NCBI RefSeq assembly: GCF_030268045.1
Contig: NZ_BSDC01000001.1
Span: 620,001-684,000 of the forward strand
Source of the DNA: Geothrix edaphica
Lineage (GTDB): Bacteria; Acidobacteriota; Holophagae; Holophagales; Holophagaceae
Reading direction: 5' to 3'
DNA length: 64,000 nt
Part shown: piece by piece, positions 1 to 64,000 of the stretch
How positions within the stretch are numbered: position 1 is the stretch's first letter
Layout of the letters: each line of letters begins with the position of its first letter
Notes under the pieces: generated by a model
The model's database searches: none
What the model was told of the DNA's origin: nothing
What the model saw: only the letters and a program-made list of their open reading frames with translations
Position numbers and translations under genes: made by a program

Positions 1-1335
1 CAGGGCATAGGCGAAGCTGGCCAGCGCGGCGGCGTTGAAGGCGAGGTCCTCCTTCTCCACCTTGTCGAAGGTGTCGGCGTGGGTGTGGTGGATGTCGAAG
101 TAGTGGGTGGCGGCGTGGCCCACGCCGATGCCGGGCACGCCCTCGGCCACCATGGGGCCCACGTCCGCGCCGGATCCGCCGAGGCGCAGGTCGATGGCCC
201 CGAACGGGGCAAGGCTGGCTCCCAGGCCCTTCAAGGAGGCCAGAGCCGCGGCTTTGGCCTCCGGCGTGGCCTTGCGGAGATCGAGGCCGAAGGACTTGAT
301 GCGCTCACTGCCGGAATCGGATTCGAAGGCGGCCACGATGTCCCTGAACTCGGCGCGATGGGCGTCGCGATAGGCGAGGCCGCCGCGCAGGCCGTTCTCC
401 TCGTTGGTCCAGAGCACCACGCGGACAGTGCGGCGGGGCTTGAGTCCCAGGGCCTGGATGAGCCGCGCGGCCTCCAGGGCGGTGACGGTGCCGGCGCCGT
501 CGTCCTGGGCGCCCTGGCCCACATCCCAGCTGTCCAGATGGCCACTGAGGATGACGACTTCGCCGGGCCGCTCCGTGCCCCGGATCTCGCCCACCACGTT
601 GGCGGAGGGGACATCCGGCAGCGTCTGGGCGCCCATCTCGAGGTGGACCCGGATCGGCTCGCCGCGCTGCTGCATGCGCCGCATCTGCGTGGCGGCCTCC
701 AGGGTCACCGAGGCGGTGGGGATCTTGGGGAAGGCGGGATCGTAGTCCATGACGCCGGTGTGGGGGGTATCGAGGCTCACGGGCCCCACGGAGCGCACGA
801 GGGCAGCCACCGCGCCGTGCTTCGCCGCCTTCGCGGCCCCGTCGTGCCGGTAGACCACCGTATGGCCGTAGCCCTTGTAGGGCACGTCGAAGAGGACGAT
901 CTTCCCCTTCACGGCCGCCGCGCCCAGCTGATCCAGCTCGTCGAAGGAGCCCACCACCACCACGTCGGCGGTGAGGCCGCCCGGAGGCGTGCCCACGCTG
1001 CCGCCCAGGCCCAGGATGTTCAGGCGGTGCGGGGCGGGCAGGAGCAGCTCGGCGGATTCCCGGCCGCGCACCCAGTGGGGCACCATGGCCGCTTCGGTGT
1101 GGACGTTGACGAGGCCCGCGGCCTTCATGCGCTCCTGGGCCCAGGCGATGGCCTGGTCCAGCTGGGGGGATCCGCTGAGACGGGGGCCGATGCGGTCGCA
1201 GAGCCAGGCCAGATCCGCATAGGCGCCGTGGGTGCGGAAGGCTTCGGCCCGCAGGCGCTCGGAGGGTGTCTTCGGCGTCTGCGCGCCGAGGAGCAGGGGG
1301 GCGAGGAGGAACGGGAGGCAGCGGGATGGGGTCAT
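1..1335 (-). CDS. M28-family zinc aminopeptidase, exported (3' end outside window)
   Basis: Partial gene; 445 codons are visible and the C-terminus lies beyond base 1. It begins at the ATG whose complement ends at 1335 and opens with a short signal peptide (MTPSRCLPFLLAPLLLGAQ), so the enzyme should be exported. A protease-associated-like insert covers roughly residues 110-220. The catalytic M28 region follows with the zinc-binding pattern of the family: SGHLDSWDVG near residue 265, a DDGAG stretch, the EE pair in WTNEENG near 310, an Asp in ESDSG near 338 and a late His in HHTHAD near 417. The family removes N-terminal amino acids from peptides. This is read directly from the complement strand; the frame is open to the window edge. 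Family assignment is firm, substrate unknown. Confidence 0.88.
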   Translation of the reverse strand, partial: MTPSRCLPFLLAPLLLGAQTPKTPSERLRAEAFRTHGAYADLAWLCDRIGPRLSGSPQLDQAIAWAQERMKAAGLVNVHTEAAMVPHWVRGRESAELLLPAPHRLNILGLGGSVGTPPGGLTADVVVVGSFDELDQLGAAAVKGKIVLFDVPYKGYGHTVVYRHDGAAKAAKHGAVAALVRSVGPVSLDTPHTGVMDYDPAFPKIPTASVTLEAATQMRRMQQRGEPIRVHLEMGAQTLPDVPSANVVGEIRGTERPGEVVILSGHLDSWDVGQGAQDDGAGTVTALEAARLIQALGLKPRRTVRVVLWTNEENGLRGGLAYRDAHRAEFRDIVAAFESDSGSERIKSFGLDLRKATPEAKAAALASLKGLGASLAPFGAIDLRLGGSGADVGPMVAEGVPGIGVGHAATHYFDIHHTHADTFDKVEKEDLAFNAAALASFAYAL

Positions 1336-1364
1336 GCCTCATCTTAATTGGTAATTCCGGCGGT

Positions 1365-1832
1365 TCACGGCTTTTTTGCCAGGGCCTCGATCTGGGCCGT
1401 CACGGCCTTCGTCAGCGCGTTGGGGATCGGGATGCTCAGGCTGTACTGCTCGATCAGCCAGCGGTCCCCTTTCCGCGTCAGCACGCCGGTGCCCCGGGCG
1501 GGGCCCAGGTTCGGGGTGGCGAGGTCCTCATCGAACCAGGCGGTGCGGCCATCTCCCGACAGGGTGATCGCCCGGCGCGTGGCCCTGAAGTTCCAGGCCT
1601 TTCCACGCTGGAAGATGGGGTGGGCCCAGGCCTGGAAGGCGGCCCTCGTCCAGCGCTCGGCGGGATCGGTGCCCAGGAACACGGCGCCTTCGGCGAAGTG
1701 GCCGAAGTAGCGGCCCTCATCGGCCTGCGCCGCCGCCAGGTGCCAGTCGTCCAGCACGGCGGCGACGGCCTGCTCGGCCGGGGATTGGGCGGCGAGCGAG
1801 AGGGTGGCGCAGAGGATCAGGGCGGGGCGCAT
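1365..1832 (-). CDS. Exported SnoaL/NTF2-like protein (DUF4440-like)
   Basis: 155 residues. A signal peptide (MRPALILCATLSLAAQ) is followed by a single small alpha+beta domain with the pattern of SnoaL/DUF4440 proteins: an N-terminal helix with DDWHLAAAQAD, a GRYFGHFAEGAVFLGTDP strand region, and a late WLIEQYSLSIPIPN strand. An AGGAG ribosome site lies five bases before the ATG. Proteins of this fold bind small ligands or act as accessory domains, and no catalytic residues can be assigned. It sits 29 bases beyond the start of the M28 peptidase on the same strand and could be co-transcribed with it. Confidence 0.72.
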   Translation of the reverse strand: MRPALILCATLSLAAQSPAEQAVAAVLDDWHLAAAQADEGRYFGHFAEGAVFLGTDPAERWTRAAFQAWAHPIFQRGKAWNFRATRRAITLSGDGRTAWFDEDLATPNLGPARGTGVLTRKGDRWLIEQYSLSIPIPNALTKAVTAQIEALAKKP

Positions 1833-1856
1833 GGGGGCTCCTGGCGTAGGCCGGTG

Positions 1857-3350
1857 TCAGCGGCGAAGGCTCACCCGGACCCGCATGCGGCCGCTGGCGT
1901 CGGTCTCCAGCACCTGCCAGGACAGCGGTCCGGCCCTGCCCTTGGGGTTCTCGCCGGGGCCCAGGTTGAAGGCGGCGTCGTCCAGCTCCCAGCGCCGGCA
2001 GGGGAAGTGGGGCTTGGGGGGCTCGGGGCTGCCGGGATGCGCATCCACCACGCGCATGGGGCCCCTGGGATCGTCGGGGCTCAGCAGGGAGGGATCGATG
2101 CGGGCCACGATGAGCCCCTCGTGGCCGGGGCCGAAGCGGCCCCCCACGCGGCCGCGCTCGAAGCCCCAGGGCCGGCGCACCTCCAGGCTGAAGAAGCGGC
2201 CCTTCTTCCGCGGATCAGGCAGGGTCACCCACTGGGGATCGGCTCCCGGGGCGCGGGAGACGGGCGCGATCCAGCCCTCCCAGGCGCGCCCCTTCACGGC
2301 GAGGCGGCGGACCTGGTCCCGGAAATGCCCCCGGTACCAGAGCTCGGACCGCACCCAGGCGGAGGGATGGGAGGGGCTGTAGCCCGTGTCCTCCACCCAG
2401 GGGCCCTCGCCGGGGTGGGAGCGGTCCCAGCCGCGGTACTGGCCCGCGTCCATGAGGTCCCAGATGCCGGCGGTGAGGGGGTCCCCGCAATCCAGGTAGA
2501 GGTCGTCCACGCGGTGCTCGCCCATGGCGTGGAAGGCCTCGTGCACGATGTTCCCGAGCGGCACCTGCTCTGTCATGAAGATCAGGGGCCAGCGGTGCCC
2601 GCGATCCCAGGGCAGGGGGACCAGCAGGCTCACCGCCTTGAGGTCGGCCTCGTCGGCGGTGAGGGACTGGGGCTTGCCGGGCGTGATGATCCAGAGGTGG
2701 TCGGGCTTGCCGTCGGAACGCCGGGCGCCGGTGCGGTTGTCCAGGCGGTCGCAGGCGCCGAGGTCCTCGCCTTGCAGCCGCTCCAGCACCCACTCGGCCA
2801 TGCCCAGCTTGTGGGCGTCGGTCCGCGGGGCCGGATGGTCGGCGCTGCGCAGCTTGAGGAAGCGGCCCTCGACGAGGGAGAGGGCCCCCTTGCTGACTTC
2901 GTACAGGTAGTTGGCCGCGCTGGCCACCCCGGGCCGGCGGGAGAAGATGAGCTCGCGCAGGGCGCCGTCAGGCAGCTTCGAAGGTTCATCCGTGAAGTCG
3001 AGGCGCACGACGAAGACCGCCTCCTGGCGGTGCCGGGGCTCGGGGCTGAGGGCGATGTCGCCACGCCACTCGGCGGCCGGCACCAGGTCGCGGCGCCAGC
3101 CATCCTTCTCGACGGCCAGCACGGTGTCGCCCGGTTCCAGGTCCAGGTGGAAGCGGCCCTCCCCGTCGGTGACGGCCAGGGGGGGATCCGCGGCGGGGGA
3201 CACCCGCGGCTGCCGATCCGGATAGACCCGCACCCCGGCCAGCCCCCGGCGGCCGTCCGTGACGCGGCCCTCCAGGGTGGCGGCCGGGGAAGCGAGGGCG
3301 GCCAGGAGGCCGAGGGCGGCTCCGAAACCGCGGCTGGAACGGCGTGTCAT
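1857..3350 (-). CDS. Exported M6-like metalloprotease with N-terminal carboxypeptidase-regulatory-like domain
   Basis: 497 residues. The ATG overlaps the stop of the upstream double-receiver gene by four bases (ATGA), indicating translational coupling. After a signal peptide (about residues 1-24) comes a beta-sandwich of the carboxypeptidase-regulatory type (LEGRVTDGRRGLAGVRVYPD, to about 100). Next is a region resembling immune-inhibitor-A/M6 peptidases: VVRLDFTDEPSKLPDG, then YLYEVSKGALSLVEG. The zinc motif HEAFH (HExxH) lies near residue 271 in NIVHEAFHAMGEHRVDD. The reading frame stays open far upstream of this ATG, but that part is antisense to nothing recognisable and lacks a signal peptide, so the internal ATG was chosen. 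Secreted peptidase function is inferred from the motif. Confidence 0.75.
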   Translation of the reverse strand: MTRRSSRGFGAALGLLAALASPAATLEGRVTDGRRGLAGVRVYPDRQPRVSPAADPPLAVTDGEGRFHLDLEPGDTVLAVEKDGWRRDLVPAAEWRGDIALSPEPRHRQEAVFVVRLDFTDEPSKLPDGALRELIFSRRPGVASAANYLYEVSKGALSLVEGRFLKLRSADHPAPRTDAHKLGMAEWVLERLQGEDLGACDRLDNRTGARRSDGKPDHLWIITPGKPQSLTADEADLKAVSLLVPLPWDRGHRWPLIFMTEQVPLGNIVHEAFHAMGEHRVDDLYLDCGDPLTAGIWDLMDAGQYRGWDRSHPGEGPWVEDTGYSPSHPSAWVRSELWYRGHFRDQVRRLAVKGRAWEGWIAPVSRAPGADPQWVTLPDPRKKGRFFSLEVRRPWGFERGRVGGRFGPGHEGLIVARIDPSLLSPDDPRGPMRVVDAHPGSPEPPKPHFPCRRWELDDAAFNLGPGENPKGRAGPLSWQVLETDASGRMRVRVSLRR

Positions 3351-4162
3351 GCCTGGCCGACGAGTTTCTGCAGGTGGGCCAGCCGGGCCAGGAGGGCCAC
3401 GCGGCGGCGGGTTTCCGGCGCCAGCAGGGGTTTCTCGAGGGCGTCGTCCACCGGCTCCCGCAGGCGCGACCAGGTCTCCAGCTCGCCGGGATCGTGCAGG
3501 AGGAGGATCGGCAGGTTCCTCAGCTCCCCGGACTGGTGCAGGGTCACGGCCAGGTTCTGGGCGCCCCCCTCGGACAGGTCCGTGTCGAGCACCAGCACGT
3601 CGGGCCGGTGGGCGAGGATCTGGGCCCGGGCCCGGCTTTCGCTCTGGGCCTCGAGGTAGATCGCCTGGTCCTTGCCGAAGTGGTTCTGGACCTGGGTGAG
3701 CACCAGCGCGCTGGCGGAGGCCACCAGCACCTTGGGGCGGGCCGGGGGCAGCGGGCCGGTCTGGAGCGCCAGGGCCCGGATGCGGAGGTGGGTCTGTACG
3801 CGCACCTGGAGGAGCAGGGTGTTGGCAGGCTTGCGGATGAAGTCGTCCGCGCCGGCGGCGTAGCTGCGGTCCTTGGCATCCCGGCTCAGGGCCGTCAGCA
3901 CGAGGATGGGGATGTCCGCCGTGGCGGGATCGGACTTGATGGACTCGCAGGCCTTGAACCCGTCCATGGAGGGCATGACCACGTCCATGATCAGCATGTC
4001 GGGGCTCGGGCCGCCGCTCTTGAGGCGCGCCAGGGCCTCTTCGCCGTTGGCAGCCACGATCAGGTGGTGCTCCAGCGGCTGCAGCTGCGCCTCCAACATG
4101 CGGCGCTGCAGAGCGTTGTCCTCTACCATCAGGATGGTCATGGGAGACGCGAAGTAGGACAA
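3347..4162 (-). CDS. Response regulator with two tandem receiver domains
   Basis: About 271 residues. REC1 (about residues 8-125) has the acidic pair ED, the phospho-acceptor Asp60 in LIMDVVMP, a Thr in LVLTALS and Lys in FIRKPAN. REC2 (about 147-265) keeps an Asp in VLVLDTDLS but its acidic pocket and Lys are less typical (ALEKPLL is present). There is no DNA-binding or enzymatic output domain. A TTG start at 4162 has AAGGAG five bases upstream; the first ATG, at 4141, has no good ribosome site, so the TTG start is preferred and the protein would begin MSYFASPM. It overlaps the M6-like protease downstream by four bases. Likely a phosphorelay adaptor; the partner kinase is not identified. Confidence 0.85.
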
Positions 4163-4249
4163 GCGAACTCCTTGCTCTCGTGACTTGAGGGTAAAGGTCC
4201 TGAGGGTTCCAGGCAACAGCAGGATGTCGTCGGGGTTGGTAAAACCCCG

Positions 4250-4278
4250 CAGACAGCATGGGTTTCCAACGATACAAT
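4250..4278 (+). promoter_or_regulatory. Candidate lepA promoter
   Basis: CAGACA at 4250-4255 and TACAAT at 4273-4278 are separated by 17 bases and lie just upstream of the lepA ribosome site. A start point near 4285 would leave a leader of only about 15 bases. The -10 match is good and the -35 weak. TACAAT also occurs upstream of miaB (9761-9766) and topB (41006-41011). Confidence 0.35.
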
Positions 4279-4298
4279 GGCCAGTTCGAGGTTTCTCA

Positions 4299-6116
4299 GT
4301 GGCTCATCCCAGTCTCATCCGCAATTTCTCCATCGTCGCCCACATTGACCACGGCAAGTCCACTCTGGCGGACCGCCTGCTCGAGCTGACCAAGACCGTG
4401 GCCGGCCGGGACATGCAGGCGCAGATCCTCGACGACATGGACCTGGAGCGGGAGCGGGGCATCACCATCAAGGCCCACGCAGTGACGCTGAAATACCCCG
4501 CGCTCGATGGGAAGACCTACACCCTGAACCTCATCGACACCCCGGGCCACGTGGACTTCACGTACGAGGTCAGCCGCAGCCTGGCGGCCTGCGAGGGCGC
4601 CATCCTGGTGGTGGATTCCACCCAGGGCGTGGAGGCCCAGACCCTGGCCAACACCTACCTGGCCCTGGAGAACGGGCTGGAAGTGTTCCCGGTGCTGAAC
4701 AAGACCGACCTGCCCAGCTCCGATCCCGAGCGGGTGCTGGAGCAGATCGACACGGTCATCGGCCTGGTGGACACCGCCCACGCCGTGAACGTGAGCGCCA
4801 AGACCGGGGCGAACTGCGACCAGGTGCTGGAGCAGATCGTGAAGTGCATCCCCGCGCCCCAGGGCGATCCGGACGCACCGCTGCAGGCGCTGGTCTTCGA
4901 CTGCTACTACGACGCCTACCGCGGCGTGGTGAACCTCATCCGCGTGGTGAACGGCACCCTCAAGGCCGGCGACCAGATCCGCTTCATGTCCACGGGCAGC
5001 GAGCACCGGGTGGACGAGATCGGGATCTTCGATCCCAAGATGGACAAGCAGGAGTCGCTGTCCGTGGGCGAGGTGGGCTACCTGGTGGCCAACATCCGCC
5101 AGCTGGTGGACGTGAAGGTCGGCGACACGGTCACTCATGCGGTGACGCTCACGACGAAGCCCGCCACCGAGATGCTGAGGGGCTTCAAGGAGATCCAGCC
5201 CGTGGTCTTCGCGGGCATCTTCCCCACCTCCAGCGACGACTTCGAGAACCTGCGGAACGCCATGGACAAGCTGCGGCTCAACGACAGCAGCTTCACCTAC
5301 GAGCCGGAGACCTCCACGGCGCTGGGCTTCGGTTTCCGCTGCGGGTTCCTGGGCCTGCTCCACATGGAGATCGTGCAGGAGCGCCTGGAGCGCGAGTTCG
5401 ACCTGGATCTCATCACCACGGCCCCCAGCGTCCGCTACCACGTGCACCTGACCGATGGTACCGAGACCGCCGTGGATAACCCCTCGAAGCTGCCGCCCCT
5501 CCAGAAGATCGCGAAGATCGAAGAGCCCATCATCGAGGCCACCATCCTCACCCGCACAGACTTCGTGGGCGGGCTGATCAAGCTCTGCGAGGAGCGCCGC
5601 GGCCTCCAGCAGAAGCTCGAGTACGTGAGCCAGGACCGCGTGATGCTGGTCTACGAGCTGCCCCTGAACGAAGTGGTGATGGACTTCTACGACAAGCTCA
5701 AGTCCGTCTCCAAGGGCTACGCCAGCTTCGACTACCACATGAAGCACTACACGGAATCCGACCTGGTGAAGATGGACATCCTGGTGAATAGCGAGGCGGT
5801 AGATGCCCTATCCATCCTGGTGCACCGCAGCAAGAGCCAGACGCTGGGCCTCGCGCTCTGCCAGCGGATGAAGGAAGTCATCCCCCAGCAGATGTTCGAC
5901 GTGGCCGTGCAGGCCGCCATCGGCAGCAAGATCATCGCCCGCACCAACGTGAAGGCCCGCCGCAAGGACGTGCTGGCCAAGTGCTACGGCGGCGACGTCA
6001 GCCGCAAGAAGAAGCTCCTCAACAAGCAGAAGGAAGGCAAGAAGCGGATGAAGGCCATCGGCAACGTGGAGATCCCGCAGGAGGCCTTCCTGGCGATCCT
6101 GAAGGTCGAGGGCTAG
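4299..6116 (+). CDS. lepA: Elongation factor 4 (back-translocating GTPase LepA)
   Basis: 605 residues, close to the usual ~600. The GTG start gives the expected short leader before the first GTP-binding loop (AHIDHGKST), with GAGG seven bases upstream. The frame extends further upstream but nothing there is LepA-like. Switch and G motifs are present: [17 protein letters not shown] and NKTDLP. The C-terminal signature region contains [21 protein letters not shown], followed by [19 protein letters not shown]. The protein binds the ribosome and remodels stalled or mis-translocated complexes. Its stop overlaps the end of the convergent MshEN gene by four bases. Confidence 0.97.
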
Positions 6117-6985
6117 TCGCCTTTGCCGCCGTTCTTGATCTCGCCGGACTCGACGAGGTTGGCCAGCAGGCGCGGGAGCTCATCCTCGCCGAGGATGCCC
6201 CGGCGCTGGAACAGGCGGATCAGGCCCAGCACCATGGCCCGCGTCTGGTAGGACTCCAGCGGGGGGACCGTTTCGCGGAGGGTCCGGCTGTGGATGAGAT
6301 CCGGTGAGGACGCCGGGCGCGGAGCCTCTGTCGGCTCGAAGAACTGGAAGGGATCCAGGTTCGTGGGTTCCTGGATGGCGACGCCGGTGCTGTCGAAGAA
6401 GGGGTCCCGGGAGAAGGCCACCTCGGCCGCGAGGCCCGACGCGGGAAGGGGCAGGGGATCGAGGCTGAAGTTGACCGGGAGGGCCTCGCCTTCGGCGTGG
6501 TCGGCGCCCACGTCCACGGTCAGGGGCGCGCCCGGGGTGGGTGTCTCCAGGCTGCGGTAGAGGTCTCCGATGGCCTTCCGCAGCGCGCTGTGGGAGGCCA
6601 CCACGGGCTGGATGTGCAGGCCCGAGGCGAACCGGGCGCTGTCCACGGCGTTCAGGTCCGACGGATCGGACATGGCCAACACCAGCGATTTGGGTTCCTT
6701 GATCGAGATGGGCAGCACGGTGAACTGGTCCGCCAGACGGTAGGGCACCAGCTTCAGCACCTCGGGCGGCACCTCGAGATTCCGGACGTCCATCTGCGGT
6801 ACGCCGGCCTGGTGGCTGAGGAAGTCCATGAGGACCTCCTCGGAGATGTAGCCGAGGGCCACCAGGTTGCTGCCCAGACGGCCCCGGGCGATTTTCTGGT
6901 GCGTGATGGCGCTTTGCAGCTGGGCCGGCGTGATGAGGCCGGATTCCACGAGCAGTTCGCCAAGTCGCTTGATCGGTTGCTGCAT
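6113..6985 (-). CDS. Stand-alone MshEN/GspE-N domain protein
   Basis: 290 residues. The first ~150 residues match the N-terminal domain of type II secretion/type IV pilus ATPases: [45 protein letters not shown], then [17 protein letters not shown]. There is no ATPase core (no Walker A). The remaining ~140 residues are a Pro-rich low-complexity region and a C-terminal helical segment ([21 protein letters not shown]). MshEN domains in some proteins bind cyclic di-GMP; whether this one does is unknown. It is convergent with lepA and divergent from the histidine phosphotransferase gene. Confidence 0.78.
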
Positions 6986-7074
6986 GAGGGATTCCCGGGG
7001 CTTAGGTCTTCCGATGATGCAGAGAGGGTGGCCCTCAAGGTAACGTCATTCAAGGCTTTTGTGGGGCGTGGGGC

Positions 7075-7701
7075 ATGGACTCTGAAGATCTCTGGCGGGC
7101 GGCCCTGCATGATTTCAACAATCTGGTGACGGGGCTCCAGGGTGTGGCGGATCTCGGAGACCCCTCGCTTCCCTTCGACCCGCAGAACCACGCAAGGTTG
7201 CAGACGATCATCGAGGATGGCAAGACCCTCATCGCCATGGCGCGCGCCCTGGCCCTCGGGCGTGTGTCCGGCGGGGAGCCGGTCCCCTGGGCGGACTGGG
7301 CCGCGGAAGTGCGTGAGCGCCTGGACGACGCCGGCCAGCTCTTCCGCTGCCCGGTGGAGCTGGTGGATGCCGGTGCCGGGACGGCCACCTGGCCCGCGCC
7401 GCTGCTCCAGGACTGGACCGTCGCGTTCACCCGGCAGATCCTTCCGTGGGCCGCGCCGGGTCCCCTGCGCCTGGAGGCGGAGGCCCGGTCCGGGGCCCTG
7501 CTCCTGCGCTGGATCACCGATGCGCCCCTCCCGCTCGCCCTGGAGGCGGAGCCTCCCCCGGACCTGCCGCGCAGCCTGGCGGGCTTCTGGCTGCGCGCCA
7601 TGGCCGGCCACCAGGGCCTGGTGCTGGAGACCTCCCCGGGTTTCCTCCAGGCGCGCCTTCCCCGCCCCCAGAGCGGAACCATCTCTGCCAAGGACTCCTG
7701 A
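7075..7701 (+). CDS. ChpT-like histidine phosphotransferase / degenerate histidine kinase core
   Basis: 208 residues, cytoplasmic. His12 sits in ALHDFNNLVTGLQGVADL, the shape of a kinase H-box (HDFNN). A second helix (LQTIIEDGKTLIAMARALAL) completes a dimerisation domain. The C-terminal half looks like an ATPase domain stripped of its N and G boxes, retaining only late strands (GFWLRAMAGHQGLVLETSPG, then a closing LPRPQ). DHp plus a non-ATP-binding CA-like domain is the architecture of ChpT-type phosphotransferases. No sensor domain is present. The stop codon overlaps the start of the TonB receptor by one base, suggesting co-expression. Its partners are unknown; the double-receiver protein 3 kb upstream is one possibility. 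Confidence 0.62.
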   Translation: MDSEDLWRAALHDFNNLVTGLQGVADLGDPSLPFDPQNHARLQTIIEDGKTLIAMARALALGRVSGGEPVPWADWAAEVRERLDDAGQLFRCPVELVDAGAGTATWPAPLLQDWTVAFTRQILPWAAPGPLRLEAEARSGALLLRWITDAPLPLALEAEPPPDLPRSLAGFWLRAMAGHQGLVLETSPGFLQARLPRPQSGTISAKDS

Positions 7702-9731
7702 TGTTCCAGCCCCCCCCTCCTGTTCCACCCGCGGCCGTGGTGGAGGTCACCGCCACGCGCTTTCCCGAGGATCCGGCCAGGGTACCCGCCTCCATCACGG
7801 TCCTCACCGCCCGGGACCTGGCGGATCGCGGCGCCACTGACCTGGGCGGCGCCCTGGGCCTGCTGGCGGGCGTCTACATCGCCCCCGGTGGCGATGGCGG
7901 GCCCGCGGGATCGGTGCCCGAATTCTGGGGCCTGAAGGAGTTCGACGCCTTCCTGCTCGTCGTGGACGGGGTGCCCTGGGGCGGGGCCTTCAATCCCGCG
8001 CTCTCGACCCTGAGCCTCGAGGGCGTGGAGCGCATCGAGATCCAGAGGGGCGCGGCCCCGGTGATGTACGGCGCCACCTCCTTCGTCGGCGTCATCCATG
8101 TCATCCGCGGCCTCCCCTCCGAGGGGAAGGGCACGGTCCGCCTCTCCGCGGGCAGCCATGGGAGCTTCGGAGGTGCCGTCTCCTTCCGGCTTCCGGCCGG
8201 AGCCACCACGGACAGCACCCTCACCGTGGATCACGACACCCAGGGCTTCGAGGATTCCCGCACGGGCTTCAAGCGTACGCACCTCCTCTGGCGCAACCGG
8301 GTCCAGGCCCTGGACGGAGTCCTCCGCTTCGACCTGGAGGGCACGGTCACGGACCAGCAGCCCGCCAGCCCCTTCCCCCGCGTGGGCAGAGCACTGACGG
8401 ACCGGGTGCCCCTTGATGCCAACCACAATCCGGCCGGGGCCTACCTCGATGACCGGCGGGCCACCTTCACCGCGGGCTACGAGCGGACCCTGGAGGCCGC
8501 CACGCTCTGGGCCACCACCCTGTCGATCGCGCGCGGGCGCCAGGACGCCTTCCGCGGCTTCCTCACGGACGTGGCCACCACGGCTCCCAATGCCCACGGG
8601 TTCCGCGAGCGCATCGACCTCACGGACGTCTACTTCGACACGCACCTCACCTGGGCCGGGAGGGGCCTCAAGGTGGTCGCGGGCCTGGATCACCTGCATG
8701 GCCAGGGCCGCGGCCGGGGTGGGGATTTCGACTACTTCGTGAACCTCGACGGGTCCGGCGCCCCTGGGGCGGAGGCCCTCCCCAGCGAGGCGGACATCCG
8801 CCTGGACGACCGCCGGGACTTCTCGGGCCTCTACGTCTTCGCGCAGTGGCAGGCGGCGCCGCGCCTGACGGTGGAGGCGGGCCTGCGCCTCACCCGGGCG
8901 GAGGAGAGCCGCCGCACGTCCACGCTGGATGTCGCCAGCGGAACCCTTGAGGGCGGATCCGACGCTCGGACCACGACCCGCCTGGGCGGCAGCGCCGGGG
9001 CCACCTGGACCGCCTGGCAGCGCGGGGAGGACCGGGTGAATGTCTTCGCCGGCGTGCGCAGCACCTTCAAGCCCGCCGCCATCGACTTCGGCCTGGACAG
9101 CGGGGCGTCGATCCTGAAGCCCGAGACCGCCACCAGCTACGACCTGGGCCTCAAGGCCGACCTCCTGGACCGCCGCCTCGCCCTGGAGGTCAGCACCTTC
9201 CTCATGGACTTCGAGAACCTGGTGGTCCCCCAGTCGGCGGCCGGCTCGCCGGTGCTCGTGAACGCGGGCACGGAGCGGTTCCAGGGCGTGGAGGCCAGCG
9301 CGGCTTGGCGCTTCACGCACGATCTGGCGGCCCGCCTCGCCTACAGCTACCACGACGCCCGGTTCCGGAACTACGCCAAGGATTTCGGCGATGGCACCCT
9401 GACCCAGCTCGCCGGCAAGCGCCTGGAGATGTCGCCCTACCACCTTGGTGGCCTGGGCCTCGCCTATGCGCCGGCCCGGGGCCTCACTGCCTCGGCGGAG
9501 CTGTCCTATGTGGGGGCCGTCTTCCTCAACCAGCGCAACACCGCCCCGGCCGGGGGCTATGCTACCTGGGCGGCCGGCCTGGGCTGGCGGGGGGAGGCCT
9601 GGGAGGTCCGTCTGGACGGAAGGAATCTCACGGACCAACACAAACCTGTGGCCGAAAGCGAGCTGGGCGACGCCCAGTACTACCTGCTACCCGGTCGACA
9701 GGTCGCCCTGAGCGCCCGCTGCCGGTTCTGA
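7701..9731 (+). CDS. TonB-dependent outer-membrane receptor
   Basis: 676 residues. The plug domain spans about residues 12-140 (VEVTATRFPEDPARVPASIT, VDGVPWGGAF, VERIEIQRGAAPVMYG). The rest is a beta-barrel with alternating hydrophobic strands ending in ALSARCRF, with the terminal Phe typical of barrel proteins. Oddly, the first in-frame ATG gives MFQPPPPVPPAAVVEV with no hydrophobic signal sequence, and no better start is visible upstream in the same frame. The start overlaps the preceding stop by one base. Receptors of this class import chelated metals, cobalamin or other large ligands; the substrate cannot be told here. Confidence 0.9.
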   Translation: MFQPPPPVPPAAVVEVTATRFPEDPARVPASITVLTARDLADRGATDLGGALGLLAGVYIAPGGDGGPAGSVPEFWGLKEFDAFLLVVDGVPWGGAFNPALSTLSLEGVERIEIQRGAAPVMYGATSFVGVIHVIRGLPSEGKGTVRLSAGSHGSFGGAVSFRLPAGATTDSTLTVDHDTQGFEDSRTGFKRTHLLWRNRVQALDGVLRFDLEGTVTDQQPASPFPRVGRALTDRVPLDANHNPAGAYLDDRRATFTAGYERTLEAATLWATTLSIARGRQDAFRGFLTDVATTAPNAHGFRERIDLTDVYFDTHLTWAGRGLKVVAGLDHLHGQGRGRGGDFDYFVNLDGSGAPGAEALPSEADIRLDDRRDFSGLYVFAQWQAAPRLTVEAGLRLTRAEESRRTSTLDVASGTLEGGSDARTTTRLGGSAGATWTAWQRGEDRVNVFAGVRSTFKPAAIDFGLDSGASILKPETATSYDLGLKADLLDRRLALEVSTFLMDFENLVVPQSAAGSPVLVNAGTERFQGVEASAAWRFTHDLAARLAYSYHDARFRNYAKDFGDGTLTQLAGKRLEMSPYHLGGLGLAYAPARGLTASAELSYVGAVFLNQRNTAPAGGYATWAAGLGWRGEAWEVRLDGRNLTDQHKPVAESELGDAQYYLLPGRQVALSARCRF

Positions 9732-9760
9732 GGCAGAAGGCGTTCCGACAGCGTTACCGG

Positions 9761-9766
9761 TACAAT
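9761..9766 (+). promoter_or_regulatory. Candidate -10 element for the miaB transcript
   Basis: TACAAT lies 30 bases after the TonB receptor stop. Transcription from here would start about 13 bases ahead of the mini-ORF and include it before miaB. No convincing -35 element was found at the right distance. Confidence 0.25.
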
Positions 9767-9782
9767 CAAAGGTTTGGGCGGT

Positions 9783-9909
9783 GCGATGAAGTTCCACATC
9801 CTCGCGACCATGTGGGCCACGAAGCGGAGCCCGGTGGACTCCGCGCAGTGGGGACCCACAGGGAGCGGATCATGCTTGTCAGGGAAGTAACGCGATGAAG
9901 TTCCACATC
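9783..9909 (+). repeat. Direct repeat of the miaB initiation region
   Basis: The 18-mer GCGATGAAGTTCCACATC occurs at 9783-9800 and again at 9892-9909, where it includes the miaB start codon. The copies are 109 bases apart. The interval contains a small stem (GCGGAG/CTCCGC). Confidence 0.9.
9786..9890 (+). CDS. Possible 34-residue leader ORF upstream of miaB
   Basis: ATG at 9786 begins MKFHI, identical to the first five residues of MiaB because the surrounding 18 bases are duplicated. It then diverges, and the ORF stops with TAA at 9888-9890, four bases before the miaB ATG and in a different frame. The peptide is Ser/Gly-rich in its second half and has no recognisable domain. GGGCGGTG precedes the start as a weak ribosome site. 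Either a regulatory leader peptide or a duplication by-product; translation is unproven. Confidence 0.35.
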   Translation: MKFHILATMWATKRSPVDSAQWGPTGSGSCLSGK

Positions 9910-11199
9910 CAGACCTGGGGCTGCCAGATGAATGACCACGACGGCGAGAAGCTGTCGGGGCTGCTGTCCGCGGAGGGTTTCGAGGCCGTGGATTCGGCGG
10001 AGGACGCTGAGCTGGTGCTGCTCAATACCTGCTCCATCCGCGAGAAGGCCGTGCACAAGGTCTATTCCGAGCTGGGCCGCCTGCGCGAGGAGAAGCAGCG
10101 GCGTCCCCTGCTGGTGGGCGTCACGGGCTGCCTGGCCCAGCAGGAGCAGGCCGCCCTGTTCAAGCGGGCGCCCCACATCGACTTCGTGCTGGGCACCATG
10201 GCCCTGAAGCAGCTGCCGCGGCTGGTGGCCGAGGCCCAGGCGGGCAAGGCCCGGGTGATGGACACCGGCGAGTACCCGGACAATCACCTGTTCCCGCCGG
10301 CCGTCACACGCCGCCGGGACACGGCCAAGGCCCTGGTGACCATCACCGAGGGCTGCAACCACGCCTGCACCTACTGCATCGTGCCCACCACCCGCGGGGC
10401 CGAGCGGCATCGGCCGTACGAGGACGTCCTGGCCGAGGTGCGCGGCCTGGTGTCGCGCGGCTATCGCGAGGTGGAGCTGCTGGGCCAGAACGTGAACAGC
10501 TATGCCGGCGGCTGCACCTTCGCGGAGCTGCTGGAGCGGGTGTCCGAGGTTGAAGGCCTCGAATGGATCCGCTTCACCACCAGCCACCCCATGAACTTCA
10601 CGAAAGAGCTGGCCCGGGTGCTGGTGACGAATCCCAAGGTCGTACCCTTCCTCCATCTGCCCCTGCAGAGCGGCAGCGACCGGGTGCTGAAGCGCATGCT
10701 GCGCGAATACACCGTGGCCGAGTACCTGGAGCGCCTGGGCTACCTGGGCGAAGGCCGGGCGCGCATGGCCCTCAGCACGGACTTCATCGTGGGCTTCCCC
10801 GGGGAGACCGACGAGGACTTCGAGGACACCCTGCGCGTCCTCGACGAGGTCGCCTTCGACAGCTCCTTCAGCTTCATCTACTCGCCCCGGCCGGGCACGC
10901 CCTCGCTGCGCCTGAAGGACGACCTGCCCATGGCCGTGAAGTCCGAGCGCCTGACCCGCCTCCAGCAGCGCCAGGCCGAGCTCACCCGGGCCAGCAACGA
11001 GCGGTTCCTGGGCCGCGAGATCCCGGTCCGCATCGAGACCCACGGCCCCACCGAGCATGGCTGGTGGCTGGCCCGCAGCGGCGAGTGGAAGACCGTGCAT
11101 CTGGCAGCGGGGCCCGGCCGGGACCTGCCCTTCGGTGAGTTGGTGCAGGCGCGGATCACCCAGGCCAGCCCGCACTTCCTGGGGGCGGAGCTGGTGTAG
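9895..11199 (+). CDS. miaB: tRNA-2-methylthio-N6-dimethylallyladenosine synthase
   Basis: 434 residues. The UPF0004 domain opens with FHIQTWGCQMNDHDGEK and has the further cysteines NTCSIREKA and GCLAQQ that hold one iron-sulfur cluster. The radical-SAM core carries CNHACTYCIVP (CxxxCxxC) near residues 155-165 and GLGQ-type motif LLGQNVNSY. A C-terminal TRAM domain ends the protein. It adds the methylthio group at A37 of tRNAs reading U-starting codons. GGGAAG lies about eight bases before the ATG. The start region is duplicated upstream. Confidence 0.96.
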   Translation: MKFHIQTWGCQMNDHDGEKLSGLLSAEGFEAVDSAEDAELVLLNTCSIREKAVHKVYSELGRLREEKQRRPLLVGVTGCLAQQEQAALFKRAPHIDFVLGTMALKQLPRLVAEAQAGKARVMDTGEYPDNHLFPPAVTRRRDTAKALVTITEGCNHACTYCIVPTTRGAERHRPYEDVLAEVRGLVSRGYREVELLGQNVNSYAGGCTFAELLERVSEVEGLEWIRFTTSHPMNFTKELARVLVTNPKVVPFLHLPLQSGSDRVLKRMLREYTVAEYLERLGYLGEGRARMALSTDFIVGFPGETDEDFEDTLRVLDEVAFDSSFSFIYSPRPGTPSLRLKDDLPMAVKSERLTRLQQRQAELTRASNERFLGREIPVRIETHGPTEHGWWLARSGEWKTVHLAAGPGRDLPFGELVQARITQASPHFLGAELV

Positions 11200-11234
11200 G
11201 GGCTGTCGGCTATCAGCTATCAGTTGTCAGCGTG
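11200..11234. repeat. Degenerate heptamer repeat after miaB
   Basis: Directly after the miaB stop, GGCTGTC-GGCTATC-AGCTATC-AGTTGTC-AGC reads as four degenerate seven-base units of the form RGCTRTC. The end of the convergent aldose epimerase gene lies inside the array (its stop codon is at 11213-11215). A related array with the same heptamer follows the gene ending at 34604. Confidence 0.6.
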
Positions 11235-12085
11235 AGGGACCAGCGGCGGGTGGCGCCGGGGGGAAGCAGGAAGCTCCCCGGCTTGTCGGCGAAGTCCCCA
11301 TCCCAGCCTTCGGGATCGGCGTGGCCTTCCCAGGGTTCGATGCAGAGGAAGGCGGGGCCGGGATCGGGCTTGGCCCAGAGGCCCAGGTGGGGGAAGCCAT
11401 CCCAGCGCAGGGTGAGGGCCGGTCCTCCTTCCGCTTCGAAGCGGAGGCCCCGGCTCCGGGGCTCCAGGAAGATCAGGGCGTCCTCCGCGAACAACGCTTC
11501 GCAGAGCGGCAGCTCCCGCCCCTGGATGGGGCTGGGATGAGGGGTCGGATCCAGCAGCCCCCCGGCCGTCAGGCGCTGGAGCGGGCCGGGCTCCTCGGTC
11601 TCGAAGACGAGCCGGTGCGCGGCCTTGGGAAGACCCGGCGCCAGGGGCCACCGGAAGGCCGGGTGCAGGCCCAGGCTGGCGGGCAGGGGCGCGGCGCCGG
11701 GGTTGCGCAGGGAGAGGTCCATGCGCAGGGAGGTCGCGTTCAGGGTGTAGGCCACCCGCAGCACGAAGGGAAAGGGGTAGGCCGCGCGGCTGGCCTCGTC
11801 GTCGCGCAGCTCCACCGTGCAGGTGGTGGCGGTTCCTTCCAGCAGGGCGAAGTCGCGGTCCCGGGCGAAGCCGTGTCGGGGCAGGGGGAAGGTCTCCCCG
11901 CCATGCCGGAGGAGGTCGCCCTTCAGGCGGCCCACGATGGGGAAGAGCAGGGGGGCGTGGCGGGGCCAGAGGGCGCCTGCCCCCCAGAGCAGGTCGCGGC
12001 CACCCAGGCGCAGGGACTGGAGCTCGGCGCCGGTGGCGGCGATGACGGCCTCGGCCGGGCCTGAGTGCAATCGGTGGATGTCCAT
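11213..12085 (-). CDS. Aldose 1-epimerase family protein
   Basis: 290 residues, cytoplasmic. Features of the galactose-mutarotase superfamily are: GAELQSLRLGGRDLLWGAG at the N-terminus, LLFPIVGRLKGD, HGFARDRDF with the His of the active site, LGLHPAFRWPL with the second His, and a late Glu in CIEPWEGHAD. The family interconverts alpha and beta anomers of aldoses, and YihR/YeaD-type members may act on other sugars. The C-terminal codons run into the heptamer repeat. The downstream gene on the opposite strand (GH19-like) starts 66 bases beyond its start. Confidence 0.88.
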   Translation of the reverse strand: MDIHRLHSGPAEAVIAATGAELQSLRLGGRDLLWGAGALWPRHAPLLFPIVGRLKGDLLRHGGETFPLPRHGFARDRDFALLEGTATTCTVELRDDEASRAAYPFPFVLRVAYTLNATSLRMDLSLRNPGAAPLPASLGLHPAFRWPLAPGLPKAAHRLVFETEEPGPLQRLTAGGLLDPTPHPSPIQGRELPLCEALFAEDALIFLEPRSRGLRFEAEGGPALTLRWDGFPHLGLWAKPDPGPAFLCIEPWEGHADPEGWDGDFADKPGSFLLPPGATRRWSLTLTTDS

Positions 12086-12151
12086 GCCCGAGATTATCGC
12101 CGTCGTGGTAGATTGCCCGCCTAGCCTGCCGCTTTCCTCCGGGAGCCAGCC

Positions 12152-12694
12152 ATGCCATTCAAGGCGGACGTCATCGCGACGACCCTCCACGCGCCCCTCG
12201 CGAACGTGGAGCAGAACTGGCCGCTGGTGGTGGACGCGCTGGCCGCCCTCAAGATCCAGGACCCGGCCACGGAGATGGCCGCCGTGGCGACCATCGGGGC
12301 TGAGAGTTACCTCTTCGCGCCGGAGCGGGAACAGGGCAGTGAGGCGTATTTCCGGCGCATGTACGAGTTCAAGCGCGCCTTGGGCAACACGGAACCCGGT
12401 GACGGCGCCAGATACTGCGGCCGGGGCTTCATCCCGGTACTCGGTCGGGCCGAGTACGCGCGCTTCGGCAAGCTGGTCGGTGTGGACCTGGTGGAGGATC
12501 CGGACCGGGCGCTGGAGCCGGCCCTGGCCGCCCGCATCCTGGCCTACGACTTTATGCTCAAGGAAGTGCCCAAGGCCGCGGCCGAGGGGGACTGGGTGAA
12601 GGTCCGCCGCCTGGTCCGCGGCGACCTCACCGGGTGGAAGCGGTTCAACGGGATCCTCATCCCCCTGCTGAGGCTGCAGTCCGAGCAGGGGTGA
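12152..12694 (+). CDS. GH19/endolysin-fold protein
   Basis: 180 residues with no signal peptide. YCGRGFIPVLGRAEYARFG near residues 88-106 resembles the Y-x-GRG-x-x-Q-x-TG-x-x-NY signature of family 19 chitinases and related phage lysins, with Pro-Val in place of the common Gln-Leu. The upstream MAAVATIGAESYLFAPE resembles the first catalytic-Glu helix of that fold. The predicted activity is cleavage of a beta-1,4-linked glycan, possibly peptidoglycan. With no export signal, its site of action is unclear. It may be a domesticated phage gene, but nothing phage-like surrounds it. Confidence 0.6.
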   Translation: MPFKADVIATTLHAPLANVEQNWPLVVDALAALKIQDPATEMAAVATIGAESYLFAPEREQGSEAYFRRMYEFKRALGNTEPGDGARYCGRGFIPVLGRAEYARFGKLVGVDLVEDPDRALEPALAARILAYDFMLKEVPKAAAEGDWVKVRRLVRGDLTGWKRFNGILIPLLRLQSEQG

Positions 12695-12706
12695 GCATCC
12701 ACACTT

Positions 12707-12792
12707 TGGTGCGCCCGACCAGACTCGAACTGGTACTCCGTTGCCGGAAGCGGATTTTAAGTCCGCAGCGTCTGCCATTCCGCCACGGGCGC
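12707..12792 (-). tRNA. tRNA-Leu (anticodon UAA)
   Basis: Full cloverleaf on the complement strand: acceptor GCGCCCG pairs with CGGGCGC, discriminator A, and an encoded CCA at 12707-12709. The anticodon stem GCGGA/TCCGC encloses loop CTTAAAA (UAA). A long variable arm is present, as expected for tRNA-Leu, and the T-loop reads TTCGAGT. Confidence 0.95.
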
Positions 12793-12839
12793 GCCGCTCC
12801 AGCCTAACGGGGCATGGCCGTCCGTGATAGCGTCGAGCC

Positions 12840-13169
12840 ATGAGGACCTGTTCCGCCGCGCTGGTGCTGGTGATCCTGCCCGCCTCCCTGTCCGCGCAGG
12901 TCCGGGATCTGCGGGCGTTCTACCGGGAGCGCTGCGCGACCTGCCACGGGGCCGATGGCTCCGGCCGCGGACTCAACGGGGCGCGTCTGGGAGGGCGGAA
13001 CCTCGCCGATGGCCGTTGGCTGGCCAGGCAGGAGGAGGATGCCCTGGTGGCCTCCATCCTGAAGGGCCGGGGGGCCATGCCCGGCTTCGCGCGGCAGCTC
13101 ACCGAAGGGGAGGCCCGGCGCCTGGTGGTGGAGACCCTGGCTCCCCAGGCGGGGCGGAAAAAACCCTGA
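12840..13169 (+). CDS. Small periplasmic c-type cytochrome
   Basis: 109 residues. A signal peptide (to about residue 20, ending LSAQ) is followed by one class I cytochrome c domain with CATCH near residues 32-36 and a probable axial Met in RGAMPGFARQLTEGE. The pattern YRERCATCHGADGSGRG matches short electron-transfer cytochromes. It is probably a soluble electron carrier. A similar cytochrome gene follows 68 bases later and the pair looks like an ancient tandem duplication. Confidence 0.88.
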   Translation: MRTCSAALVLVILPASLSAQVRDLRAFYRERCATCHGADGSGRGLNGARLGGRNLADGRWLARQEEDALVASILKGRGAMPGFARQLTEGEARRLVVETLAPQAGRKKP

Positions 13170-13237
13170 ACCGCCCCTTGCACGGGGGCCCGCCGGGCCC
13201 ATCCTAGGCGGGTGTTTCAACATCCATCGAGGTGGCC

Positions 13238-13594
13238 ATGCGGATCGTCCCGACCCTTCCCCTCCTCCTGTTGGCCGCCAGCCTGGGGGCCCAGACACCC
13301 CTGAAGTCCGTGGACGAGCTGCGGGCCTTCTTCGCCCAGAACTGCGTGAAGTGCCACGGCCCCGACGGGTCGGCCCACGCCGCTGACGGGAAGAAGCTCG
13401 GCGGGTTCGACTTCACGGACGCGAAGAAGGCCGCCAAGGAGACGGATGCCGACATGGTGAAGACCATCCGCAAGGGCATCTTCTTCGGCATGGTCATGCC
13501 CTCCTTCAAGGACCGCCTGACCGAGGCCGATGCGGCGCTCCTGGTGAAGGAAGTGCTCCGGAAGGCCGAGAAGGGCAAAGCCATCGCGCCGTAG
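13238..13594 (+). CDS. Small periplasmic c-type cytochrome
   Basis: 118 residues from the ATG at 13238, which has GAGG five bases upstream; a GTG two codons earlier lies inside that ribosome site and is less likely. A signal peptide ends near LGAQ, then one heme site CVKCH in NCVKCHGPDGSAHA, and a Met ligand in FGMVMPSFKDRLTEAD. The domain is Lys-rich. It resembles the preceding cytochrome in layout but has a longer loop after the heme. Probably an electron carrier. Confidence 0.9.
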   Translation: MRIVPTLPLLLLAASLGAQTPLKSVDELRAFFAQNCVKCHGPDGSAHAADGKKLGGFDFTDAKKAAKETDADMVKTIRKGIFFGMVMPSFKDRLTEADAALLVKEVLRKAEKGKAIAP

Positions 13595-13621
13595 CAGGAG
13601 GTGGGCCGATAGGATGAAGGG

Positions 13622-15919
13622 ATGCCCGGCGCCCCCCCCGATCCTTCCACCCACCCCCTGCTCCGCAACCTGAACGCCCCCCAGCGGGAGGCCGTCTGCC
13701 ATGCCCATGGGCCGCTGCTCATCCTGGCGGGCGCAGGCTCCGGCAAGACCACGGTGATCACGCGGCGCATCGCCTGGCTCATCGAGGAGGAGGGCGTCCA
13801 TCCGGGCTCCATCCTGGCCATGACCTTCACGAACAAGGCGGCCGAGGAGATGCGGGAGCGCGTCCAGCGGCTGGTGTCCGTGCCCGCCGCGCAGATGTGG
13901 GTGAGCACCTTCCACAGCTTCTGCACCCGGATCCTGCGCCGCGAGGGCGAGCGCACGCCCGTGGGCCGCGATTTCGTCATCTTCGATCCGGCGGACCAGA
14001 AGAGCCTGATGAAGCAGGTGCTGGCGGAGCTGAAGCTCCCCGAGAAGCAGTTCCATCCGAAGAAGGCCCTGGAGGTCATCAGCGACTTCAAGAACCGCTG
14101 TCTGCTGCCGGAGGAGGCGAGGGAAGAGGCCCTGGATCCCTGGACCCGCAAGGTGCTGGATGCCTATGACCTCTATCAGAAGGGCCTGAAGAACCACCGG
14201 GCCTGCGACTTCGACGACCTGCTGCTCTATACCGAGCGGCTCTTCCGCGACCCCGTGGTCCAGGCCCAGTACGGGGAGCGCTTCAAGTTCATCCTCGTGG
14301 ACGAGTACCAGGACACCAACCGGGCCCAGTACCTCCTCGTGCAGCACCTGGCCCGGCGCCACCACAACCTGTGCGTCGTGGGTGATGAAGACCAGTCGAT
14401 CTATGGGTGGAGAGGCGCGGACATCCGCAACATCCTCGACTTCCAGCAGGACTTCCCGGAGGCCGTGCGCATCGAGCTGCTGCAGAACTACCGCTCGACA
14501 AAGAAGATCCTGGACGCGGCCTCGGAGGTGATCGCCAACAACTCCCAGCGCGTGGAGGGCAAGGGCGCGCTGAAGACCGACCTGGGCGACGGCGAGACCA
14601 TCACCTTCAAGCTGGCGGACGAGGGGCGCCTGGAGGCGGAGTGGGTGGTGCAGCGCATCCAGGAGCTGCGCTACCGTGAGCCCGAAGCCAAGGTGGCCGT
14701 GCTCTACCGCGCCAACTGGCAGTCCCGGCAGATGGAAGAGGCCCTGCGCGCCCAGAACCTGCCCTACCGGCTGGTGGGCGGCGTGAAGTTCTACGAGCGC
14801 CAGGAAGTGAAGGACCTGATCTCGTACCTGCGCCTCATCTCGAACCCCTTCGACCTGGTGAGCTTCCGCCGCTGCGTGAACGCGCCCACCCGGGGCGTGG
14901 GACCCACCACGCTGGGGAAGATCGAGGGGGCCATTCCCGAAGGCGGCACGCCCCTCGAAGGGCTGGCCATCCTGCTGCGAGCGGGCGAGCTGAAAGGCCG
15001 GGCCCAGCGGGAGATGGGCAAGTTCCTCGAGCTCTTCCACCGGGCCGCCGCCGAGCGGGAGGGCCAGGGGCTCTCGGGCCTGGTGAAGTGGGTGCTCCAG
15101 GAGAGCGGCTACCTCCAGAGCCTGGAGGACGAGGCCACGCTGGAGGCCGAGGGCCGCATCCGCAACCTGGAGGAGTTCCTCAGCGCCGCCGCGGAATCCG
15201 AGTCCCTGGGCCTGCGCCTGTCGGAGTTCCTGGACCGCATCACGCTCGCCGCGGACGCCGACCAGGTGGAGGAATCCGCCCACCTCAGCCTCATGACCAT
15301 CCACTGCGCCAAGGGCCTGGAGTTCCCCTTCGTCTTCGTCATCGGCATGGAGGAGGATGTCTTCCCCAACCGCAACGCCCGCGAGACGCCGGAGGGCCTG
15401 GAGGAGGAGCGCCGCCTCTTCTACGTGGCCATCACCCGCGCCCAGCGCCGGCTCACGCTGAGCGCCGCCCGGCGCCGCCGCATCATGGGCACCGAGATGC
15501 TCTCCATGCCCAGCCGCTTCCTGAGGGAGCTGCCCGCCGAGGCCCTGACGGCGCCCATCCGCTGGGGCACCGAGCTCTACCAGTCCGGCGAGGGTGTGCG
15601 GCCCGGCAGCTCCTTCACCCGGGGCGCCGGCGGCGGCTCCGTGGCCACGGAGCTCCAGCGCATCCGCAGCTTCTTCGATCGGGTCAAGGAGGTGCCGGCG
15701 CCGTCCGGTGAGCCAGATGGCGGCAGGTTCTCCGAACCTGCCGAAGCAAAAGATCCGGCTGCGTTTGAGGCGGGAACGCGGGTGAAGAGCGCCCGGTTCG
15801 GCGCGGGCACGGTGCTGGCTTCCTCGGGCCGGGGCGAGGGCCTGACCTACACCATCCGCTTCGATCAGGGCGGCGACCGGCGCATCATGGCGCGGTTCGG
15901 AGGGCTGGAGCGCTTCTGA
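13622..15919 (+). CDS. UvrD/PcrA-type superfamily 1 DNA helicase
   Basis: 765 residues. SF1A motifs occur in order: LNAPQREAV (Q motif), AGAGSGKTT (Walker A), TFTNKAAEEMRERV, STFHSFC, VDEYQDTN (Walker B), GDEDQSIYGWRGA, QNYRSTKKIL, LMTIHCAKGLEFPFVFV and VAITRAQRRL. The C-terminal ~60 residues carry a small Tudor-like domain (GTRVKSARFGAGTVLASSG), common in PcrA proteins and linked to RNA polymerase binding. It is a 3'-5' translocase for repair and conflict resolution. It stands alone, after the cytochromes. PcrA and UvrD names cannot be separated by sequence reading alone. Confidence 0.95.
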   Translation: MPGAPPDPSTHPLLRNLNAPQREAVCHAHGPLLILAGAGSGKTTVITRRIAWLIEEEGVHPGSILAMTFTNKAAEEMRERVQRLVSVPAAQMWVSTFHSFCTRILRREGERTPVGRDFVIFDPADQKSLMKQVLAELKLPEKQFHPKKALEVISDFKNRCLLPEEAREEALDPWTRKVLDAYDLYQKGLKNHRACDFDDLLLYTERLFRDPVVQAQYGERFKFILVDEYQDTNRAQYLLVQHLARRHHNLCVVGDEDQSIYGWRGADIRNILDFQQDFPEAVRIELLQNYRSTKKILDAASEVIANNSQRVEGKGALKTDLGDGETITFKLADEGRLEAEWVVQRIQELRYREPEAKVAVLYRANWQSRQMEEALRAQNLPYRLVGGVKFYERQEVKDLISYLRLISNPFDLVSFRRCVNAPTRGVGPTTLGKIEGAIPEGGTPLEGLAILLRAGELKGRAQREMGKFLELFHRAAAEREGQGLSGLVKWVLQESGYLQSLEDEATLEAEGRIRNLEEFLSAAAESESLGLRLSEFLDRITLAADADQVEESAHLSLMTIHCAKGLEFPFVFVIGMEEDVFPNRNARETPEGLEEERRLFYVAITRAQRRLTLSAARRRRIMGTEMLSMPSRFLRELPAEALTAPIRWGTELYQSGEGVRPGSSFTRGAGGGSVATELQRIRSFFDRVKEVPAPSGEPDGGRFSEPAEAKDPAAFEAGTRVKSARFGAGTVLASSGRGEGLTYTIRFDQGGDRRIMARFGGLERF

Positions 15920-15936
15920 AAGCTGGCGGCCGGCAG

Positions 15937-16854
15937 CTAAATCAGGTCCTCAAGGGCCGATATGGCCGTGGGGAACTGGAAGCCGAAGCCCAGGGCCTGG
16001 GCCCGGGTCGGAAGCACGAAGGCGCCCTGGAGCAGGAGGGCCTCGGCCATCTCGCCCAGGAGCCCCTTCAAGGCGGCGGCAGTCATGGCACCGGGCACCG
16101 GCATCAGGGGGCGGTGAAGCCGCCGTGCCAGAAGGTCGGTGAAAGCCTCGTTGTCGACCGGTGCCGGCGCCGTGCCGTTGAAGGGCCCCTCCCAGGCGGG
16201 GTTGTGGGCCGCCTCCAGGAACATGGCGACCAGATCGTCCAGGTGGATCCAGCTGAGCCCCTGCCTCCCCGAGCCGAGCTTGCAGCCGAGCCAGAACCGG
16301 ACCGGCAGCGCCATCTTCGGCAGGGCCCCACCGTCCCGGGCCAGCACCACGCCGATGCGGATGCGGACGACACGGACCCCGATCGCCGAGGCCGCGGCGG
16401 CTTCCGCCTCCCAGGCCCGGCAGACCTCGGGCAGGAACCCGGCCCCCGGCGGGTCCGCTTCATCCACGGGCGTCTGGTCCCGGGCTCCGTAGTAGCCGAT
16501 GGCCGAGGCGTTCACGAGCGCCCGGGGCGGCAGGCGGCAGTCTTTCATGGCCTCCACCAGCCGGCGGGTCGCGAGGATCCGGCTGTCGCGGATCGCGGCC
16601 TTGCGGGCCAGGCTCCAGCGCTGGTCCGCGATCCCCTCGCCCGCCAAGTTGATGACCGCGTCCGCGCCGTCGAGCAGGGCCGCGAGGTTCTCCCAGCCAT
16701 GGGCTCGGGCTCCCGGGGGCAGGCCCGCCCGGGCTGGATTCCGGGTCAGGACCGTCACCTGCGCCCCCTGATCCAGAAGAGACCGGACCAGGGGCTGCCC
16801 CACCAGCCCCGTGCCGCCCGCGACCACCACCCGCCTGGGATCTGAACCCGCCAT
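15937..16854 (-). CDS. TIGR01777-family NAD-dependent epimerase/dehydratase-like protein
   Basis: 305 residues. A Rossmann start VVVAGGTGLVGQPLVRSLL is followed by INLAGEGIADQRWS, ALVNASAIGYYGARDQ (with Tyr of an extended SDR site) and a C-terminal DUF1731-type segment (AALKGLLGEMAEALLLQGAFV). These are hallmarks of TIGR01777 (SulA/YfcH-like) proteins. GAGGAG lies six bases before the second of two ATGs, so the second is chosen. No substrate is established for the family. Confidence 0.92.
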   Translation of the reverse strand: MAGSDPRRVVVAGGTGLVGQPLVRSLLDQGAQVTVLTRNPARAGLPPGARAHGWENLAALLDGADAVINLAGEGIADQRWSLARKAAIRDSRILATRRLVEAMKDCRLPPRALVNASAIGYYGARDQTPVDEADPPGAGFLPEVCRAWEAEAAAASAIGVRVVRIRIGVVLARDGGALPKMALPVRFWLGCKLGSGRQGLSWIHLDDLVAMFLEAAHNPAWEGPFNGTAPAPVDNEAFTDLLARRLHRPLMPVPGAMTAAALKGLLGEMAEALLLQGAFVLPTRAQALGFGFQFPTAISALEDLI

Positions 16855-16951
16855 GGGCATCTCCTCGCCTGAATATAGGTCAAGCCCGGAGCTCCGGCGC
16901 TATCCTTGAACCTGGCTTTGAGTCCCGGGGACTCCTTCCGCCGAGGCAACC

Positions 16952-18595
16952 GTGCGCTACCTGCTCTCCAACCTGCCGCTGAACCTGGGGGAGGAGGCGC
17001 TGGACCTCGCGAAGCCCCTGGCCCACGCCCTGGGCGGTGCCCCGAAGGACTACCACGCGGTCGCCCTGGAACGCCGCAGTCTGGACGCCCGCCACAAGGG
17101 CGCCATCCGCTTCCTGACGGCCCTCAGCTTCGATACGGAGCGCGCCCTGGAATTGGGCCCCCATCCAGGCGGACTCAAACTGGACCTGGCGCCGCCTGCC
17201 GCGCCCTATGCCGTGGCGCCGCCACCGCGCAGACCCCGAGTGGTGGTCGTGGGCAGCGGCCCCGCCGGCACCTTCTGCGCGCTGCGCCTGCTGGACTACG
17301 GCATCGAGCCCATCGTGCTGGAGCGCGGGCCCGCCATGGGCGAGCGGGTGCAGGCCATCGCGGGCCTGTGGAAGGAGGCGGTGCTGGATCCCGAGGCCAA
17401 CGCCCAGTTCGGCGAGGGCGGCGCGGGCACCTTCAGCGACGGCAAGCTCACCACGCGCATCGGCCATCCGGCCACCCGCTACGTGCTGGAGGCCTTCGTG
17501 CGCTTCGGCGCGAACCCGCGGATCCTCTACCTGGCCAAGCCCCACGTGGGCACAGACGTCATCCGCCGCTGCACGGTGCTCATCCGCAAGGAGGCCGAGG
17601 CTCGCGGCGCCCGGTACCGCTTCAAGGCCAGGCTGGCGGAGGTCCGCTTCGATGACCAGGGCCGCGTCCGCGCCGCGGTGCTGGCCAGCGGCGAGGAGCT
17701 CCCCTGCGAGGCCCTGGTGCTGGCGCCGGGCCACAGCGCCCGGGATACCTTCGAGATGCTGCATGGCCACGGCGTGGCCATGCGCCAGAAGCCCTTCGCC
17801 ATGGGCGTGCGCGTGGAGCACCCCCAGGACCTCATCGACCGGTCCCAGTACGGCCCCAGCGCAGGGCATCCCTCGCTGCCCGCCGCGGACTACAAGCTGG
17901 TCTGCAACTTCGGCCTGAACCGGGCCGCCTACAGCTTCTGCATGTGCCCCGGCGGCGAGGTCATCCAGTGCAGCAGCGAGGAGGGCGGCGTGGTGGTGAA
18001 CGGCATGAGCAACGAGAAGCGCGACTCGGGCTTCGCCAACTCGGGGCTGGTGGCCAAGGTGAACACCGCGGACTTCGGCAGCGACCACCTCCTCGGTGGC
18101 ATGTACTTCCAGCGGAAGTGGGAGCAGGCCGCCTTCCGCGCCGCAGGCGAGACCTACGGGGCCCCGGCCATGGCGGTGCAGGATTTCCTCAAGGGCCGCG
18201 CCACGGGCCGCCTGCCCCGCACCAGCTTCAGGCCCTTCGCCGTGGCGGCGGACCTGCGCACCTGCCTGCCGGACTTCGTGCGGGAGCAGCTGGCGGGAGC
18301 CCTGCCCACCTTCGACCAGAAGATCCACGGCTTTGCCAGCAGCCAGGCCATCCTGCTGGCCATCGAGAGCCGCACCAGCAGCCCCATCCAGCTCCTGCGG
18401 GGCGAGGACGGCCAGTCCGTGTCGCACCCGGGCCTCTACCCCTGCGGGGAGGGCGCAGGCTTCGCCGGCGGCATCACCTCCGCTGCCGTGGACGGCATCC
18501 GCGTGGCCGAGTGGATCGCCCAGGGAGCCGGCGCTCCGGTGTTCCAACCCTTCGAGAAGCAGGTCAGGGCAGGGGATCTGGCGAACGAGTACTGA
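16952..18595 (+). CDS. COG2509-type FAD-dependent dehydrogenase
   Basis: 547 residues from a GTG with GAGG upstream. An N-terminal ~90-residue domain precedes the dinucleotide-binding loop VVVGSGPAGTFCALRLL. Other family features are ANAQFGEGGAGTFSDGKLTT, the NGMSNEKRDSGFANSGL region, and a closing FAD contact CGEGAGFAGGITSAAVDG. The family is widespread but the physiological substrate is unknown. Its 3' end overlaps the convergent membrane-protein gene by 32 bases. Confidence 0.9.
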   Translation: MRYLLSNLPLNLGEEALDLAKPLAHALGGAPKDYHAVALERRSLDARHKGAIRFLTALSFDTERALELGPHPGGLKLDLAPPAAPYAVAPPPRRPRVVVVGSGPAGTFCALRLLDYGIEPIVLERGPAMGERVQAIAGLWKEAVLDPEANAQFGEGGAGTFSDGKLTTRIGHPATRYVLEAFVRFGANPRILYLAKPHVGTDVIRRCTVLIRKEAEARGARYRFKARLAEVRFDDQGRVRAAVLASGEELPCEALVLAPGHSARDTFEMLHGHGVAMRQKPFAMGVRVEHPQDLIDRSQYGPSAGHPSLPAADYKLVCNFGLNRAAYSFCMCPGGEVIQCSSEEGGVVVNGMSNEKRDSGFANSGLVAKVNTADFGSDHLLGGMYFQRKWEQAAFRAAGETYGAPAMAVQDFLKGRATGRLPRTSFRPFAVAADLRTCLPDFVREQLAGALPTFDQKIHGFASSQAILLAIESRTSSPIQLLRGEDGQSVSHPGLYPCGEGAGFAGGITSAAVDGIRVAEWIAQGAGAPVFQPFEKQVRAGDLANEY

Positions 18596-19496
18596 TCTGG
18601 GGCTGGGGGACCTCGATGATCCGCCAGTCCTCGCCGAACTGCTCCAGGAAGCCCAGGGAGTAGCAGCGGAAGAACACGAAGATGGGCAGGAAGGCCACGG
18701 AGCTGAGGTAGGGCAGGATGGCCACGCAGCAGGTGAGGCAGCAGCCGGCCAGGATCAGGATGAGCGCGGGGATCCACAGCAGGAAGGTCATCAGGTAGAA
18801 CCCGACGAAGCGCCAGCGGTTCCCGGGCAGGAGCTCCCGGCGCAGCACGGCCCAGGCCTCAGTGGTGCCGAGGTTCCGGCGATACATGATGGGCACCACG
18901 AAATCGCGCAGCAGCAGGCCGATGATCGCGATGGCCAGGAATCCGAGGAACAGGAGGCCTCCGGCGCTGATCGTCCCGGTGAGGGCGGAGGCCCCGAAAT
19001 GGCGGGCGTGGATGTCGGGCAGGGCGATGAGGACGCCGAGCCCGCCGCAGACGATGAGGAGGCCCAGCGAGGCGAGCAGCAGCATGAGCCGGAACCGGAA
19101 GAGGCGATTCCCCAGGTCCTGGAACCGGGTCCAGGGCTCCACGATCTCCGCCCGGTCCCGGGCGACGTTGTCCAGGAACATGAACTCGCCCCGGCTGCCC
19201 AGCCACTGGAACACCACCACGAGGCCGAGGATCAGGATGAAGAGCACCACGCCCAGGGCGATCACCAGCGGCAGGTGGGTGGAGACCCACTCCGTCACTG
19301 GACTGAAGTCAGGCGCGGTGGTGCGGGAGGAATGATCGAAGGGATTGCCGTTGACGTTGAAGGACCCGCCGTCCACCAGATTGGCGAGGAAGACGGAAAA
19401 GCCCAGCACGAACCACTTCCGGGCGCTGAAGGGCTCGAAGAGGATGCGCCTGACATGGGCCAGGGCGGGCTGGATGGGATCGGTGATGGAGATCAT
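18564..19496 (-). CDS. Multi-pass inner-membrane protein of unknown function
   Basis: 310 residues starting MISITDPIQPALAHVRRILF. Five or more hydrophobic segments are visible: WFVLGFSVFLANLV, then LPLVIALGVVLFILILGLVV, a Leu/Gly-rich pair around residues 160-235, and WIPALILILAGCCLTCCVAI near 265. A short amphipathic stretch with the motif FGEDWRII closes the protein. Similar proteins in Acidobacteria are annotated only as membrane proteins. It is divergent from the polyphosphate phosphotransferase (93-base gap). Confidence 0.75.
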   Translation of the reverse strand: MISITDPIQPALAHVRRILFEPFSARKWFVLGFSVFLANLVDGGSFNVNGNPFDHSSRTTAPDFSPVTEWVSTHLPLVIALGVVLFILILGLVVVFQWLGSRGEFMFLDNVARDRAEIVEPWTRFQDLGNRLFRFRLMLLLASLGLLIVCGGLGVLIALPDIHARHFGASALTGTISAGGLLFLGFLAIAIIGLLLRDFVVPIMYRRNLGTTEAWAVLRRELLPGNRWRFVGFYLMTFLLWIPALILILAGCCLTCCVAILPYLSSVAFLPIFVFFRCYSLGFLEQFGEDWRIIEVPQPQISTRSPDPLP

Positions 19497-19589
19497 GGTG
19501 GCCTCATCATTCCATGGCCTCCCTCCAGGCGGAAATCGGCTATCGTGGCTCCGAAGCCGCAGGATCAGGCGCACCGCCCCGGAGGAACC

Positions 19590-21065
19590 ATGTTCGAATC
19601 CGCGGAGCTCGGCCACAGGATCGACAAGGACGTGTGGGACCGGGAGGTCCCCCCCCTGCGGGAGGCGCTGCTGGACGCCCAGTACGACCTCGCGGCGGCG
19701 AAGTTCCCCGTGGTCATCCTGGTGGCGGGCGTGGACGGGGCCGGCAAGAGCGAGACCGTGAACACGCTCAACGAGTGGATGGATCCCAGGCACATCCAGA
19801 CCCACGGCCTGGCCGAGCCTTCGGACGAGGAGCGCGAGCGCCCCTACATGTGGCGCTACTGGCGCCTGCTGCCCCCCAAGGGGAAGATCGGGATCTTCGA
19901 TGGCTCCTGGTACACGTGGCCCATCCTCGAGCGGGCCTATGGCCGCATCAAGACCTCGGACCTGGACCAGGACATGGCCCGGGTGGCGCGCTTCGAGCAG
20001 ATGCTCATCCACGAAGGGGCCCTGGTGCTGAAGTTCTGGATGCACCTTGGCAAGACCGTCCAGAAGAAGCGGCTCAAGAGCCTGGAGAAGGATCCGAAGA
20101 CGAGCTGGCGGGTGACGCCCCGGGACTGGAAGCACTTCGAGATGTACGACACCTTCCGGCAGGTGGCCGAGCGGGCCCTGCGCGCCACCAGCACGGGGGA
20201 CGCCCCCTGGATCGTGGTGGAGGCCACGGATCCCCGCTACCAGCGGCTCACGGTGGGCAGGATCCTGCTGGAGCGCCTGCGGGCCCGGCTGGATCATCCC
20301 GCGCCGGTGGTCCCCCCGCCGCCCTCCCAGCCGCCGGCACCCACCCTGGATGGCGTGAACATCCTCAAGGCCCTGGACCTGTCCAAACGCATGGACAAGA
20401 AAGACTACGAGGAGGAGCTGCTCATCCTCCAGGGGAAGCTGAACCTGCTCACCCGGCACCGGAACTTCCGGAAGCATGCCGTGGTGCTGGTGTTCGAGGG
20501 GGTGGACGCCGCAGGGAAGGGCGGAGGCATCCGGCGCATCACCCAGGCCCTGGACGCCCGCCGGTACCACATCCACCCCACGGCCGCGCCCACGGAGGAG
20601 GAGCGGGCCCAGCCGTACCTCTGGCGCTTCTGGCGGAACCTGCCGCGCCGGGGCGAGGTGGCCATCTACGACCGCAGCTGGTACGGCCGGGTGCTGGTGG
20701 AGCGCGTGGAGGGCTTCTGCTCCGAGGCCGACTGGCGGCGGGCCTACAGCGAGATCAACGACTTCGAGGACCAGGTGGTGCGGAACCGCAGCCTCCTGCT
20801 GAAGTTCTGGCTGTCCATCAGCCAGGAGGAGCAGCTGCGCCGCTTCGAGGAACGGGAGACCACCCCGTTCAAGCGGTTCAAGATCACCGAGGAGGACTGG
20901 CGCAACCGCGAGAAGTGGCCCGCCTACGAGGCCGCCACCTGCGATATGCTGGACCGCACTAGCACCGAGATCGCCCCCTGGACCCTCGTCGAGAGCGAGG
21001 ACAAGCACTTCGGGCGGATCAAGATCCTCAGGACCCTCGTGCAGCGGCTGGAGGATGAGCTATAG
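19590..21065 (+). CDS. pap: Polyphosphate:AMP phosphotransferase (two-domain PPK2)
   Basis: 491 residues. Two PPK2 domains are fused. Domain 1 (about 1-225) has a Walker A-like VAGVDGAGKSETVN and IFDGSWYTWPI. Domain 2 (about 270-490) has VFEGVDAAGKGGGIRRI and IYDRSWYGRVLVERVEGF with the catalytic Asp-Arg. Fused PPK2 proteins (class II) transfer phosphate from polyphosphate to AMP, forming ADP. The first copy has Gly-Ser instead of Arg-Ser in the second motif, consistent with an inactive or structural N-terminal domain. GGAGG precedes the ATG. Confidence 0.92.
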   Translation: MFESAELGHRIDKDVWDREVPPLREALLDAQYDLAAAKFPVVILVAGVDGAGKSETVNTLNEWMDPRHIQTHGLAEPSDEERERPYMWRYWRLLPPKGKIGIFDGSWYTWPILERAYGRIKTSDLDQDMARVARFEQMLIHEGALVLKFWMHLGKTVQKKRLKSLEKDPKTSWRVTPRDWKHFEMYDTFRQVAERALRATSTGDAPWIVVEATDPRYQRLTVGRILLERLRARLDHPAPVVPPPPSQPPAPTLDGVNILKALDLSKRMDKKDYEEELLILQGKLNLLTRHRNFRKHAVVLVFEGVDAAGKGGGIRRITQALDARRYHIHPTAAPTEEERAQPYLWRFWRNLPRRGEVAIYDRSWYGRVLVERVEGFCSEADWRRAYSEINDFEDQVVRNRSLLLKFWLSISQEEQLRRFEERETTPFKRFKITEEDWRNREKWPAYEAATCDMLDRTSTEIAPWTLVESEDKHFGRIKILRTLVQRLEDEL

Positions 21066-21127
21066 GATTCAACGCCTGGGACGCCCCATCTCCCTACGAC
21101 ACGACTGATCTGGCGAGATCCTCCTCC

Positions 21128-21733
21128 ATGCCGACCCATCCTCCCCTCCCACCGCCCCAGGCCGTGCAGCCCGCCGCGGAACTGCCGCTCCTCCCCGGCT
21201 CAGACCCCATCATCCTCGGGGCGTTCCAATGGGCGCTGGCGCATTCCCCCAGCCTGCAGCAGGTGGTCCAGCAGCTGCCCGGGGCCGATCGGAAGGCCCG
21301 CTACCGGTTGGTCCCAGGCATGGCTCCGAACTACGGGGAGCTCCGCATCCGGCCGCTGGAGGACATCTACGACATCGACATCGTGGTGCCCATCCTCGCC
21401 TGGAGCCGCTGTGGGGACGCGCTTGAGCCTTGGGTGGCCAGCGCGCTGTTCCTGGCCCTGGAGACCGCGAGCAAGGGGAGATACAAGGAGACGGGGGATC
21501 CGCAGCACTTTCACTTCATCGGCAAGACCAGGGAGGGAGCCTTCGCCTTCCAGGCCAAGGTCCGGGAGGAACTGGCCTTGGCGGATCCCGCACGGATGAA
21601 GGATCTCCCCGACGGGCAGCTCATCTACCGCTACGAGTTCAGGCCCGGGACCTACCCGCCTTCAACCTCCCGGGATGTTCCCCGGTTTTCCAAGCCCCCT
21701 GTGCGCCGGCCCCTTCCCCCGGGCGTGTCCTGA
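21128..21733 (+). CDS. Hypothetical protein
   Basis: 201 residues, no signal peptide or membrane segment. Pro-rich tails flank a central compact domain (about 25-165) with PGSDPIILGAFQWALAHSP, GELRIRPLEDIYDIDIVVPI and the basic-aromatic DPQHFHFIGKTREG. I do not recognise a family. It lies between the polyphosphate phosphotransferase (62 bases upstream) and the convergent PPSR gene. Codon use is like the neighbours, which supports a real gene. Confidence 0.6.
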   Translation: MPTHPPLPPPQAVQPAAELPLLPGSDPIILGAFQWALAHSPSLQQVVQQLPGADRKARYRLVPGMAPNYGELRIRPLEDIYDIDIVVPILAWSRCGDALEPWVASALFLALETASKGRYKETGDPQHFHFIGKTREGAFAFQAKVREELALADPARMKDLPDGQLIYRYEFRPGTYPPSTSRDVPRFSKPPVRRPLPPGVS

Positions 21734-21765
21734 GGCACCAGGAGGGACTTTCAGCGTTCGACGGT

Positions 21766-22593
21766 TCAGACCGCCCGCTCCTTGCCGAACACCCGGTCCA
21801 GCACCAGGCCCGCGGTCTCTTCGATGCTGCGGCCGGTGACGTCGAGGACGGGCCAGCGGCGGTGCTGCTTGAAGACTTCGTCGGCATAGACGAGCTCATC
21901 GAGGATGCGGCCCAGGTCGCTGTAGCTGTCGGCGCTGCCGGTGGCGCCCAGGCGCTTCAGGCGGTAGGCGCGGATCTCCTGGAGCCGGTCCGGCTGGATG
22001 GTGAGGCCCACGATGCGGCCCTGGGGGATGGTGTCGAGCTCGGGAGGCGGAGGGACGCCGGGCACGAGGGGCACGTTCAGCACCTTGTAGCCTTCCATGG
22101 CGAGATACATGGAGAGGGGGGTCTTGCTGGTGCGGCTGATGCCCACCAGCACGATGTCCGCGTCGGGCAGGCCTCCCATGTCGATGCCGTCATCGAATTT
22201 CAGGGCGAACTCGATGGCCTCGATGCGGCGGAAGTACTTGTCGCCCACCGCATGGAAGCTGCCGGGGCGCTCCTCGGGGCGCTCCCGCAGGTAGAGGGCC
22301 AGGGTGTCCAGCAGGTTGCCGAAGAGGTCCACCTGGGTGAGCCGCAGCTCCGCGCAGCGGTCCGCCAGGTAGAAGCGCATCTCCCGGGAGACGGTGGTGT
22401 GGATGATGACGGCGCGCTTGTCCGCGGCCATCTGGAGCACCCGGTCCATGTCCTCCTTGGACCGGACGTTCTGGAACCGGCGCACCAGGGCGGAGCTCTC
22501 GCCCTTGGCAAACTGGGTCAGGGCCGCCTGGACCATGCGCTGGGCGGTCTCGCCGGAACCTCCCGACACCACGTAGATGGGCTGCCTGTCCAT
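21766..22593 (-). CDS. Phosphoenolpyruvate synthetase regulatory protein (PPSR kinase/pyrophosphorylase, DUF299)
   Basis: 275 residues. The family signature is VVSGGSGETAQRMVQAAL at the N-terminus, a Walker-like VGISRTSKTPLSMYLA near residue 150, KVLNVPLVPGVPPP, and GLTIQPDRLQEIR. Members phosphorylate and dephosphorylate PEP synthetase or pyruvate-phosphate dikinase with ADP and Pi. The target enzyme is not in the window. The divergent histidine kinase starts 22 bases away, so the two promoters must overlap the coding starts. Confidence 0.92.
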   Translation of the reverse strand: MDRQPIYVVSGGSGETAQRMVQAALTQFAKGESSALVRRFQNVRSKEDMDRVLQMAADKRAVIIHTTVSREMRFYLADRCAELRLTQVDLFGNLLDTLALYLRERPEERPGSFHAVGDKYFRRIEAIEFALKFDDGIDMGGLPDADIVLVGISRTSKTPLSMYLAMEGYKVLNVPLVPGVPPPPELDTIPQGRIVGLTIQPDRLQEIRAYRLKRLGATGSADSYSDLGRILDELVYADEVFKQHRRWPVLDVTGRSIEETAGLVLDRVFGKERAV

Positions 22594-22615
22594 GGAAAGA
22601 GCATACCCTGGGGTG

Positions 22616-23758
22616 ATGGAACCGCTGTCCCGTACCCTCGTGTGGCTGGCGATGGCCCTCCCGGCCGGCGTGGCGATCGGCGGCGTGGCCGTGGTCCTCG
22701 CGCGCTGGGCGCGGATCCACCGCCGCGCCAAGGCGGACCCCGAGGCGCTCCTGCTCTCGGCCGTGTCCGGCAGCCTCCGGGAGCGGGGCGAGCTGGCCAA
22801 CTCCCTGGGCGAGCTGCGCACGGTCCATGAGCGGCTGCTGGATGCGCTGCCCACGGGCGTGCTCTGGGTGGACCAGCGGCAGCGCCTGGCGGCCCTGAAC
22901 CGGCGCGGCTGCGAGCTGCTGGGCGTCCGGCCCGGCGTCGTGGGCCTGGAGGCGGCCTTCGTGCTGGAGCCCTTCCCCTGGTTGCGGGAGGCCCTGGGCC
23001 GGGAACCCGGGCCCGCCTGGCGCTGCGCCGCCGGGGGCCGCCGCTGGCGGCTCCAGCGCATCGAGGCTCCGGACCGCATCGGCGCGCTGGTGCAGTTCGA
23101 GGATGTCACCGAGGCCGAGGCCGAGGAGCATCGTCGCCAGCTGCGGGAACGCTTCGCGGACCTGGGCGAGATGACGGCGGGCGTGGCCCACCAGCTCAAG
23201 AACGGCCTGGCGGTGCTCAAGGGCCGGGGGCAGATGCTGAAGCGGGCTGGCCATGGGGAGGCCGCGGAGGACCTGCTGGAGGAGACCGAGGATCTGGAGC
23301 GGATGGTCCAGCGCTTTCTCCAGTGGGCGAAGCCGCTGGATCCGGTGGCGGAGCCGCTCCGCCTCGAGGAGGCCGCCGCCCAGGCCCTGGTGGAGCTGAA
23401 GCGCCGGCCCATGAGCCAGGGTCGCCAGCTGGCGGTGGAAGGGGAGGGCGGGGCCACGGGCGACCCGCTGCTGCTCCACCAGGCCCTGGTGAACCTGCTG
23501 GAGAACGCCTGCCAGGCCACGCCGCTCGGGGGCCGGATCCTGCTGCGGGTCGCCCCCGGGCGGATCGACATCCTCGACGATGGGCCCGGGCTGTCGGAGG
23601 ACACGGCCATCCGCATGCTCCGGCCCTTCGAAAGCGGCCGGCCGGACGGCACGGGCCTGGGGCTTCCCCTGGCCCTGAAGTGGCTGAATGCCCAGGGGGC
23701 CGATCTGCGCCTGGTGCCCCGTCCCGAGGGCGGCACCTGTGCGGAGATCCGCTGGTAG
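22616..23758 (+). CDS. Membrane sensor histidine kinase with PAS domain
   Basis: 380 residues. One N-terminal membrane helix (LVWLAMALPAGVAIGGVAVV), then a PAS domain (LLDALPTGVLWVDQRQRLAAL to about residue 165), then the H-box with His192 in TAGVAHQLKNGLAVLKG. The ATPase domain has VNLLENACQAT (N box), IDILDDGPGLS (G1) and GRPDGTGLGLPLAL (G2). All catalytic boxes look intact. An earlier ATG at 22577 would overlap the divergent gene. No response regulator is adjacent; such orphan kinases of the NtrB type often pair with distant NtrC-type regulators. Confidence 0.88.
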   Translation: MEPLSRTLVWLAMALPAGVAIGGVAVVLARWARIHRRAKADPEALLLSAVSGSLRERGELANSLGELRTVHERLLDALPTGVLWVDQRQRLAALNRRGCELLGVRPGVVGLEAAFVLEPFPWLREALGREPGPAWRCAAGGRRWRLQRIEAPDRIGALVQFEDVTEAEAEEHRRQLRERFADLGEMTAGVAHQLKNGLAVLKGRGQMLKRAGHGEAAEDLLEETEDLERMVQRFLQWAKPLDPVAEPLRLEEAAAQALVELKRRPMSQGRQLAVEGEGGATGDPLLLHQALVNLLENACQATPLGGRILLRVAPGRIDILDDGPGLSEDTAIRMLRPFESGRPDGTGLGLPLALKWLNAQGADLRLVPRPEGGTCAEIRW

Positions 23759-23778
23759 GACGCTGGTAACTTGATGTC

Positions 23779-25488
23779 ATGAAGATCGCGCTCCTTCAGC
23801 TCAACGCCCGCCTCGGCGACCCCGAGGGCAACGGCCGGGCCCTGGAGGCGGCCTACGCCGAGGCGGTGACCCGGGGCGCGGAGCTGGTCCTGGCGCCCGA
23901 GCTGGCCATTCCGGGCTACCTGGCGGAGGATCGCCTCTGGGAGACGGGCCTCCGGCGGCGCATCGAGCGGGAATCCCACCGGCTGGCGGCGCTGTCCGGG
24001 CCCGTGCCGCTGCTCTTCGGGACCGCCCGCCCGGCACCCTCCGGACGCCTCTGGAACGAGCTGTGGTGGTGCGAGGGCGGGGCCCTCCGCCACTGCGCGC
24101 ACAAGCGCGTGCTGCCCAGCTACGACATCTTCGACGAACACCGCTATTTCGAGCCGGATCCCTCGCCCCAGCCGCTGGTGGCCTTCCGGGGGCACCGCAT
24201 CGGCCTCTCCATCTGCGAAGACCTCTGGGCGGATCCCCAGCTGGGGAATGCCCCCGTGGGCTACGGGGTGGATCCCATCGCGGACCTGGCCGCGGCGGGG
24301 GCCACGCTGATCCTCAACGGCAGCGCCAGCCCCAGCGGGCTGGGGAGCTACCTGCCGCCGGGTCGCAGCGCCCCCTGGGCCATCCCCTCGAAGGATGCCC
24401 AGCGGCAGCGCCTGCTGCCGGGCCTGGCCCAGAAACACGGGGTCCCCATCGCCTACGCCAGCCGGGTGGGGGCCGAGAGCTGGCTGCTCTTCGACGGCGG
24501 CTCGGGCCTGGCGCTCCCGGACGGCCGCTGGCAGGGTTGCGAACCGTTCCACGAGGGGCCACACCTGGTGGATACCAGCCAGCCCGGCGAGGCCTGGCGC
24601 ACCGTGGCGGAGGCTTCCTGGCTGCGGACCGCGCTGGTGATGGGGATCCGCGACAACCTGGCCAAGCAGGGGCTCGAGGCGCTGGTGCTGGGACTCTCCG
24701 GCGGCATCGACAGCGCCGTGGCCGCGGCCCTCGCCGTGGAGGCCCTCGGCCCCGGCCGGGTGCTGGGCGTGGCCCTCCCCACGCGGTTCAGCAGCGGGGA
24801 GAGTTCCGCCCTGGCGGAGCAGCAGGCCCGGCAGCTCGGCCTGGGCTTCCTGGACATCAACGTCGATGCGCCTTTCGCCGGGTTCACCGCGGCCCTGGAG
24901 CAGGCCCTGCCGGACCGCGCCTTCGGCCTCACGGACGAGAACCTGCAGAGCCGGTGCCGCGGCAGCCTGCTCATGGCGCTGACCTCGGAGCCGGAGATCC
25001 ACCACCGCCTCGGCACCAGCCGCGTGGCCGTGCTGAACACGGGGAACAAGAGCGAAGCCGCCACCGGCTACTTCACGCTCTACGGCGATGGCATCGGCGC
25101 CTTCGCCCCCCTGGGGGACTGCCTCAAGGCCCGGGTCTATGCCGTGGCGCGGGAGCTGGGGGATGCCGTGCCCCGGGGCGTGGTGGAGCGCCCCCCCACG
25201 GCGGAGCTGCGACCGGGCCAGACAGATGAGGCCAGTCTCCTGCCCTACGCCCAGCTGGACGCCATCCTGGGCGCAGCCCTGGAGGCCCAGCGCCCCGAGG
25301 AGGGGCTCGGGGACGACCTGGCGCTGGTGCTGGAAGGGGCCGCCCTGGATCAGGCCCGGACCTCGCTCCCCCGCATCCTGGGTCTCCTGCGCCGCTCGGA
25401 ATTCAAGCGGCGGCAGCTGCCCTTCGCGTTCAAGGTGAGCCCCAAGGCCTTCGGTGCAGGCCGGAGGATCCCCCTCACAAGCCTATGA
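23779..25488 (+). CDS. nadE: Glutamine-dependent NAD+ synthetase
   Basis: 569 residues. The N-terminal nitrilase-type glutaminase domain (about 1-270) has the triad Glu (VLAPELAIPGY), Lys (HKRVLPSY) and Cys (SICEDLWADP). The C-terminal synthetase domain (about 285-569) has the ATP pyrophosphatase loop LSGGIDSAVAAALAVEAL and NTGNKSEAATGYFTLYGDG. It amidates nicotinic acid adenine dinucleotide, using glutamine as the nitrogen source. It begins 20 bases after the histidine kinase stop and may be transcribed with it. Confidence 0.96.
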   Translation: MKIALLQLNARLGDPEGNGRALEAAYAEAVTRGAELVLAPELAIPGYLAEDRLWETGLRRRIERESHRLAALSGPVPLLFGTARPAPSGRLWNELWWCEGGALRHCAHKRVLPSYDIFDEHRYFEPDPSPQPLVAFRGHRIGLSICEDLWADPQLGNAPVGYGVDPIADLAAAGATLILNGSASPSGLGSYLPPGRSAPWAIPSKDAQRQRLLPGLAQKHGVPIAYASRVGAESWLLFDGGSGLALPDGRWQGCEPFHEGPHLVDTSQPGEAWRTVAEASWLRTALVMGIRDNLAKQGLEALVLGLSGGIDSAVAAALAVEALGPGRVLGVALPTRFSSGESSALAEQQARQLGLGFLDINVDAPFAGFTAALEQALPDRAFGLTDENLQSRCRGSLLMALTSEPEIHHRLGTSRVAVLNTGNKSEAATGYFTLYGDGIGAFAPLGDCLKARVYAVARELGDAVPRGVVERPPTAELRPGQTDEASLLPYAQLDAILGAALEAQRPEEGLGDDLALVLEGAALDQARTSLPRILGLLRRSEFKRRQLPFAFKVSPKAFGAGRRIPLTSL

Positions 25489-25522
25489 AAACCCGCATGG
25501 CCGCGATATTCTGGCCCTCCTG

Positions 25523-25609
<87 letters not shown>

Positions 25610-25761
25610 ACTTCCACGATTAATTGACCACAATCTCCTTGAATGGATGTCCGCGGAAGTCTACATTCGGCTGTCAGTCCCCCCGTTTGAAGATCCGAGT
25701 CGAGCGCCTGTCGGCCCCTGACCGGATCCCACTGCTGTTCGCCACGAAAAGGACCCGGACC

Positions 25762-26166
25762 ATGGAAGTCGTTTGGAACACCCGCTACAACACGGGCATC
25801 CAGATCATCGACGAACAGCACCAGGAACTTTTCGCCACCGTCGATCGCCTCAGGAGTTCCGTCCAGTCCGGGGCGGACCGGACGGAGATCGAGACCCTCC
25901 TGGCCACGCTGGTCAGCCATTCCGAGCGCCACTTCGCCACCGAGGAAGCCTTCATGGCGCGGTTCGGGTACCCGGACCTGACCCAGCACGTGGCCGAGCA
26001 CGCCTCCATGCTCACCAGCCTCCATGAGCTGCACAACAAGTTTCGGGAGAGCCACCACACCCTGGCGCTGATGATCCCGACCTTCATGGAAGGCTGGTTG
26101 AAGCACCACATCAGCGATGGGGACTTCGGCTTCGTGACCTTCCTGAAATCCCGGAACTTGGCCTGA
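25762..26166 (+). CDS. Bacteriohemerythrin
   Basis: 134 residues. The single hemerythrin domain has its iron ligands in order: His in WNTRYNTGIQIIDEQHQEL, His and Glu in HSERHFATEEAF, His in TQHVAEHASM, and His/Asp in WLKHHISDGD. AAGGA lies upstream of the ATG. These proteins bind O2 reversibly at a di-iron centre and serve in oxygen storage or sensing. It lies alone between tRNA-Leu and the large TonB receptor. Confidence 0.95.
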   Translation: MEVVWNTRYNTGIQIIDEQHQELFATVDRLRSSVQSGADRTEIETLLATLVSHSERHFATEEAFMARFGYPDLTQHVAEHASMLTSLHELHNKFRESHHTLALMIPTFMEGWLKHHISDGDFGFVTFLKSRNLA

Positions 26167-26351
26167 CCTGGGCTCCGCCTGTGACGGCCGGGTGACGGCC
26201 GTCGGGAATTTCCGGGAATTTTCCGGGTGAAAAAGGCACTTGAGCCGTTTGGCCAGGATCGGAGATCCTTGGACTCTCCCCTGCCACGGATAACCGGAAG
26301 AACCGGGATCCTCCATCCACCGACGGCCAGACCCCTGGCCCAGGAGCGACG

Positions 26352-29300
26352 ATGAACCGACGCTGGACCACCCTCACGCTGACTGCCCTCGCCTGTGCCA
26401 CGATCGCCTCGGCCCAGACCTCCTCCACCGCGGGCGCGGTGCGCGGCGTGGTCAAGAACAAGGCCGGCCAGGCGGTGCCCGGCGCCAGTCTCTCCCTGCG
26501 GAACCGGGAGACGGGCCTGGTCCGCACCGCCACGACCAATTCCCTGGGCGAGTACCAGATCGGCCTGCTGCCCGTGGGGAACTATGAGCTCACGGTGGCC
26601 GCCTCCGGCATGCGCACCCTGAAGGACACCGGTGTCCAGGTGTCCCTGGGCCAGAACACCATCGCGAACTTCAGCCTGGATGTGGCCGAGGCCTCGGCCA
26701 TGGTGGAGATCGTCGCCTCGTCCCAGACCCTGGACACCACCCAGGTGAACAGCGTCACCGCCGTGGACAGCAAGCTGGTGGAGGCGCTCCCCTTGGCGGG
26801 CGGCCGCGACTTCACGGCCCTGGTGCAGCTCACGCCCGGCTCGGTCTACGACTCCGACAACAACCGCGTGTCCATGGAGGGCGCCCGCGGCATCCAGAAC
26901 AACCTGACCATTGACGGCGCTTCGTACCAGTCGAACTTCTTCGGCGAGCAGCGCGGCTCCACCCGCATCCCCTTCGCCTTCGGCGCCGACACCATCAAGG
27001 AACTCCAGATCATCACCAACGCCTTCGATGCCCAGTACGGGAACGCGGCGGGCGCGGTGATCAACGCCGTGTCCAAGACCGGCACCAATGAGTTCTCCGG
27101 ATCCGCGCTCCTGCAGGTGCGGCCGAAGTCACTGGTGGCGAAGATCCGGCCCGTGCCCTACGATCCGCGCGGGACCACCAACACGAACAAGGCCCTGACG
27201 AAGAACTTCACCCAGACCCAGTTCAACGTGAACGTGGGCGGCCCGATCATCAAGGACAAGCTGCACTTCTTCGTGGGCGTCGAGACCTACAAGTACAAAG
27301 AGGACATGACGCCGGACTTCGCCATCGGCACCAGCGCCTCCACCAACCTGGCGGCCTTCAACACCTTCATCGGCACCTTCGGCGGCCTGGTGATGGGGAA
27401 TGACGGGCGCACCCTGGCCCAGGAGGGCGGCCGCAGCTATACGAACGACCGCACCAACACCGTCTACTTCGGCCGCTTGGACTGGACCATCAACGAGAAC
27501 CACCGGGCCACCCTGCGCGTGAACGCCCAGGACTGGAAGTCTGAGAACGGCACCACCTCCTTCACCAGCAGCTTCGCCCCCACCACGGGCCAGACCCAGC
27601 AGGGGTTGGAGAAGAACAGCGGCCTCTCCTGGGTGGCCGAGCTGAACAGCATTCTCGGCGCGAACCTGGTGAACGAGGCCCGCATCCAGCGCGCCATCGA
27701 GCGCCGCCCCCGCTACGCCAACACCACCGCCGCCCCGGAGTTCCAGGTGAACAGCGGCTTTACGGCGGGCCAGAACAACTTCCTCCCCAACGGCCTGGAC
27801 GAGTACAGCTGGCAGGTCATCGACAACCTCACCTGGAGCCAGGGCGACTGGACGGTGAAGGGAGGCGTGGACCTTCAGTTCTTCGACTTCAAGAACACCT
27901 TCTTCCGCTACCAGAACGGCTCCTTCCAGTTCGGGAACTACGCCACGGCCAGCCGCTGGGCCACGGGCACTGTGGGCACCGGCGACACGCTGGTCTACCA
28001 GGGGGCCTTCAGCAACTACGGCGGGGCCATCTCCTACAAGTCCAAGCTCTACGCGGGCTATGTTCAGGGCCAGTACCAGGGCCTGCTGGACCGCAGGCTG
28101 CTCCTCAGCCTCGGCCTCCGGGCCACCCGCGAGGACCAGCCGGACAACCCGCGCCCCAACACCCAGTTCGCCGGCCTGGACCAGGCCAATGACGCGTCGG
28201 CCTACGATCCCCGCTTCGGGTTCACCTACGACCTGAAGGGCAATGGCAAGACCCTCATCCGAGGCGGCTACGGCTGGTTCTCCAGCCCCAACCCAAGCCT
28301 CACCGTGTCCAACACCATGAACAGCAACGGGAACACCACCTCGACCTACCGGATCTCCAACGGCGCGTCCACCAACGCCCAGTTCAACACCGGCCTCCTC
28401 TCCTACGCCAACCGCGTGTCCGGGACCACCCTCACTCGGCTGGATCCCACACTGCTGGCCACGGTGGGCAACACCAACTCCAAGCAGGGGCAGGTCTGGG
28501 ACCCGCGGAACGACCTGTCCGTGGCCAAGCGCGCGGCTCTGGGCATCGAGCACGCCTACGACAACGGCTATACCGTGGGCTTCCAGGCGGTGTACGCGAA
28601 GTTCGAGAACCTCCAGTACTTCGTGAACATCAACCTGAACCAGATCGGGGCTCCCGCCGGTTCGTATTACAACGACGGCTATCCCCTCACCACCAACCTC
28701 TTCGGTGGCGCCCGCCCTGCCAAGGCCGTGGTGGCCGGCCGGCTCCTGGATTTCACCGGGTTCGGCGACGTGTTCCTCAGCCGGAATGATGGGGAAGGCA
28801 AATACCAGGCCCTGATCCTCACGCTGTCCAAGCGGGCCGAGTCGGGCTGGGGCTTCACCTCCAACCTGACCTGGTCCAAGGCCCGGGACAACAACTCCAA
28901 CGAGCGCACCACCGCCAGCGCCAGCTCGGAATCGAACGTCAACAACCCGGCGGATCCCCTGGCCACCTATGCCTACAGCGACAATGACCGCCGCTGGCGG
29001 GTGGTCTTCGCGGGCTACTTCCCCGTCTACTTCGGCATCCAGGGTGCCGTGAACTTCAGCTACACCTCCGGTCGTCCCTACAGCTCCTTCAATACCGGCC
29101 GCACGATCACGGGCGTCTCCTACTCCGGCGACCTGAACGGGGATGGCGCCACCAACGACTACAGCCCGAACACGGAGCGCAACCAGTTCCGGCAGCCCTC
29201 GCTCCGCAGCCTGGACCTCCGCCTGAGCCGGGACTTCAAGATCGCCCGCCGCTTCGAGATCCAGGCCTTCCTGGACATCTTCAACCTGCCGAACTGGGCC

Positions 29301-29438
29301 AACCAGCGCACCACGCTGACCACCGGCACCCAGGGCAACGCCACCGTCGGGTTCGTCCCCGTGTCCGATTTCGGATTCATCAACCTGCCCGACCGCAGCA
29401 CCCGCGAGGTCCAGCTCGGCGTCCGCGCCAAGTTCTGA
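26352..29438 (+). CDS. Oar-like TonB-dependent receptor with carboxypeptidase-regulatory-like domain
   Basis: 1028 residues. Signal peptide (ends ATIASAQ), then a beta-sandwich (about 30-110: GVVKNKAGQAVPGASLSLRN, NYELTVAASGMRTL), a plug (VDSKLVEALPLAGGRDFTAL, VINAVSKTGTNEFSGSAL) and a long barrel finishing EVQLGVRAKF. This architecture is greatly expanded in Acidobacteria and is linked to uptake or adhesion. The gene is expected to be highly expressed when its unknown substrate is present. A strong hairpin terminator follows. Confidence 0.94.
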   Translation: MNRRWTTLTLTALACATIASAQTSSTAGAVRGVVKNKAGQAVPGASLSLRNRETGLVRTATTNSLGEYQIGLLPVGNYELTVAASGMRTLKDTGVQVSLGQNTIANFSLDVAEASAMVEIVASSQTLDTTQVNSVTAVDSKLVEALPLAGGRDFTALVQLTPGSVYDSDNNRVSMEGARGIQNNLTIDGASYQSNFFGEQRGSTRIPFAFGADTIKELQIITNAFDAQYGNAAGAVINAVSKTGTNEFSGSALLQVRPKSLVAKIRPVPYDPRGTTNTNKALTKNFTQTQFNVNVGGPIIKDKLHFFVGVETYKYKEDMTPDFAIGTSASTNLAAFNTFIGTFGGLVMGNDGRTLAQEGGRSYTNDRTNTVYFGRLDWTINENHRATLRVNAQDWKSENGTTSFTSSFAPTTGQTQQGLEKNSGLSWVAELNSILGANLVNEARIQRAIERRPRYANTTAAPEFQVNSGFTAGQNNFLPNGLDEYSWQVIDNLTWSQGDWTVKGGVDLQFFDFKNTFFRYQNGSFQFGNYATASRWATGTVGTGDTLVYQGAFSNYGGAISYKSKLYAGYVQGQYQGLLDRRLLLSLGLRATREDQPDNPRPNTQFAGLDQANDASAYDPRFGFTYDLKGNGKTLIRGGYGWFSSPNPSLTVSNTMNSNGNTTSTYRISNGASTNAQFNTGLLSYANRVSGTTLTRLDPTLLATVGNTNSKQGQVWDPRNDLSVAKRAALGIEHAYDNGYTVGFQAVYAKFENLQYFVNINLNQIGAPAGSYYNDGYPLTTNLFGGARPAKAVVAGRLLDFTGFGDVFLSRNDGEGKYQALILTLSKRAESGWGFTSNLTWSKARDNNSNERTTASASSESNVNNPADPLATYAYSDNDRRWRVVFAGYFPVYFGIQGAVNFSYTSGRPYSSFNTGRTITGVSYSGDLNGDGATNDYSPNTERNQFRQPSLRSLDLRLSRDFKIARRFEIQAFLDIFNLPNWANQRTTLTTGTQGNATVGFVPVSDFGFINLPDRSTREVQLGVRAKF

Positions 29439-29450
29439 TCGCCGCAGCTG

Positions 29451-29490
29451 GCAAGAAGAAGGCCCCGCATCCGCGGGGCCTTCTTCTTGC
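29451..29490. terminator. Bidirectional intrinsic terminator
   Basis: Perfect 18-bp inverted repeat, arms 29451-29468 and 29473-29490, four-base loop ATCC, with A/T-rich outer pairs (AAGAAGAA/TTCTTCTT) supplying the U-tract in either direction. It separates the convergent Oar-like receptor and mutS2. Confidence 0.88.
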
Positions 29491-29499
29491 GGCGGGCCG

Positions 29500-31920
29500 T
29501 CACTTCAGGGTGATGACGGTGGCCCCGGCGCCGCCCTGGTTCTGGGGGGCATCCTCCACCCGGGCGATGCCGGGGTGGCCGCGCAGGGCCTCGCGGACCG
29601 CCGCCTTCAGCCGGCCGGTGCCGTGGCCGTGGACGATGCGGATGATGCGCCGGCCCGCGGCGAGGGCTTCCTCCACGAAGCGGTAGATCTCACTGTCCAC
29701 GTCGTCGCTGGCCCGGCCGATGAGGTTGATCTCGGAGTCGATCTCCTGGACTTCGGCCCGCACTCGCACCCTGCCAGTGGGTTTCGGCGCCGCCTCCCGG
29801 GCGCCGATGGGCTCCAGCTCACCCAGGCGGCACTCCAGGCGGCGGCCCTGAGGCGTCTCCAGCGTGGCCCGGTCACCCTTGAGGGAAACGACCTTGCCCT
29901 CGACGCCCAGACCTCGGTGGCGGGCGTAGCCCCCCTCCCGGACCTCCAGGGGCGTCGCCGGCTTGGGCTTGGCCCCACGGGGCGCCAGCTCTGCCTCCGC
30001 CAGGCGGGCGAGCTGCTTCACCCGCTCGTGGGCCTCGGTGCCCAGGCGGTCGGCGTTCACGTCGGCCGCCTTCTGGCGCTCCTTCAGTTCCTTCACCAGA
30101 CGCTTGCCCTCGTGGTCGAGGAAGTCCAGCACCCGGGCCAGCTTCTCCTTCGATTCCTTCTGGAAGGCCTCCCGCTCGGACCGCAGCTTCTCCTCCCGTT
30201 GGCGGAGGATCTCCCGGTCCTTCTCGGCGGCCACCGTCTGGCGGCGCAGGGTCTCGGCCTCCTCCAGCAGGCGCGTGCGCTCGGCCTCCAGCTCCCGCAG
30301 GAAGTCGCGCCAGTCCTGCTCCCGCTGGCCCAGCACCTTGTCGGCGTGGTCGAGCACAGCCTTGGGCAGGCCCAGCTTGGCGGCGATGGTGAGGGCGCGG
30401 CTCTGGCCCGGCTGGCCCACCAGCAGGCGGTAGGTGGGGGCCAGGCGGTCCTCGTCGAACTGCACGGAGGCGTTCTGGAAGCGCGTGTGGCGCAGGGCCC
30501 ACTGGCTGATCTCGCCCAGGTGCGTCGAACAGAGGATCCAGCAGCGGCGGCGGGACAGGGTCTGGAGCATGGCGATGCCCAGGGCCGCGCCCTCCTTGGG
30601 ATCCGTGCCCGTGCCCAGCTCGTCCAGCAGCACCAGGCCGCCGTCATGGACGTTTTCCAGGATCTTCTTCAGATGCAGCACATGGCTGCTGAAGGTCGAG
30701 AGGCTTCCCGTGATGGTCTGGTGGTCGCCGATGTCCGCGTGGAGGCTGGGCAGGGCGGGGAAGCTGGAGCCCTCCTTCGCCGGCACGGCGCAGCCGCAGG
30801 CCGCCAGCACCGAGAGCAGGCCCACGGTCTTCAGCACCACAGTCTTGCCGCCGGTGTTCGAGCCGGAAATGACCAGGCCCGGCTTCTCCGCCTCCAGCAC
30901 CAGGTTCAGGGGCACCACGGGGTGGGGCAGCGGATCCAGGCCCATGGCCTCCCGCACGGCGGGCAGCAGCATGGGATGGCGGGCCTCCAGGAGGCAGAGA
31001 CGGCCCTGCTTGGGATCGGTTTCCACCTCCGGCAGACGGCCGTCGCAGAGGGCGGCCCAGCGCAGGAGGGCGAGCCCCTGGTCCGCCTGGGCCTGGAGGT
31101 CCCGCCAGCGGGCGAAGTCCTCGCGCCGGGCCCGCAGGTCCGCCAGCAGGTCCCGCAGGAAGGCCTGCACGGCCTGGGCGTAGTCGCGGTCGGCCTCCAC
31201 GAAGGCGTTGTTGAGGGGCACGGCCTCCATGGGCTCGATGAAGACGGTGGCACCGCTGCCGCTGCGGTCCAGCACCAGGCCGGGCATGAGGCCGCGCCGC
31301 TCCTGGCGCACGGGCAGGCAGAAGCGCCCGTTGCGCTCCACGACCATGGCCTCGTTGAAGGCGTCCGGCGTGGCCCGCAGGAGCTTCTGGAGCTTGGCCT
31401 GCACGGCCTGGAAGGCGTCCTGGCGGTGCCGGTGGAGGCTGGCCAGGGCCGGAATGCGCAGGGGATCCAGCCGGCCGTCGGCGTCGAAGCTCTTCGCCAG
31501 GCGCTCCGCGATGGGCGCGGGGTCCGGCAGCAGGGCCGCCGTCACCTGAAGCCGGTCGATGCCCAGGTGCGTGCCCGCAGGCGCCGGGCGGGCCTCAGGC
31601 CAGGGCAGGGCGGCCAGGCTCTGCAGCAGGCGGGCCATGGCCTTCAGCCCATCCCGCAGCTGCCGCCAGTGCTCCGGCAGCAGCCAGCCCGCCGGGTTCA
31701 GCAGCTCGTCCAGGGCCTCGTCCATGGGCAGCACCGGCAGGAGATCCGGCGACTGGGCCCAGAGGTCCTGCAGCTCCAGCTGGTGCAGCCGCCGCAGTCC
31801 CGCCAATCCGTCCGAGGGCTGCATGGCGCCCAGGGCCACGCGCGCCGGCGCCGTGCGGGCCCCCGACTGGATCAGGCGCACCGCATCGGGGAATTCGAGA
31901 GCATGGAGTTCAGGGTTCAT
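29500..31920 (-). CDS. mutS2: Endonuclease MutS2 / ribosome-collision factor
   Basis: 806 residues. Core and clamp domains are followed by the ABC-type ATPase: GLVISGSNTGGKTVVLKTVG (Walker A), GSLSTFSSHVLHLKKIL, LVLLDELGTGTDPKEGAAL (Walker B) and STHLGEISQWA. A long coiled coil (about 520-640) leads to a C-terminal Smr domain (RIIRIVHGHGTGRLKAAVRE). There is no mismatch-recognition domain I, which distinguishes it from MutS1. Known roles are recombination suppression and splitting stalled ribosomes. It is downstream of rpsU with a terminator between them. Confidence 0.95.
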   Translation of the reverse strand: MNPELHALEFPDAVRLIQSGARTAPARVALGAMQPSDGLAGLRRLHQLELQDLWAQSPDLLPVLPMDEALDELLNPAGWLLPEHWRQLRDGLKAMARLLQSLAALPWPEARPAPAGTHLGIDRLQVTAALLPDPAPIAERLAKSFDADGRLDPLRIPALASLHRHRQDAFQAVQAKLQKLLRATPDAFNEAMVVERNGRFCLPVRQERRGLMPGLVLDRSGSGATVFIEPMEAVPLNNAFVEADRDYAQAVQAFLRDLLADLRARREDFARWRDLQAQADQGLALLRWAALCDGRLPEVETDPKQGRLCLLEARHPMLLPAVREAMGLDPLPHPVVPLNLVLEAEKPGLVISGSNTGGKTVVLKTVGLLSVLAACGCAVPAKEGSSFPALPSLHADIGDHQTITGSLSTFSSHVLHLKKILENVHDGGLVLLDELGTGTDPKEGAALGIAMLQTLSRRRCWILCSTHLGEISQWALRHTRFQNASVQFDEDRLAPTYRLLVGQPGQSRALTIAAKLGLPKAVLDHADKVLGQREQDWRDFLRELEAERTRLLEEAETLRRQTVAAEKDREILRQREEKLRSEREAFQKESKEKLARVLDFLDHEGKRLVKELKERQKAADVNADRLGTEAHERVKQLARLAEAELAPRGAKPKPATPLEVREGGYARHRGLGVEGKVVSLKGDRATLETPQGRRLECRLGELEPIGAREAAPKPTGRVRVRAEVQEIDSEINLIGRASDDVDSEIYRFVEEALAAGRRIIRIVHGHGTGRLKAAVREALRGHPGIARVEDAPQNQGGAGATVITLK

Positions 31921-31950
31921 GGGGCGCAGTCTTCAATCCTCGTCTTCAGT

Positions 31951-31983
31951 AAAACAAAAAGGGCCCGCTTCTGCGGGCCCTTT
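31951..31983 (-). terminator. Intrinsic terminator downstream of rpsU
   Basis: On the complement strand, stem AAAGGGCCCGC / GCGGGCCCTTT (arms 31958-31968 and 31973-31983) is followed by TTTTTGTTTT. A second small hairpin, GTGCAAAGC / GCTTTGCAC at 31986-32006, lies between it and the rpsU stop. Confidence 0.85.
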
Positions 31984-32016
31984 GCGTGCAAAGCGCTGCT
32001 TTGCACGAAGGCAGGA

Positions 32017-32223
32017 TCAACCGATCATGCGCCGTTCCTGAGCGAGGCGCTTCAGGGTCTTCTTACGGGCGGCGAGCATCTTGCGCTTGCGCTTGGTGCT
32101 GGGCTTCTCGTAGTGCTGGCGCTTCTTCAGCTCGCTGAGAATGCCGGACTTCTCGCACTTCCGCTTGAAGCGGCGAAGGGCGAACTCGAAAGTTTCGTCT
32201 TCTTTGACCTTGACCAAAGGCAT
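32017..32223 (-). CDS. rpsU: Small ribosomal subunit protein bS21
   Basis: 68 residues, the usual length. The sequence [20 protein letters not shown] and the strongly basic second half ([14 protein letters not shown]) are typical of S21. A strong AGGAGG lies nine bases before the ATG. It is divergent from the Ser/Thr kinase (139-base gap) and ends in its own terminator. Confidence 0.97.
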
Positions 32224-32362
32224 ATGGATGCACCTCCTTTCCCGTGGATTTCAGAGGGACCTGCGGGGCAGGACCGGACCGAACGAAAAGTCTACCTCAA
32301 CACTGGGGTTATGGCGAGGAGGAAAGCCTCCAGCTACCCTGAACCCTCACTGCTTCTTCCGG

Positions 32363-34300
32363 ATGCCCATGCCACGCCCCCTCCTGCTCATCGTGGACGG
32401 CGAGTCCCTACGGACTCCCGGCCTGGTGTCTGCCATGGAAGGCGACGGCTGGGAGATCCGGTGGCTGCGCCACGATGGGACCGAGGCCTTCCTGCGGGAG
32501 AGCCTGGATCCCGACCTGCTGCTCCTGGATTCGGCCGCCCCCGGCGGCGCGGACAGCGACCTGGTCCGGCAGCTCCGGCAGCGGAATCCCCGGTTGCCGG
32601 TGCTGGTGGTGACCGAAGGCCCCGACCGCGGGGAGGAGGCCGGAGCCGGCGTGCAGGAGTACCTGGAACGGACCCGGCCCGATGGGGAGATCGCCGCCAT
32701 CCTCCGTCGCTACCGCCCCGGCCAGGCCAAGCTCAGCACCCAGGACATCTTCGGGGACCTCCTGGCGGACCTGGAGGGGGCCGGGGAGCCCGCGGCGGCC
32801 TCGGCCGGACCGGCGGCGGCCCAGCCTCCCCTGAGCGCCTCGGACATCTTCGGCCGCGTGATCGAAGAGGTGGAGGCACTTCCGGAGCCCGCTCCCATCA
32901 GGAACCTGGTGCGCGTGGTTCCGGCCCTGGCCTCGGCTTCCGCCCCGACCCCGTCCATCGCCTCGCTCCCGATCGAGTCCCTGGGACCCTCGGATTTCAC
33001 CCTCAGCGGCATCTCGGGGGTCCACGACCCCTTCGCCTGGTCCGGCGGCCCGGCGGGCTCCCCCGCGGGCCCCCCGGCGCCGGAGGCGAAGCCCGCGACC
33101 CCCGGGGCGCCGGACATCCTCGAGGAGTACGGAAACTACTTCCTGCTGGAGAAGATCGCCATCGGCGGCATGGCCGAGCTGTTCAAGGCCCAGCAGCGCG
33201 GCGTGCAGGGCTTCCAGAAGATCGTGGCCATCAAGCGGATCCTGCCGCACTTCAGCGACAACGAGGACTTCGTCACCATGTTCATCGACGAGGCCAAGCT
33301 GGCGGCCCAGCTGACCCATCCGAACATCGTGCAGATCTTCGACCTGGGGAAGGCCGGCAACTCGTACTACATCGCCATGGAGTACGTGAACGGCCGGGAT
33401 CTCCGCACGCTGCTGCGGAAGGTGCGGGAATACGGCCTGCCCTTCCCGGAGCAGGTGGCGGCCTTTGTGGTGATGAAGGTGGCCGCGGCCCTGGACTACG
33501 CCCATCGCAAGCGGGGCTTCGATGACCGGGAGCTCAAGCTGGTCCACCGTGACATCAGCCCCCAGAACGTGATCCTCTCCACCGAGGGCGCCGTCAAGCT
33601 CGTGGACTTCGGCATCGCCAAGGCCGCCAGCAAGGCCAGCCATACCGTGGCCGGCGCGCTCAAGGGGAAGCTGCTCTACATGAGCCCGGAACAGGCCACG
33701 GGCCAGCCCCTGGACAACCGCTCGGACCTGTACTCCCTCGGCCTGGTGCTGTTCGAGCTGCTCACGGGCGAGCGCTGCTTCCAGGCGGATTCGGAACTCG
33801 GCGTGCTCGAGAAGGTGCGCCTCGGCCGGGTGTCGGACCTGCTCACGCTGAACCCGAAGGTCTCGAAGGAGATGGCGGCCATCGTGAGCCGGGCGCTCCA
33901 GAAGGGCGTGGACCACCGCTACCCCTCGGCGCGCTTCATGGAACGCGACCTGCGCGACTACCTCCAGCGGCTGGGCCCGCCCATCACCGAGCACGATGTG
34001 GCCGAGTACATGCAGGCCCTGCTCAACGGGACCCCCGAGAACCTCGAGCACCTGATCGCCTCCCGGTTCCCGCCGCCCGCGGGCTTCACGAGCGGGACCC
34101 ATCGCAACCTGGCGCTCCAGGCGGACACGGCCATCCGGAAGGTTCCCGTGCCCAGCGAGACCCCTGAACTCAGTCTGGCGCCGCTGGAGCCCATCGAGCC
34201 GATCGGGGACATCCCGCACCGGCCCCGCTGGCTGCTGCCCGTGATCCTCGGCCTCGCGGCGGCCCTCGTGGCCCTGCTGGCCATCGCCCGGTGGTCATGA
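32363..34300 (+). CDS. Tail-anchored Ser/Thr protein kinase with N-terminal receiver-like domain
   Basis: 645 residues. The first ~110 residues fold like a response-regulator receiver (LLLIVDGESLRTPGLVSAME, DPDLLLLDSAAPGG, LPVLVVTEG) but lack the second acidic residue and the conserved Lys. A Pro/Ala-rich linker follows (about 130-250). The kinase domain (about 258-530) is complete: IAIGGMAELFKA loop, VAIKRIL Lys, LVHRDISPQNVIL and VDFGIAK. A single C-terminal membrane helix (LLPVILGLAAALVALLAIA) anchors it with the kinase in the cytoplasm and almost nothing outside. The start could also be the ATG at 32369. Confidence 0.88.
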   Translation: MPMPRPLLLIVDGESLRTPGLVSAMEGDGWEIRWLRHDGTEAFLRESLDPDLLLLDSAAPGGADSDLVRQLRQRNPRLPVLVVTEGPDRGEEAGAGVQEYLERTRPDGEIAAILRRYRPGQAKLSTQDIFGDLLADLEGAGEPAAASAGPAAAQPPLSASDIFGRVIEEVEALPEPAPIRNLVRVVPALASASAPTPSIASLPIESLGPSDFTLSGISGVHDPFAWSGGPAGSPAGPPAPEAKPATPGAPDILEEYGNYFLLEKIAIGGMAELFKAQQRGVQGFQKIVAIKRILPHFSDNEDFVTMFIDEAKLAAQLTHPNIVQIFDLGKAGNSYYIAMEYVNGRDLRTLLRKVREYGLPFPEQVAAFVVMKVAAALDYAHRKRGFDDRELKLVHRDISPQNVILSTEGAVKLVDFGIAKAASKASHTVAGALKGKLLYMSPEQATGQPLDNRSDLYSLGLVLFELLTGERCFQADSELGVLEKVRLGRVSDLLTLNPKVSKEMAAIVSRALQKGVDHRYPSARFMERDLRDYLQRLGPPITEHDVAEYMQALLNGTPENLEHLIASRFPPPAGFTSGTHRNLALQADTAIRKVPVPSETPELSLAPLEPIEPIGDIPHRPRWLLPVILGLAAALVALLAIARWS

Positions 34301-34314
34301 CCCGGTGGTCCTGA
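34287..34314 (+). repeat. 14-bp tandem repeat at the kinase stop codon
   Basis: CCCGGTGGTCATGA is followed directly by CCCGGTGGTCCTGA, one mismatch. The first unit contains the kinase TGA stop. Confidence 0.7.
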
Positions 34315-34373
34315 ACCGGCGATCTGGATAAGATCACTCTTTACGAACAGTTTCGTCGCCCCAGGGAGCACCC

Positions 34374-34604
34374 ATGGATCTGAGCCAGGATCAGAAGGCC
34401 TTCTACGAGACCACCCGCGAGCGCTGCCGCTCCGAGGTGTCCCAGATCAACAACACCATCGCCTCCGAAGTGCAGCGGGTGAAGGAGCTGCTCACCAGCC
34501 TGAGCAACCGCAAGACCGCGGTCCTCCAGATGTACGGCGCCGCCTGCGAGGTGCTGGGCGAAGAGAACGATCTCGCCGAAGAGTCCATCGACATCGAGTT
34601 TTAG
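34374..34604 (+). CDS. Small coiled-coil protein of unknown function
   Basis: 76 residues. A nearly continuous helix with heptad spacing (FYETTRERCRSEVSQINNTI, VQRVKELLTSLSNRKTAVL) ends in an acidic tail (EENDLAEESIDIEF). There is no signal peptide. GGGAG precedes the ATG. I do not recognise a family. It follows the kinase by 73 bases on the same strand and could be a partner or substrate, which is inference only. Confidence 0.62.
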   Translation: MDLSQDQKAFYETTRERCRSEVSQINNTIASEVQRVKELLTSLSNRKTAVLQMYGAACEVLGEENDLAEESIDIEF

Positions 34605-34660
34605 CTGTCAGCCATCAGCTGTCAGCTCTCAGTCACTGATGGCTGACAGCTGATGGCTAC
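34603..34660. repeat. Heptamer repeats forming a long inverted repeat
   Basis: Just after a stop codon, units AGCTGTC-AGCCATC-AGCTGTC-AGCTCTC run forward and then in reverse complement. The 16-base arms AGCTGTCAGCCATCAG (34603-34618) and CTGATGGCTGACAGCT (34636-34651) are perfectly complementary. It could act as a terminator between the convergent genes on each side. The heptamer resembles the array after miaB. Confidence 0.75.
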
Positions 34661-34908
34661 TCATGGATCCGCATCAGCGGGGCGGCGCACTTCTGGCAGT
34701 TGCTCTGGTGCGGGGGATTCTTCTTTCCGCAGTGGCTGCACACCTGGATGTGGGCCCGCTTGCGGCGCCAGATGCGCAGGTAGAGGACGCCGAGGAGCGC
34801 GATCAGCAGGCAGCCCTTCTGCCAGGACTGGAGGAAGAAGCCCGTGGGGCTCTCGGCCTTGGGTTTCTCCGGCTGCCCCTGGAGGCTGAGGGTGGTGGGC
34901 TGGCTCAT
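34657..34908 (-). CDS. Small membrane protein with C-terminal zinc ribbon
   Basis: 83 residues. One membrane helix (about residues 31-46, GCLLIALLGVLYLRIW) is followed by a basic stretch and a zinc-ribbon pattern CSHCGKKNPPHQSNCQKC (CxxC...CxxC). Its ATG overlaps the scpB stop by four bases, so it is the third gene of the psd-scpB operon. No function is known; the ribbon should lie in the cytoplasm if the N-terminus is outside. Confidence 0.75.
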   Translation of the reverse strand: MSQPTTLSLQGQPEKPKAESPTGFFLQSWQKGCLLIALLGVLYLRIWRRKRAHIQVCSHCGKKNPPHQSNCQKCAAPLMRIHE

Positions 34909-35579
34909 GCTTCGGCCCCTTCGTCGGGCAGGTCCTCGATCGTCTCCAGAGCGCCATCGCCGAAGAGCCCGTCCTCGGGCAGGGGCGGCTCGAGCGCGGC
35001 CAGGGCCTGGGCCTCCAGGCGGCCTTCGCCGAAGTCGTCCAGCCGCGGAAGGTCATGGAGGCTCTTCAGGCCGAAGTGCAGCAGGAAGGCCTGGGTGGTG
35101 GCGTAGGTCATGGGCCGGCCCACCACGGGCTTGCGGCCGGCGGGGATGATGAGCTGGCGCTCCAGGAGGCTCTTCACCTGGTTGGCGCTGCTGGTGACGC
35201 CGCGGATGGCGTTCAGCTCCGTGATGGTGACGGGCTGGCGGTAGGCGATGATGGCCAGGGCCTCGATCAGCGCCGGCGTGAGCTTGCCGCTGCGGGTGGT
35301 GGTCACCAGCCGGGCGACCATCTCCTTGTAGAGCGGGCTGGTGGCCATGCGCCAGCCGCCGCCGACCTCCAGGAGGCGCAGGCCGCTGGAGCCGCTCAGT
35401 CGCTCCTGCAATTTCTCGATGCCCTGCTGGAGGGCGCCGTCGCCCAGGCCCGTGAGCTCCCGCAGCCGCGCCAGGTCCAGCACCTCGCCGGCGGCCGTGA
35501 ACAGGGCCTCCAGGGCGCCCGGGAGGTCGCCACCCTCGTCCCAGAGGGGGTCCTGGTTGAAGATCTCGATGTCGTTCAC
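34905..35579 (-). CDS. scpB: Segregation and condensation protein B
   Basis: 224 residues from a GTG start with GGGAG upstream. Tandem winged-helix domains are evident: ALEALFTAAGEVLDLARL, then TPALIEALAIIAYRQPVTIT and IRGVTSSANQVKSLLERQLI, then VVGRPMTYATTQAFLLHFGL. ScpB binds the Smc-ScpA condensin complex. It overlaps psd upstream and the zinc-ribbon gene downstream by four bases each. scpA is not in the window. Confidence 0.94.
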   Translation of the reverse strand: MNDIEIFNQDPLWDEGGDLPGALEALFTAAGEVLDLARLRELTGLGDGALQQGIEKLQERLSGSSGLRLLEVGGGWRMATSPLYKEMVARLVTTTRSGKLTPALIEALAIIAYRQPVTITELNAIRGVTSSANQVKSLLERQLIIPAGRKPVVGRPMTYATTQAFLLHFGLKSLHDLPRLDDFGEGRLEAQALAALEPPLPEDGLFGDGALETIEDLPDEGAEA

Positions 35580-36508
35580 CGGTACGCTCCCAGCCGCTGG
35601 CCCACCTTCACGCCGCCTTCGGTCCGGAGTGGCAGCCAATCCTTGGCCCTCGGCCCGCCGATCAGCAGCACCACGGTGGAGCCGAACTCGAAGGTGCCGA
35701 GGTCGTCGCCGGGCCCACAGGGCAGGCGGTCCACCGTGAAGCCGCCGTCCCGCGGCAGGTCCCGCCCGCCGAGCCAGCGCCCGTCGATCACGACGCCGCC
35801 CACGTGCGTGGCGCCCACCAGCACCGCGGCCACCTCGAGGCCTTCGCAGGAGCCGGTGCCAAGGGCGGTCCACGCCGCGCGCCGGTTGCGCTCGTAGAGG
35901 CGGGGGATGGCGCCGGTGCTGGCATCGTTCACGGGCCAGAGCTCCCCTTCCACGCGGCTGACGGCAGTGACGCTGCCTTCCAGGGGCACGTGGATGCGGT
36001 GGTAGTCCTTGGGCGAGAGGTAGAGGGTGAGGTACTGGCCGCCCTCGAAACGCTCGGCGCCCCGCTCATGCTTCAGAAGCTCGGAGACGTGGTAGGTGAG
36101 GCCCTTGGCCTGGATGGCCGTATCGGCCTGGATGCGGCCGCTGGCGATGATGCGGGCGTCCACGGGGCTGTTCAGGCCGCCGGGCAGGGGCGCGTCCTGG
36201 GGACGCAGGCCCGGCTTGAGGCGCCGCGTGAACAGGGCCTGGAGGCTGGGATAGTCCTTCAGGGGGAATTCGGCCTCGGCCAGGTCGATGCCGTAGTGCC
36301 CCGCGAACCGGCCCAGCAGGGGCTCGCGCCAGGCTCTGGGCAGGGAGCGGGCGGCGGCCCAGCCCACCACCCGCGAGCCGAGCTTCTTCGGGTAGAGGCC
36401 GAGCAGTCTCAGGGAGAGGGGCCCCGGCGTCCAGAGCAGGACATAGGCCACCCAGAGCAGGGCGAACACAAGCGCCACGCGCGCCGGAGGGGGCCAGGAC
36501 AGATGCAT
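35576..36508 (-). CDS. psd: Phosphatidylserine decarboxylase proenzyme
   Basis: 310 residues. An N-terminal membrane segment (VALVFALLWVAYVLLW) precedes the catalytic domain. Family motifs are LNSPVDARIIASG, YLSPKDYHRIHVPLEGSV, VNDASTG and the self-cleavage site FGSTVVLL (Gly-Ser, giving the pyruvoyl group) near residue 275. It makes phosphatidylethanolamine at the inner membrane. It is the first gene of the psd-scpB-zinc-ribbon operon. Confidence 0.94.
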   Translation of the reverse strand: MHLSWPPPARVALVFALLWVAYVLLWTPGPLSLRLLGLYPKKLGSRVVGWAAARSLPRAWREPLLGRFAGHYGIDLAEAEFPLKDYPSLQALFTRRLKPGLRPQDAPLPGGLNSPVDARIIASGRIQADTAIQAKGLTYHVSELLKHERGAERFEGGQYLTLYLSPKDYHRIHVPLEGSVTAVSRVEGELWPVNDASTGAIPRLYERNRRAAWTALGTGSCEGLEVAAVLVGATHVGGVVIDGRWLGGRDLPRDGGFTVDRLPCGPGDDLGTFEFGSTVVLLIGGPRAKDWLPLRTEGGVKVGQRLGAYR

Positions 36509-36563
36509 CCCATCAGGATAACCCGCCCTCCGCCCGCCTGGCCCGCTCACGTAGCATGGACCC

Positions 36564-37148
36564 ATGGATTGGACCCACCTGAAGCCCTCCGGAGGCCGCC
36601 GCATGCCCTGGAAGAACGGCGGCGGCACCACGCTGGAACTGGCCGTGGACCCGCCGGGGGCCACCCTGGAGACCGGCTTCCGCTGGCGCCTCAGCTCGGC
36701 TGATGTGGCCGCATCGGGGCCCTTCTCGGCGTTTCCCGGCCTGGAGCGGTGGCTGCTCCTGCTGGCGGGCGCGGGCTTCCACATCGATTTCGGCCCCCAC
36801 GGCCGCGCGGAGCTCACGGAACCGTTCCTGCCCATCCATTTCTCCGGCGACTGGCCCGCTGTCGCCACGCTGGCCGGCGGGCCCAGCCAGGACTTCAACC
36901 TGATGGTGGACCCCCGGCGGTGCCGGGCCCGGCTGGAGACCCTCCGGCTGGAGGCGTCCCTGGCGTTGCCCCTCCAGGCTGCGACCACCCTCCTGTTCGT
37001 GGCCCGGGGCACGGTGTCCGTCCCGGCCTGGAATCTCCACCTCGGCCACCGGCATCTGCTCCGCGTGGAGCGGGGCCGCGGCGCTCTGAGCGTTGCGCCG
37101 GGGCTGGCCGGGGCGGTCCTGGTCCGGATGGACCTGGATCCCGCCTGA
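36564..37148 (+). CDS. HutD/Ves family protein
   Basis: 194 residues. The family opening MDWTHLKPSGGRRMPWKNGG is followed by RWRLSSADVAASGPFSAFPG and SQDFNLMVDPRR, all hallmark stretches of this cupin-like fold. HutD is associated with histidine-degradation operons and Ves with cold response; the biochemical role is unresolved. No other hut gene is present here. Confidence 0.88.
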   Translation: MDWTHLKPSGGRRMPWKNGGGTTLELAVDPPGATLETGFRWRLSSADVAASGPFSAFPGLERWLLLLAGAGFHIDFGPHGRAELTEPFLPIHFSGDWPAVATLAGGPSQDFNLMVDPRRCRARLETLRLEASLALPLQAATTLLFVARGTVSVPAWNLHLGHRHLLRVERGRGALSVAPGLAGAVLVRMDLDPA

Positions 37149-37210
37149 CCCCCCCCCATCCGCTCCGTGGTAGGGTGGCACCCACTCACCCCACCGCCCA
37201 GGAGGCACCC

Positions 37211-38359
37211 ATGAACCGGAGGATTCTTTCCTCGCTGCTGGCATTCGGCTTCGCCCTGCACGCCCAGACGCCGGTGAAGATCGGTGTCATCAACTGCGCC
37301 ACGGGCACCCAGGCGCCCATCGGCGAGTACATGAGCAACGGCTACAAGCTGGCGCTGGAGGATCTCCAGAAGAAGGGCATCAAGGTGGAGCTGGTCACGG
37401 AGGACGACACGGGCAAGCCCCAGGTGTCCATGTCGGCCATGGAGAAGCTGGTGACCCGCGACCGCGTGGCCGCCGTGGTGGGCCCCTACAGCTCCGCCTG
37501 CGCCAACGCCGTGTCGAAGCTGGCCGAGAAGTACAAGGTGCCCCTGCTGGTGCCCGTGGCCTCCAAGGAGGACATCACCCGGCAGAACCAGAAGTTCGTC
37601 TTCCGCCTCAGCGCCACCACCGAGGACTATGCCTCCATCCTCATCTCGATGGCCCAGAAGCTGGGCAAGCCCAAGACCATGGCGATCCTGAACGAGAACA
37701 CCGACTTCGGCACCTCCGGCGCCAAGTCCGCCAAGGCCTACGCCGCCCAGGTGGGCATCCAGGTGGTCATGGAGGAGGCCTACGCGGCCGGCTCGCCCGA
37801 CTACCGCTCGACCCTCGCCAAGGTGAAGGCCACCAAGCCCGACCTCGTCTTCATGGTGTCCTACGTGGCCGACGGCATCCTGCTCATGCGCCAGGCGCGC
37901 GAGGTGGGCCTCCAGCCCCAGGCCTTCCTGGGCGCGGGAGCGGGTTTCGCGTCCTCCGAGTTCGCCCGGGAGCAGGCCATCTCCAACAACGTGTTCTCCA
38001 GCACCCAGTGGACCACCGACGTGAACTGGCCCGGCGCCAAGGACTTCGGGGCCCGCTACAAGGCCAAGTTCGGCAAGGCCGAGGTCCCCTACCACGCCGC
38101 CAACGCCTACGCCTCGATGATGGTCATGGCCGAGGCCGCGGCCAAGGTGGGCGGGGACCGCGAGAAGCTCCGCGCGGAGCTGCGGGGCGGCCACTGGAAC
38201 GGCATCATGGGCGACGTGCGGTTCGTGGACTACAGCGGCTACACGAACCAGAACAAGCACCAGATGCTGGTGGAGCAGATCCAGAACGGCAAGCACGAGA
38301 CCGTCTGGCCGCCTGAGTACGGCTCGAAGAAGCCGGTCTACCCCTTCAAGTGGAAGTAG
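37211..38359 (+). CDS. Branched-chain amino-acid-type ABC transporter substrate-binding protein
   Basis: 382 residues. A signal peptide (ends ALHAQ) precedes a two-lobed periplasmic binding domain: VKIGVINCATGTQAPIGEYM, VAAVVGPYSSACANAVS, NENTDFGTSGAKSAKAYAAQ and YHAANAYASMMVMAEA. AGGAGG lies five bases before the ATG. LivJ/K-like proteins bind branched-chain amino acids or related organic ligands. No permease or ATPase genes are adjacent, so the partner transporter is elsewhere. Confidence 0.92.
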   Translation: MNRRILSSLLAFGFALHAQTPVKIGVINCATGTQAPIGEYMSNGYKLALEDLQKKGIKVELVTEDDTGKPQVSMSAMEKLVTRDRVAAVVGPYSSACANAVSKLAEKYKVPLLVPVASKEDITRQNQKFVFRLSATTEDYASILISMAQKLGKPKTMAILNENTDFGTSGAKSAKAYAAQVGIQVVMEEAYAAGSPDYRSTLAKVKATKPDLVFMVSYVADGILLMRQAREVGLQPQAFLGAGAGFASSEFAREQAISNNVFSSTQWTTDVNWPGAKDFGARYKAKFGKAEVPYHAANAYASMMVMAEAAAKVGGDREKLRAELRGGHWNGIMGDVRFVDYSGYTNQNKHQMLVEQIQNGKHETVWPPEYGSKKPVYPFKWK

Positions 38360-38400
38360 CCACCTTCTGATCAGACCGTGAGCCTGTCATCTTGGATGGC

Positions 38401-39189
38401 ATGCACATCGGACACGCGCTCACGGTCATGGCCGCGGCCTTCCTCGCCGGGGCCATCAATTCCATCGCGGGGGGTGGCACGCTCGTGTCCTTCCCCGCGC
38501 TGCTTGGCATAGGCCTCACGGGGCAGCAGGCGAACGTCACCAGCACCTTGGCCCTGTGGCCGGGTTCCATCGGAGGGTTCTGGGGCCATCGGGAGGATCT
38601 CGCGGGCATCCGGGCCTTCGCCCTGCGCCTGATGCCGCCCTCGCTCCTTGGCGGGGCGCTGGGTGCCTGGCTCATGCTCGTCACGCCCCAGAAGGTTTTC
38701 GACCAGCTGGTGCCCTGGCTGATCCTGGTGGCGACGGTCCTCCTGGCGGCCAACGATCCCGTCAACAAGCTGCTGAAGCGGATGGGCAGCCACGACCGCA
38801 CCCCGGGCTGGTGGGTCGGCGCCATGATCTTCCAGTTCATCGTGGGCATCTACGGCGGCTACTTCGGCGCCGGCATCGGCATCCTCATGCTGGCGGCCCT
38901 GAGCCTGCTGGGCCTCACGGACATCCACCAGATGAACGGCCTCAAGAACCTGCTGGCCCTCTGCATCAACGGCATCGCCATCTTCGCCTTCCTGGCCATG
39001 GAGTTCCTGCGGCACCCCGGCAACGTGCAGTGGAAATACATGGTCGTCATGGCTGCCGCGGCTGGCCTGGGGGGCCTCTTCGGCTCCCACATGGCGCACC
39101 GGGTGGGCCGCAAGACCGTGCGTGTCGGCGTTGTCAGCATCGGGTTCATCCTGTCGGCCTGGTACTTCTACAAGCATTACGCCGTCTGA
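38401..39189 (+). CDS. TSUP (TauE/SafE) family membrane permease
   Basis: 262 residues with seven to eight hydrophobic segments. The N-terminal repeat motif GAINSIAGGGTLVSFPALL and the second-half counterpart GIYGGYFGAGIGILMLAAL are the internal duplication of the TSUP family. Members move sulfite, sulfoacetate or other organic anions. A TTG three codons upstream is an alternative start. It lies 41 bases after the binding-protein gene. Confidence 0.92.
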   Translation: MHIGHALTVMAAAFLAGAINSIAGGGTLVSFPALLGIGLTGQQANVTSTLALWPGSIGGFWGHREDLAGIRAFALRLMPPSLLGGALGAWLMLVTPQKVFDQLVPWLILVATVLLAANDPVNKLLKRMGSHDRTPGWWVGAMIFQFIVGIYGGYFGAGIGILMLAALSLLGLTDIHQMNGLKNLLALCINGIAIFAFLAMEFLRHPGNVQWKYMVVMAAAAGLGGLFGSHMAHRVGRKTVRVGVVSIGFILSAWYFYKHYAV

Positions 39190-39264
39190 CAAAGGCGCCG
39201 CTTCCAGGCGGGGGCTGGAGGGCCGTCCGGGGCCTCCATTCAAGAAAAGAGAATTTTTCTGTGC

Positions 39265-39292
39265 TTGAACTGGCGCGAATTTGAGGCAAGAT
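39265..39292 (+). promoter_or_regulatory. Candidate promoter of the HU gene
   Basis: TTGAAC (39265-39270) and CAAGAT (39287-39292) are 16 bases apart in an AT-rich stretch that stands out from its surroundings. Good -35, poor -10. A short hairpin (AGCGCC/GGCGCT, 39311-39326) lies in the predicted leader. Confidence 0.35.
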
Positions 39293-39347
39293 CCAAGCGA
39301 CAAATCACACAGCGCCCGTTGGCGCTCTTGAACAGGAGGCCCGCAAC

Positions 39348-39671
39348 ATGGCCGAGAACCTCACCAAGGCTGAACTCGTCGAAGCCGTCGCCAAGACTGC
39401 CGACATCACCAAGGCTGCCGCTGCTGCTGCGATCGGCTGCTTCCTCGACTGCATCGCCGGCCACGTGGGCAAGGGCGGCAAGGTGACCCTGGTCGGCTTC
39501 GGCACCTTCAGCCAGAAGACCCGCAAGGCCCGCACCGGCCGCAACCCCCAGACCGGGGCCCCCATCAAGATCGCCGCCTCGAAGTCCATGAGCTTCAAGG
39601 CCTCGAAGGCCGCCAAGACCGCCAAGCCCAAGGCCGCGAAGAAGGCCGCCCCCAAGGGCAAGAAGAAGTAG
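39348..39671 (+). CDS. HU-family DNA-binding protein with basic C-terminal tail
   Basis: 107 residues. Residues 1-88 are an HU/IHF fold: NLTKAELVEAVAKTADITKA, GGKVTLVGFGTFSQKTRKAR, GRNPQTGAPIKIAASKSMSF. A Lys/Ala-rich tail (AKTAKPKAAKKAAPKGKKK) resembles eukaryotic H1 and the tails of some actinobacterial HU proteins. AGGAGG lies eight bases before the ATG. The protein compacts and bends DNA. The tail should strengthen non-specific DNA binding. Confidence 0.94.
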   Translation: MAENLTKAELVEAVAKTADITKAAAAAAIGCFLDCIAGHVGKGGKVTLVGFGTFSQKTRKARTGRNPQTGAPIKIAASKSMSFKASKAAKTAKPKAAKKAAPKGKKK

Positions 39672-39730
39672 TCGGTCCATCGGGACCGGAAGAAGGGGGC
39701 CATCGGCCCCCTTCTTCCTTTGGGACCGAC
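39671..39730 (+). terminator. Intrinsic terminator after the HU gene
   Basis: A 14-bp perfect stem (arms 39688-39701 and 39705-39718, loop ATC) is followed by TTT. Outer complementary blocks GTCGGTCC (39671-39678) and GGACCGAC (39723-39730) enclose it. Confidence 0.85.
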
Positions 39731-39756
39731 CCACGCGACGAGGAGCGGAGAAGCAG

Positions 39757-40989
39757 ATGGCACTTTCAGGATGGGCCGAGGACTACGTGAACCTGGTGCT
39801 GGCGGTCGGCCGCCACGACGCCGACTTCGTGGACGCCTACTACGGCCCTCCCTCGTGGAAGGCGGCGGCCGAGGCCGGCAGTCCGCGCCCCCTTCCGGAC
39901 CTGGGCACGGAGGCCCGCCGGATCCGGGAGGGCCTCGCCGCCGCATCGGTGCCGGCCGGCGAGGCGCTGCGCCGAGACTACCTCCTGGGGCAGCTGGGGG
40001 CCGTGGAGGCCCACCTGGCCCGCCTGCAGGGCCACCGCTTCAGCTTCGACGACGAAGCCGAGGCCCTCTACCAGGCCCGGCCCCCTGTGACACCGGAAGC
40101 CACCCTGGAGGCTGCGCTGGCCCGGCTGGATCGGGTGCTTGACGGCCCCGGCTCCGTTCAGGACCGCTACCAGAAGGCCCGGGAGCGGGTCCTCGTTCCG
40201 CCGGAACGGGTGGATGCGGTCTTTCAGGCGGCCATCGCGGAGGCCCGGGAGCGCACCTGCCGCCACGCGACCCTGCCGGCCTCCGATCACTTCCGCGTGG
40301 AGTACGTGCGGGACAAGGCCTGGTCTGCCTACAACTGGTACCAGGGCGGCGGGACCTCGGTGATCCAGGTGAACCTGGACCTGCCCATCGCCATGGACCG
40401 GGCTCTGGATCTGGCCGCCCACGAGGGCTACCCGGGCCACCATGTCTACAACGCCCTGCTGGAGCAGCGCTTCGCCCAGGCTCCGCCCGCGGGCCGGGGC
40501 TGGGTGGAGTTCACGATCTACCCGCTGTTCTCGCCCCAGTCCCTGATTGCCGAAGGGACCGCCAACTTCGGCATCGAAGTCGCCTTCCCCGGTGGGGAAC
40601 GCCTCGCCTTCGAGCGGGACGTGCTCTTTCCCCTGGCGGGCCTCGACCCCGCCGAGGCGGAACGCTGGTCGAGGGTGCAGGCGGAGCTGAAGGTGCTGGC
40701 CTTCGCTGACAACGAGGCCGCCCGTGGCTATCTGGACGGCCACCTGGATCGCGCCGGGGCCGAGGCCTTCCTGGTCCGCTACTCCCTGCGGACCGCGGCC
40801 CAGGCCGCCCAGCGCCTGCGGTTCATCGACACCTACCGCAGCTACGTCATCAACTACAACCTCGGCGAGCAGCTCGTGCGCGACTGGGTCGAGCGCCAGG
40901 GGGGCACCGTGGCGGACCCGGCCCGGCGCTGGGCGGTCTTCGTCGATCTCATCTCCAGCCCGCGATTGCCCAGGGCGCTGGGGCTCTAG
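39757..40989 (+). CDS. DUF885-like metallopeptidase
   Basis: 410 residues, no signal peptide. The diagnostic motif is HEGYPGHHVYN near residue 227, matching the HExxPGHH zinc-binding pattern of DUF885 proteins. A Glu in AEGTANFGIEVAFPGGE is in position to be the third ligand. The family includes putative carboxypeptidases. Shorter than the ~550-residue secreted members and cytoplasmic here. It follows the HU terminator and precedes topB. Confidence 0.82.
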   Translation: MALSGWAEDYVNLVLAVGRHDADFVDAYYGPPSWKAAAEAGSPRPLPDLGTEARRIREGLAAASVPAGEALRRDYLLGQLGAVEAHLARLQGHRFSFDDEAEALYQARPPVTPEATLEAALARLDRVLDGPGSVQDRYQKARERVLVPPERVDAVFQAAIAEARERTCRHATLPASDHFRVEYVRDKAWSAYNWYQGGGTSVIQVNLDLPIAMDRALDLAAHEGYPGHHVYNALLEQRFAQAPPAGRGWVEFTIYPLFSPQSLIAEGTANFGIEVAFPGGERLAFERDVLFPLAGLDPAEAERWSRVQAELKVLAFADNEAARGYLDGHLDRAGAEAFLVRYSLRTAAQAAQRLRFIDTYRSYVINYNLGEQLVRDWVERQGGTVADPARRWAVFVDLISSPRLPRALGL

Positions 40990-41035
40990 AGCCCACGGGC
41001 TCCCGTACAATGGGACTCGCACCCGGGGAGCCGTC

Positions 41036-43033
41036 CTGCGTCTGATCATCGCCGAGAAACCGAGCATGGGCCGCGCCTTGGCGGAGGCCCTGGGTCTGCC
41101 CGGGCGGGGGCGGAGCCTCATCGAGGGGAACGGACTGGTGGTGACCTGGTGCGTGGGGCACCTGGTGGAGGCCCTGAATCCCGAGGGCTATGATCCCGCC
41201 TGGAAGGCCTGGCGCTGGGACCGGCTGCCCATCTTCCCGGAGCCCTTCCGCTATGCGCCCATCGAGCAGACAAAAGAGCAGTTCGACGTGGTGGCGCGCC
41301 TGCTCAACCGGGCGGACATCACCGAGGTCGTGAACGCCACGGACGCCGGGCGCGAAGGCGAGCTGATCTTCGATCTCGTCTACCGCCTGGCGGGCTGTGC
41401 CAAGCCCGTCCAGCGCTTCTGGACCTCGAGCCTCACGCCGGAGGCGATCCAGGCGGCCTACGGGGCCATGAAGCCAGGGGAAGCCTACACCGGCCTGCGG
41501 GACGCCGCGCGCAGCCGCCAGGAGGCGGACTGGCTGGTGGGCATCAACGCCACGCGGGCCCAGACCCTGCGCATGCGCAGGGCAGGGGCCGAGGATGGCG
41601 TGTGGAGCGTGGGGCGGGTCCAGACCCCGACCCTGGCCCTGCTGGTGCGCCGGGAACTGGAAATCCGCGACTTCAAGCCCCAGCCGTTCTGGACCCTCAG
41701 GGCCCGGTTCGCGCATCCCAACGGAGTCTACGAGGGTCGCTGGTTCCGGGAGCAGGAGGGCCAGACCCAGGAGCGCTTCGCCACCGAGGCGGAAGTCCAG
41801 GCGCTGGCGGCGACCCTGGCAGGCAAGCCAGGGAGGATCCGGAGCGCCACGGGCCGCACGGAGAAGAAGAAACCCGAGCTGCTCTACGACCTCACGGCCC
41901 TGCAGAAGGAGGCCAACAAGCGCTTCGGCTTCACGGCGGAGGGCACCCTGGGCCTGGCGCAGAACCTGTACGAAAAGCAGCTCATCTCCTACCCCCGCAC
42001 CAACAGCCGCCACCTCACGGAGGCCGATGCCCTGAAGGCGCCCCAGTGGATCAAGGCCCTGGCCCAGGGGCAGCTCACGGAGCTCGGGCCCTTCCTCGAC
42101 CAGCTCCGGAAGCGGTGGCCCGTGAAGCTGGACAAGCGCTTCGTCAACGACAAGGAGGTGGAGGACCACGCGGCGCTGGTGCCCACCGAGAAGCCCGCCC
42201 GGGGCCTCGCCGGCGACGAGCTGCGCATCTACGACCTCATCGCCCGGCGCTTCCTCGGGGCCTATTTCCCGGATCGCGTGGAGACCAAGACGACCATCAT
42301 CACGGAAGTCGCCAGCGAGACCTTCAAGACCAACGGCACCGTCGTGAAGGAGGAGGGATGGTCTGCCGTGGATCCCCCTTACCGCCGCAAGAAGGCCGAG
42401 AAGGTGGCCGACCCGGCCGAGGCGGAGGAAGAGGCCGAGGAGGACAGCGAGGGCGGCCTGCCTGTCGTGAAGAAGGGCGAGGCCGTCGAGGTCGCCGCCC
42501 TGCAGCCCAAGGAGGGGAAGACCACGCCCCCCAAGCGCATGAGCGAGGGGGACCTGCTGTCCGCCATGCAGGGCGCCGGTCGGGACCTGGACGACGAGGC
42601 CCTCCGCGGGGCCATGCGGGACTGCGGTCTGGGTACGCCTGCGACGCGCGCGAACATGATCGAGACCCTCATCAAGCGCGCCTACATCGAGCGCAAGCGC
42701 AACATCCTGCTGCCCACGGACAAGGGCATCCGGCTCATCCAGGGCCTCCCGGCGGAAGCGCTGCGCAGCGCGGAGCTGACCGGGACCTGGGAAGCCCGCC
42801 TGGAGCGCATGCGGCGCGGCGAGGAGACCCGCGAGGCCTTCATGGCCGACATCCGCAGATTCGTGTCCGCCGTGGTGGAGGAACTCCAGGACGCGCCCGC
42901 CCCCCACGTCCACGGGGCCCCCTGTCCTGCGTGCGGCCAGCCCATGCGGATCATTCCCAGCACCCGGCGCGGGGAGTTCTTCCACCGCTGCCTGCCGTGC
43001 AACGTCGTGGAGCCGGTGGCGAAGGCCCACTAG
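41036..43033 (+). CDS. topB: DNA topoisomerase III (type IA), apparent CTG start
   Basis: 665 residues if translation begins at CTG 41036, which yields MRLIIAEKPSMGRALAEALG, the canonical Toprim beginning. GGGGAG lies five bases upstream. No ATG, GTG or TTG is available in frame nearby: the first ATG (41066) would delete the Toprim catalytic Glu motif IAEKPS. Other motifs are TDAGREGELIF (Toprim DxE-type), LISYPRTNSRHL with the catalytic Tyr, and one C-terminal zinc finger (CPACGQ...CLPC). The insert between about 440 and 510 is rich in Glu and Lys. It relaxes and decatenates DNA. Confidence 0.92.
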   Translation: MRLIIAEKPSMGRALAEALGLPGRGRSLIEGNGLVVTWCVGHLVEALNPEGYDPAWKAWRWDRLPIFPEPFRYAPIEQTKEQFDVVARLLNRADITEVVNATDAGREGELIFDLVYRLAGCAKPVQRFWTSSLTPEAIQAAYGAMKPGEAYTGLRDAARSRQEADWLVGINATRAQTLRMRRAGAEDGVWSVGRVQTPTLALLVRRELEIRDFKPQPFWTLRARFAHPNGVYEGRWFREQEGQTQERFATEAEVQALAATLAGKPGRIRSATGRTEKKKPELLYDLTALQKEANKRFGFTAEGTLGLAQNLYEKQLISYPRTNSRHLTEADALKAPQWIKALAQGQLTELGPFLDQLRKRWPVKLDKRFVNDKEVEDHAALVPTEKPARGLAGDELRIYDLIARRFLGAYFPDRVETKTTIITEVASETFKTNGTVVKEEGWSAVDPPYRRKKAEKVADPAEAEEEAEEDSEGGLPVVKKGEAVEVAALQPKEGKTTPPKRMSEGDLLSAMQGAGRDLDDEALRGAMRDCGLGTPATRANMIETLIKRAYIERKRNILLPTDKGIRLIQGLPAEALRSAELTGTWEARLERMRRGEETREAFMADIRRFVSAVVEELQDAPAPHVHGAPCPACGQPMRIIPSTRRGEFFHRCLPCNVVEPVAKAH

Positions 43034-43089
43034 AACCCTCAGGAGAGCCCTGGCCGCCGCTCCGCCCCGACCGCCGGAGGCATCGGCCC

Positions 43090-43117
43090 AAAAAGGAAGC
43101 CGCCTTGCGGCGGCTTC
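43090..43117 (-). terminator. Terminator downstream of tRNA-Ser(GGA)
   Basis: On the complement strand, stem GAAGCCGCC/GGCGGCTTC (43096-43117) is followed by CTTTTTGGG. Confidence 0.75.
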
Positions 43118-43120
43118 GTC

Positions 43121-43211
43121 TGGCGGAGAGTAAGAGATTCGAACTCTTGATACGCTTTTGGCGTATACACGATTTCCAATCGTGCTCCTTCGGCCACTCG
43201 GACAACTCTCC
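43121..43211 (-). tRNA. tRNA-Ser (anticodon GGA)
   Basis: Acceptor GGAGAGT pairs with ACTCTCC, discriminator G, CCA encoded at 43121-43123. Anticodon stem CACGA/TCGTG holds loop TTGGAAA (GGA). The long variable arm has an unusual pair of complementary runs ATACGC and GCGTAT. T-loop TTCGAAT. Confidence 0.95.
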
Positions 43212-43288
43212 CGTGGCTCCGCGTGAACGCGGGGAACCAGAAGGTTATCACGGCCCCGGGCCGCGGCCAAGGGCCGTGATCGGAAGGG

Positions 43289-44737
43289 CTACACGGCCTC
43301 GAGAACGGCCACCAGCAGCTTCCAGAAGTTGCCGACGGAGGGCACGCTCACGTGCTCGTCGGGGGTGTGGACGTCCCACATGCTGGGGCCGAAGGACACC
43401 ATCTCCATCTCGGTGTACTTCTCGCCGATGAGACCGCACTCCAGGCCGGCATGGATGGCCATGATCTCCAGCGGCTTGCCGAACACCTTCTGGTTGGTCT
43501 CGTTGACGATGCGGACCAGCGAGGCCTTGGGCTCGGGCTTCCAGCCGGGGTACCCGCCGGTGACGTGGGACTCGAACCCACCCAGGGCGCAGGTGGCGGC
43601 GATGCGCTCGGACAGCGCGGTCTTCGAGGGGTTGATGGAGCTGCGCGTGAGGAGGTTCACCTCGACCTCGTTCTCGCGGGTCTCGATCACGCCCATGTTG
43701 GTGGAGGTCTGCACCAGGCCAGGAATGTCCGGGCTCATGGCCTCGACGCCGTGGGGCAGCGCCAGCAGCAGCTGGATCAGGGCATCGGTGTCGGGGCCGG
43801 ACATGACCTGGGTGGCCTCCCCGGGCTCGAGGGCCAGGTGCAGGCCGGGATCGAAGGCGCCGAGCGCCGCGCGCCAGTGGGCCTCGTGCTCCGTCAGGGC
43901 GGCCTTGAAGGCCTGTTCCTTGGCGGGGTCCAGGAAGATCTGGGCCGAGGCTTCGCGGGGGATGGCGTTGCGCTTGTTCCCGCCCTTGATGGAGGCCAGG
44001 CTGAAGCCGAAGGCCGGCTTCAGGGCACCCAGGACCTGGGCGAGGATGCGGATGGCATTGCCGCGGCCGGCATGGATGTCGATGCCGGAGTGACCGCCCT
44101 TGAGGCCGAACACCTTCAGGCGGAAGGCCTTGGTGCCGGCGGGCGCGGCCGTGCGGGTGAGCTTGCGGGTGACGATGGTGTCCTCGCCGCCGGCGCAGCC
44201 GATGGTGAGGTAGCCCTCCTCCTCGCTGTCGAGGTTGAGGAGGAACTTGGCCTTGAGGCGGCCGGGCTGGAGCCCGTTGGCGCCCGTGAGGCCGGTCTCC
44301 TCGTCAATGGTGATGAGCGCCTCGATGGGGCCGTGGGCGATGTCCTTGCTGGCCAGCACCGCGAGGGCCGCAGCCACGCCGATGCCGTTGTCGGCGCCGA
44401 GGGTGGTGCCCGTGGCGCGGAGGAGGTCGCCGTCCTTCCAGACCTTGATGGGATCCTTGAGGAAGTCGTGCCCCGTGCCCTCGTTCTGCTCGCAGACCAT
44501 GTCCACGTGGGCCTGGAGGCAGACGGTCGGCCGGCCTTCCTTCCCGGGGGTGGCCTTCTTCCGGATGATCACGTTGCCGACCTCGTCGCGCTCCACCTCG
44601 CAACCCAGGGCCTTGGCCTGATCGGCCACCCAGGCCGCGGCGGCGGCTTCGTTCTTGGACCCGCGGGGGATCTTCGACAGCCCCAGGAAGTAGGACCAGA
44701 TCGTCTTCGGTTCGAGGGATTCGAGCAGCGCGTCCAC
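43289..44737 (-). CDS. pepD: Aminoacyl-histidine dipeptidase (cytosol nonspecific dipeptidase)
   Basis: 482 residues, matching the usual ~485. GTG start at 44737 with GGAGG just upstream; the frame runs on upstream without similarity. M20-family zinc ligands appear in LQAHVDMVCEQN, TLGADNGIG, DEETGLTGANGL, LNLDSEEEG and a late IHAGLECGLIGEK. It hydrolyses carnosine-like and other dipeptides in the cytoplasm. A 12-base inverted repeat (CCGGTCGGCCGG at 44757-44768 and its complement at 44788-44799) sits in its leader. Confidence 0.94.
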   Translation of the reverse strand: MDALLESLEPKTIWSYFLGLSKIPRGSKNEAAAAAWVADQAKALGCEVERDEVGNVIIRKKATPGKEGRPTVCLQAHVDMVCEQNEGTGHDFLKDPIKVWKDGDLLRATGTTLGADNGIGVAAALAVLASKDIAHGPIEALITIDEETGLTGANGLQPGRLKAKFLLNLDSEEEGYLTIGCAGGEDTIVTRKLTRTAAPAGTKAFRLKVFGLKGGHSGIDIHAGRGNAIRILAQVLGALKPAFGFSLASIKGGNKRNAIPREASAQIFLDPAKEQAFKAALTEHEAHWRAALGAFDPGLHLALEPGEATQVMSGPDTDALIQLLLALPHGVEAMSPDIPGLVQTSTNMGVIETRENEVEVNLLTRSSINPSKTALSERIAATCALGGFESHVTGGYPGWKPEPKASLVRIVNETNQKVFGKPLEIMAIHAGLECGLIGEKYTEMEMVSFGPSMWDVHTPDEHVSVPSVGNFWKLLVAVLEAV

Positions 44738-44756
44738 AAAACCTCCCTGGGCCCGG

Positions 44757-44799
44757 CCGGTCGGCCGGGGCGGTTCCGTCAACTGTACCGGCCGACCGG
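44757..44799 (-). promoter_or_regulatory. Inverted repeat in the pepD leader
   Basis: CCGGTCGGCCGG (44757-44768) and CCGGCCGACCGG (44788-44799) are perfect complements with a 19-base loop, about ten bases ahead of the pepD ribosome site. It could be an RNA hairpin affecting translation or a palindromic binding site. Confidence 0.5.
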
Positions 44800-44837
44800 C
44801 AGCCTGGGACGTGACGGGAGTCACGGTGTGACACGAT

Positions 44838-44861
44838 TTCGAATCCCTCTCCCTCCGCCAC
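44838..44861 (+). repeat. Inverted partial copy of the tRNA-Ser(CGA) 3' end
   Basis: The 24 bases from T-loop to CCA of the neighbouring tRNA-Ser recur here in opposite orientation with one mismatch (partner 44888-44911). A 9-bp hairpin (44865-44886) lies between the two copies and may serve as the tRNA terminator. Confidence 0.85.
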
Positions 44862-44888
44862 GAAGAAGCCGCCTTTCGGCGGCTTCAG

Positions 44889-44978
44889 TGGCGGAGAGAG
44901 AGGGATTCGAACCCCCGAACAGGTTTCCCCGTCTCCGCATTTCGAGTGCGGTGCCATCAACCACTCGGCCATCTCTCC
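44889..44978 (-). tRNA. tRNA-Ser (anticodon CGA)
   Basis: Acceptor GGAGAGA pairs with TCTCTCC, discriminator G, CCA at 44889-44891. Anticodon stem CCGCA/TGCGG holds loop CTCGAAA (CGA). Long variable arm GGAGACGGGGAAACCTGTTC region and T-loop TTCGAAT. Its 3' end is copied in reverse on the other side of its terminator hairpin. Confidence 0.95.
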
Positions 44979-45040
44979 GGAACGCCCATTCTATCAAACT
45001 GACCGTTAGAATCCAGCCTTCGGGAAGCCCGGGTAGGGCC

Positions 45041-45439
45041 TCATCCCGCGATCTGACCCCCGGCCACGGCCTGCCGGGCTTCCGTGAGCTGGGCCAGCGT
45101 GTAGGCCGCGAGGGCGAGCAGGAGGTCGCGGACCGCCACGTCGAGGTAGGCGCCCATGGTGAGCAGGTTCAGGGCGATGCCCACGAGCCAGAGGCCGGCG
45201 ACGTAGGCGCCCAGGCGGGTCCAGCGGGTGAGGATGGCCAGGCCCACCAGCATCTCCACCAGCCCGATGGCATGCATGAAGGTGGCCGGGGAGACGGGGA
45301 TCACGCGCAGCACCAGGGGATTCAGGTAGAGCTCCCACCTGGCGAGGAGGTTGAAGTACTTGTCCAGTCCCGCCAGGAAGGGCGCGGCGCCGAGGCCGAT
45401 GCGCAGGGCCCACCAGCTCGTGTTCAGCTTGTCGTTCAT
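45041..45439 (-). CDS. DoxX-like membrane protein
   Basis: 132 residues with four hydrophobic helices. The opening WWALRIGLGAAPFLAGLDKY matches DoxX/SURF4-like proteins, where an N-terminal helix is followed by a short loop and helices such as MHAIGLVEMLVGLAILTRW. AAAGGA lies eight bases before the second ATG, so that is taken as the start. DoxX proteins are associated with thiosulfate oxidation or redox stress. It lies 30 bases downstream of the diheme cytochrome on the same strand and is probably co-transcribed. Confidence 0.82.
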   Translation of the reverse strand: MNDKLNTSWWALRIGLGAAPFLAGLDKYFNLLARWELYLNPLVLRVIPVSPATFMHAIGLVEMLVGLAILTRWTRLGAYVAGLWLVGIALNLLTMGAYLDVAVRDLLLALAAYTLAQLTEARQAVAGGQIAG

Positions 45440-45469
45440 GGTCTGGTTCCTTTCATCCATGGGGGAGCC

Positions 45470-46696
45470 TCAGAGGCTCTTCAGGTACTCGACGAGGTCC
45501 GCCTTCTGGGCGCTCGTCAGACCGAGACCCTTCCGGGTGTCGTAGGTCTCGACGACCGCGCCCAGCGTGGGGGCGGTGCCGTTGTGGAAGTAGGGCGCGT
45601 GCTGCCACAGCCCGGCCAGGGGCGCGGTCCGGTACATCCTGGTGGCGCTCCGCGAGGCGTAGCTGGGAACGCCCGCCGGCTCGGGCTCGCTGACCACCTC
45701 GCTGGGCAGGTGCAGTCGGAGGTTGGCGTCGGTCAGCGTCGGGCCCGAGTGGCAGGCGGCGCACTTCCCGGGGCCCTCGAAAACGGCCCTCCCCCGGCCG
45801 GCGGCCGCGGCATCGAAGCTCCCGGCTGGGGGCCGCGGCGCGGCGAGGCTCAGCTGGTAGGCCTGCAGCGCCGGCAGCTTGGCGGACACCAGGTCGGTGG
45901 TCCCGTTCGTGACGCTCACGCCGGTGCGGGGCTCGGAGAAGCTGCCCCGGCCGCCCATCTGGGTCACGGCGACATAGCGGTTCCAGTAGGCAAGGTCGCT
46001 GCCGTCGCCGGTGGCGGTGATGCTGTGCACGCCCAACAGCCCGTAGGCCGGCGGGATCACCTGGGGCCCGTTCTGGCCGTCCAGGTTGAAGCGGGGATCG
46101 TATCTCCCCTTGCCCCAGGAGGCGTAGACGGCCTTGGCGCCCGCGGGCACCGCAGGGGAGAGGGCGATGATGGCGCCCGGGTTCAGGTCGCGGTTGGCCC
46201 AGCCGTCCAGGCGCTTGCCGATGCCCGGCGCGAAGGAATCGTCCACGGTGGAGTGGCACAGGGCGCAGGTGATGCCGACCCGCGTGAGGGTGTCCTTCCC
46301 GTTCACGCTCTCCACCGTGCCCTTCACCCCCACGACGGCGTTGAGCTTCAGCAGGGCCACTGTGGTGGCCGGGTCGGTCAGGCTGATGGCCCCGCTCTGG
46401 ATTCCCTGCACCACTGCGGACGGCAGCGCCTCGGCATCGACCTTCAGGCCCACGGACAGGGCGGTGGTGGGATCCACGGCGGTGGCGATCACCTGGTGCA
46501 TGCCCAGGGTGTCCGTCCAGAAGGCCTCATCCCCGAAGGTGTCGTCGCGGAAGATGACCTTGCCCTGGGCGACCAGGGCCGGGTCCAGGGGCGGTTCGCC
46601 CGGGGCCGTTGCCGCCCGATGGCTGGAATAGCAGCCCGCGGCGACGAGCAGGGCCGCGACCGGGAGGGCGAGGGTGTATCTCAGGGGCAGTTTCAT
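45470..46696 (-). CDS. Diheme c-type cytochrome lipoprotein
   Basis: 408 residues. The signal sequence ends with a lipobox LVAAGC, so the mature protein starts with an acylated Cys. Two heme sites are seen: CALCH near residue 142 and CAACH near 285, spaced like a cytochrome-c-peroxidase-type protein. The C-terminal domain has PLAGLWQHAPYFHNGTAPTL, typical of that family. AGGAG precedes the ATG. It may accept electrons or reduce peroxide at the periplasmic face. It is divergent from a SufR-like regulator with a shared AT-rich promoter region. Confidence 0.86.
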   Translation of the reverse strand: MKLPLRYTLALPVAALLVAAGCYSSHRAATAPGEPPLDPALVAQGKVIFRDDTFGDEAFWTDTLGMHQVIATAVDPTTALSVGLKVDAEALPSAVVQGIQSGAISLTDPATTVALLKLNAVVGVKGTVESVNGKDTLTRVGITCALCHSTVDDSFAPGIGKRLDGWANRDLNPGAIIALSPAVPAGAKAVYASWGKGRYDPRFNLDGQNGPQVIPPAYGLLGVHSITATGDGSDLAYWNRYVAVTQMGGRGSFSEPRTGVSVTNGTTDLVSAKLPALQAYQLSLAAPRPPAGSFDAAAAGRGRAVFEGPGKCAACHSGPTLTDANLRLHLPSEVVSEPEPAGVPSYASRSATRMYRTAPLAGLWQHAPYFHNGTAPTLGAVVETYDTRKGLGLTSAQKADLVEYLKSL

Positions 46697-46752
46697 GGCG
46701 GACTCCTTGCCCGGACGGGCTCCTGTGGTTCACCTCCTGAAGCTAGGGGTTC

Positions 46753-46788
46753 TATAAAAACAAACAAGAATGTTTAAATTGTTTAAAC
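46753..46788. promoter_or_regulatory. AT-rich divergent promoter region with palindromic operator
   Basis: TATAAA at 46753-46758 and the palindrome GTTTAAA-TTG-TTTAAAC (46772-46788) lie between the diheme cytochrome gene and the SufR-like regulator. The stretch is strikingly AT-rich for this genome. On the complement strand TATAGA could be a -10 for the cytochrome, placing the palindrome over its -35. Confidence 0.5.
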
Positions 46789-46820
46789 TCTCAGCATCCG
46801 ATTCGCCCGCGGAGGCGGCC

Positions 46821-47462
46821 ATGAAGAACCTGCACGAGAACCAGCGCAAGATCCTGGAGCACCTGCTCAGCCATCACGAAGGCGCCTCGCTGGACGAGCT
46901 GGCCGCGCACCTGGGGCTCACGCGGACGGCGGTTCAGCAGCACGTCCTGAAGCTGATGGATCTCGGCTACCTCACCTACTCGGACACGAAGGGCTCCGTG
47001 GGTCGGCCGCGGCGGCGCTACCTGATCTCGGACGAGGGGATCGATGCCTTCCCCAAGAAGTACTCCTGGCTGGCCAACGCCATCCTGGCCCAGCTCGCCC
47101 AGAACCTGGGCCCCGGTGGCGCCAGGTCCTTCATGCAGAACCTGGCCGGCGCCGTGGCGGCCTCGCTGGAGAGCCGGGCGAATCCCGCCGATCCGCCGGC
47201 CCAGCGGCTGCGGAAGGTCACGGCGCTCATGAACGAGCTGGGCTACCGGGCCGTCCTGAAGCCCGGCGGCCCCGCCGGGGAAGCCGCCATCGAGGCGGTC
47301 AACTGCGTCTACCACGCCGTGGCCAAGGCGCACCCCGAGCTGTGCCAGTTCGACGTGAGCCTCATCGAGCAGGCCACCGGGATGGACGTCCACCTGGAGA
47401 CCTGCATCGCCAAGGGCGGCGCCGTGTGCCGGTTCTGCGTATCGAAGCCCTCTCGGAGCTGA
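46821..47462 (+). CDS. SufR-like winged-helix regulator with cysteine cluster
   Basis: 213 residues from the ATG with GGAGG five bases upstream; an ATG 51 bases earlier lies in the palindrome and is less likely. The N-terminal HTH is LDELAAHLGLTRTAVQQHVLKL followed by a wing with GSVGRPRRRYLI. The C-terminal ~90 residues contain NCVYHAV, ELCQFD, LETCIAKGG and CRFC, a cysteine spacing like that of SufR iron-sulfur regulators. It may sense an iron-sulfur cluster or redox state. It probably controls the divergent cytochrome/DoxX genes and itself. Confidence 0.8.
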   Translation: MKNLHENQRKILEHLLSHHEGASLDELAAHLGLTRTAVQQHVLKLMDLGYLTYSDTKGSVGRPRRRYLISDEGIDAFPKKYSWLANAILAQLAQNLGPGGARSFMQNLAGAVAASLESRANPADPPAQRLRKVTALMNELGYRAVLKPGGPAGEAAIEAVNCVYHAVAKAHPELCQFDVSLIEQATGMDVHLETCIAKGGAVCRFCVSKPSRS

Positions 47463-47500
47463 GAGACCACCCGGTAGAATCCAGCATCCGGGAGGCGGGC

Positions 47501-48589
47501 ATGGACGGCAGGGCGTGGATGCTGGGATGGGCCCTGGCGGTGTCGGCCTCGGCCTCGGCCCAGGAGACGGACCTGTCCCTGACGGCCGCGGCGGCGGATC
47601 GCTTCGCGGCGCTGGCGCTCAAGTGCGCGCGGCAGGAGTATCCGAACAAGCTGGATCACGTGATGAACGGGGCGGGGGAGGTGCAGTCGCCGAAGGTCCT
47701 GCACCCGGCCTTCTACGGTTGCTTCGACTGGCACTCCTCGGTGCATGGGCACTGGATGCTGGTCCGCCTGCTGCGCACCCATCCGGACATGGCGAAGGCG
47801 GCGGAGATCCGCGCCGTGCTGGACGAGAATTTGGCGCCTGAGCGGATTGCGGTCGAGGTAGCCTACCTGGATCAGCCCAACCGGCGGAGCTTCGAGCGCA
47901 CCTATGGCTGGGCCTGGTTGCTCAAGCTGGCGGCGGAGCTGAAGACCTGGGATGCGCCCGAGGCCCGTCGCTGGTCTGCGGCCCTGCAGCCCCTGGCGGA
48001 TCGGATCGCCGCCGCCTACCGGGACTTCCTGCCGAAGCAGACGTACCCCATCCGCACCGGCGTCCACCCCAACTCCGCCTTCGGCCTGGACCTGGCGCTG
48101 GACTATGCGAAGGCCGCGCCGGATCCGCGGCTGGAGGTGGCCATCCTCGAGCGGGCGCAGACCTGGTTCGGCCGGGACCGCCGCGGTCCCCTGGCCTGGG
48201 AGCCGGGCGGGGAGGACTTCCTCTCGCCCTGCCTGGAGGAGGCGGCGCTGATGGCGCGCCTGCTACCCGGGAATCGCTTCGGCCCGTGGCTGGATGCCTT
48301 CCTGCCGGGCCTGCCCGGAACGCTGGTCCCCGCGGTCGTCTCGGACCGGACCGATCCCAAGATCGTCCACCTGGATGGCCTGAATCTGAGCCGCGCCCGG
48401 GCCCTGTATGACCTAGCCCGGACCTTCGGCCCCAGGGATCCCCGGCGGTCCGCCCTGGTCCGGGCCGCCGACCGCCACGCCCGGGCCTCGCTGCCGCATC
48501 TGGCCTCCGGCAGCTACGAGGGCGAGCACTGGCTGGCCACCTTCGCCCTGCGCATGCTCGAGGCCAGAGGCACGGGTATCAATAGATAA
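47501..48589 (+). CDS. Exported DUF2891-family protein
   Basis: 362 residues. A signal peptide (ends ASASAQ) is followed by an all-helical domain with HPAFYGCFDWHSSVHGHW, FERTYGWAWLLKLAAEL, YPIRTGVHPNSAFGLDLAL and a late SYEGEHWLATFALRMLE. These are the conserved segments of DUF2891 and resemble an alpha/alpha toroid, as in glycosidases and lyases. Activity is unknown. GGAGG precedes the ATG. The gene ends in an AT-rich inverted repeat. Confidence 0.85.
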   Translation: MDGRAWMLGWALAVSASASAQETDLSLTAAAADRFAALALKCARQEYPNKLDHVMNGAGEVQSPKVLHPAFYGCFDWHSSVHGHWMLVRLLRTHPDMAKAAEIRAVLDENLAPERIAVEVAYLDQPNRRSFERTYGWAWLLKLAAELKTWDAPEARRWSAALQPLADRIAAAYRDFLPKQTYPIRTGVHPNSAFGLDLALDYAKAAPDPRLEVAILERAQTWFGRDRRGPLAWEPGGEDFLSPCLEEAALMARLLPGNRFGPWLDAFLPGLPGTLVPAVVSDRTDPKIVHLDGLNLSRARALYDLARTFGPRDPRRSALVRAADRHARASLPHLASGSYEGEHWLATFALRMLEARGTGINR

Positions 48590-48624
48590 CGAGGGCAATA
48601 AAAGGTAACTTTCAGGTTATCTAT
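48582..48624. repeat. AT-rich inverted repeat across the DUF2891 stop
   Basis: ATAGATAAC (48582-48590) and GTTATCTAT (48616-48624) are perfect complements with a 25-base loop. Confidence 0.55.
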
Positions 48625-48798
48625 GATTTGCCTGGCTGAAAAATACCATTCCGACCCTTGACGTCCGGACGCTGTCGCACGACCATCGGCAGGCATTGCC
48701 TGACATCGATGTGCAAGGTTGACCACCTGTCCGGAGGTTTCTGGATCGGCTTCGCCGATCCATTCGGGACCTTCCGGGCCCTGCCGAGGGAGGATCTC
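48625..48798 (+). other. Leader region of the envelope cluster
   Basis: No gene is seen. It contains TTGACG (48658-48663) as a possible -35 and a perfect hairpin GGATCGGC-TTC-GCCGATCC at 48743-48761. GGAGG lies five bases before the following GTG start. Confidence 0.4.
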
Positions 48799-50262
48799 GT
48801 GAGACTGCGAACCTATTCCATCGCCACCGTGGCGCTGGTGAGCGTGTTCCCGCTCGCCGCGCCGCTCCAGGCCTGCTGCGATGACTTCTGGAGCTGTGTG
48901 GGCGCCGTGGCCTCGGGGGGGCTCACCTGCGCGGTGGAAAGCCTGGTCAACAGCATCAGGACCCTCATCCAGAACGTGTCGCGGCTGGCTTCGACTCTGG
49001 GCCAGCAGGCCGCCGATGTGGTGAACCTCGCCAAGTCGGAATTGAACGGCGCCGCCGGGGACCTGCGGGGCCTGGCCGGCCAGGCCGAGGGGGACTTCAA
49101 TGCTGCCGCCCAGCTGGCCCAGTCCGTTGTGAACGAGGCGAGCCGCCCCCAAGTGATGGTTCCCCACGTGGCGCCCGGTGTCGCGGCGGCCGCCGGCACC
49201 GCCGGAGCGCGAGCGGGCACCGTCGGCGTGCAGCCCCCGGGCGTCCGTCCGGGTGCCACCACCGCCACCGCGAAACCCTCGACGGTGGGCGCGGTTGGTG
49301 CGGGCACGGGAGTCCGGGTGGATCAGCTGCCGGCCGATCCCCACGAGGTGACGGAGGCCCTGCGGAGGGCCAAGGATGCCATCGACGCCCTCCGCCCCGA
49401 TGTGACGCAGCCCATCAACCAGGTCCGCCAGTTCGCCACCCAGGCCGAGCAGCAGGCCGCCTCCGCGGCTTCCTCCGCCGCGAACATCGCCCAGACGGCC
49501 CTGCTGGCGCCGCTCCAGACCTTGGGCAACATGCTCACGGACCTGGTCAACCACCCGGAGCACATCTTCGATCCCAGCCGGATCGTGGACGACGCCATCA
49601 CCCAGATCACGAACCAGGCCATCACCACCATGACCCAGGTGCATGACGCGGTGATGCAGCAGGCCAAGGCGACCCTGGACCAGGCCCAGCGGCCCATCCA
49701 GGACGCCCTGGACCGCGCCGCGGTGGCGAAGAAGATCGCCGACGCCATGCAGAAGGTCCAGCGCGCGAAGACGAAGTCGTCCTGCGACGCCCTCAACGCC
49801 CTGATCCCGCGCCAGCGCCTGGAGGTCCGCGCCTTTGTCACCCACGTGGCCGGCGCCGCGCCCGCCCCGGGGGTCATGGCCCTGAACCTGAACCAGAACA
49901 GGACCCTGGCCCTGGCGCCCTTCAACCGGACGGTGGCCTCGCGGCTCACCGCCAAGACTGCCGGCACCCAGATGGCCGCCAAGCTGAAGGGTCCCTGGCA
50001 GGACTTCAAGCGCCTCCAGGCCGCCCCCCCCAAGGTGGACCCCGCGGCGAAGCCCAGGGTGGACGCCGAGATCTCCCGCCGCTTCGCCGGGAAGTCGCCC
50101 GCGGAGGCCGAGGGCGAGAAGCGCGCCATGCTGAACGAGGCCCGCACGCGGTTCGCCAAGGATCCGGCCCTGCTCCGGAAGGTCGAGGCCATGCTCGACA
50201 ACGACCCGGTGATCCGGGGCCGCCTGGGCGGCCCCCGCGGCGCGGCGATGCGTGAGCAGTAG
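48799..50262 (+). CDS. Exported Ala-rich coiled-coil protein of unknown function
   Basis: 487 residues. GTG start with GGAGG upstream. A signal peptide (about 25 residues) ends LQA before CCDDFWSC; LQAC could be a non-standard lipobox. A Cys-rich head (CC, C, C within about 20 residues) is followed by a long helical region (about 45-400) rich in Ala, Gln and Asn with repeated Gln-Ala heptads, interrupted by a Gly/Ala/Thr/Pro-rich stretch near 130-175. The C-terminal third has FAGKSPAEAEGEKRAMLNEA. I do not recognise a family. First gene of a three-gene cluster (39-base gap to the next). Confidence 0.62.
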   Translation: MRLRTYSIATVALVSVFPLAAPLQACCDDFWSCVGAVASGGLTCAVESLVNSIRTLIQNVSRLASTLGQQAADVVNLAKSELNGAAGDLRGLAGQAEGDFNAAAQLAQSVVNEASRPQVMVPHVAPGVAAAAGTAGARAGTVGVQPPGVRPGATTATAKPSTVGAVGAGTGVRVDQLPADPHEVTEALRRAKDAIDALRPDVTQPINQVRQFATQAEQQAASAASSAANIAQTALLAPLQTLGNMLTDLVNHPEHIFDPSRIVDDAITQITNQAITTMTQVHDAVMQQAKATLDQAQRPIQDALDRAAVAKKIADAMQKVQRAKTKSSCDALNALIPRQRLEVRAFVTHVAGAAPAPGVMALNLNQNRTLALAPFNRTVASRLTAKTAGTQMAAKLKGPWQDFKRLQAAPPKVDPAAKPRVDAEISRRFAGKSPAEAEGEKRAMLNEARTRFAKDPALLRKVEAMLDNDPVIRGRLGGPRGAAMREQ

Positions 50263-50301
50263 GGCCATGCCCGGGGGTTCCCCCTTGTCTGGGAGGCAGG
50301 T

Positions 50302-52338
50302 GTGATCGATCGGTCTCTGCGGACCTTCGTCCTGGCCACCGCCACCGCCGCCACGGCGGTGGCGGCCGGGGACGGCTTCGAGCTGAAGCCGCCCGCCGCC
50401 CCCGGCGCGCCACTCCAGGGCACCGCCACAGCGCCGGCGGGAACGGAATGGGTGGTGGTCTTCTACCGGGTGGCGGGGGAGGAGGAGTTCTCCAGCTTCA
50501 ACCTGGATGTGGGGCCGGACGGGACTTCCTATGCGGGCCAGCTGCAGGGCGCCTTCCCCTCGGGGGCGAAGCTCGAGTACTACGCGGCCCTGCGCACCCC
50601 CGCCGGCATCAAGTACCTGCCCCGGGAAGCCCCGGCGGCCTTCGCCAGCCTGCAGCTGCCCGGCACCCCCGTGGCCCCGGCGGGCGGGGCTGCGGCCCAG
50701 GCTCAGGCCGAGCCGGTGCCTGGGCCGGGCTCCGGTCCCGGCCCGGGGAACCCGCCCCCGGCCCACGGCCCGATCTACGTGGACGGCGCCTTCGAGCGCG
50801 TGGCGCACCACCAGAACCCGGTTCCGGGGGAGCAGCGGAATGTGGCCTCGGGCCAGATCCGGTTCGCCTACCAGAAGGACGAGGATGGCCGCCAGGTGCT
50901 GCTGAACGCCCGGGTGGTCTACACCAACCAGCCCTTCGGGAACCAGACGCGCTGGAGCCTCGGCGACCTCCAGGCGGCCTACGCCGCCGGAGGCCACAAG
51001 GTCCAGGTGGGCGACATGGTGGTCCAGGAATCCGAGCTGACCCTGGGCGGGGCGGGGCGCCGGGGCCTCGATTACACCTACGCGGGGCAGCCGCTGGGGG
51101 CCCATCTCTTCGCCCTCAACACCCAGGCCCATGCCGGCACGGAGGGGCTGGCCTGGCCCGTGAAGGGCAGCGAGGTCTACGGCGGGTCCCTGGGCTACGG
51201 ATGGCTCAACGGCAACCTTCGGGCCAAGGTGGTCTTCCTCTCGGGGAAGGACGATCCCGCCACCGCCACGAACCTGGTGTCCGCCTACGCGCCCACAGTG
51301 CGGGACGGGTCCACCGGCTCCCTGGTCCTGGACGGGCGCTTCTTCGACAGCCGGCTGGCCGTATCCGGGGAGTACGCGCGCAGCCTCTTCACCAAGGACC
51401 TGCTGAACGAGGCGCCCCACCTCGCCGACCAGGCCTGGCGCCTCAGCGGCTTCTGGGCCGATGGGCCCTTCAGCGCCCAGCTCGGCTACCGGGACGTGGG
51501 CCGGGACTTCGGGACCGTGGGCGTGGCGTTCTTCGTGGGGGACCGCCGCACCCTGAACGGCAGCCTCGGGTTCAACCGCGCCACCTGGAGCCTCAGCGCC
51601 ACGGCCATCGACGAGCGCACCAACCCCACCGGACAGCCCGGCCTGGACCAGGCCTGGAGCCAATCCCAGAGCCTGGATGCGAGGGTGGGGCTCACCCAGG
51701 CGCTGTTCTGGCGGGTGGGGCTCCGGCAGGCCCGCCAGGAGGCCGAGCTGATCTCCAATCCGCTCATCCCCTTCAGCAACAGCACCCGCTCCGGGCTGAC
51801 CACCGGCTTCGACCTGATGCTGCCGCCCGCCTCCAGCCTGGCGTTCAACGCCCAGTTCGACCGCCTCCGCGCGGAAGGCGCCAGCGACACCCGGGGGACC
51901 AGCACCACCTTCTCCCTCGGCGGCAGCCTGGCCGTGGGACAGCGCGTGCGGGTGTCCCCGAACCTGAGCTGGTCCCGGACCCTCAACGATCCCGGGGACC
52001 AGAAGACCACCATGGAGAACGCCTTCCTCAACGCGGACTTCGCGCTCGTCCCCGGCATCCTGGGCTTCCTCCTGAACGGGGGCATGTCCCGGACCGTGCT
52101 CGTCACCGGCGAGGTGATGGAGAACTCTGTGGCGGAGGGCACCCTGCGGTTCTTCCTGGACACCTTCCTCAAGGGCCGCGGCCGGGCCAGCCTGGGCCTC
52201 AAGGGCCGCTACACCCACGCGCCGGCCCTGGCGGCCCTGGCCCGGGGCGGGGCGACGGGGACGCCGACCCCCGCCACCACGGCTGCGGCCATGGCCAACG
52301 ACAACCAGGTGTCGATCCTCCTGAACATCTCGTACTGA
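50302..52338 (+). CDS. Outer-membrane beta-barrel protein with N-terminal Ig-like domain
   Basis: 678 residues. GTG start with GGGAGG. After a signal peptide (ends TAVAA) comes a small beta domain (about 25-115: GTEWVVVFYRVAGEEEFSSF, LEYYAALRTPAGIKY), then a Pro/Gly-rich linker and a barrel of about 480 residues with many alternating strands, ending QVSILLNISY. The N-terminal module resembles the beta-sandwich found at the front of many outer-membrane proteins. No plug domain, so it is not a TonB receptor. It may form an export channel or surface anchor for its neighbours; that is inference. Confidence 0.7.
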   Translation: MIDRSLRTFVLATATAATAVAAGDGFELKPPAAPGAPLQGTATAPAGTEWVVVFYRVAGEEEFSSFNLDVGPDGTSYAGQLQGAFPSGAKLEYYAALRTPAGIKYLPREAPAAFASLQLPGTPVAPAGGAAAQAQAEPVPGPGSGPGPGNPPPAHGPIYVDGAFERVAHHQNPVPGEQRNVASGQIRFAYQKDEDGRQVLLNARVVYTNQPFGNQTRWSLGDLQAAYAAGGHKVQVGDMVVQESELTLGGAGRRGLDYTYAGQPLGAHLFALNTQAHAGTEGLAWPVKGSEVYGGSLGYGWLNGNLRAKVVFLSGKDDPATATNLVSAYAPTVRDGSTGSLVLDGRFFDSRLAVSGEYARSLFTKDLLNEAPHLADQAWRLSGFWADGPFSAQLGYRDVGRDFGTVGVAFFVGDRRTLNGSLGFNRATWSLSATAIDERTNPTGQPGLDQAWSQSQSLDARVGLTQALFWRVGLRQARQEAELISNPLIPFSNSTRSGLTTGFDLMLPPASSLAFNAQFDRLRAEGASDTRGTSTTFSLGGSLAVGQRVRVSPNLSWSRTLNDPGDQKTTMENAFLNADFALVPGILGFLLNGGMSRTVLVTGEVMENSVAEGTLRFFLDTFLKGRGRASLGLKGRYTHAPALAALARGGATGTPTPATTAAAMANDNQVSILLNISY

Positions 52339-52349
52339 GGAGCAGCCCC

Positions 52350-53465
52350 ATGCGAAACCTCCTCATCACCCTCGCGCTCCTCGGCACCCTGGCCCTGGGG
52401 GCCCAGGGCACCGGCACCCTCTCCGTGACCCCCGGCATCCCGGTCACGGGGGTTCCCACCACGTTCCTGCTGTCCGCCAGTCCGGCGCCGGTCGGCGCCG
52501 TGGTCTGGGACTTCGGGGATGGCACCTCCCTCAGCGGCGGATCCGTGGCGACCCATGTCTACGCGCGGTCCGGGCCCTACCTGGTGCAGGCGGTCTATCC
52601 GGTGGTGGTCGGGCAGGTGTTCCAGACCGCCCAGCTGCCGCTACGGGTGGCGGACCGCTTCGGGCCCGCGGCCCCGTTCAGCATCTCCATGCTGCGCCTC
52701 CGCTGGGAGGATGGCCGCGTGGACACCACCGTGGAGCAGGGCTTCAGCCCCCTGGCCGCCTTCGCGGACGTGAAGTTCGAAGGCACGGGGCTGCTCCAGG
52801 CCCAGTGGGTGGTGGATGACATCCCGCTGGGCACGTTCACGGCGTCCCTGGCCTTCGCCGGCGCGGTCACCCTGGACTCGAGCCGCATGATCCCCCTGCC
52901 CACCACGGCCTACGGCGAGCACCTGGTCACCCTCAGGATCCTCTCGCCGGTGGTGCCCTTCGAGTCGCCCCGGATCCGCTACTTCGTGAAGCTGGGCGGC
53001 GAGGAGGCCCCCCAGGTGGATGAGGTGGCCCCCTCGGCGGTGCGCCCCGGCGAGGAGACGGAGCTCCGCATCCGCGGCCGCCGTCTGGCCCCGGGCATGG
53101 CCGTCTCCTTCGGCAAGGACATCGCCCTGGTAGCGCCGCTTCGGTTCCCGGAGCCCGGCTGGGCCATCGCCCGGGTCTTCGTGGCTCCCACGGCCCACCC
53201 GGGTTTCCGCGAGGCCCAGGCCTTCAGCAAGGCCGGGCGGAGTCGCGGCCCGGCGCGGCTGGAGGTGCTGCCCCGGCCCCGGCAGACAGCTTCGGCTGGA
53301 CCGGTGCCGCCCGCGCCCCTCCTGGCCTTCCTCTGGTCCGAGGGAGATGGCGTGGCGAAGCCCAGCCTGCTCCGGGCGCTGACGGCGGCCTTCTTCCCTC
53401 CGGAGGAAGGGTATTCCGCCGGAGAGGCCCCAAACCTCTTCCAGCGGCCTTCCGGAGAAGAATGA
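52350..53465 (+). CDS. Exported PKD- and TIG-domain protein
   Basis: 371 residues. Signal peptide (ends TLALGAQ), then a PKD domain (about 25-105: VVWDFGDGTSLSGGSVATHV, with the WDFGDG hallmark), a second beta domain (about 110-220), and a TIG/IPT-like domain (about 225-310: VDEVAPSAVRPGEETELRIR). The C-terminal tail is basic and Pro-rich. Such modules mediate binding to surface polymers or proteins. It begins 11 bases after the barrel gene, indicating co-transcription. Confidence 0.7.
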   Translation: MRNLLITLALLGTLALGAQGTGTLSVTPGIPVTGVPTTFLLSASPAPVGAVVWDFGDGTSLSGGSVATHVYARSGPYLVQAVYPVVVGQVFQTAQLPLRVADRFGPAAPFSISMLRLRWEDGRVDTTVEQGFSPLAAFADVKFEGTGLLQAQWVVDDIPLGTFTASLAFAGAVTLDSSRMIPLPTTAYGEHLVTLRILSPVVPFESPRIRYFVKLGGEEAPQVDEVAPSAVRPGEETELRIRGRRLAPGMAVSFGKDIALVAPLRFPEPGWAIARVFVAPTAHPGFREAQAFSKAGRSRGPARLEVLPRPRQTASAGPVPPAPLLAFLWSEGDGVAKPSLLRALTAAFFPPEEGYSAGEAPNLFQRPSGEE

Positions 53466-53482
53466 TCCCCGGGGACCCGGGC

Positions 53483-53938
53483 TCAGGTACGCCGCCGCCG
53501 GAAGAAGGCCTGCAGCTGCTCCCGGCATTCCGGCTCCAGCAGGCCCCCCTCGAAGGCGAAGCGGTGGTTCAGGGCCGCGCCGTCCAGGGTGTCCAGCCAG
53601 CGGCTGACGCCCACCTTGGGGTCCGAGGCGCCAAACACCACGCGCCCGACCCGGGCGTGGATCAGCGCGCCGAAGCACATGAGGCAGGGCTCCAGCGTCA
53701 CGTAGAGCGTGGCGCCCGTGAGCCGGTAGTTCTTGGCCCAGGCCCCGGCGCTGCGCAGCGCCTGGATCTCCGCATGGGCCGTGGGGTCGTTCAGCTTCAC
53801 GGGGTGGTTGTGGCCGCGGCCCAGGAGGGCACCTTCTGACACCAGCACGGCGCCCACGGGCACCTCGTCCAGGCGGTCCGCCTTCTCGGCCTCCTCGAGG
53901 GCGAGCTTCATGAAGTAGATGTCGTCACCGCTCCACAT
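53483..53938 (-). CDS. tadA: tRNA-specific adenosine deaminase
   Basis: 151 residues. Cytidine-deaminase-fold motifs are HAEIQALR (zinc His, catalytic Glu) and TLEPCLMCFGAL (two zinc Cys). MKLALEEAEKA at the N-terminus is typical. It converts A34 to inosine in tRNA-Arg(ACG). The start region is duplicated 135 bases upstream. It is convergent with the PKD gene (17-base gap). Confidence 0.95.
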   Translation of the reverse strand: MWSGDDIYFMKLALEEAEKADRLDEVPVGAVLVSEGALLGRGHNHPVKLNDPTAHAEIQALRSAGAWAKNYRLTGATLYVTLEPCLMCFGALIHARVGRVVFGASDPKVGVSRWLDTLDGAALNHRFAFEGGLLEPECREQLQAFFRRRRT

Positions 53939-54087
53939 GGCCCAACCAGTGTGGCTGATTTCTCGGCCGCTCCCATGGCCAGGTGATTCCCTCCTCGCCG
54001 GGGGCCCGACGATGGAGGCGACATCGAGTCGCCTCCATCGTCACCCGGCGGTCGGGACGTCACCGCTCCACATGCTTCCAGTGTGGC
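53923..54087 (-). repeat. Direct repeat of the tadA initiation region
   Basis: CGTCACCGCTCCACATG occurs at 53923-53939 and again at 54058-54074 (17 identical bases). It is followed after a short spacer in each copy by CCAGTGTGGC (53946-53955 and 54078-54087). On the complement strand the outer copy provides ATG with the same first five codons as tadA and then stops after ten residues (MWSGDVPTAG). Confidence 0.85.
54008..54042. repeat. 15-bp perfect hairpin upstream of tadA
   Basis: Arms 54008-54022 and 54028-54042 are perfect complements with a five-base loop ATCGA. It lies between the two copies of the tadA start repeat and no T-tract follows on either strand. Confidence 0.8.
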
Positions 54088-54216
54088 CGAACGGTGATCC
54101 GTACATCGGGAACAAAGGAGCAGTATGGCCGAAAAGCCCTTGAACAAAAAGGCTGATCCTCGGTTTTGAGGGTCGCTACACTCACTTTGGTCCTTCGGAC
54201 CGATGTCATTCTCACG

Positions 54217-54249
54217 ACCCCGCGGCGGCCCGGCCCCCGCGGGGTTTTT
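54217..54249 (+). terminator. Intrinsic terminator/attenuator in the carAB leader
   Basis: ACCCCGCGG (54217-54225) pairs with CCGCGGGGT (54237-54245), and a run of five T follows (54245-54249). It lies 27 bases before the carA ATG with no gene on this strand upstream for several hundred bases, so it cannot terminate a preceding gene and may attenuate carAB. Confidence 0.6.
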
Positions 54250-54275
54250 GCAGAGCCGCCGAGCGGGGGACGCAC

Positions 54276-55350
54276 ATGCAAGCGCACCTGATCCTGAAGG
54301 ACGGGACCATTTTCCGGGGGCGCGCGCCGTTGGGCTTCGGCGGGGGCGGCGAGGCGGTGTTCACCACGGCCATGGCCGGCTACCAGGAGATCCTCACGGA
54401 TCCCAGCTTCGCGGGCCAGATGGTCTGCATGACCTTCCCCGAGCAGGGCATCTACGGCATCCACGCCGACCTGAACGAGGGCACGCGGCCCTGGGCCACG
54501 GGCCTGCTCTGCCGCCGCCTCACCTTCGCGCCGGACCACACCCGCTCCGAGGGCGACCTGGCGGGCTGGCTCAAGCGCCACCACATCCCCGTGATGACCG
54601 ACCTCGACACGCGCGCGCTCACCCAGCACCTGCGCGATCAGGGCTCCCAGCCCTCGCTCATCTGGACTGAGTTGGACGGCAGCCTGGATGCGGGCGTGGC
54701 CAAGGCCAGGGCCCTGTCGGACATGACCGGCCAGGCCCTCTGCGCCGAGGTGAGCTGCAAGGACCGCTACGAGCTGAACCCCGGCGGCGCCTTCCGCGTG
54801 GCGGTGCTGGATGGCGGCATCAAGCTCGGCATCCTGAGGCAGCTGGAGGCCGTGGGCCTGCACCTGGAGGTCTTTCCCTGGGACGCCCCGGCCGCGGAGC
54901 TGGCCGCCAAGCGCTTCCACGGGCTCTTCCTCAGCAATGGCCCCGGCGATCCCGCCGCGCTGCCCGGCATGCAGAAGGAGGTCGAGGCCTGCATCGGCAA
55001 GCTGCCCATCTTCGGCATCTGCCTGGGCCACCAGCTGCTGGGCCAGGCCTTCGGCGGCCGCACCTTCAAGCTCAAGTTCGGCCACCGCGGCGCCAACCAG
55101 CCCGTGCACGACCTCATGACCGGCCGCATCGAGATCACGGCCCAGAACCACGGCTTCGCGGTGGATGAGGCCAGCCTGCCGAAGGAGATCGAGGTCACCC
55201 ACAAGCACCTCAGCGACGGCACCGTCGAGGGCCTGCGGCACACCAAGCTGCCGATCTTCTCGCTCCAGCATCACCCGGAGGCCTCGCCCGGACCCCACGA
55301 CGCCCACCCGGCCTTCCAGCGCTTCGTCGCTATGCTCCAGGAGGTCCACC

Positions 55351-55358
<8 letters not shown>
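54276..55358 (+). CDS. carA: Carbamoyl-phosphate synthase small subunit (glutaminase)
   Basis: 360 residues. The N-terminal domain ([37 protein letters not shown]) is followed by the class I glutamine amidotransferase domain with the catalytic Cys in [15 protein letters not shown] and the His/Glu pair in [13 protein letters not shown]. It supplies ammonia to CarB. GGGGGA lies five bases before the ATG. Its last codons overlap the carB start by eight bases, ensuring coupling. Confidence 0.97.
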
Positions 55359-58560
<3,202 letters not shown>

Positions 58561-58570
58561 TTCCTGCCCT

Positions 58571-58618
58571 CGCCACCTGATGGGCCGGCAGAGATTCTTC
58601 CGGCTCGATCAGGTGGCG
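58571..58618. terminator. Inverted repeat between carB and the TPR gene
   Basis: CGCCACCTGAT (58571-58581) and ATCAGGTGGCG (58608-58618) are perfect complements, with an inner GCCGG/CCGGC pair. It separates convergent genes and probably terminates both; T-tracts are poor. Confidence 0.6.
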
Positions 58619-58622
58619 CGGT

Positions 58623-59810
58623 CTAGGGACGCATGTTGTAGCGGTTCAGGAAAGCTTCCACGGCTCCCGGATTGGCTTTCAGCCAGGCCTCGTAATCAGG
58701 CCGGAAGGTCTCGCGGTAGCGCAGCAAGAAGATGGCTGCGTCGAGTTGACCATCTCGCTGGAAGGTCAGGAACTGGCGAAGGATTCGATCTTTCGGCTCG
58801 GTCCCGGCTTTCTGACACGCCTCGGCATAGGTCGTCAGGCTCAGCTCCCAGAAGAAGCGCTCCTGCTGGAACCGGGTCTTGAGGTTCGGAGTGTCTTTGC
58901 CTCCACCAGAACCGGCATCCACACTGATCCTGTCGAGGATGGCGCCGGCCAGGATCATCCAGACGGATTGGGCCTGGGCGTCCGCGGGGGAATCGCTGAG
59001 GCTCACGGTCTGAGCCCCGTCCTTGTTCCATCCGACCATGACGCCGGGTCTGAAGGCGAGCCGCGTCATGGGGCGTCCCTCATCCCTGCGATACCAGGCC
59101 AGAGGCTGCCAGCTGGCGCGGTTGCCAGGGAAGACCTTGATGGCCTCGATCATGGTTGCTTCGGCTTCCTGTTTCCGCCCCAGGGCCTTCTGGGCGTCTG
59201 CGAGGTAGCGCCAGGCCCGCGGATCGGCGGGATTAAGCTGCGCTGCCTTTCGGAACCACGAGATGGCATCCTCCATCCGCTTTTCCGCGAAGTAGGCATC
59301 CCCCACATAGAGTGCCGCCTGGGCAAAGGCCGGGCTCTCTTTGAGAGCCTTTAAATAATGGGTGCGGGCCTCGTCCCAGGCCTCTTTTCCGAAGGCTTCC
59401 TCCCCCGCGCTGAAGGCCTGGGTGGCGGCCGCCGATGGATCAGCAGGCGCCGGGCGTTCCGCATCCCGCAAGTGCTGAAGCAGGGACATGGCGTTCGCCG
59501 CTGCGTTCTTGTCGAGTTCCTGTATGTCCAGCATCGCCGTAGCGCTTTCCTCGGCGCATTCCTGGTACCAGGCGGCGGACCATCCCTTGGATTGCTTCGC
59601 CATCTCTCGATATACCTGGGCCCGGATCCAAAGTGGTTGGGCATCCTTCGGGTCGCGGGCGATGGCCAGATCCAGCTGATCGAGGGCTTCGCCGACCTTC
59701 CCCGCGTTCAGAAGGTCGATGGCCTTTTGAACGGGAAGAATGGGGGCCATGGGAGGAATGGCGGGCGGCGCGAGGGCCACGATGGCGGGGGCCAGGAGCG
59801 GGAGGGGCAT
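58623..59810 (-). CDS. Exported tetratricopeptide-repeat protein
   Basis: 395 residues. A short hydrophobic N-terminus (LLAPAIVALAPPAIPPMA) is probably a signal peptide. TPR units are visible at about 25-60 (KAIDLLNAGKVGEALDQLDL), 143-175, 178-210 (YVGDAYFAEKRMEDAISWFR) and 211-245 (AWRYLADAQKALGRKQEAEA). The C-terminal third is a non-repetitive domain ending VEAFLNRYNMRP. TPRs mediate protein contacts; the partner is unknown. It is convergent with carB. Confidence 0.8.
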   Translation of the reverse strand: MPLPLLAPAIVALAPPAIPPMAPILPVQKAIDLLNAGKVGEALDQLDLAIARDPKDAQPLWIRAQVYREMAKQSKGWSAAWYQECAEESATAMLDIQELDKNAAANAMSLLQHLRDAERPAPADPSAAATQAFSAGEEAFGKEAWDEARTHYLKALKESPAFAQAALYVGDAYFAEKRMEDAISWFRKAAQLNPADPRAWRYLADAQKALGRKQEAEATMIEAIKVFPGNRASWQPLAWYRRDEGRPMTRLAFRPGVMVGWNKDGAQTVSLSDSPADAQAQSVWMILAGAILDRISVDAGSGGGKDTPNLKTRFQQERFFWELSLTTYAEACQKAGTEPKDRILRQFLTFQRDGQLDAAIFLLRYRETFRPDYEAWLKANPGAVEAFLNRYNMRP

Positions 59811-59951
59811 GCGGCGTCCGGGGAATGACTCAGGATTCCCGGATGGCGGGTCGGGGTCAACCGCTCGAGAAACGGGAAGGCCGGAGGTGGCACATGACAA
59901 TTGACGTACCGGCGACGATCATGTCCTTCCGCCATCTTCCCGGAGGTCGTC

Positions 59952-60359
59952 ATGTCCGCGTCCGTTACTGACCGTATCCAGTCCTTCCTGGTCTCGGGCC
60001 CCTTTGCGGTGGTGGGCGCGAGCACGGACCGTTCGAAGTACGGGAACAAGGTGCTGCGCTGCTACCAGCAGCATGGGAAAGAGGTCTATCCCATCAACCC
60101 CAAGGCGCCTGAGGTGGAGGGCCTGAAGGCCTACCCCTCGCTGGCGGCGCTGCCGGTGAAGGTGCCGGCCATCTCGGTGATCACGCCACCGGCGGCCACG
60201 GAGCAGGTGGTCCGCGAAGCGGCGGCCGCGGGTGTGAAGCACATCTGGATGCAGCCCGGCGCCGAGAGCGACGCGGCCATCCGCACGGCGGAATCCCTGG
60301 GGATGAACGTCATCGCCGGGGGGCCCTGCCTGCTGGTGATGATGGGCTATCACGAGTGA
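59952..60359 (+). CDS. CoA-binding domain protein (Rossmann fold)
   Basis: 135 residues. Single CoA-binding domain: FAVVGASTDRSKYGNKVLRC, VYPINPKAPEVEGLKAYPSL, AISVITPPAATEQVVREAAA, HIWMQPGAES and GGPCLLVMM. This matches the YccU-type family. The protein binds CoA or a nucleotide; function is not established. GGAGG five bases upstream supports this start. A cluster of hairpins follows the stop. Confidence 0.92.
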   Translation: MSASVTDRIQSFLVSGPFAVVGASTDRSKYGNKVLRCYQQHGKEVYPINPKAPEVEGLKAYPSLAALPVKVPAISVITPPAATEQVVREAAAAGVKHIWMQPGAESDAAIRTAESLGMNVIAGGPCLLVMMGYHE

Positions 60360-60440
60360 ATCCGCTGCGCGGATTCACATATAAAAAGCCTTCCGGATTC
60401 GCGAAGCGAATCCTCATCTGAATTCGCGCAGCGAATTCAG
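60356..60440. repeat. Three related hairpins between convergent genes
   Basis: Hairpins with arms GTGAATCCGC (60356-60365, 60369-60378), GGATTCGC (60395-60402, 60406-60413) and CTGAATTCGC (60418-60427, 60431-60440) have three-base loops. The arms share a GAATYCGC core. An A/T run (60379-60387) between the first two makes the cluster a plausible two-way terminator. Confidence 0.8.
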
Positions 60441-61471
60441 CCTAGGCCAGCCCCAGGCTCCTCCGTACCTCCAGCCGATCCTCCTCGTGGGCCTGGATCA
60501 GCTTGGGCACTTCGTTCTGCCACAGCTTCGATACATCGGCGAAGGAGATGGTCGGCTTCGCTTCGGCGCCAGGGGTCGAGGGTTCGGTTGAGTCCTGCGA
60601 GAACATCCCGCGGGTACCAGGTTCGGGGGTCATGGGTTTGGATCCTCAGTAGGGAAAGGTAAGCGGTCTGGAGCTGATACGCAATCACGGAATCGACGGC
60701 TTTCGGGCGCGTCCGCACGCTGGCGATGGCCTCGTGCCCCGTGGTCATGAGATCGGGGCCCTCCTCGTCCACGCGCACGTGGTAGAGCCGCAGGGAGCGA
60801 CCCGCCCGGGGGGCGAAGCCCAGAAAGGTGAAGGGGGCCCACGCGTGGGCCCGGGCCATGCGGTCCAGGGGCACGTAGCGGCCTTCGCGCTCGGAGCGGG
60901 CCAGCATGGCCTTGAGGGCGCCGCCGGGGTCGCGGTCTGTGTAGACGAGGTGGACCTCGCCGCAGCCCGCCTGCCGGATGCGATCCAGGAGGAAGGCCAC
61001 ACCGTCGGGATCCGTGTGGGGCGCGTCGAACACGGCGCCGAAGGCTGATCCCATGGCCAGGGCGTTGGTGGTCTTCCCCGTGGCCTGGCCGCCCATGAAG
61101 ATGATCACCGGCCCGCCCTGGGCATGGGCCAGGGCCCGGTCGCGCAGGCGCTTGCCCAGGGCGTTCAGATGCACGGCGGCCCGGCCCGCCGGATCCTCCA
61201 GGGCCTCGTAGCCCTGGGTGGGGTTCTGGCGGAGGCTGGGCAGCAGCGTGGCGAGGAGGTCCCCGTTCACCAGTTGGCCCTTGAGCGTCCCCGGCCGGGC
61301 CGCGTAGTCATCGAGGGCGGGGCCCGCCCGGCGGGCCAGGTCCGCGGCCTCGGCCTCGAGGGCCCCGCGCAGGTTCCGGCGCCCGGCTTCATCGAGCTCC
61401 CAGTAGGAGCGGCGCTGGTGCCAGGGAACCTGCTGCCAGGGCAGCGGAGCCGGGGAGGGAAGGGGGGGCAT
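60437..61471 (-). CDS. Zeta-toxin-like P-loop kinase domain protein
   Basis: 344 residues. The P-loop is VIIFMGGQATGKTTNALAMG near residue 125. VYTDRDPGGALKAMLARSERE and YVPLDRMARAHAWAPFTF are compatible with the zeta-toxin/PEZT kinase fold, in which UDP-N-acetylglucosamine or another small molecule is phosphorylated. An N-terminal ~110-residue segment precedes the fold. The last ~65 codons use GA-rich, atypical codons and are overlapped by a better-coded ORF in another frame, so the true end may be earlier. No cognate antitoxin is recognised. Confidence 0.62.
   Translation of the reverse strand: MPPLPSPAPLPWQQVPWHQRRSYWELDEAGRRNLRGALEAEAADLARRAGPALDDYAARPGTLKGQLVNGDLLATLLPSLRQNPTQGYEALEDPAGRAAVHLNALGKRLRDRALAHAQGGPVIIFMGGQATGKTTNALAMGSAFGAVFDAPHTDPDGVAFLLDRIRQAGCGEVHLVYTDRDPGGALKAMLARSEREGRYVPLDRMARAHAWAPFTFLGFAPRAGRSLRLYHVRVDEEGPDLMTTGHEAIASVRTRPKAVDSVIAYQLQTAYLSLLRIQTHDPRTWYPRDVLAGLNRTLDPWRRSEADHLLRRCIEAVAERSAQADPGPRGGSAGGTEEPGAGLG
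60442..60633 (-). CDS. Small ORF overlapping the end of the zeta-like gene
   Basis: 63 residues in a different frame on the same strand. Its codons (AAG, CTG, GAG, GCC) match genome preference better than those of the overlapping frame. GAGGA lies about nine bases before its ATG. A Pro-rich start is followed by a helix (FADVSKLWQNEVPKLIQAHE, RLEVRRSLG). Could be a small antitoxin or partner protein, or indicate a frameshift in the gene above. No family recognised. Confidence 0.45.
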   Translation of the reverse strand: MTPEPGTRGMFSQDSTEPSTPGAEAKPTISFADVSKLWQNEVPKLIQAHEEDRLEVRRSLGLA

Positions 61472-61512
61472 GACCCCCCCAGCCTACTGGATGGCGGGGG
61501 GGACCACACCCT

Positions 61513-62424
61513 ATGCTCGAAACCATGTCCGCTCCCGCCTCCACCCTCCTGTTTCCCGGCCAGGGCACCGAGGTCCCGGGCATGTCCCGGGGCTGGGAGG
61601 GCCACGAGGCCTGGGCGGAGACGCTGGGGGTGGCGGAAAGCCACACAGGCCGGCCCCTGAGGCGGGCCATGGTCGAGGGGCCGCTGGATCTGCTGCGGTC
61701 TCAGCGGTTGGCGCCCTGTGCCGTGCTGGCCCACTCCGTGGGTATCTACCGCGCCTGGCGCGGGGCCGGGATGGCCCTTCCCGTGGCTGCCGCGGGCCAC
61801 AGCATGGGGTTCTACTCCGCCCTCGTGGCCGCCGGAGTGGTACCGCTCGAGGCGGCCCTGGACCTGATCTCCGCCGTGGAGGACCTCAGCGAGGCCGCCT
61901 TCGGCCGCGGGGCCATGGGCATGGCCTTCCTCATCGGCGTGCCGGAGTTGGAGGTGCACCGGGCCCTGGCGGACCACCCGGGGCTTGTGCTGTCCAATCG
62001 CAATGGGCAGGCCCAGTTCACGGTCTCCGGCCCCGTGCCCGCCCTCGAGATCCTGGTGGGGAGACTGGAGCCTGCGGCCCTCAAGGCGGGCCTGTTGCCG
62101 GTGCAGCATCCCCTGCATGGCCCCCACATGGCGGCGCTGCTGCCGGCCATCACCCGGAGGCTGGCGGCCGTGCGGCCCGCGGAGCCCGCCTTCCCGCTGA
62201 TCTCCCACTTCGACGGGCGCCTGCTCACGACGGGCGCGGCAGCCTGGGATGAGGGCATCGCCTCCGTGGCCCTGCCCGTGGACTGGCTGGCCGTGGTGGC
62301 CCGGCTGAAAGCCCTGGGCGCTCCGCTGGCGGAGTGCGGCCACGGTCGGCAGCTGGCGGGGCTGACCCGCTGGGCGGAGCGGGACCTGGTGGTGGCTTCG
62401 CTCCAGGACCCCCCGCGCTCGTAA
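61513..62424 (+). CDS. FabD-like acyltransferase
   Basis: 303 residues. LLFPGQGTEVPGM opens the domain, and GHSMG near residue 96 holds the nucleophile Ser (GHSLG is the usual form). NRNGQAQFTVSG and a His in QHPLHGPHMAALL correspond to later parts of the malonyl-CoA:ACP transacylase fold. The family arginine (usually in the first part after the nucleophile) is not obvious, so acyl specificity is uncertain. It stands apart from any fatty-acid or polyketide genes in the window, which argues against being the main FabD. Confidence 0.82.
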   Translation: MLETMSAPASTLLFPGQGTEVPGMSRGWEGHEAWAETLGVAESHTGRPLRRAMVEGPLDLLRSQRLAPCAVLAHSVGIYRAWRGAGMALPVAAAGHSMGFYSALVAAGVVPLEAALDLISAVEDLSEAAFGRGAMGMAFLIGVPELEVHRALADHPGLVLSNRNGQAQFTVSGPVPALEILVGRLEPAALKAGLLPVQHPLHGPHMAALLPAITRRLAAVRPAEPAFPLISHFDGRLLTTGAAAWDEGIASVALPVDWLAVVARLKALGAPLAECGHGRQLAGLTRWAERDLVVASLQDPPRS

Positions 62425-62516
62425 AAAATCGCCCAATTCTCTGGTAATACATCTGGATATGCCGCCCGGGGCTCTGCCATGATGGGCTCCCGAACCCTTC
62501 GGTCTGGATGCGCTCC

Positions 62517-64000
62517 ATGGCGGTTTCCCCTCTCATCCTCGGTGAAGCGCTGGCGAACAGGTGTTCCCAGGTGCTCTACCGCTGCATGGAGGAGGTGGGC
62601 AGCACGAAGGGGGTCCTCTACCTCCGGGTGCCGGGGCAGGGCGCGTTCGAGGTCGTGAGCTTCTACGGCTGGCCCCGCGGGACCCGGCCGCCGGTGTCCA
62701 TCCCCGAAGGCCACCCGCTGTTGATCCGGACCCAGCGCCAGCGCCGGACCTACGTGGTGAATGACGCCTCGGAGTCGCCTGAGCTCTCGGCCTTCGGCCA
62801 GGGCGGGGAGTGGCCCCGCTACCTCATCACGCCGGTCTATCTGCAGGGGGACTGGGTGGGCCTGCTCATCCAGCGGGACCGCATCAAGGGCGGCACCTTC
62901 GAGGCGGAGCGGGACGAGCCGCCCACCCTGGCCATCTGCGGGGATCTCGTGGCGGCCCTGAAGGAGTTCCACTTCTACGGCGGACCCCGTTCCGTCCCGA
63001 TGCAGCCCATCGGTCCCGGCCGGGTGCCGGAGGGCCTGCCCACCGCGGCGGACCTCATCGGCGAGGTCGCACCAGCGCCCGAGCGGCTCCTGCCGCCGGT
63101 CCCTCCCGCTGTGCCCCATGCCCGGGCCGCGGGGCCGGGCGTCCCCTCCACAGGGCCCTCGACCAGGGAGCGGCTCTACGGCTTCCCGGGCGGCAAGAGC
63201 GACTACACGTCGCTGCCCTGGGAGGCCGATCGCAGTCTCAGCGGCTGGGTGGCACCCGCGCCCGTGAACCCCGAGCGCCGGCAGGGCATGGTGCCGCCTG
63301 AGCTGCGGGGGTTCTTCTGGGAGATCGCGGGGCTCATCAGCCAGATCCTCCCAGCCACCGCCGTGGCGCTCTGGATCGAGGATCCCGAGGAGATCCGCCC
63401 CATCCTCGCCTTCAGCACCCTGCCCCTGTCCCCGGACCTCCAGCAGCAGATCCTGGCCCACGCCACGTTCCACCTGCCGGCGGTGCGGGAACCGGATCTG
63501 CGCCTCATCAGCCGGACGGAGATGCCCGAGGTGCCGGCGCTCACGGGCGCGTTCGCCACCTACATGCCCCTCCTCCTCAATGAGACGCCCCACGGCCACG
63601 ACCTGGTGATGGTGTTCCGCCTGGAGGACCACTCCTTCTCCCTCGCCGAGGTCGAGGCCATCCAGCAGCTGAGCCGCATCCTGGCGCTCCACCTCCAGGA
63701 GGCGCGGCTCCATGAGCGGTACCACCACGCCTTCCTGTCCGTGAGCCACCGCATCCTGCAATCCGGCGAGGGCCGGGTGCCGAGCCTGCGGCCCCACAGC
63801 CTGGCCACCGCGCGCCTGGCCCGGAACCTGGCCCTGATGCTCGACCTGCCCACCGAGGATGTGGAGGCGGTGAGCATCGCCGCCCTCCTCCACGACGTCG
63901 GCCTGCTGCTGCTGGACCCCCAGATGCTCGCGAAGCCCACGCTGACCGGCGAGGAGATGAAGAAGGTCCGCGACCATCCGGAGCTGGCGGCCGTCTTCCT
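62517..64000 (+). CDS. GAF/HD-GYP-type signalling protein (3' end outside window)
   Basis: At least 494 residues; no stop before the window edge. A GAF-like domain (about 5-160) includes VLYLRVPGQGAFEVVSFYGW and YLITPVYLQGDWVGLLIQRD. A Pro-rich linker is followed by a second GAF-like region (about 260-395). An HD-type phosphohydrolase domain then starts near residue 400, with HSLATARLARNLALML and the metal pair in LLHDVGLLLLDPQMLAKP. HD-GYP proteins hydrolyse cyclic di-GMP; the GYP motif would lie beyond the edge, so that is not proven. An ATG three codons earlier is an alternative start. Confidence 0.82.
   Translation, partial: MAVSPLILGEALANRCSQVLYRCMEEVGSTKGVLYLRVPGQGAFEVVSFYGWPRGTRPPVSIPEGHPLLIRTQRQRRTYVVNDASESPELSAFGQGGEWPRYLITPVYLQGDWVGLLIQRDRIKGGTFEAERDEPPTLAICGDLVAALKEFHFYGGPRSVPMQPIGPGRVPEGLPTAADLIGEVAPAPERLLPPVPPAVPHARAAGPGVPSTGPSTRERLYGFPGGKSDYTSLPWEADRSLSGWVAPAPVNPERRQGMVPPELRGFFWEIAGLISQILPATAVALWIEDPEEIRPILAFSTLPLSPDLQQQILAHATFHLPAVREPDLRLISRTEMPEVPALTGAFATYMPLLLNETPHGHDLVMVFRLEDHSFSLAEVEAIQQLSRILALHLQEARLHERYHHAFLSVSHRILQSGEGRVPSLRPHSLATARLARNLALMLDLPTEDVEAVSIAALLHDVGLLLLDPQMLAKPTLTGEEMKKVRDHPELAAVF

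Follow-up and report, generated by a model that had tools for sequence, protein, structure and literature searches.

A conserved gene pair for a predicted plugless outer-membrane barrel and a PKD-bearing partner in Acidobacteriota, with a Geothrix-specific gene ahead of it

The window, a 64,000-nucleotide stretch of the Geothrix edaphica genome, contains three consecutive genes, here called A, B and C, which encode an exported helical protein, a predicted outer-membrane barrel and an exported protein with PKD and TIG-like parts (Table 1). The coordinates of the open reading frames confirm the arrangement given in a preliminary description of the locus: all three frames are intact, lie on the same strand and are separated by gaps of 39 bases (A to B) and 11 bases (B to C). 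Each gene is preceded by a purine-rich ribosome-binding site that is retained in relatives, and the three are presumably transcribed from one operon. Comparison with three other Geothrix yields Ka/Ks values of 0.16-0.26 for A, B and C; all three genes are under purifying selection, and the cluster is more than a chance neighbourhood. The trio is flanked on one side by a gene that we take to be DUF2891-like, and on the other by tadA-carAB. Three genes upstream of A, positions 45470-46696 of the window encode a likely dihaem cytochrome lipoprotein containing two CXXCH motifs; this gene is not conserved alongside the trio.

Table 1. Positions of the genes and associated features within the window
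Feature	Position	Strand	Remarks
Ribosome-binding site of gene A	48785..48794	+	about GAGGGAGGAT; kept in relatives
Gene A	48799..50262	+	start GTG, 487 aa
Gene B	50302..52338	+	start GTG, 678 aa
Gene C	52350..53465	+	start ATG, 371 aa
M domain of C	52671..52988	+	new conserved domain, ~106 residues; the part that every C protein linked to B shares

Protein A has a signal-like N-terminus, a composition marked by alanine (19%) and glutamine (7%), and a predicted model that is helical throughout, in agreement with the exported, Ala/Gln-rich helical protein first described. The longest stretch of the model is a 73-residue helix spanning residues 42-114; it is followed by a Pro/Ala linker (119-173), which is disordered in the model, and by further long helices at 199-251, 261-323 and 364-408. 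The characterization of A as Cys-headed holds insofar as its cysteines (C26, C27, C33 and C44) are clustered near the N-terminus, but the PLQAC/LRAC motif (14 members) falls outside the strict lipobox rule of PROSITE. In one relative of A (locus L031), Cys 27 and Cys 33 are both missing, and Cys 26 and Cys 44 are kept. This paired loss suggests that the cysteines of A form two disulfides rather than a lipid anchor, and A was rejected as a lipoprotein. The view that A is unlike any recognized family stands, as neither Pfam nor NCBIfam contains a family that scores above its cut-off. A phage or tape-measure protein was considered and discarded: PHROG returned weak matches only, and no relatives of A were found in phages or viral contigs. 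Searched against the PDB, the model has no match under E 0.001, and its best structural match, a trypanosome receptor at Z 12.5, was dismissed as lying below the chance level for helical bundles. Judging by its predicted model, A would be an exported all-helical rod without known relative.

Protein B consists of an Ig-like domain (residues 26-118), a linker, and 26 predicted strands (158-677), and its C-terminal residue is aromatic. The structure model bears out the barrel with an N-terminal beta domain and no plug that had been proposed from the sequence: the turns are short on one side of the barrel and the loops long on the opposite side, and a plug domain is absent. Among 28 members of the family, known domains were represented by just two weak SlpA_C matches (E up to 0.01), and a plasmid search using B returned none. 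B represents a new family, in which a periplasmic Ig-like domain is joined to a predicted 26-strand outer-membrane barrel without a plug. The N-terminal Ig-like domain is doubled in four Geothrix genomes (L028-L031).

Protein C begins with a signal peptide, followed by a PKD domain (residues ~30-100), the domain here called M (108-213), a TIG-like part (~218-308) and a low-complexity tail. Its previous reading as a PKD and TIG protein is upheld for PKD, which exceeds the Pfam cut-off (31.0 bits against 27, E 2.7e-7); the TIG-like part lies just below the cut-off for the related Qn_am_d_aIII (20.2 bits against 22); the relative of C in locus L065 is above both the TIG and the Qn_am_d_aIII cut-offs. 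The M domain between them, however, had been overlooked. M of the window has no match in Pfam (E up to 1) or in the PDB, and is a new domain, absent from Pfam. While M alone is constant across the B-linked loci, the number of PKD domains varies from 0 to about 6, and the tail that follows M, TIG-like in the Geothrix family, carries elsewhere a different Ig-like domain, at times together with a further domain. The C proteins range in length from 309 to 2083 aa, PKD arrays being frequent among them. Neither a recognized outer-membrane secretion signal nor a lipobox was found in C. The giant C proteins of 1550-2083 aa (L066:1665-7916, L067:2164-8142 and L065:5546-10195) carry an additional M-like domain, partial and located much further towards the C-terminus.

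The pair of B and C is a conserved unit across the phylum, whereas the trio is not. B is present in 34 of 396 genomes, representing 17 genera, with one of the 34 (G334) matching the Ig-like domain only. The sequence 3' of B could be read at 39 loci, comprising 15 trios from Geothrix and 24 further loci and spanning at least seven families of Acidobacteriota; in every case the next gene, on the same strand as B, is of the C type, and the gap to it is mostly 8-13 bases. The association is equally visible from the side of C. Two genomes found by the C profile alone, G077 and G055, both turned out to have B immediately ahead of C (profile A4, E 1.9e-38 and 2.2e-23, respectively), and B accompanies a strong M domain in 29 of 30 genomes, the remaining one (G129) ending at a contig edge. 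A single B may be accompanied by two or three C genes, as seen at loci L065, L071, L073, L074 and L162. An orphan C-type gene without an adjoining B is found at L126:7577-10192, in a genome with a B-C pair elsewhere. The pair is without a named family, and literature searches on Geothrix with PKD, and on Acidobacteria with PKD and a barrel, found nothing.

The expected co-occurrence of the three genes in other Acidobacteriota thus holds for B and C but not for A, which was detected in 10 of the 396 phylum genomes; these ten belong to Geothrix without exception, and each has B. Only some members of this genus carry A, and it was never found without B and C. All three genes stand together in 15 Geothrix genomes examined, and in G020 a contig end interrupts the locus. 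G. fermentans DSM 14018 (locus L007) has the trio as well. In G237, B and C are present, and the place of A is taken by an unrelated exported gene of 259 aa. Two other genomes, G002 and G032, retain the conserved flanking genes and are missing the whole trio; in the tree of tadA, carA and the DUF2891 gene they are nested among the carriers, with weak support for the deeper branches. Since these trio-less genomes nest among carriers and have intact flanks, A, B and C appear to be gained or lost as a block, and the trio appears to come and go as a unit in Geothrix. At locus L030 the trio occupies a different genomic location, with A still ahead of B. Relative to the B-C pair, A is most plausibly an accessory part peculiar to Geothrix.

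By analogy, surface display, adhesion or export, as envisaged in the preliminary description, remains the leading reading of the locus. In the type IX secretion system of Bacteroidota, PorP-like barrels act as binding partners of surface proteins that carry a type B CTD, and sprF adjoins sprB (PMC9143113). B and C resemble this arrangement in the adjacency of their genes and, as we infer, in the binding of a surface protein by an outer-membrane barrel; they differ from it in the 26 predicted strands and the Ig-like domain of B. It is this analogy with PorP/SprF barrels holding type B CTD adhesins that underlies the reading of B as a holder of C. The NCBIfam PorP/SprF models match neither B of the window (E up to 1) nor three distant B proteins (E up to 0.01), and the type B CTD models match neither C of the window nor two distant C proteins. 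SprA (TIGR04189) had no match in the genome, a search that gave none in the control genomes either.

We tentatively favour, at somewhat less than an even chance, a model in which B and C are partners dedicated to each other at the outer membrane, with C bound to B through M, its heads outside, and A as an accessory. C would cross the inner membrane by means of its signal peptide, bind B through the M domain and be retained by B at the outer membrane, its PKD and Ig-like parts probably reaching the outside via B. The PKD array would then be a stalk whose length varies, and the tail would form a head particular to each lineage. In Geothrix, A, presumed to belong to the same operon, might act as a helical rod that reinforces or tethers the assembly on the periplasmic side. 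The constant pairing, the variability of the PKD stalk and tail, and the presence of several C genes per B point to a barrel serving C-type clients via M; several C genes per B are as expected for a scaffold with several clients. Within this model, we infer the binding of M to B, the surface exposure of C, the contact of A with the pair and the localization of the proteins. Against this model speak the occurrence of a C-type gene without an adjoining B, the lack of a recognized outer-membrane secretion signal in C, and the fact that PKD and TIG domains occur in periplasmic proteins too. The more far-reaching proposal, that B and C constitute an undescribed display or secretion system of Acidobacteriota, with a 26-strand translocator and anchor, clients recognized by M, exposed PKD-array heads and lineage-specific extras such as A, seems to us rather doubtful.

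It is unlikely that C instead stays in the periplasm, where it would plug B or tether it to the wall and, together with A in Geothrix, close from inside a large channel that needs gating. A plugless barrel of 26 strands needs a partner, in the way that MtrA sits in the 26-strand barrel of MtrB (PMC7198977). The plain signal peptide of C, the helical nature of A and its apparently paired cysteines are also in keeping with a periplasmic role. The wide range in the size of C and its frequent PKD arrays would, however, make an odd design for a plug, and arrays of this kind typically belong to extracellular proteins. An uptake pair similar to SusC-SusD, with B as a nutrient channel and C as a substrate-catching binding protein, is quite unlikely. 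The combination of a barrel gene with an adjoining gene for a binding-type partner fits this explanation, and the patchy distribution suits a niche function, but B has no TonB plug, C is not a lipoprotein, and the loci read contain no conserved enzymes or transporters near B and C.

We consider it improbable that the trio has no joint function and that A is merely located ahead of the pair, as its absence from G237 and from every other genus with B and C might suggest; the strict association of A with the pair, its position ahead of B at different genomic locations and the joint absence of the three genes argue otherwise. Export of a polymer or filament, with B similar to a fimbrial usher and C as its subunit or tip, is highly improbable. 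Ushers such as FimD and PapC have a large barrel and a structural score comparable to that of B, FimD being near the top of the structural matches (Z 16.8, rmsd 5.0, 372 residues), but they have no detectable sequence relation to B (hhalign probability 0.2% for four E. coli ushers), the fimbrial usher profile (PF00577) has no match in this genome, and the B model is without a plug. An electron conduit in this iron-reducing genus, with B as an MtrB-type sheath, is scarcely credible: MtrB is the top structural match of B (Z 17.7, rmsd 4.6, 452 residues, a ranking that means little since the score is within 1 of those of AlgE and ushers), the two barrels share the number of strands and hhalign gives a probability of 63-66%, but the genome has no match to the MtrB_PioB profile (PF11854, a model that detects MtrB in 54 of 199 Acidobacteriota), haem motifs are absent from A, B and C, CXXCH counts in the neighbours of B reveal no conserved multihaem gene that could supply a cytochrome partner, and B has the extra Ig-like domain. 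B was rejected as an usher or an MtrB, and the sequence comparisons give no ground for calling it a PorP.

Although Acidobacteriota abound in soils, little is known of their outer membrane. A family of large barrels whose constant partner is marked by a new domain offers a testable handle on the placement of surface proteins, and genes annotated as hypothetical in at least seven families become one recognizable module. The slot preceding B in this module is occupied by A, by an exported family of ~472 aa (f6), by another C gene (f27, sometimes with a CHAT gene ahead of it), or by unrelated genes. The f6 proteins are conserved, have no Pfam match and precede B at L125:5905-7323, L157:5589-7007 and L159:6196-7620; they were considered as relatives of A, and no relation was found. 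In f27, a CHAT-domain gene lies directly before a C-B-C group (L071:12541-15288, where it also carries TPR, and L162:3717-5399), and its product is possibly a protease linked to the B-C module.
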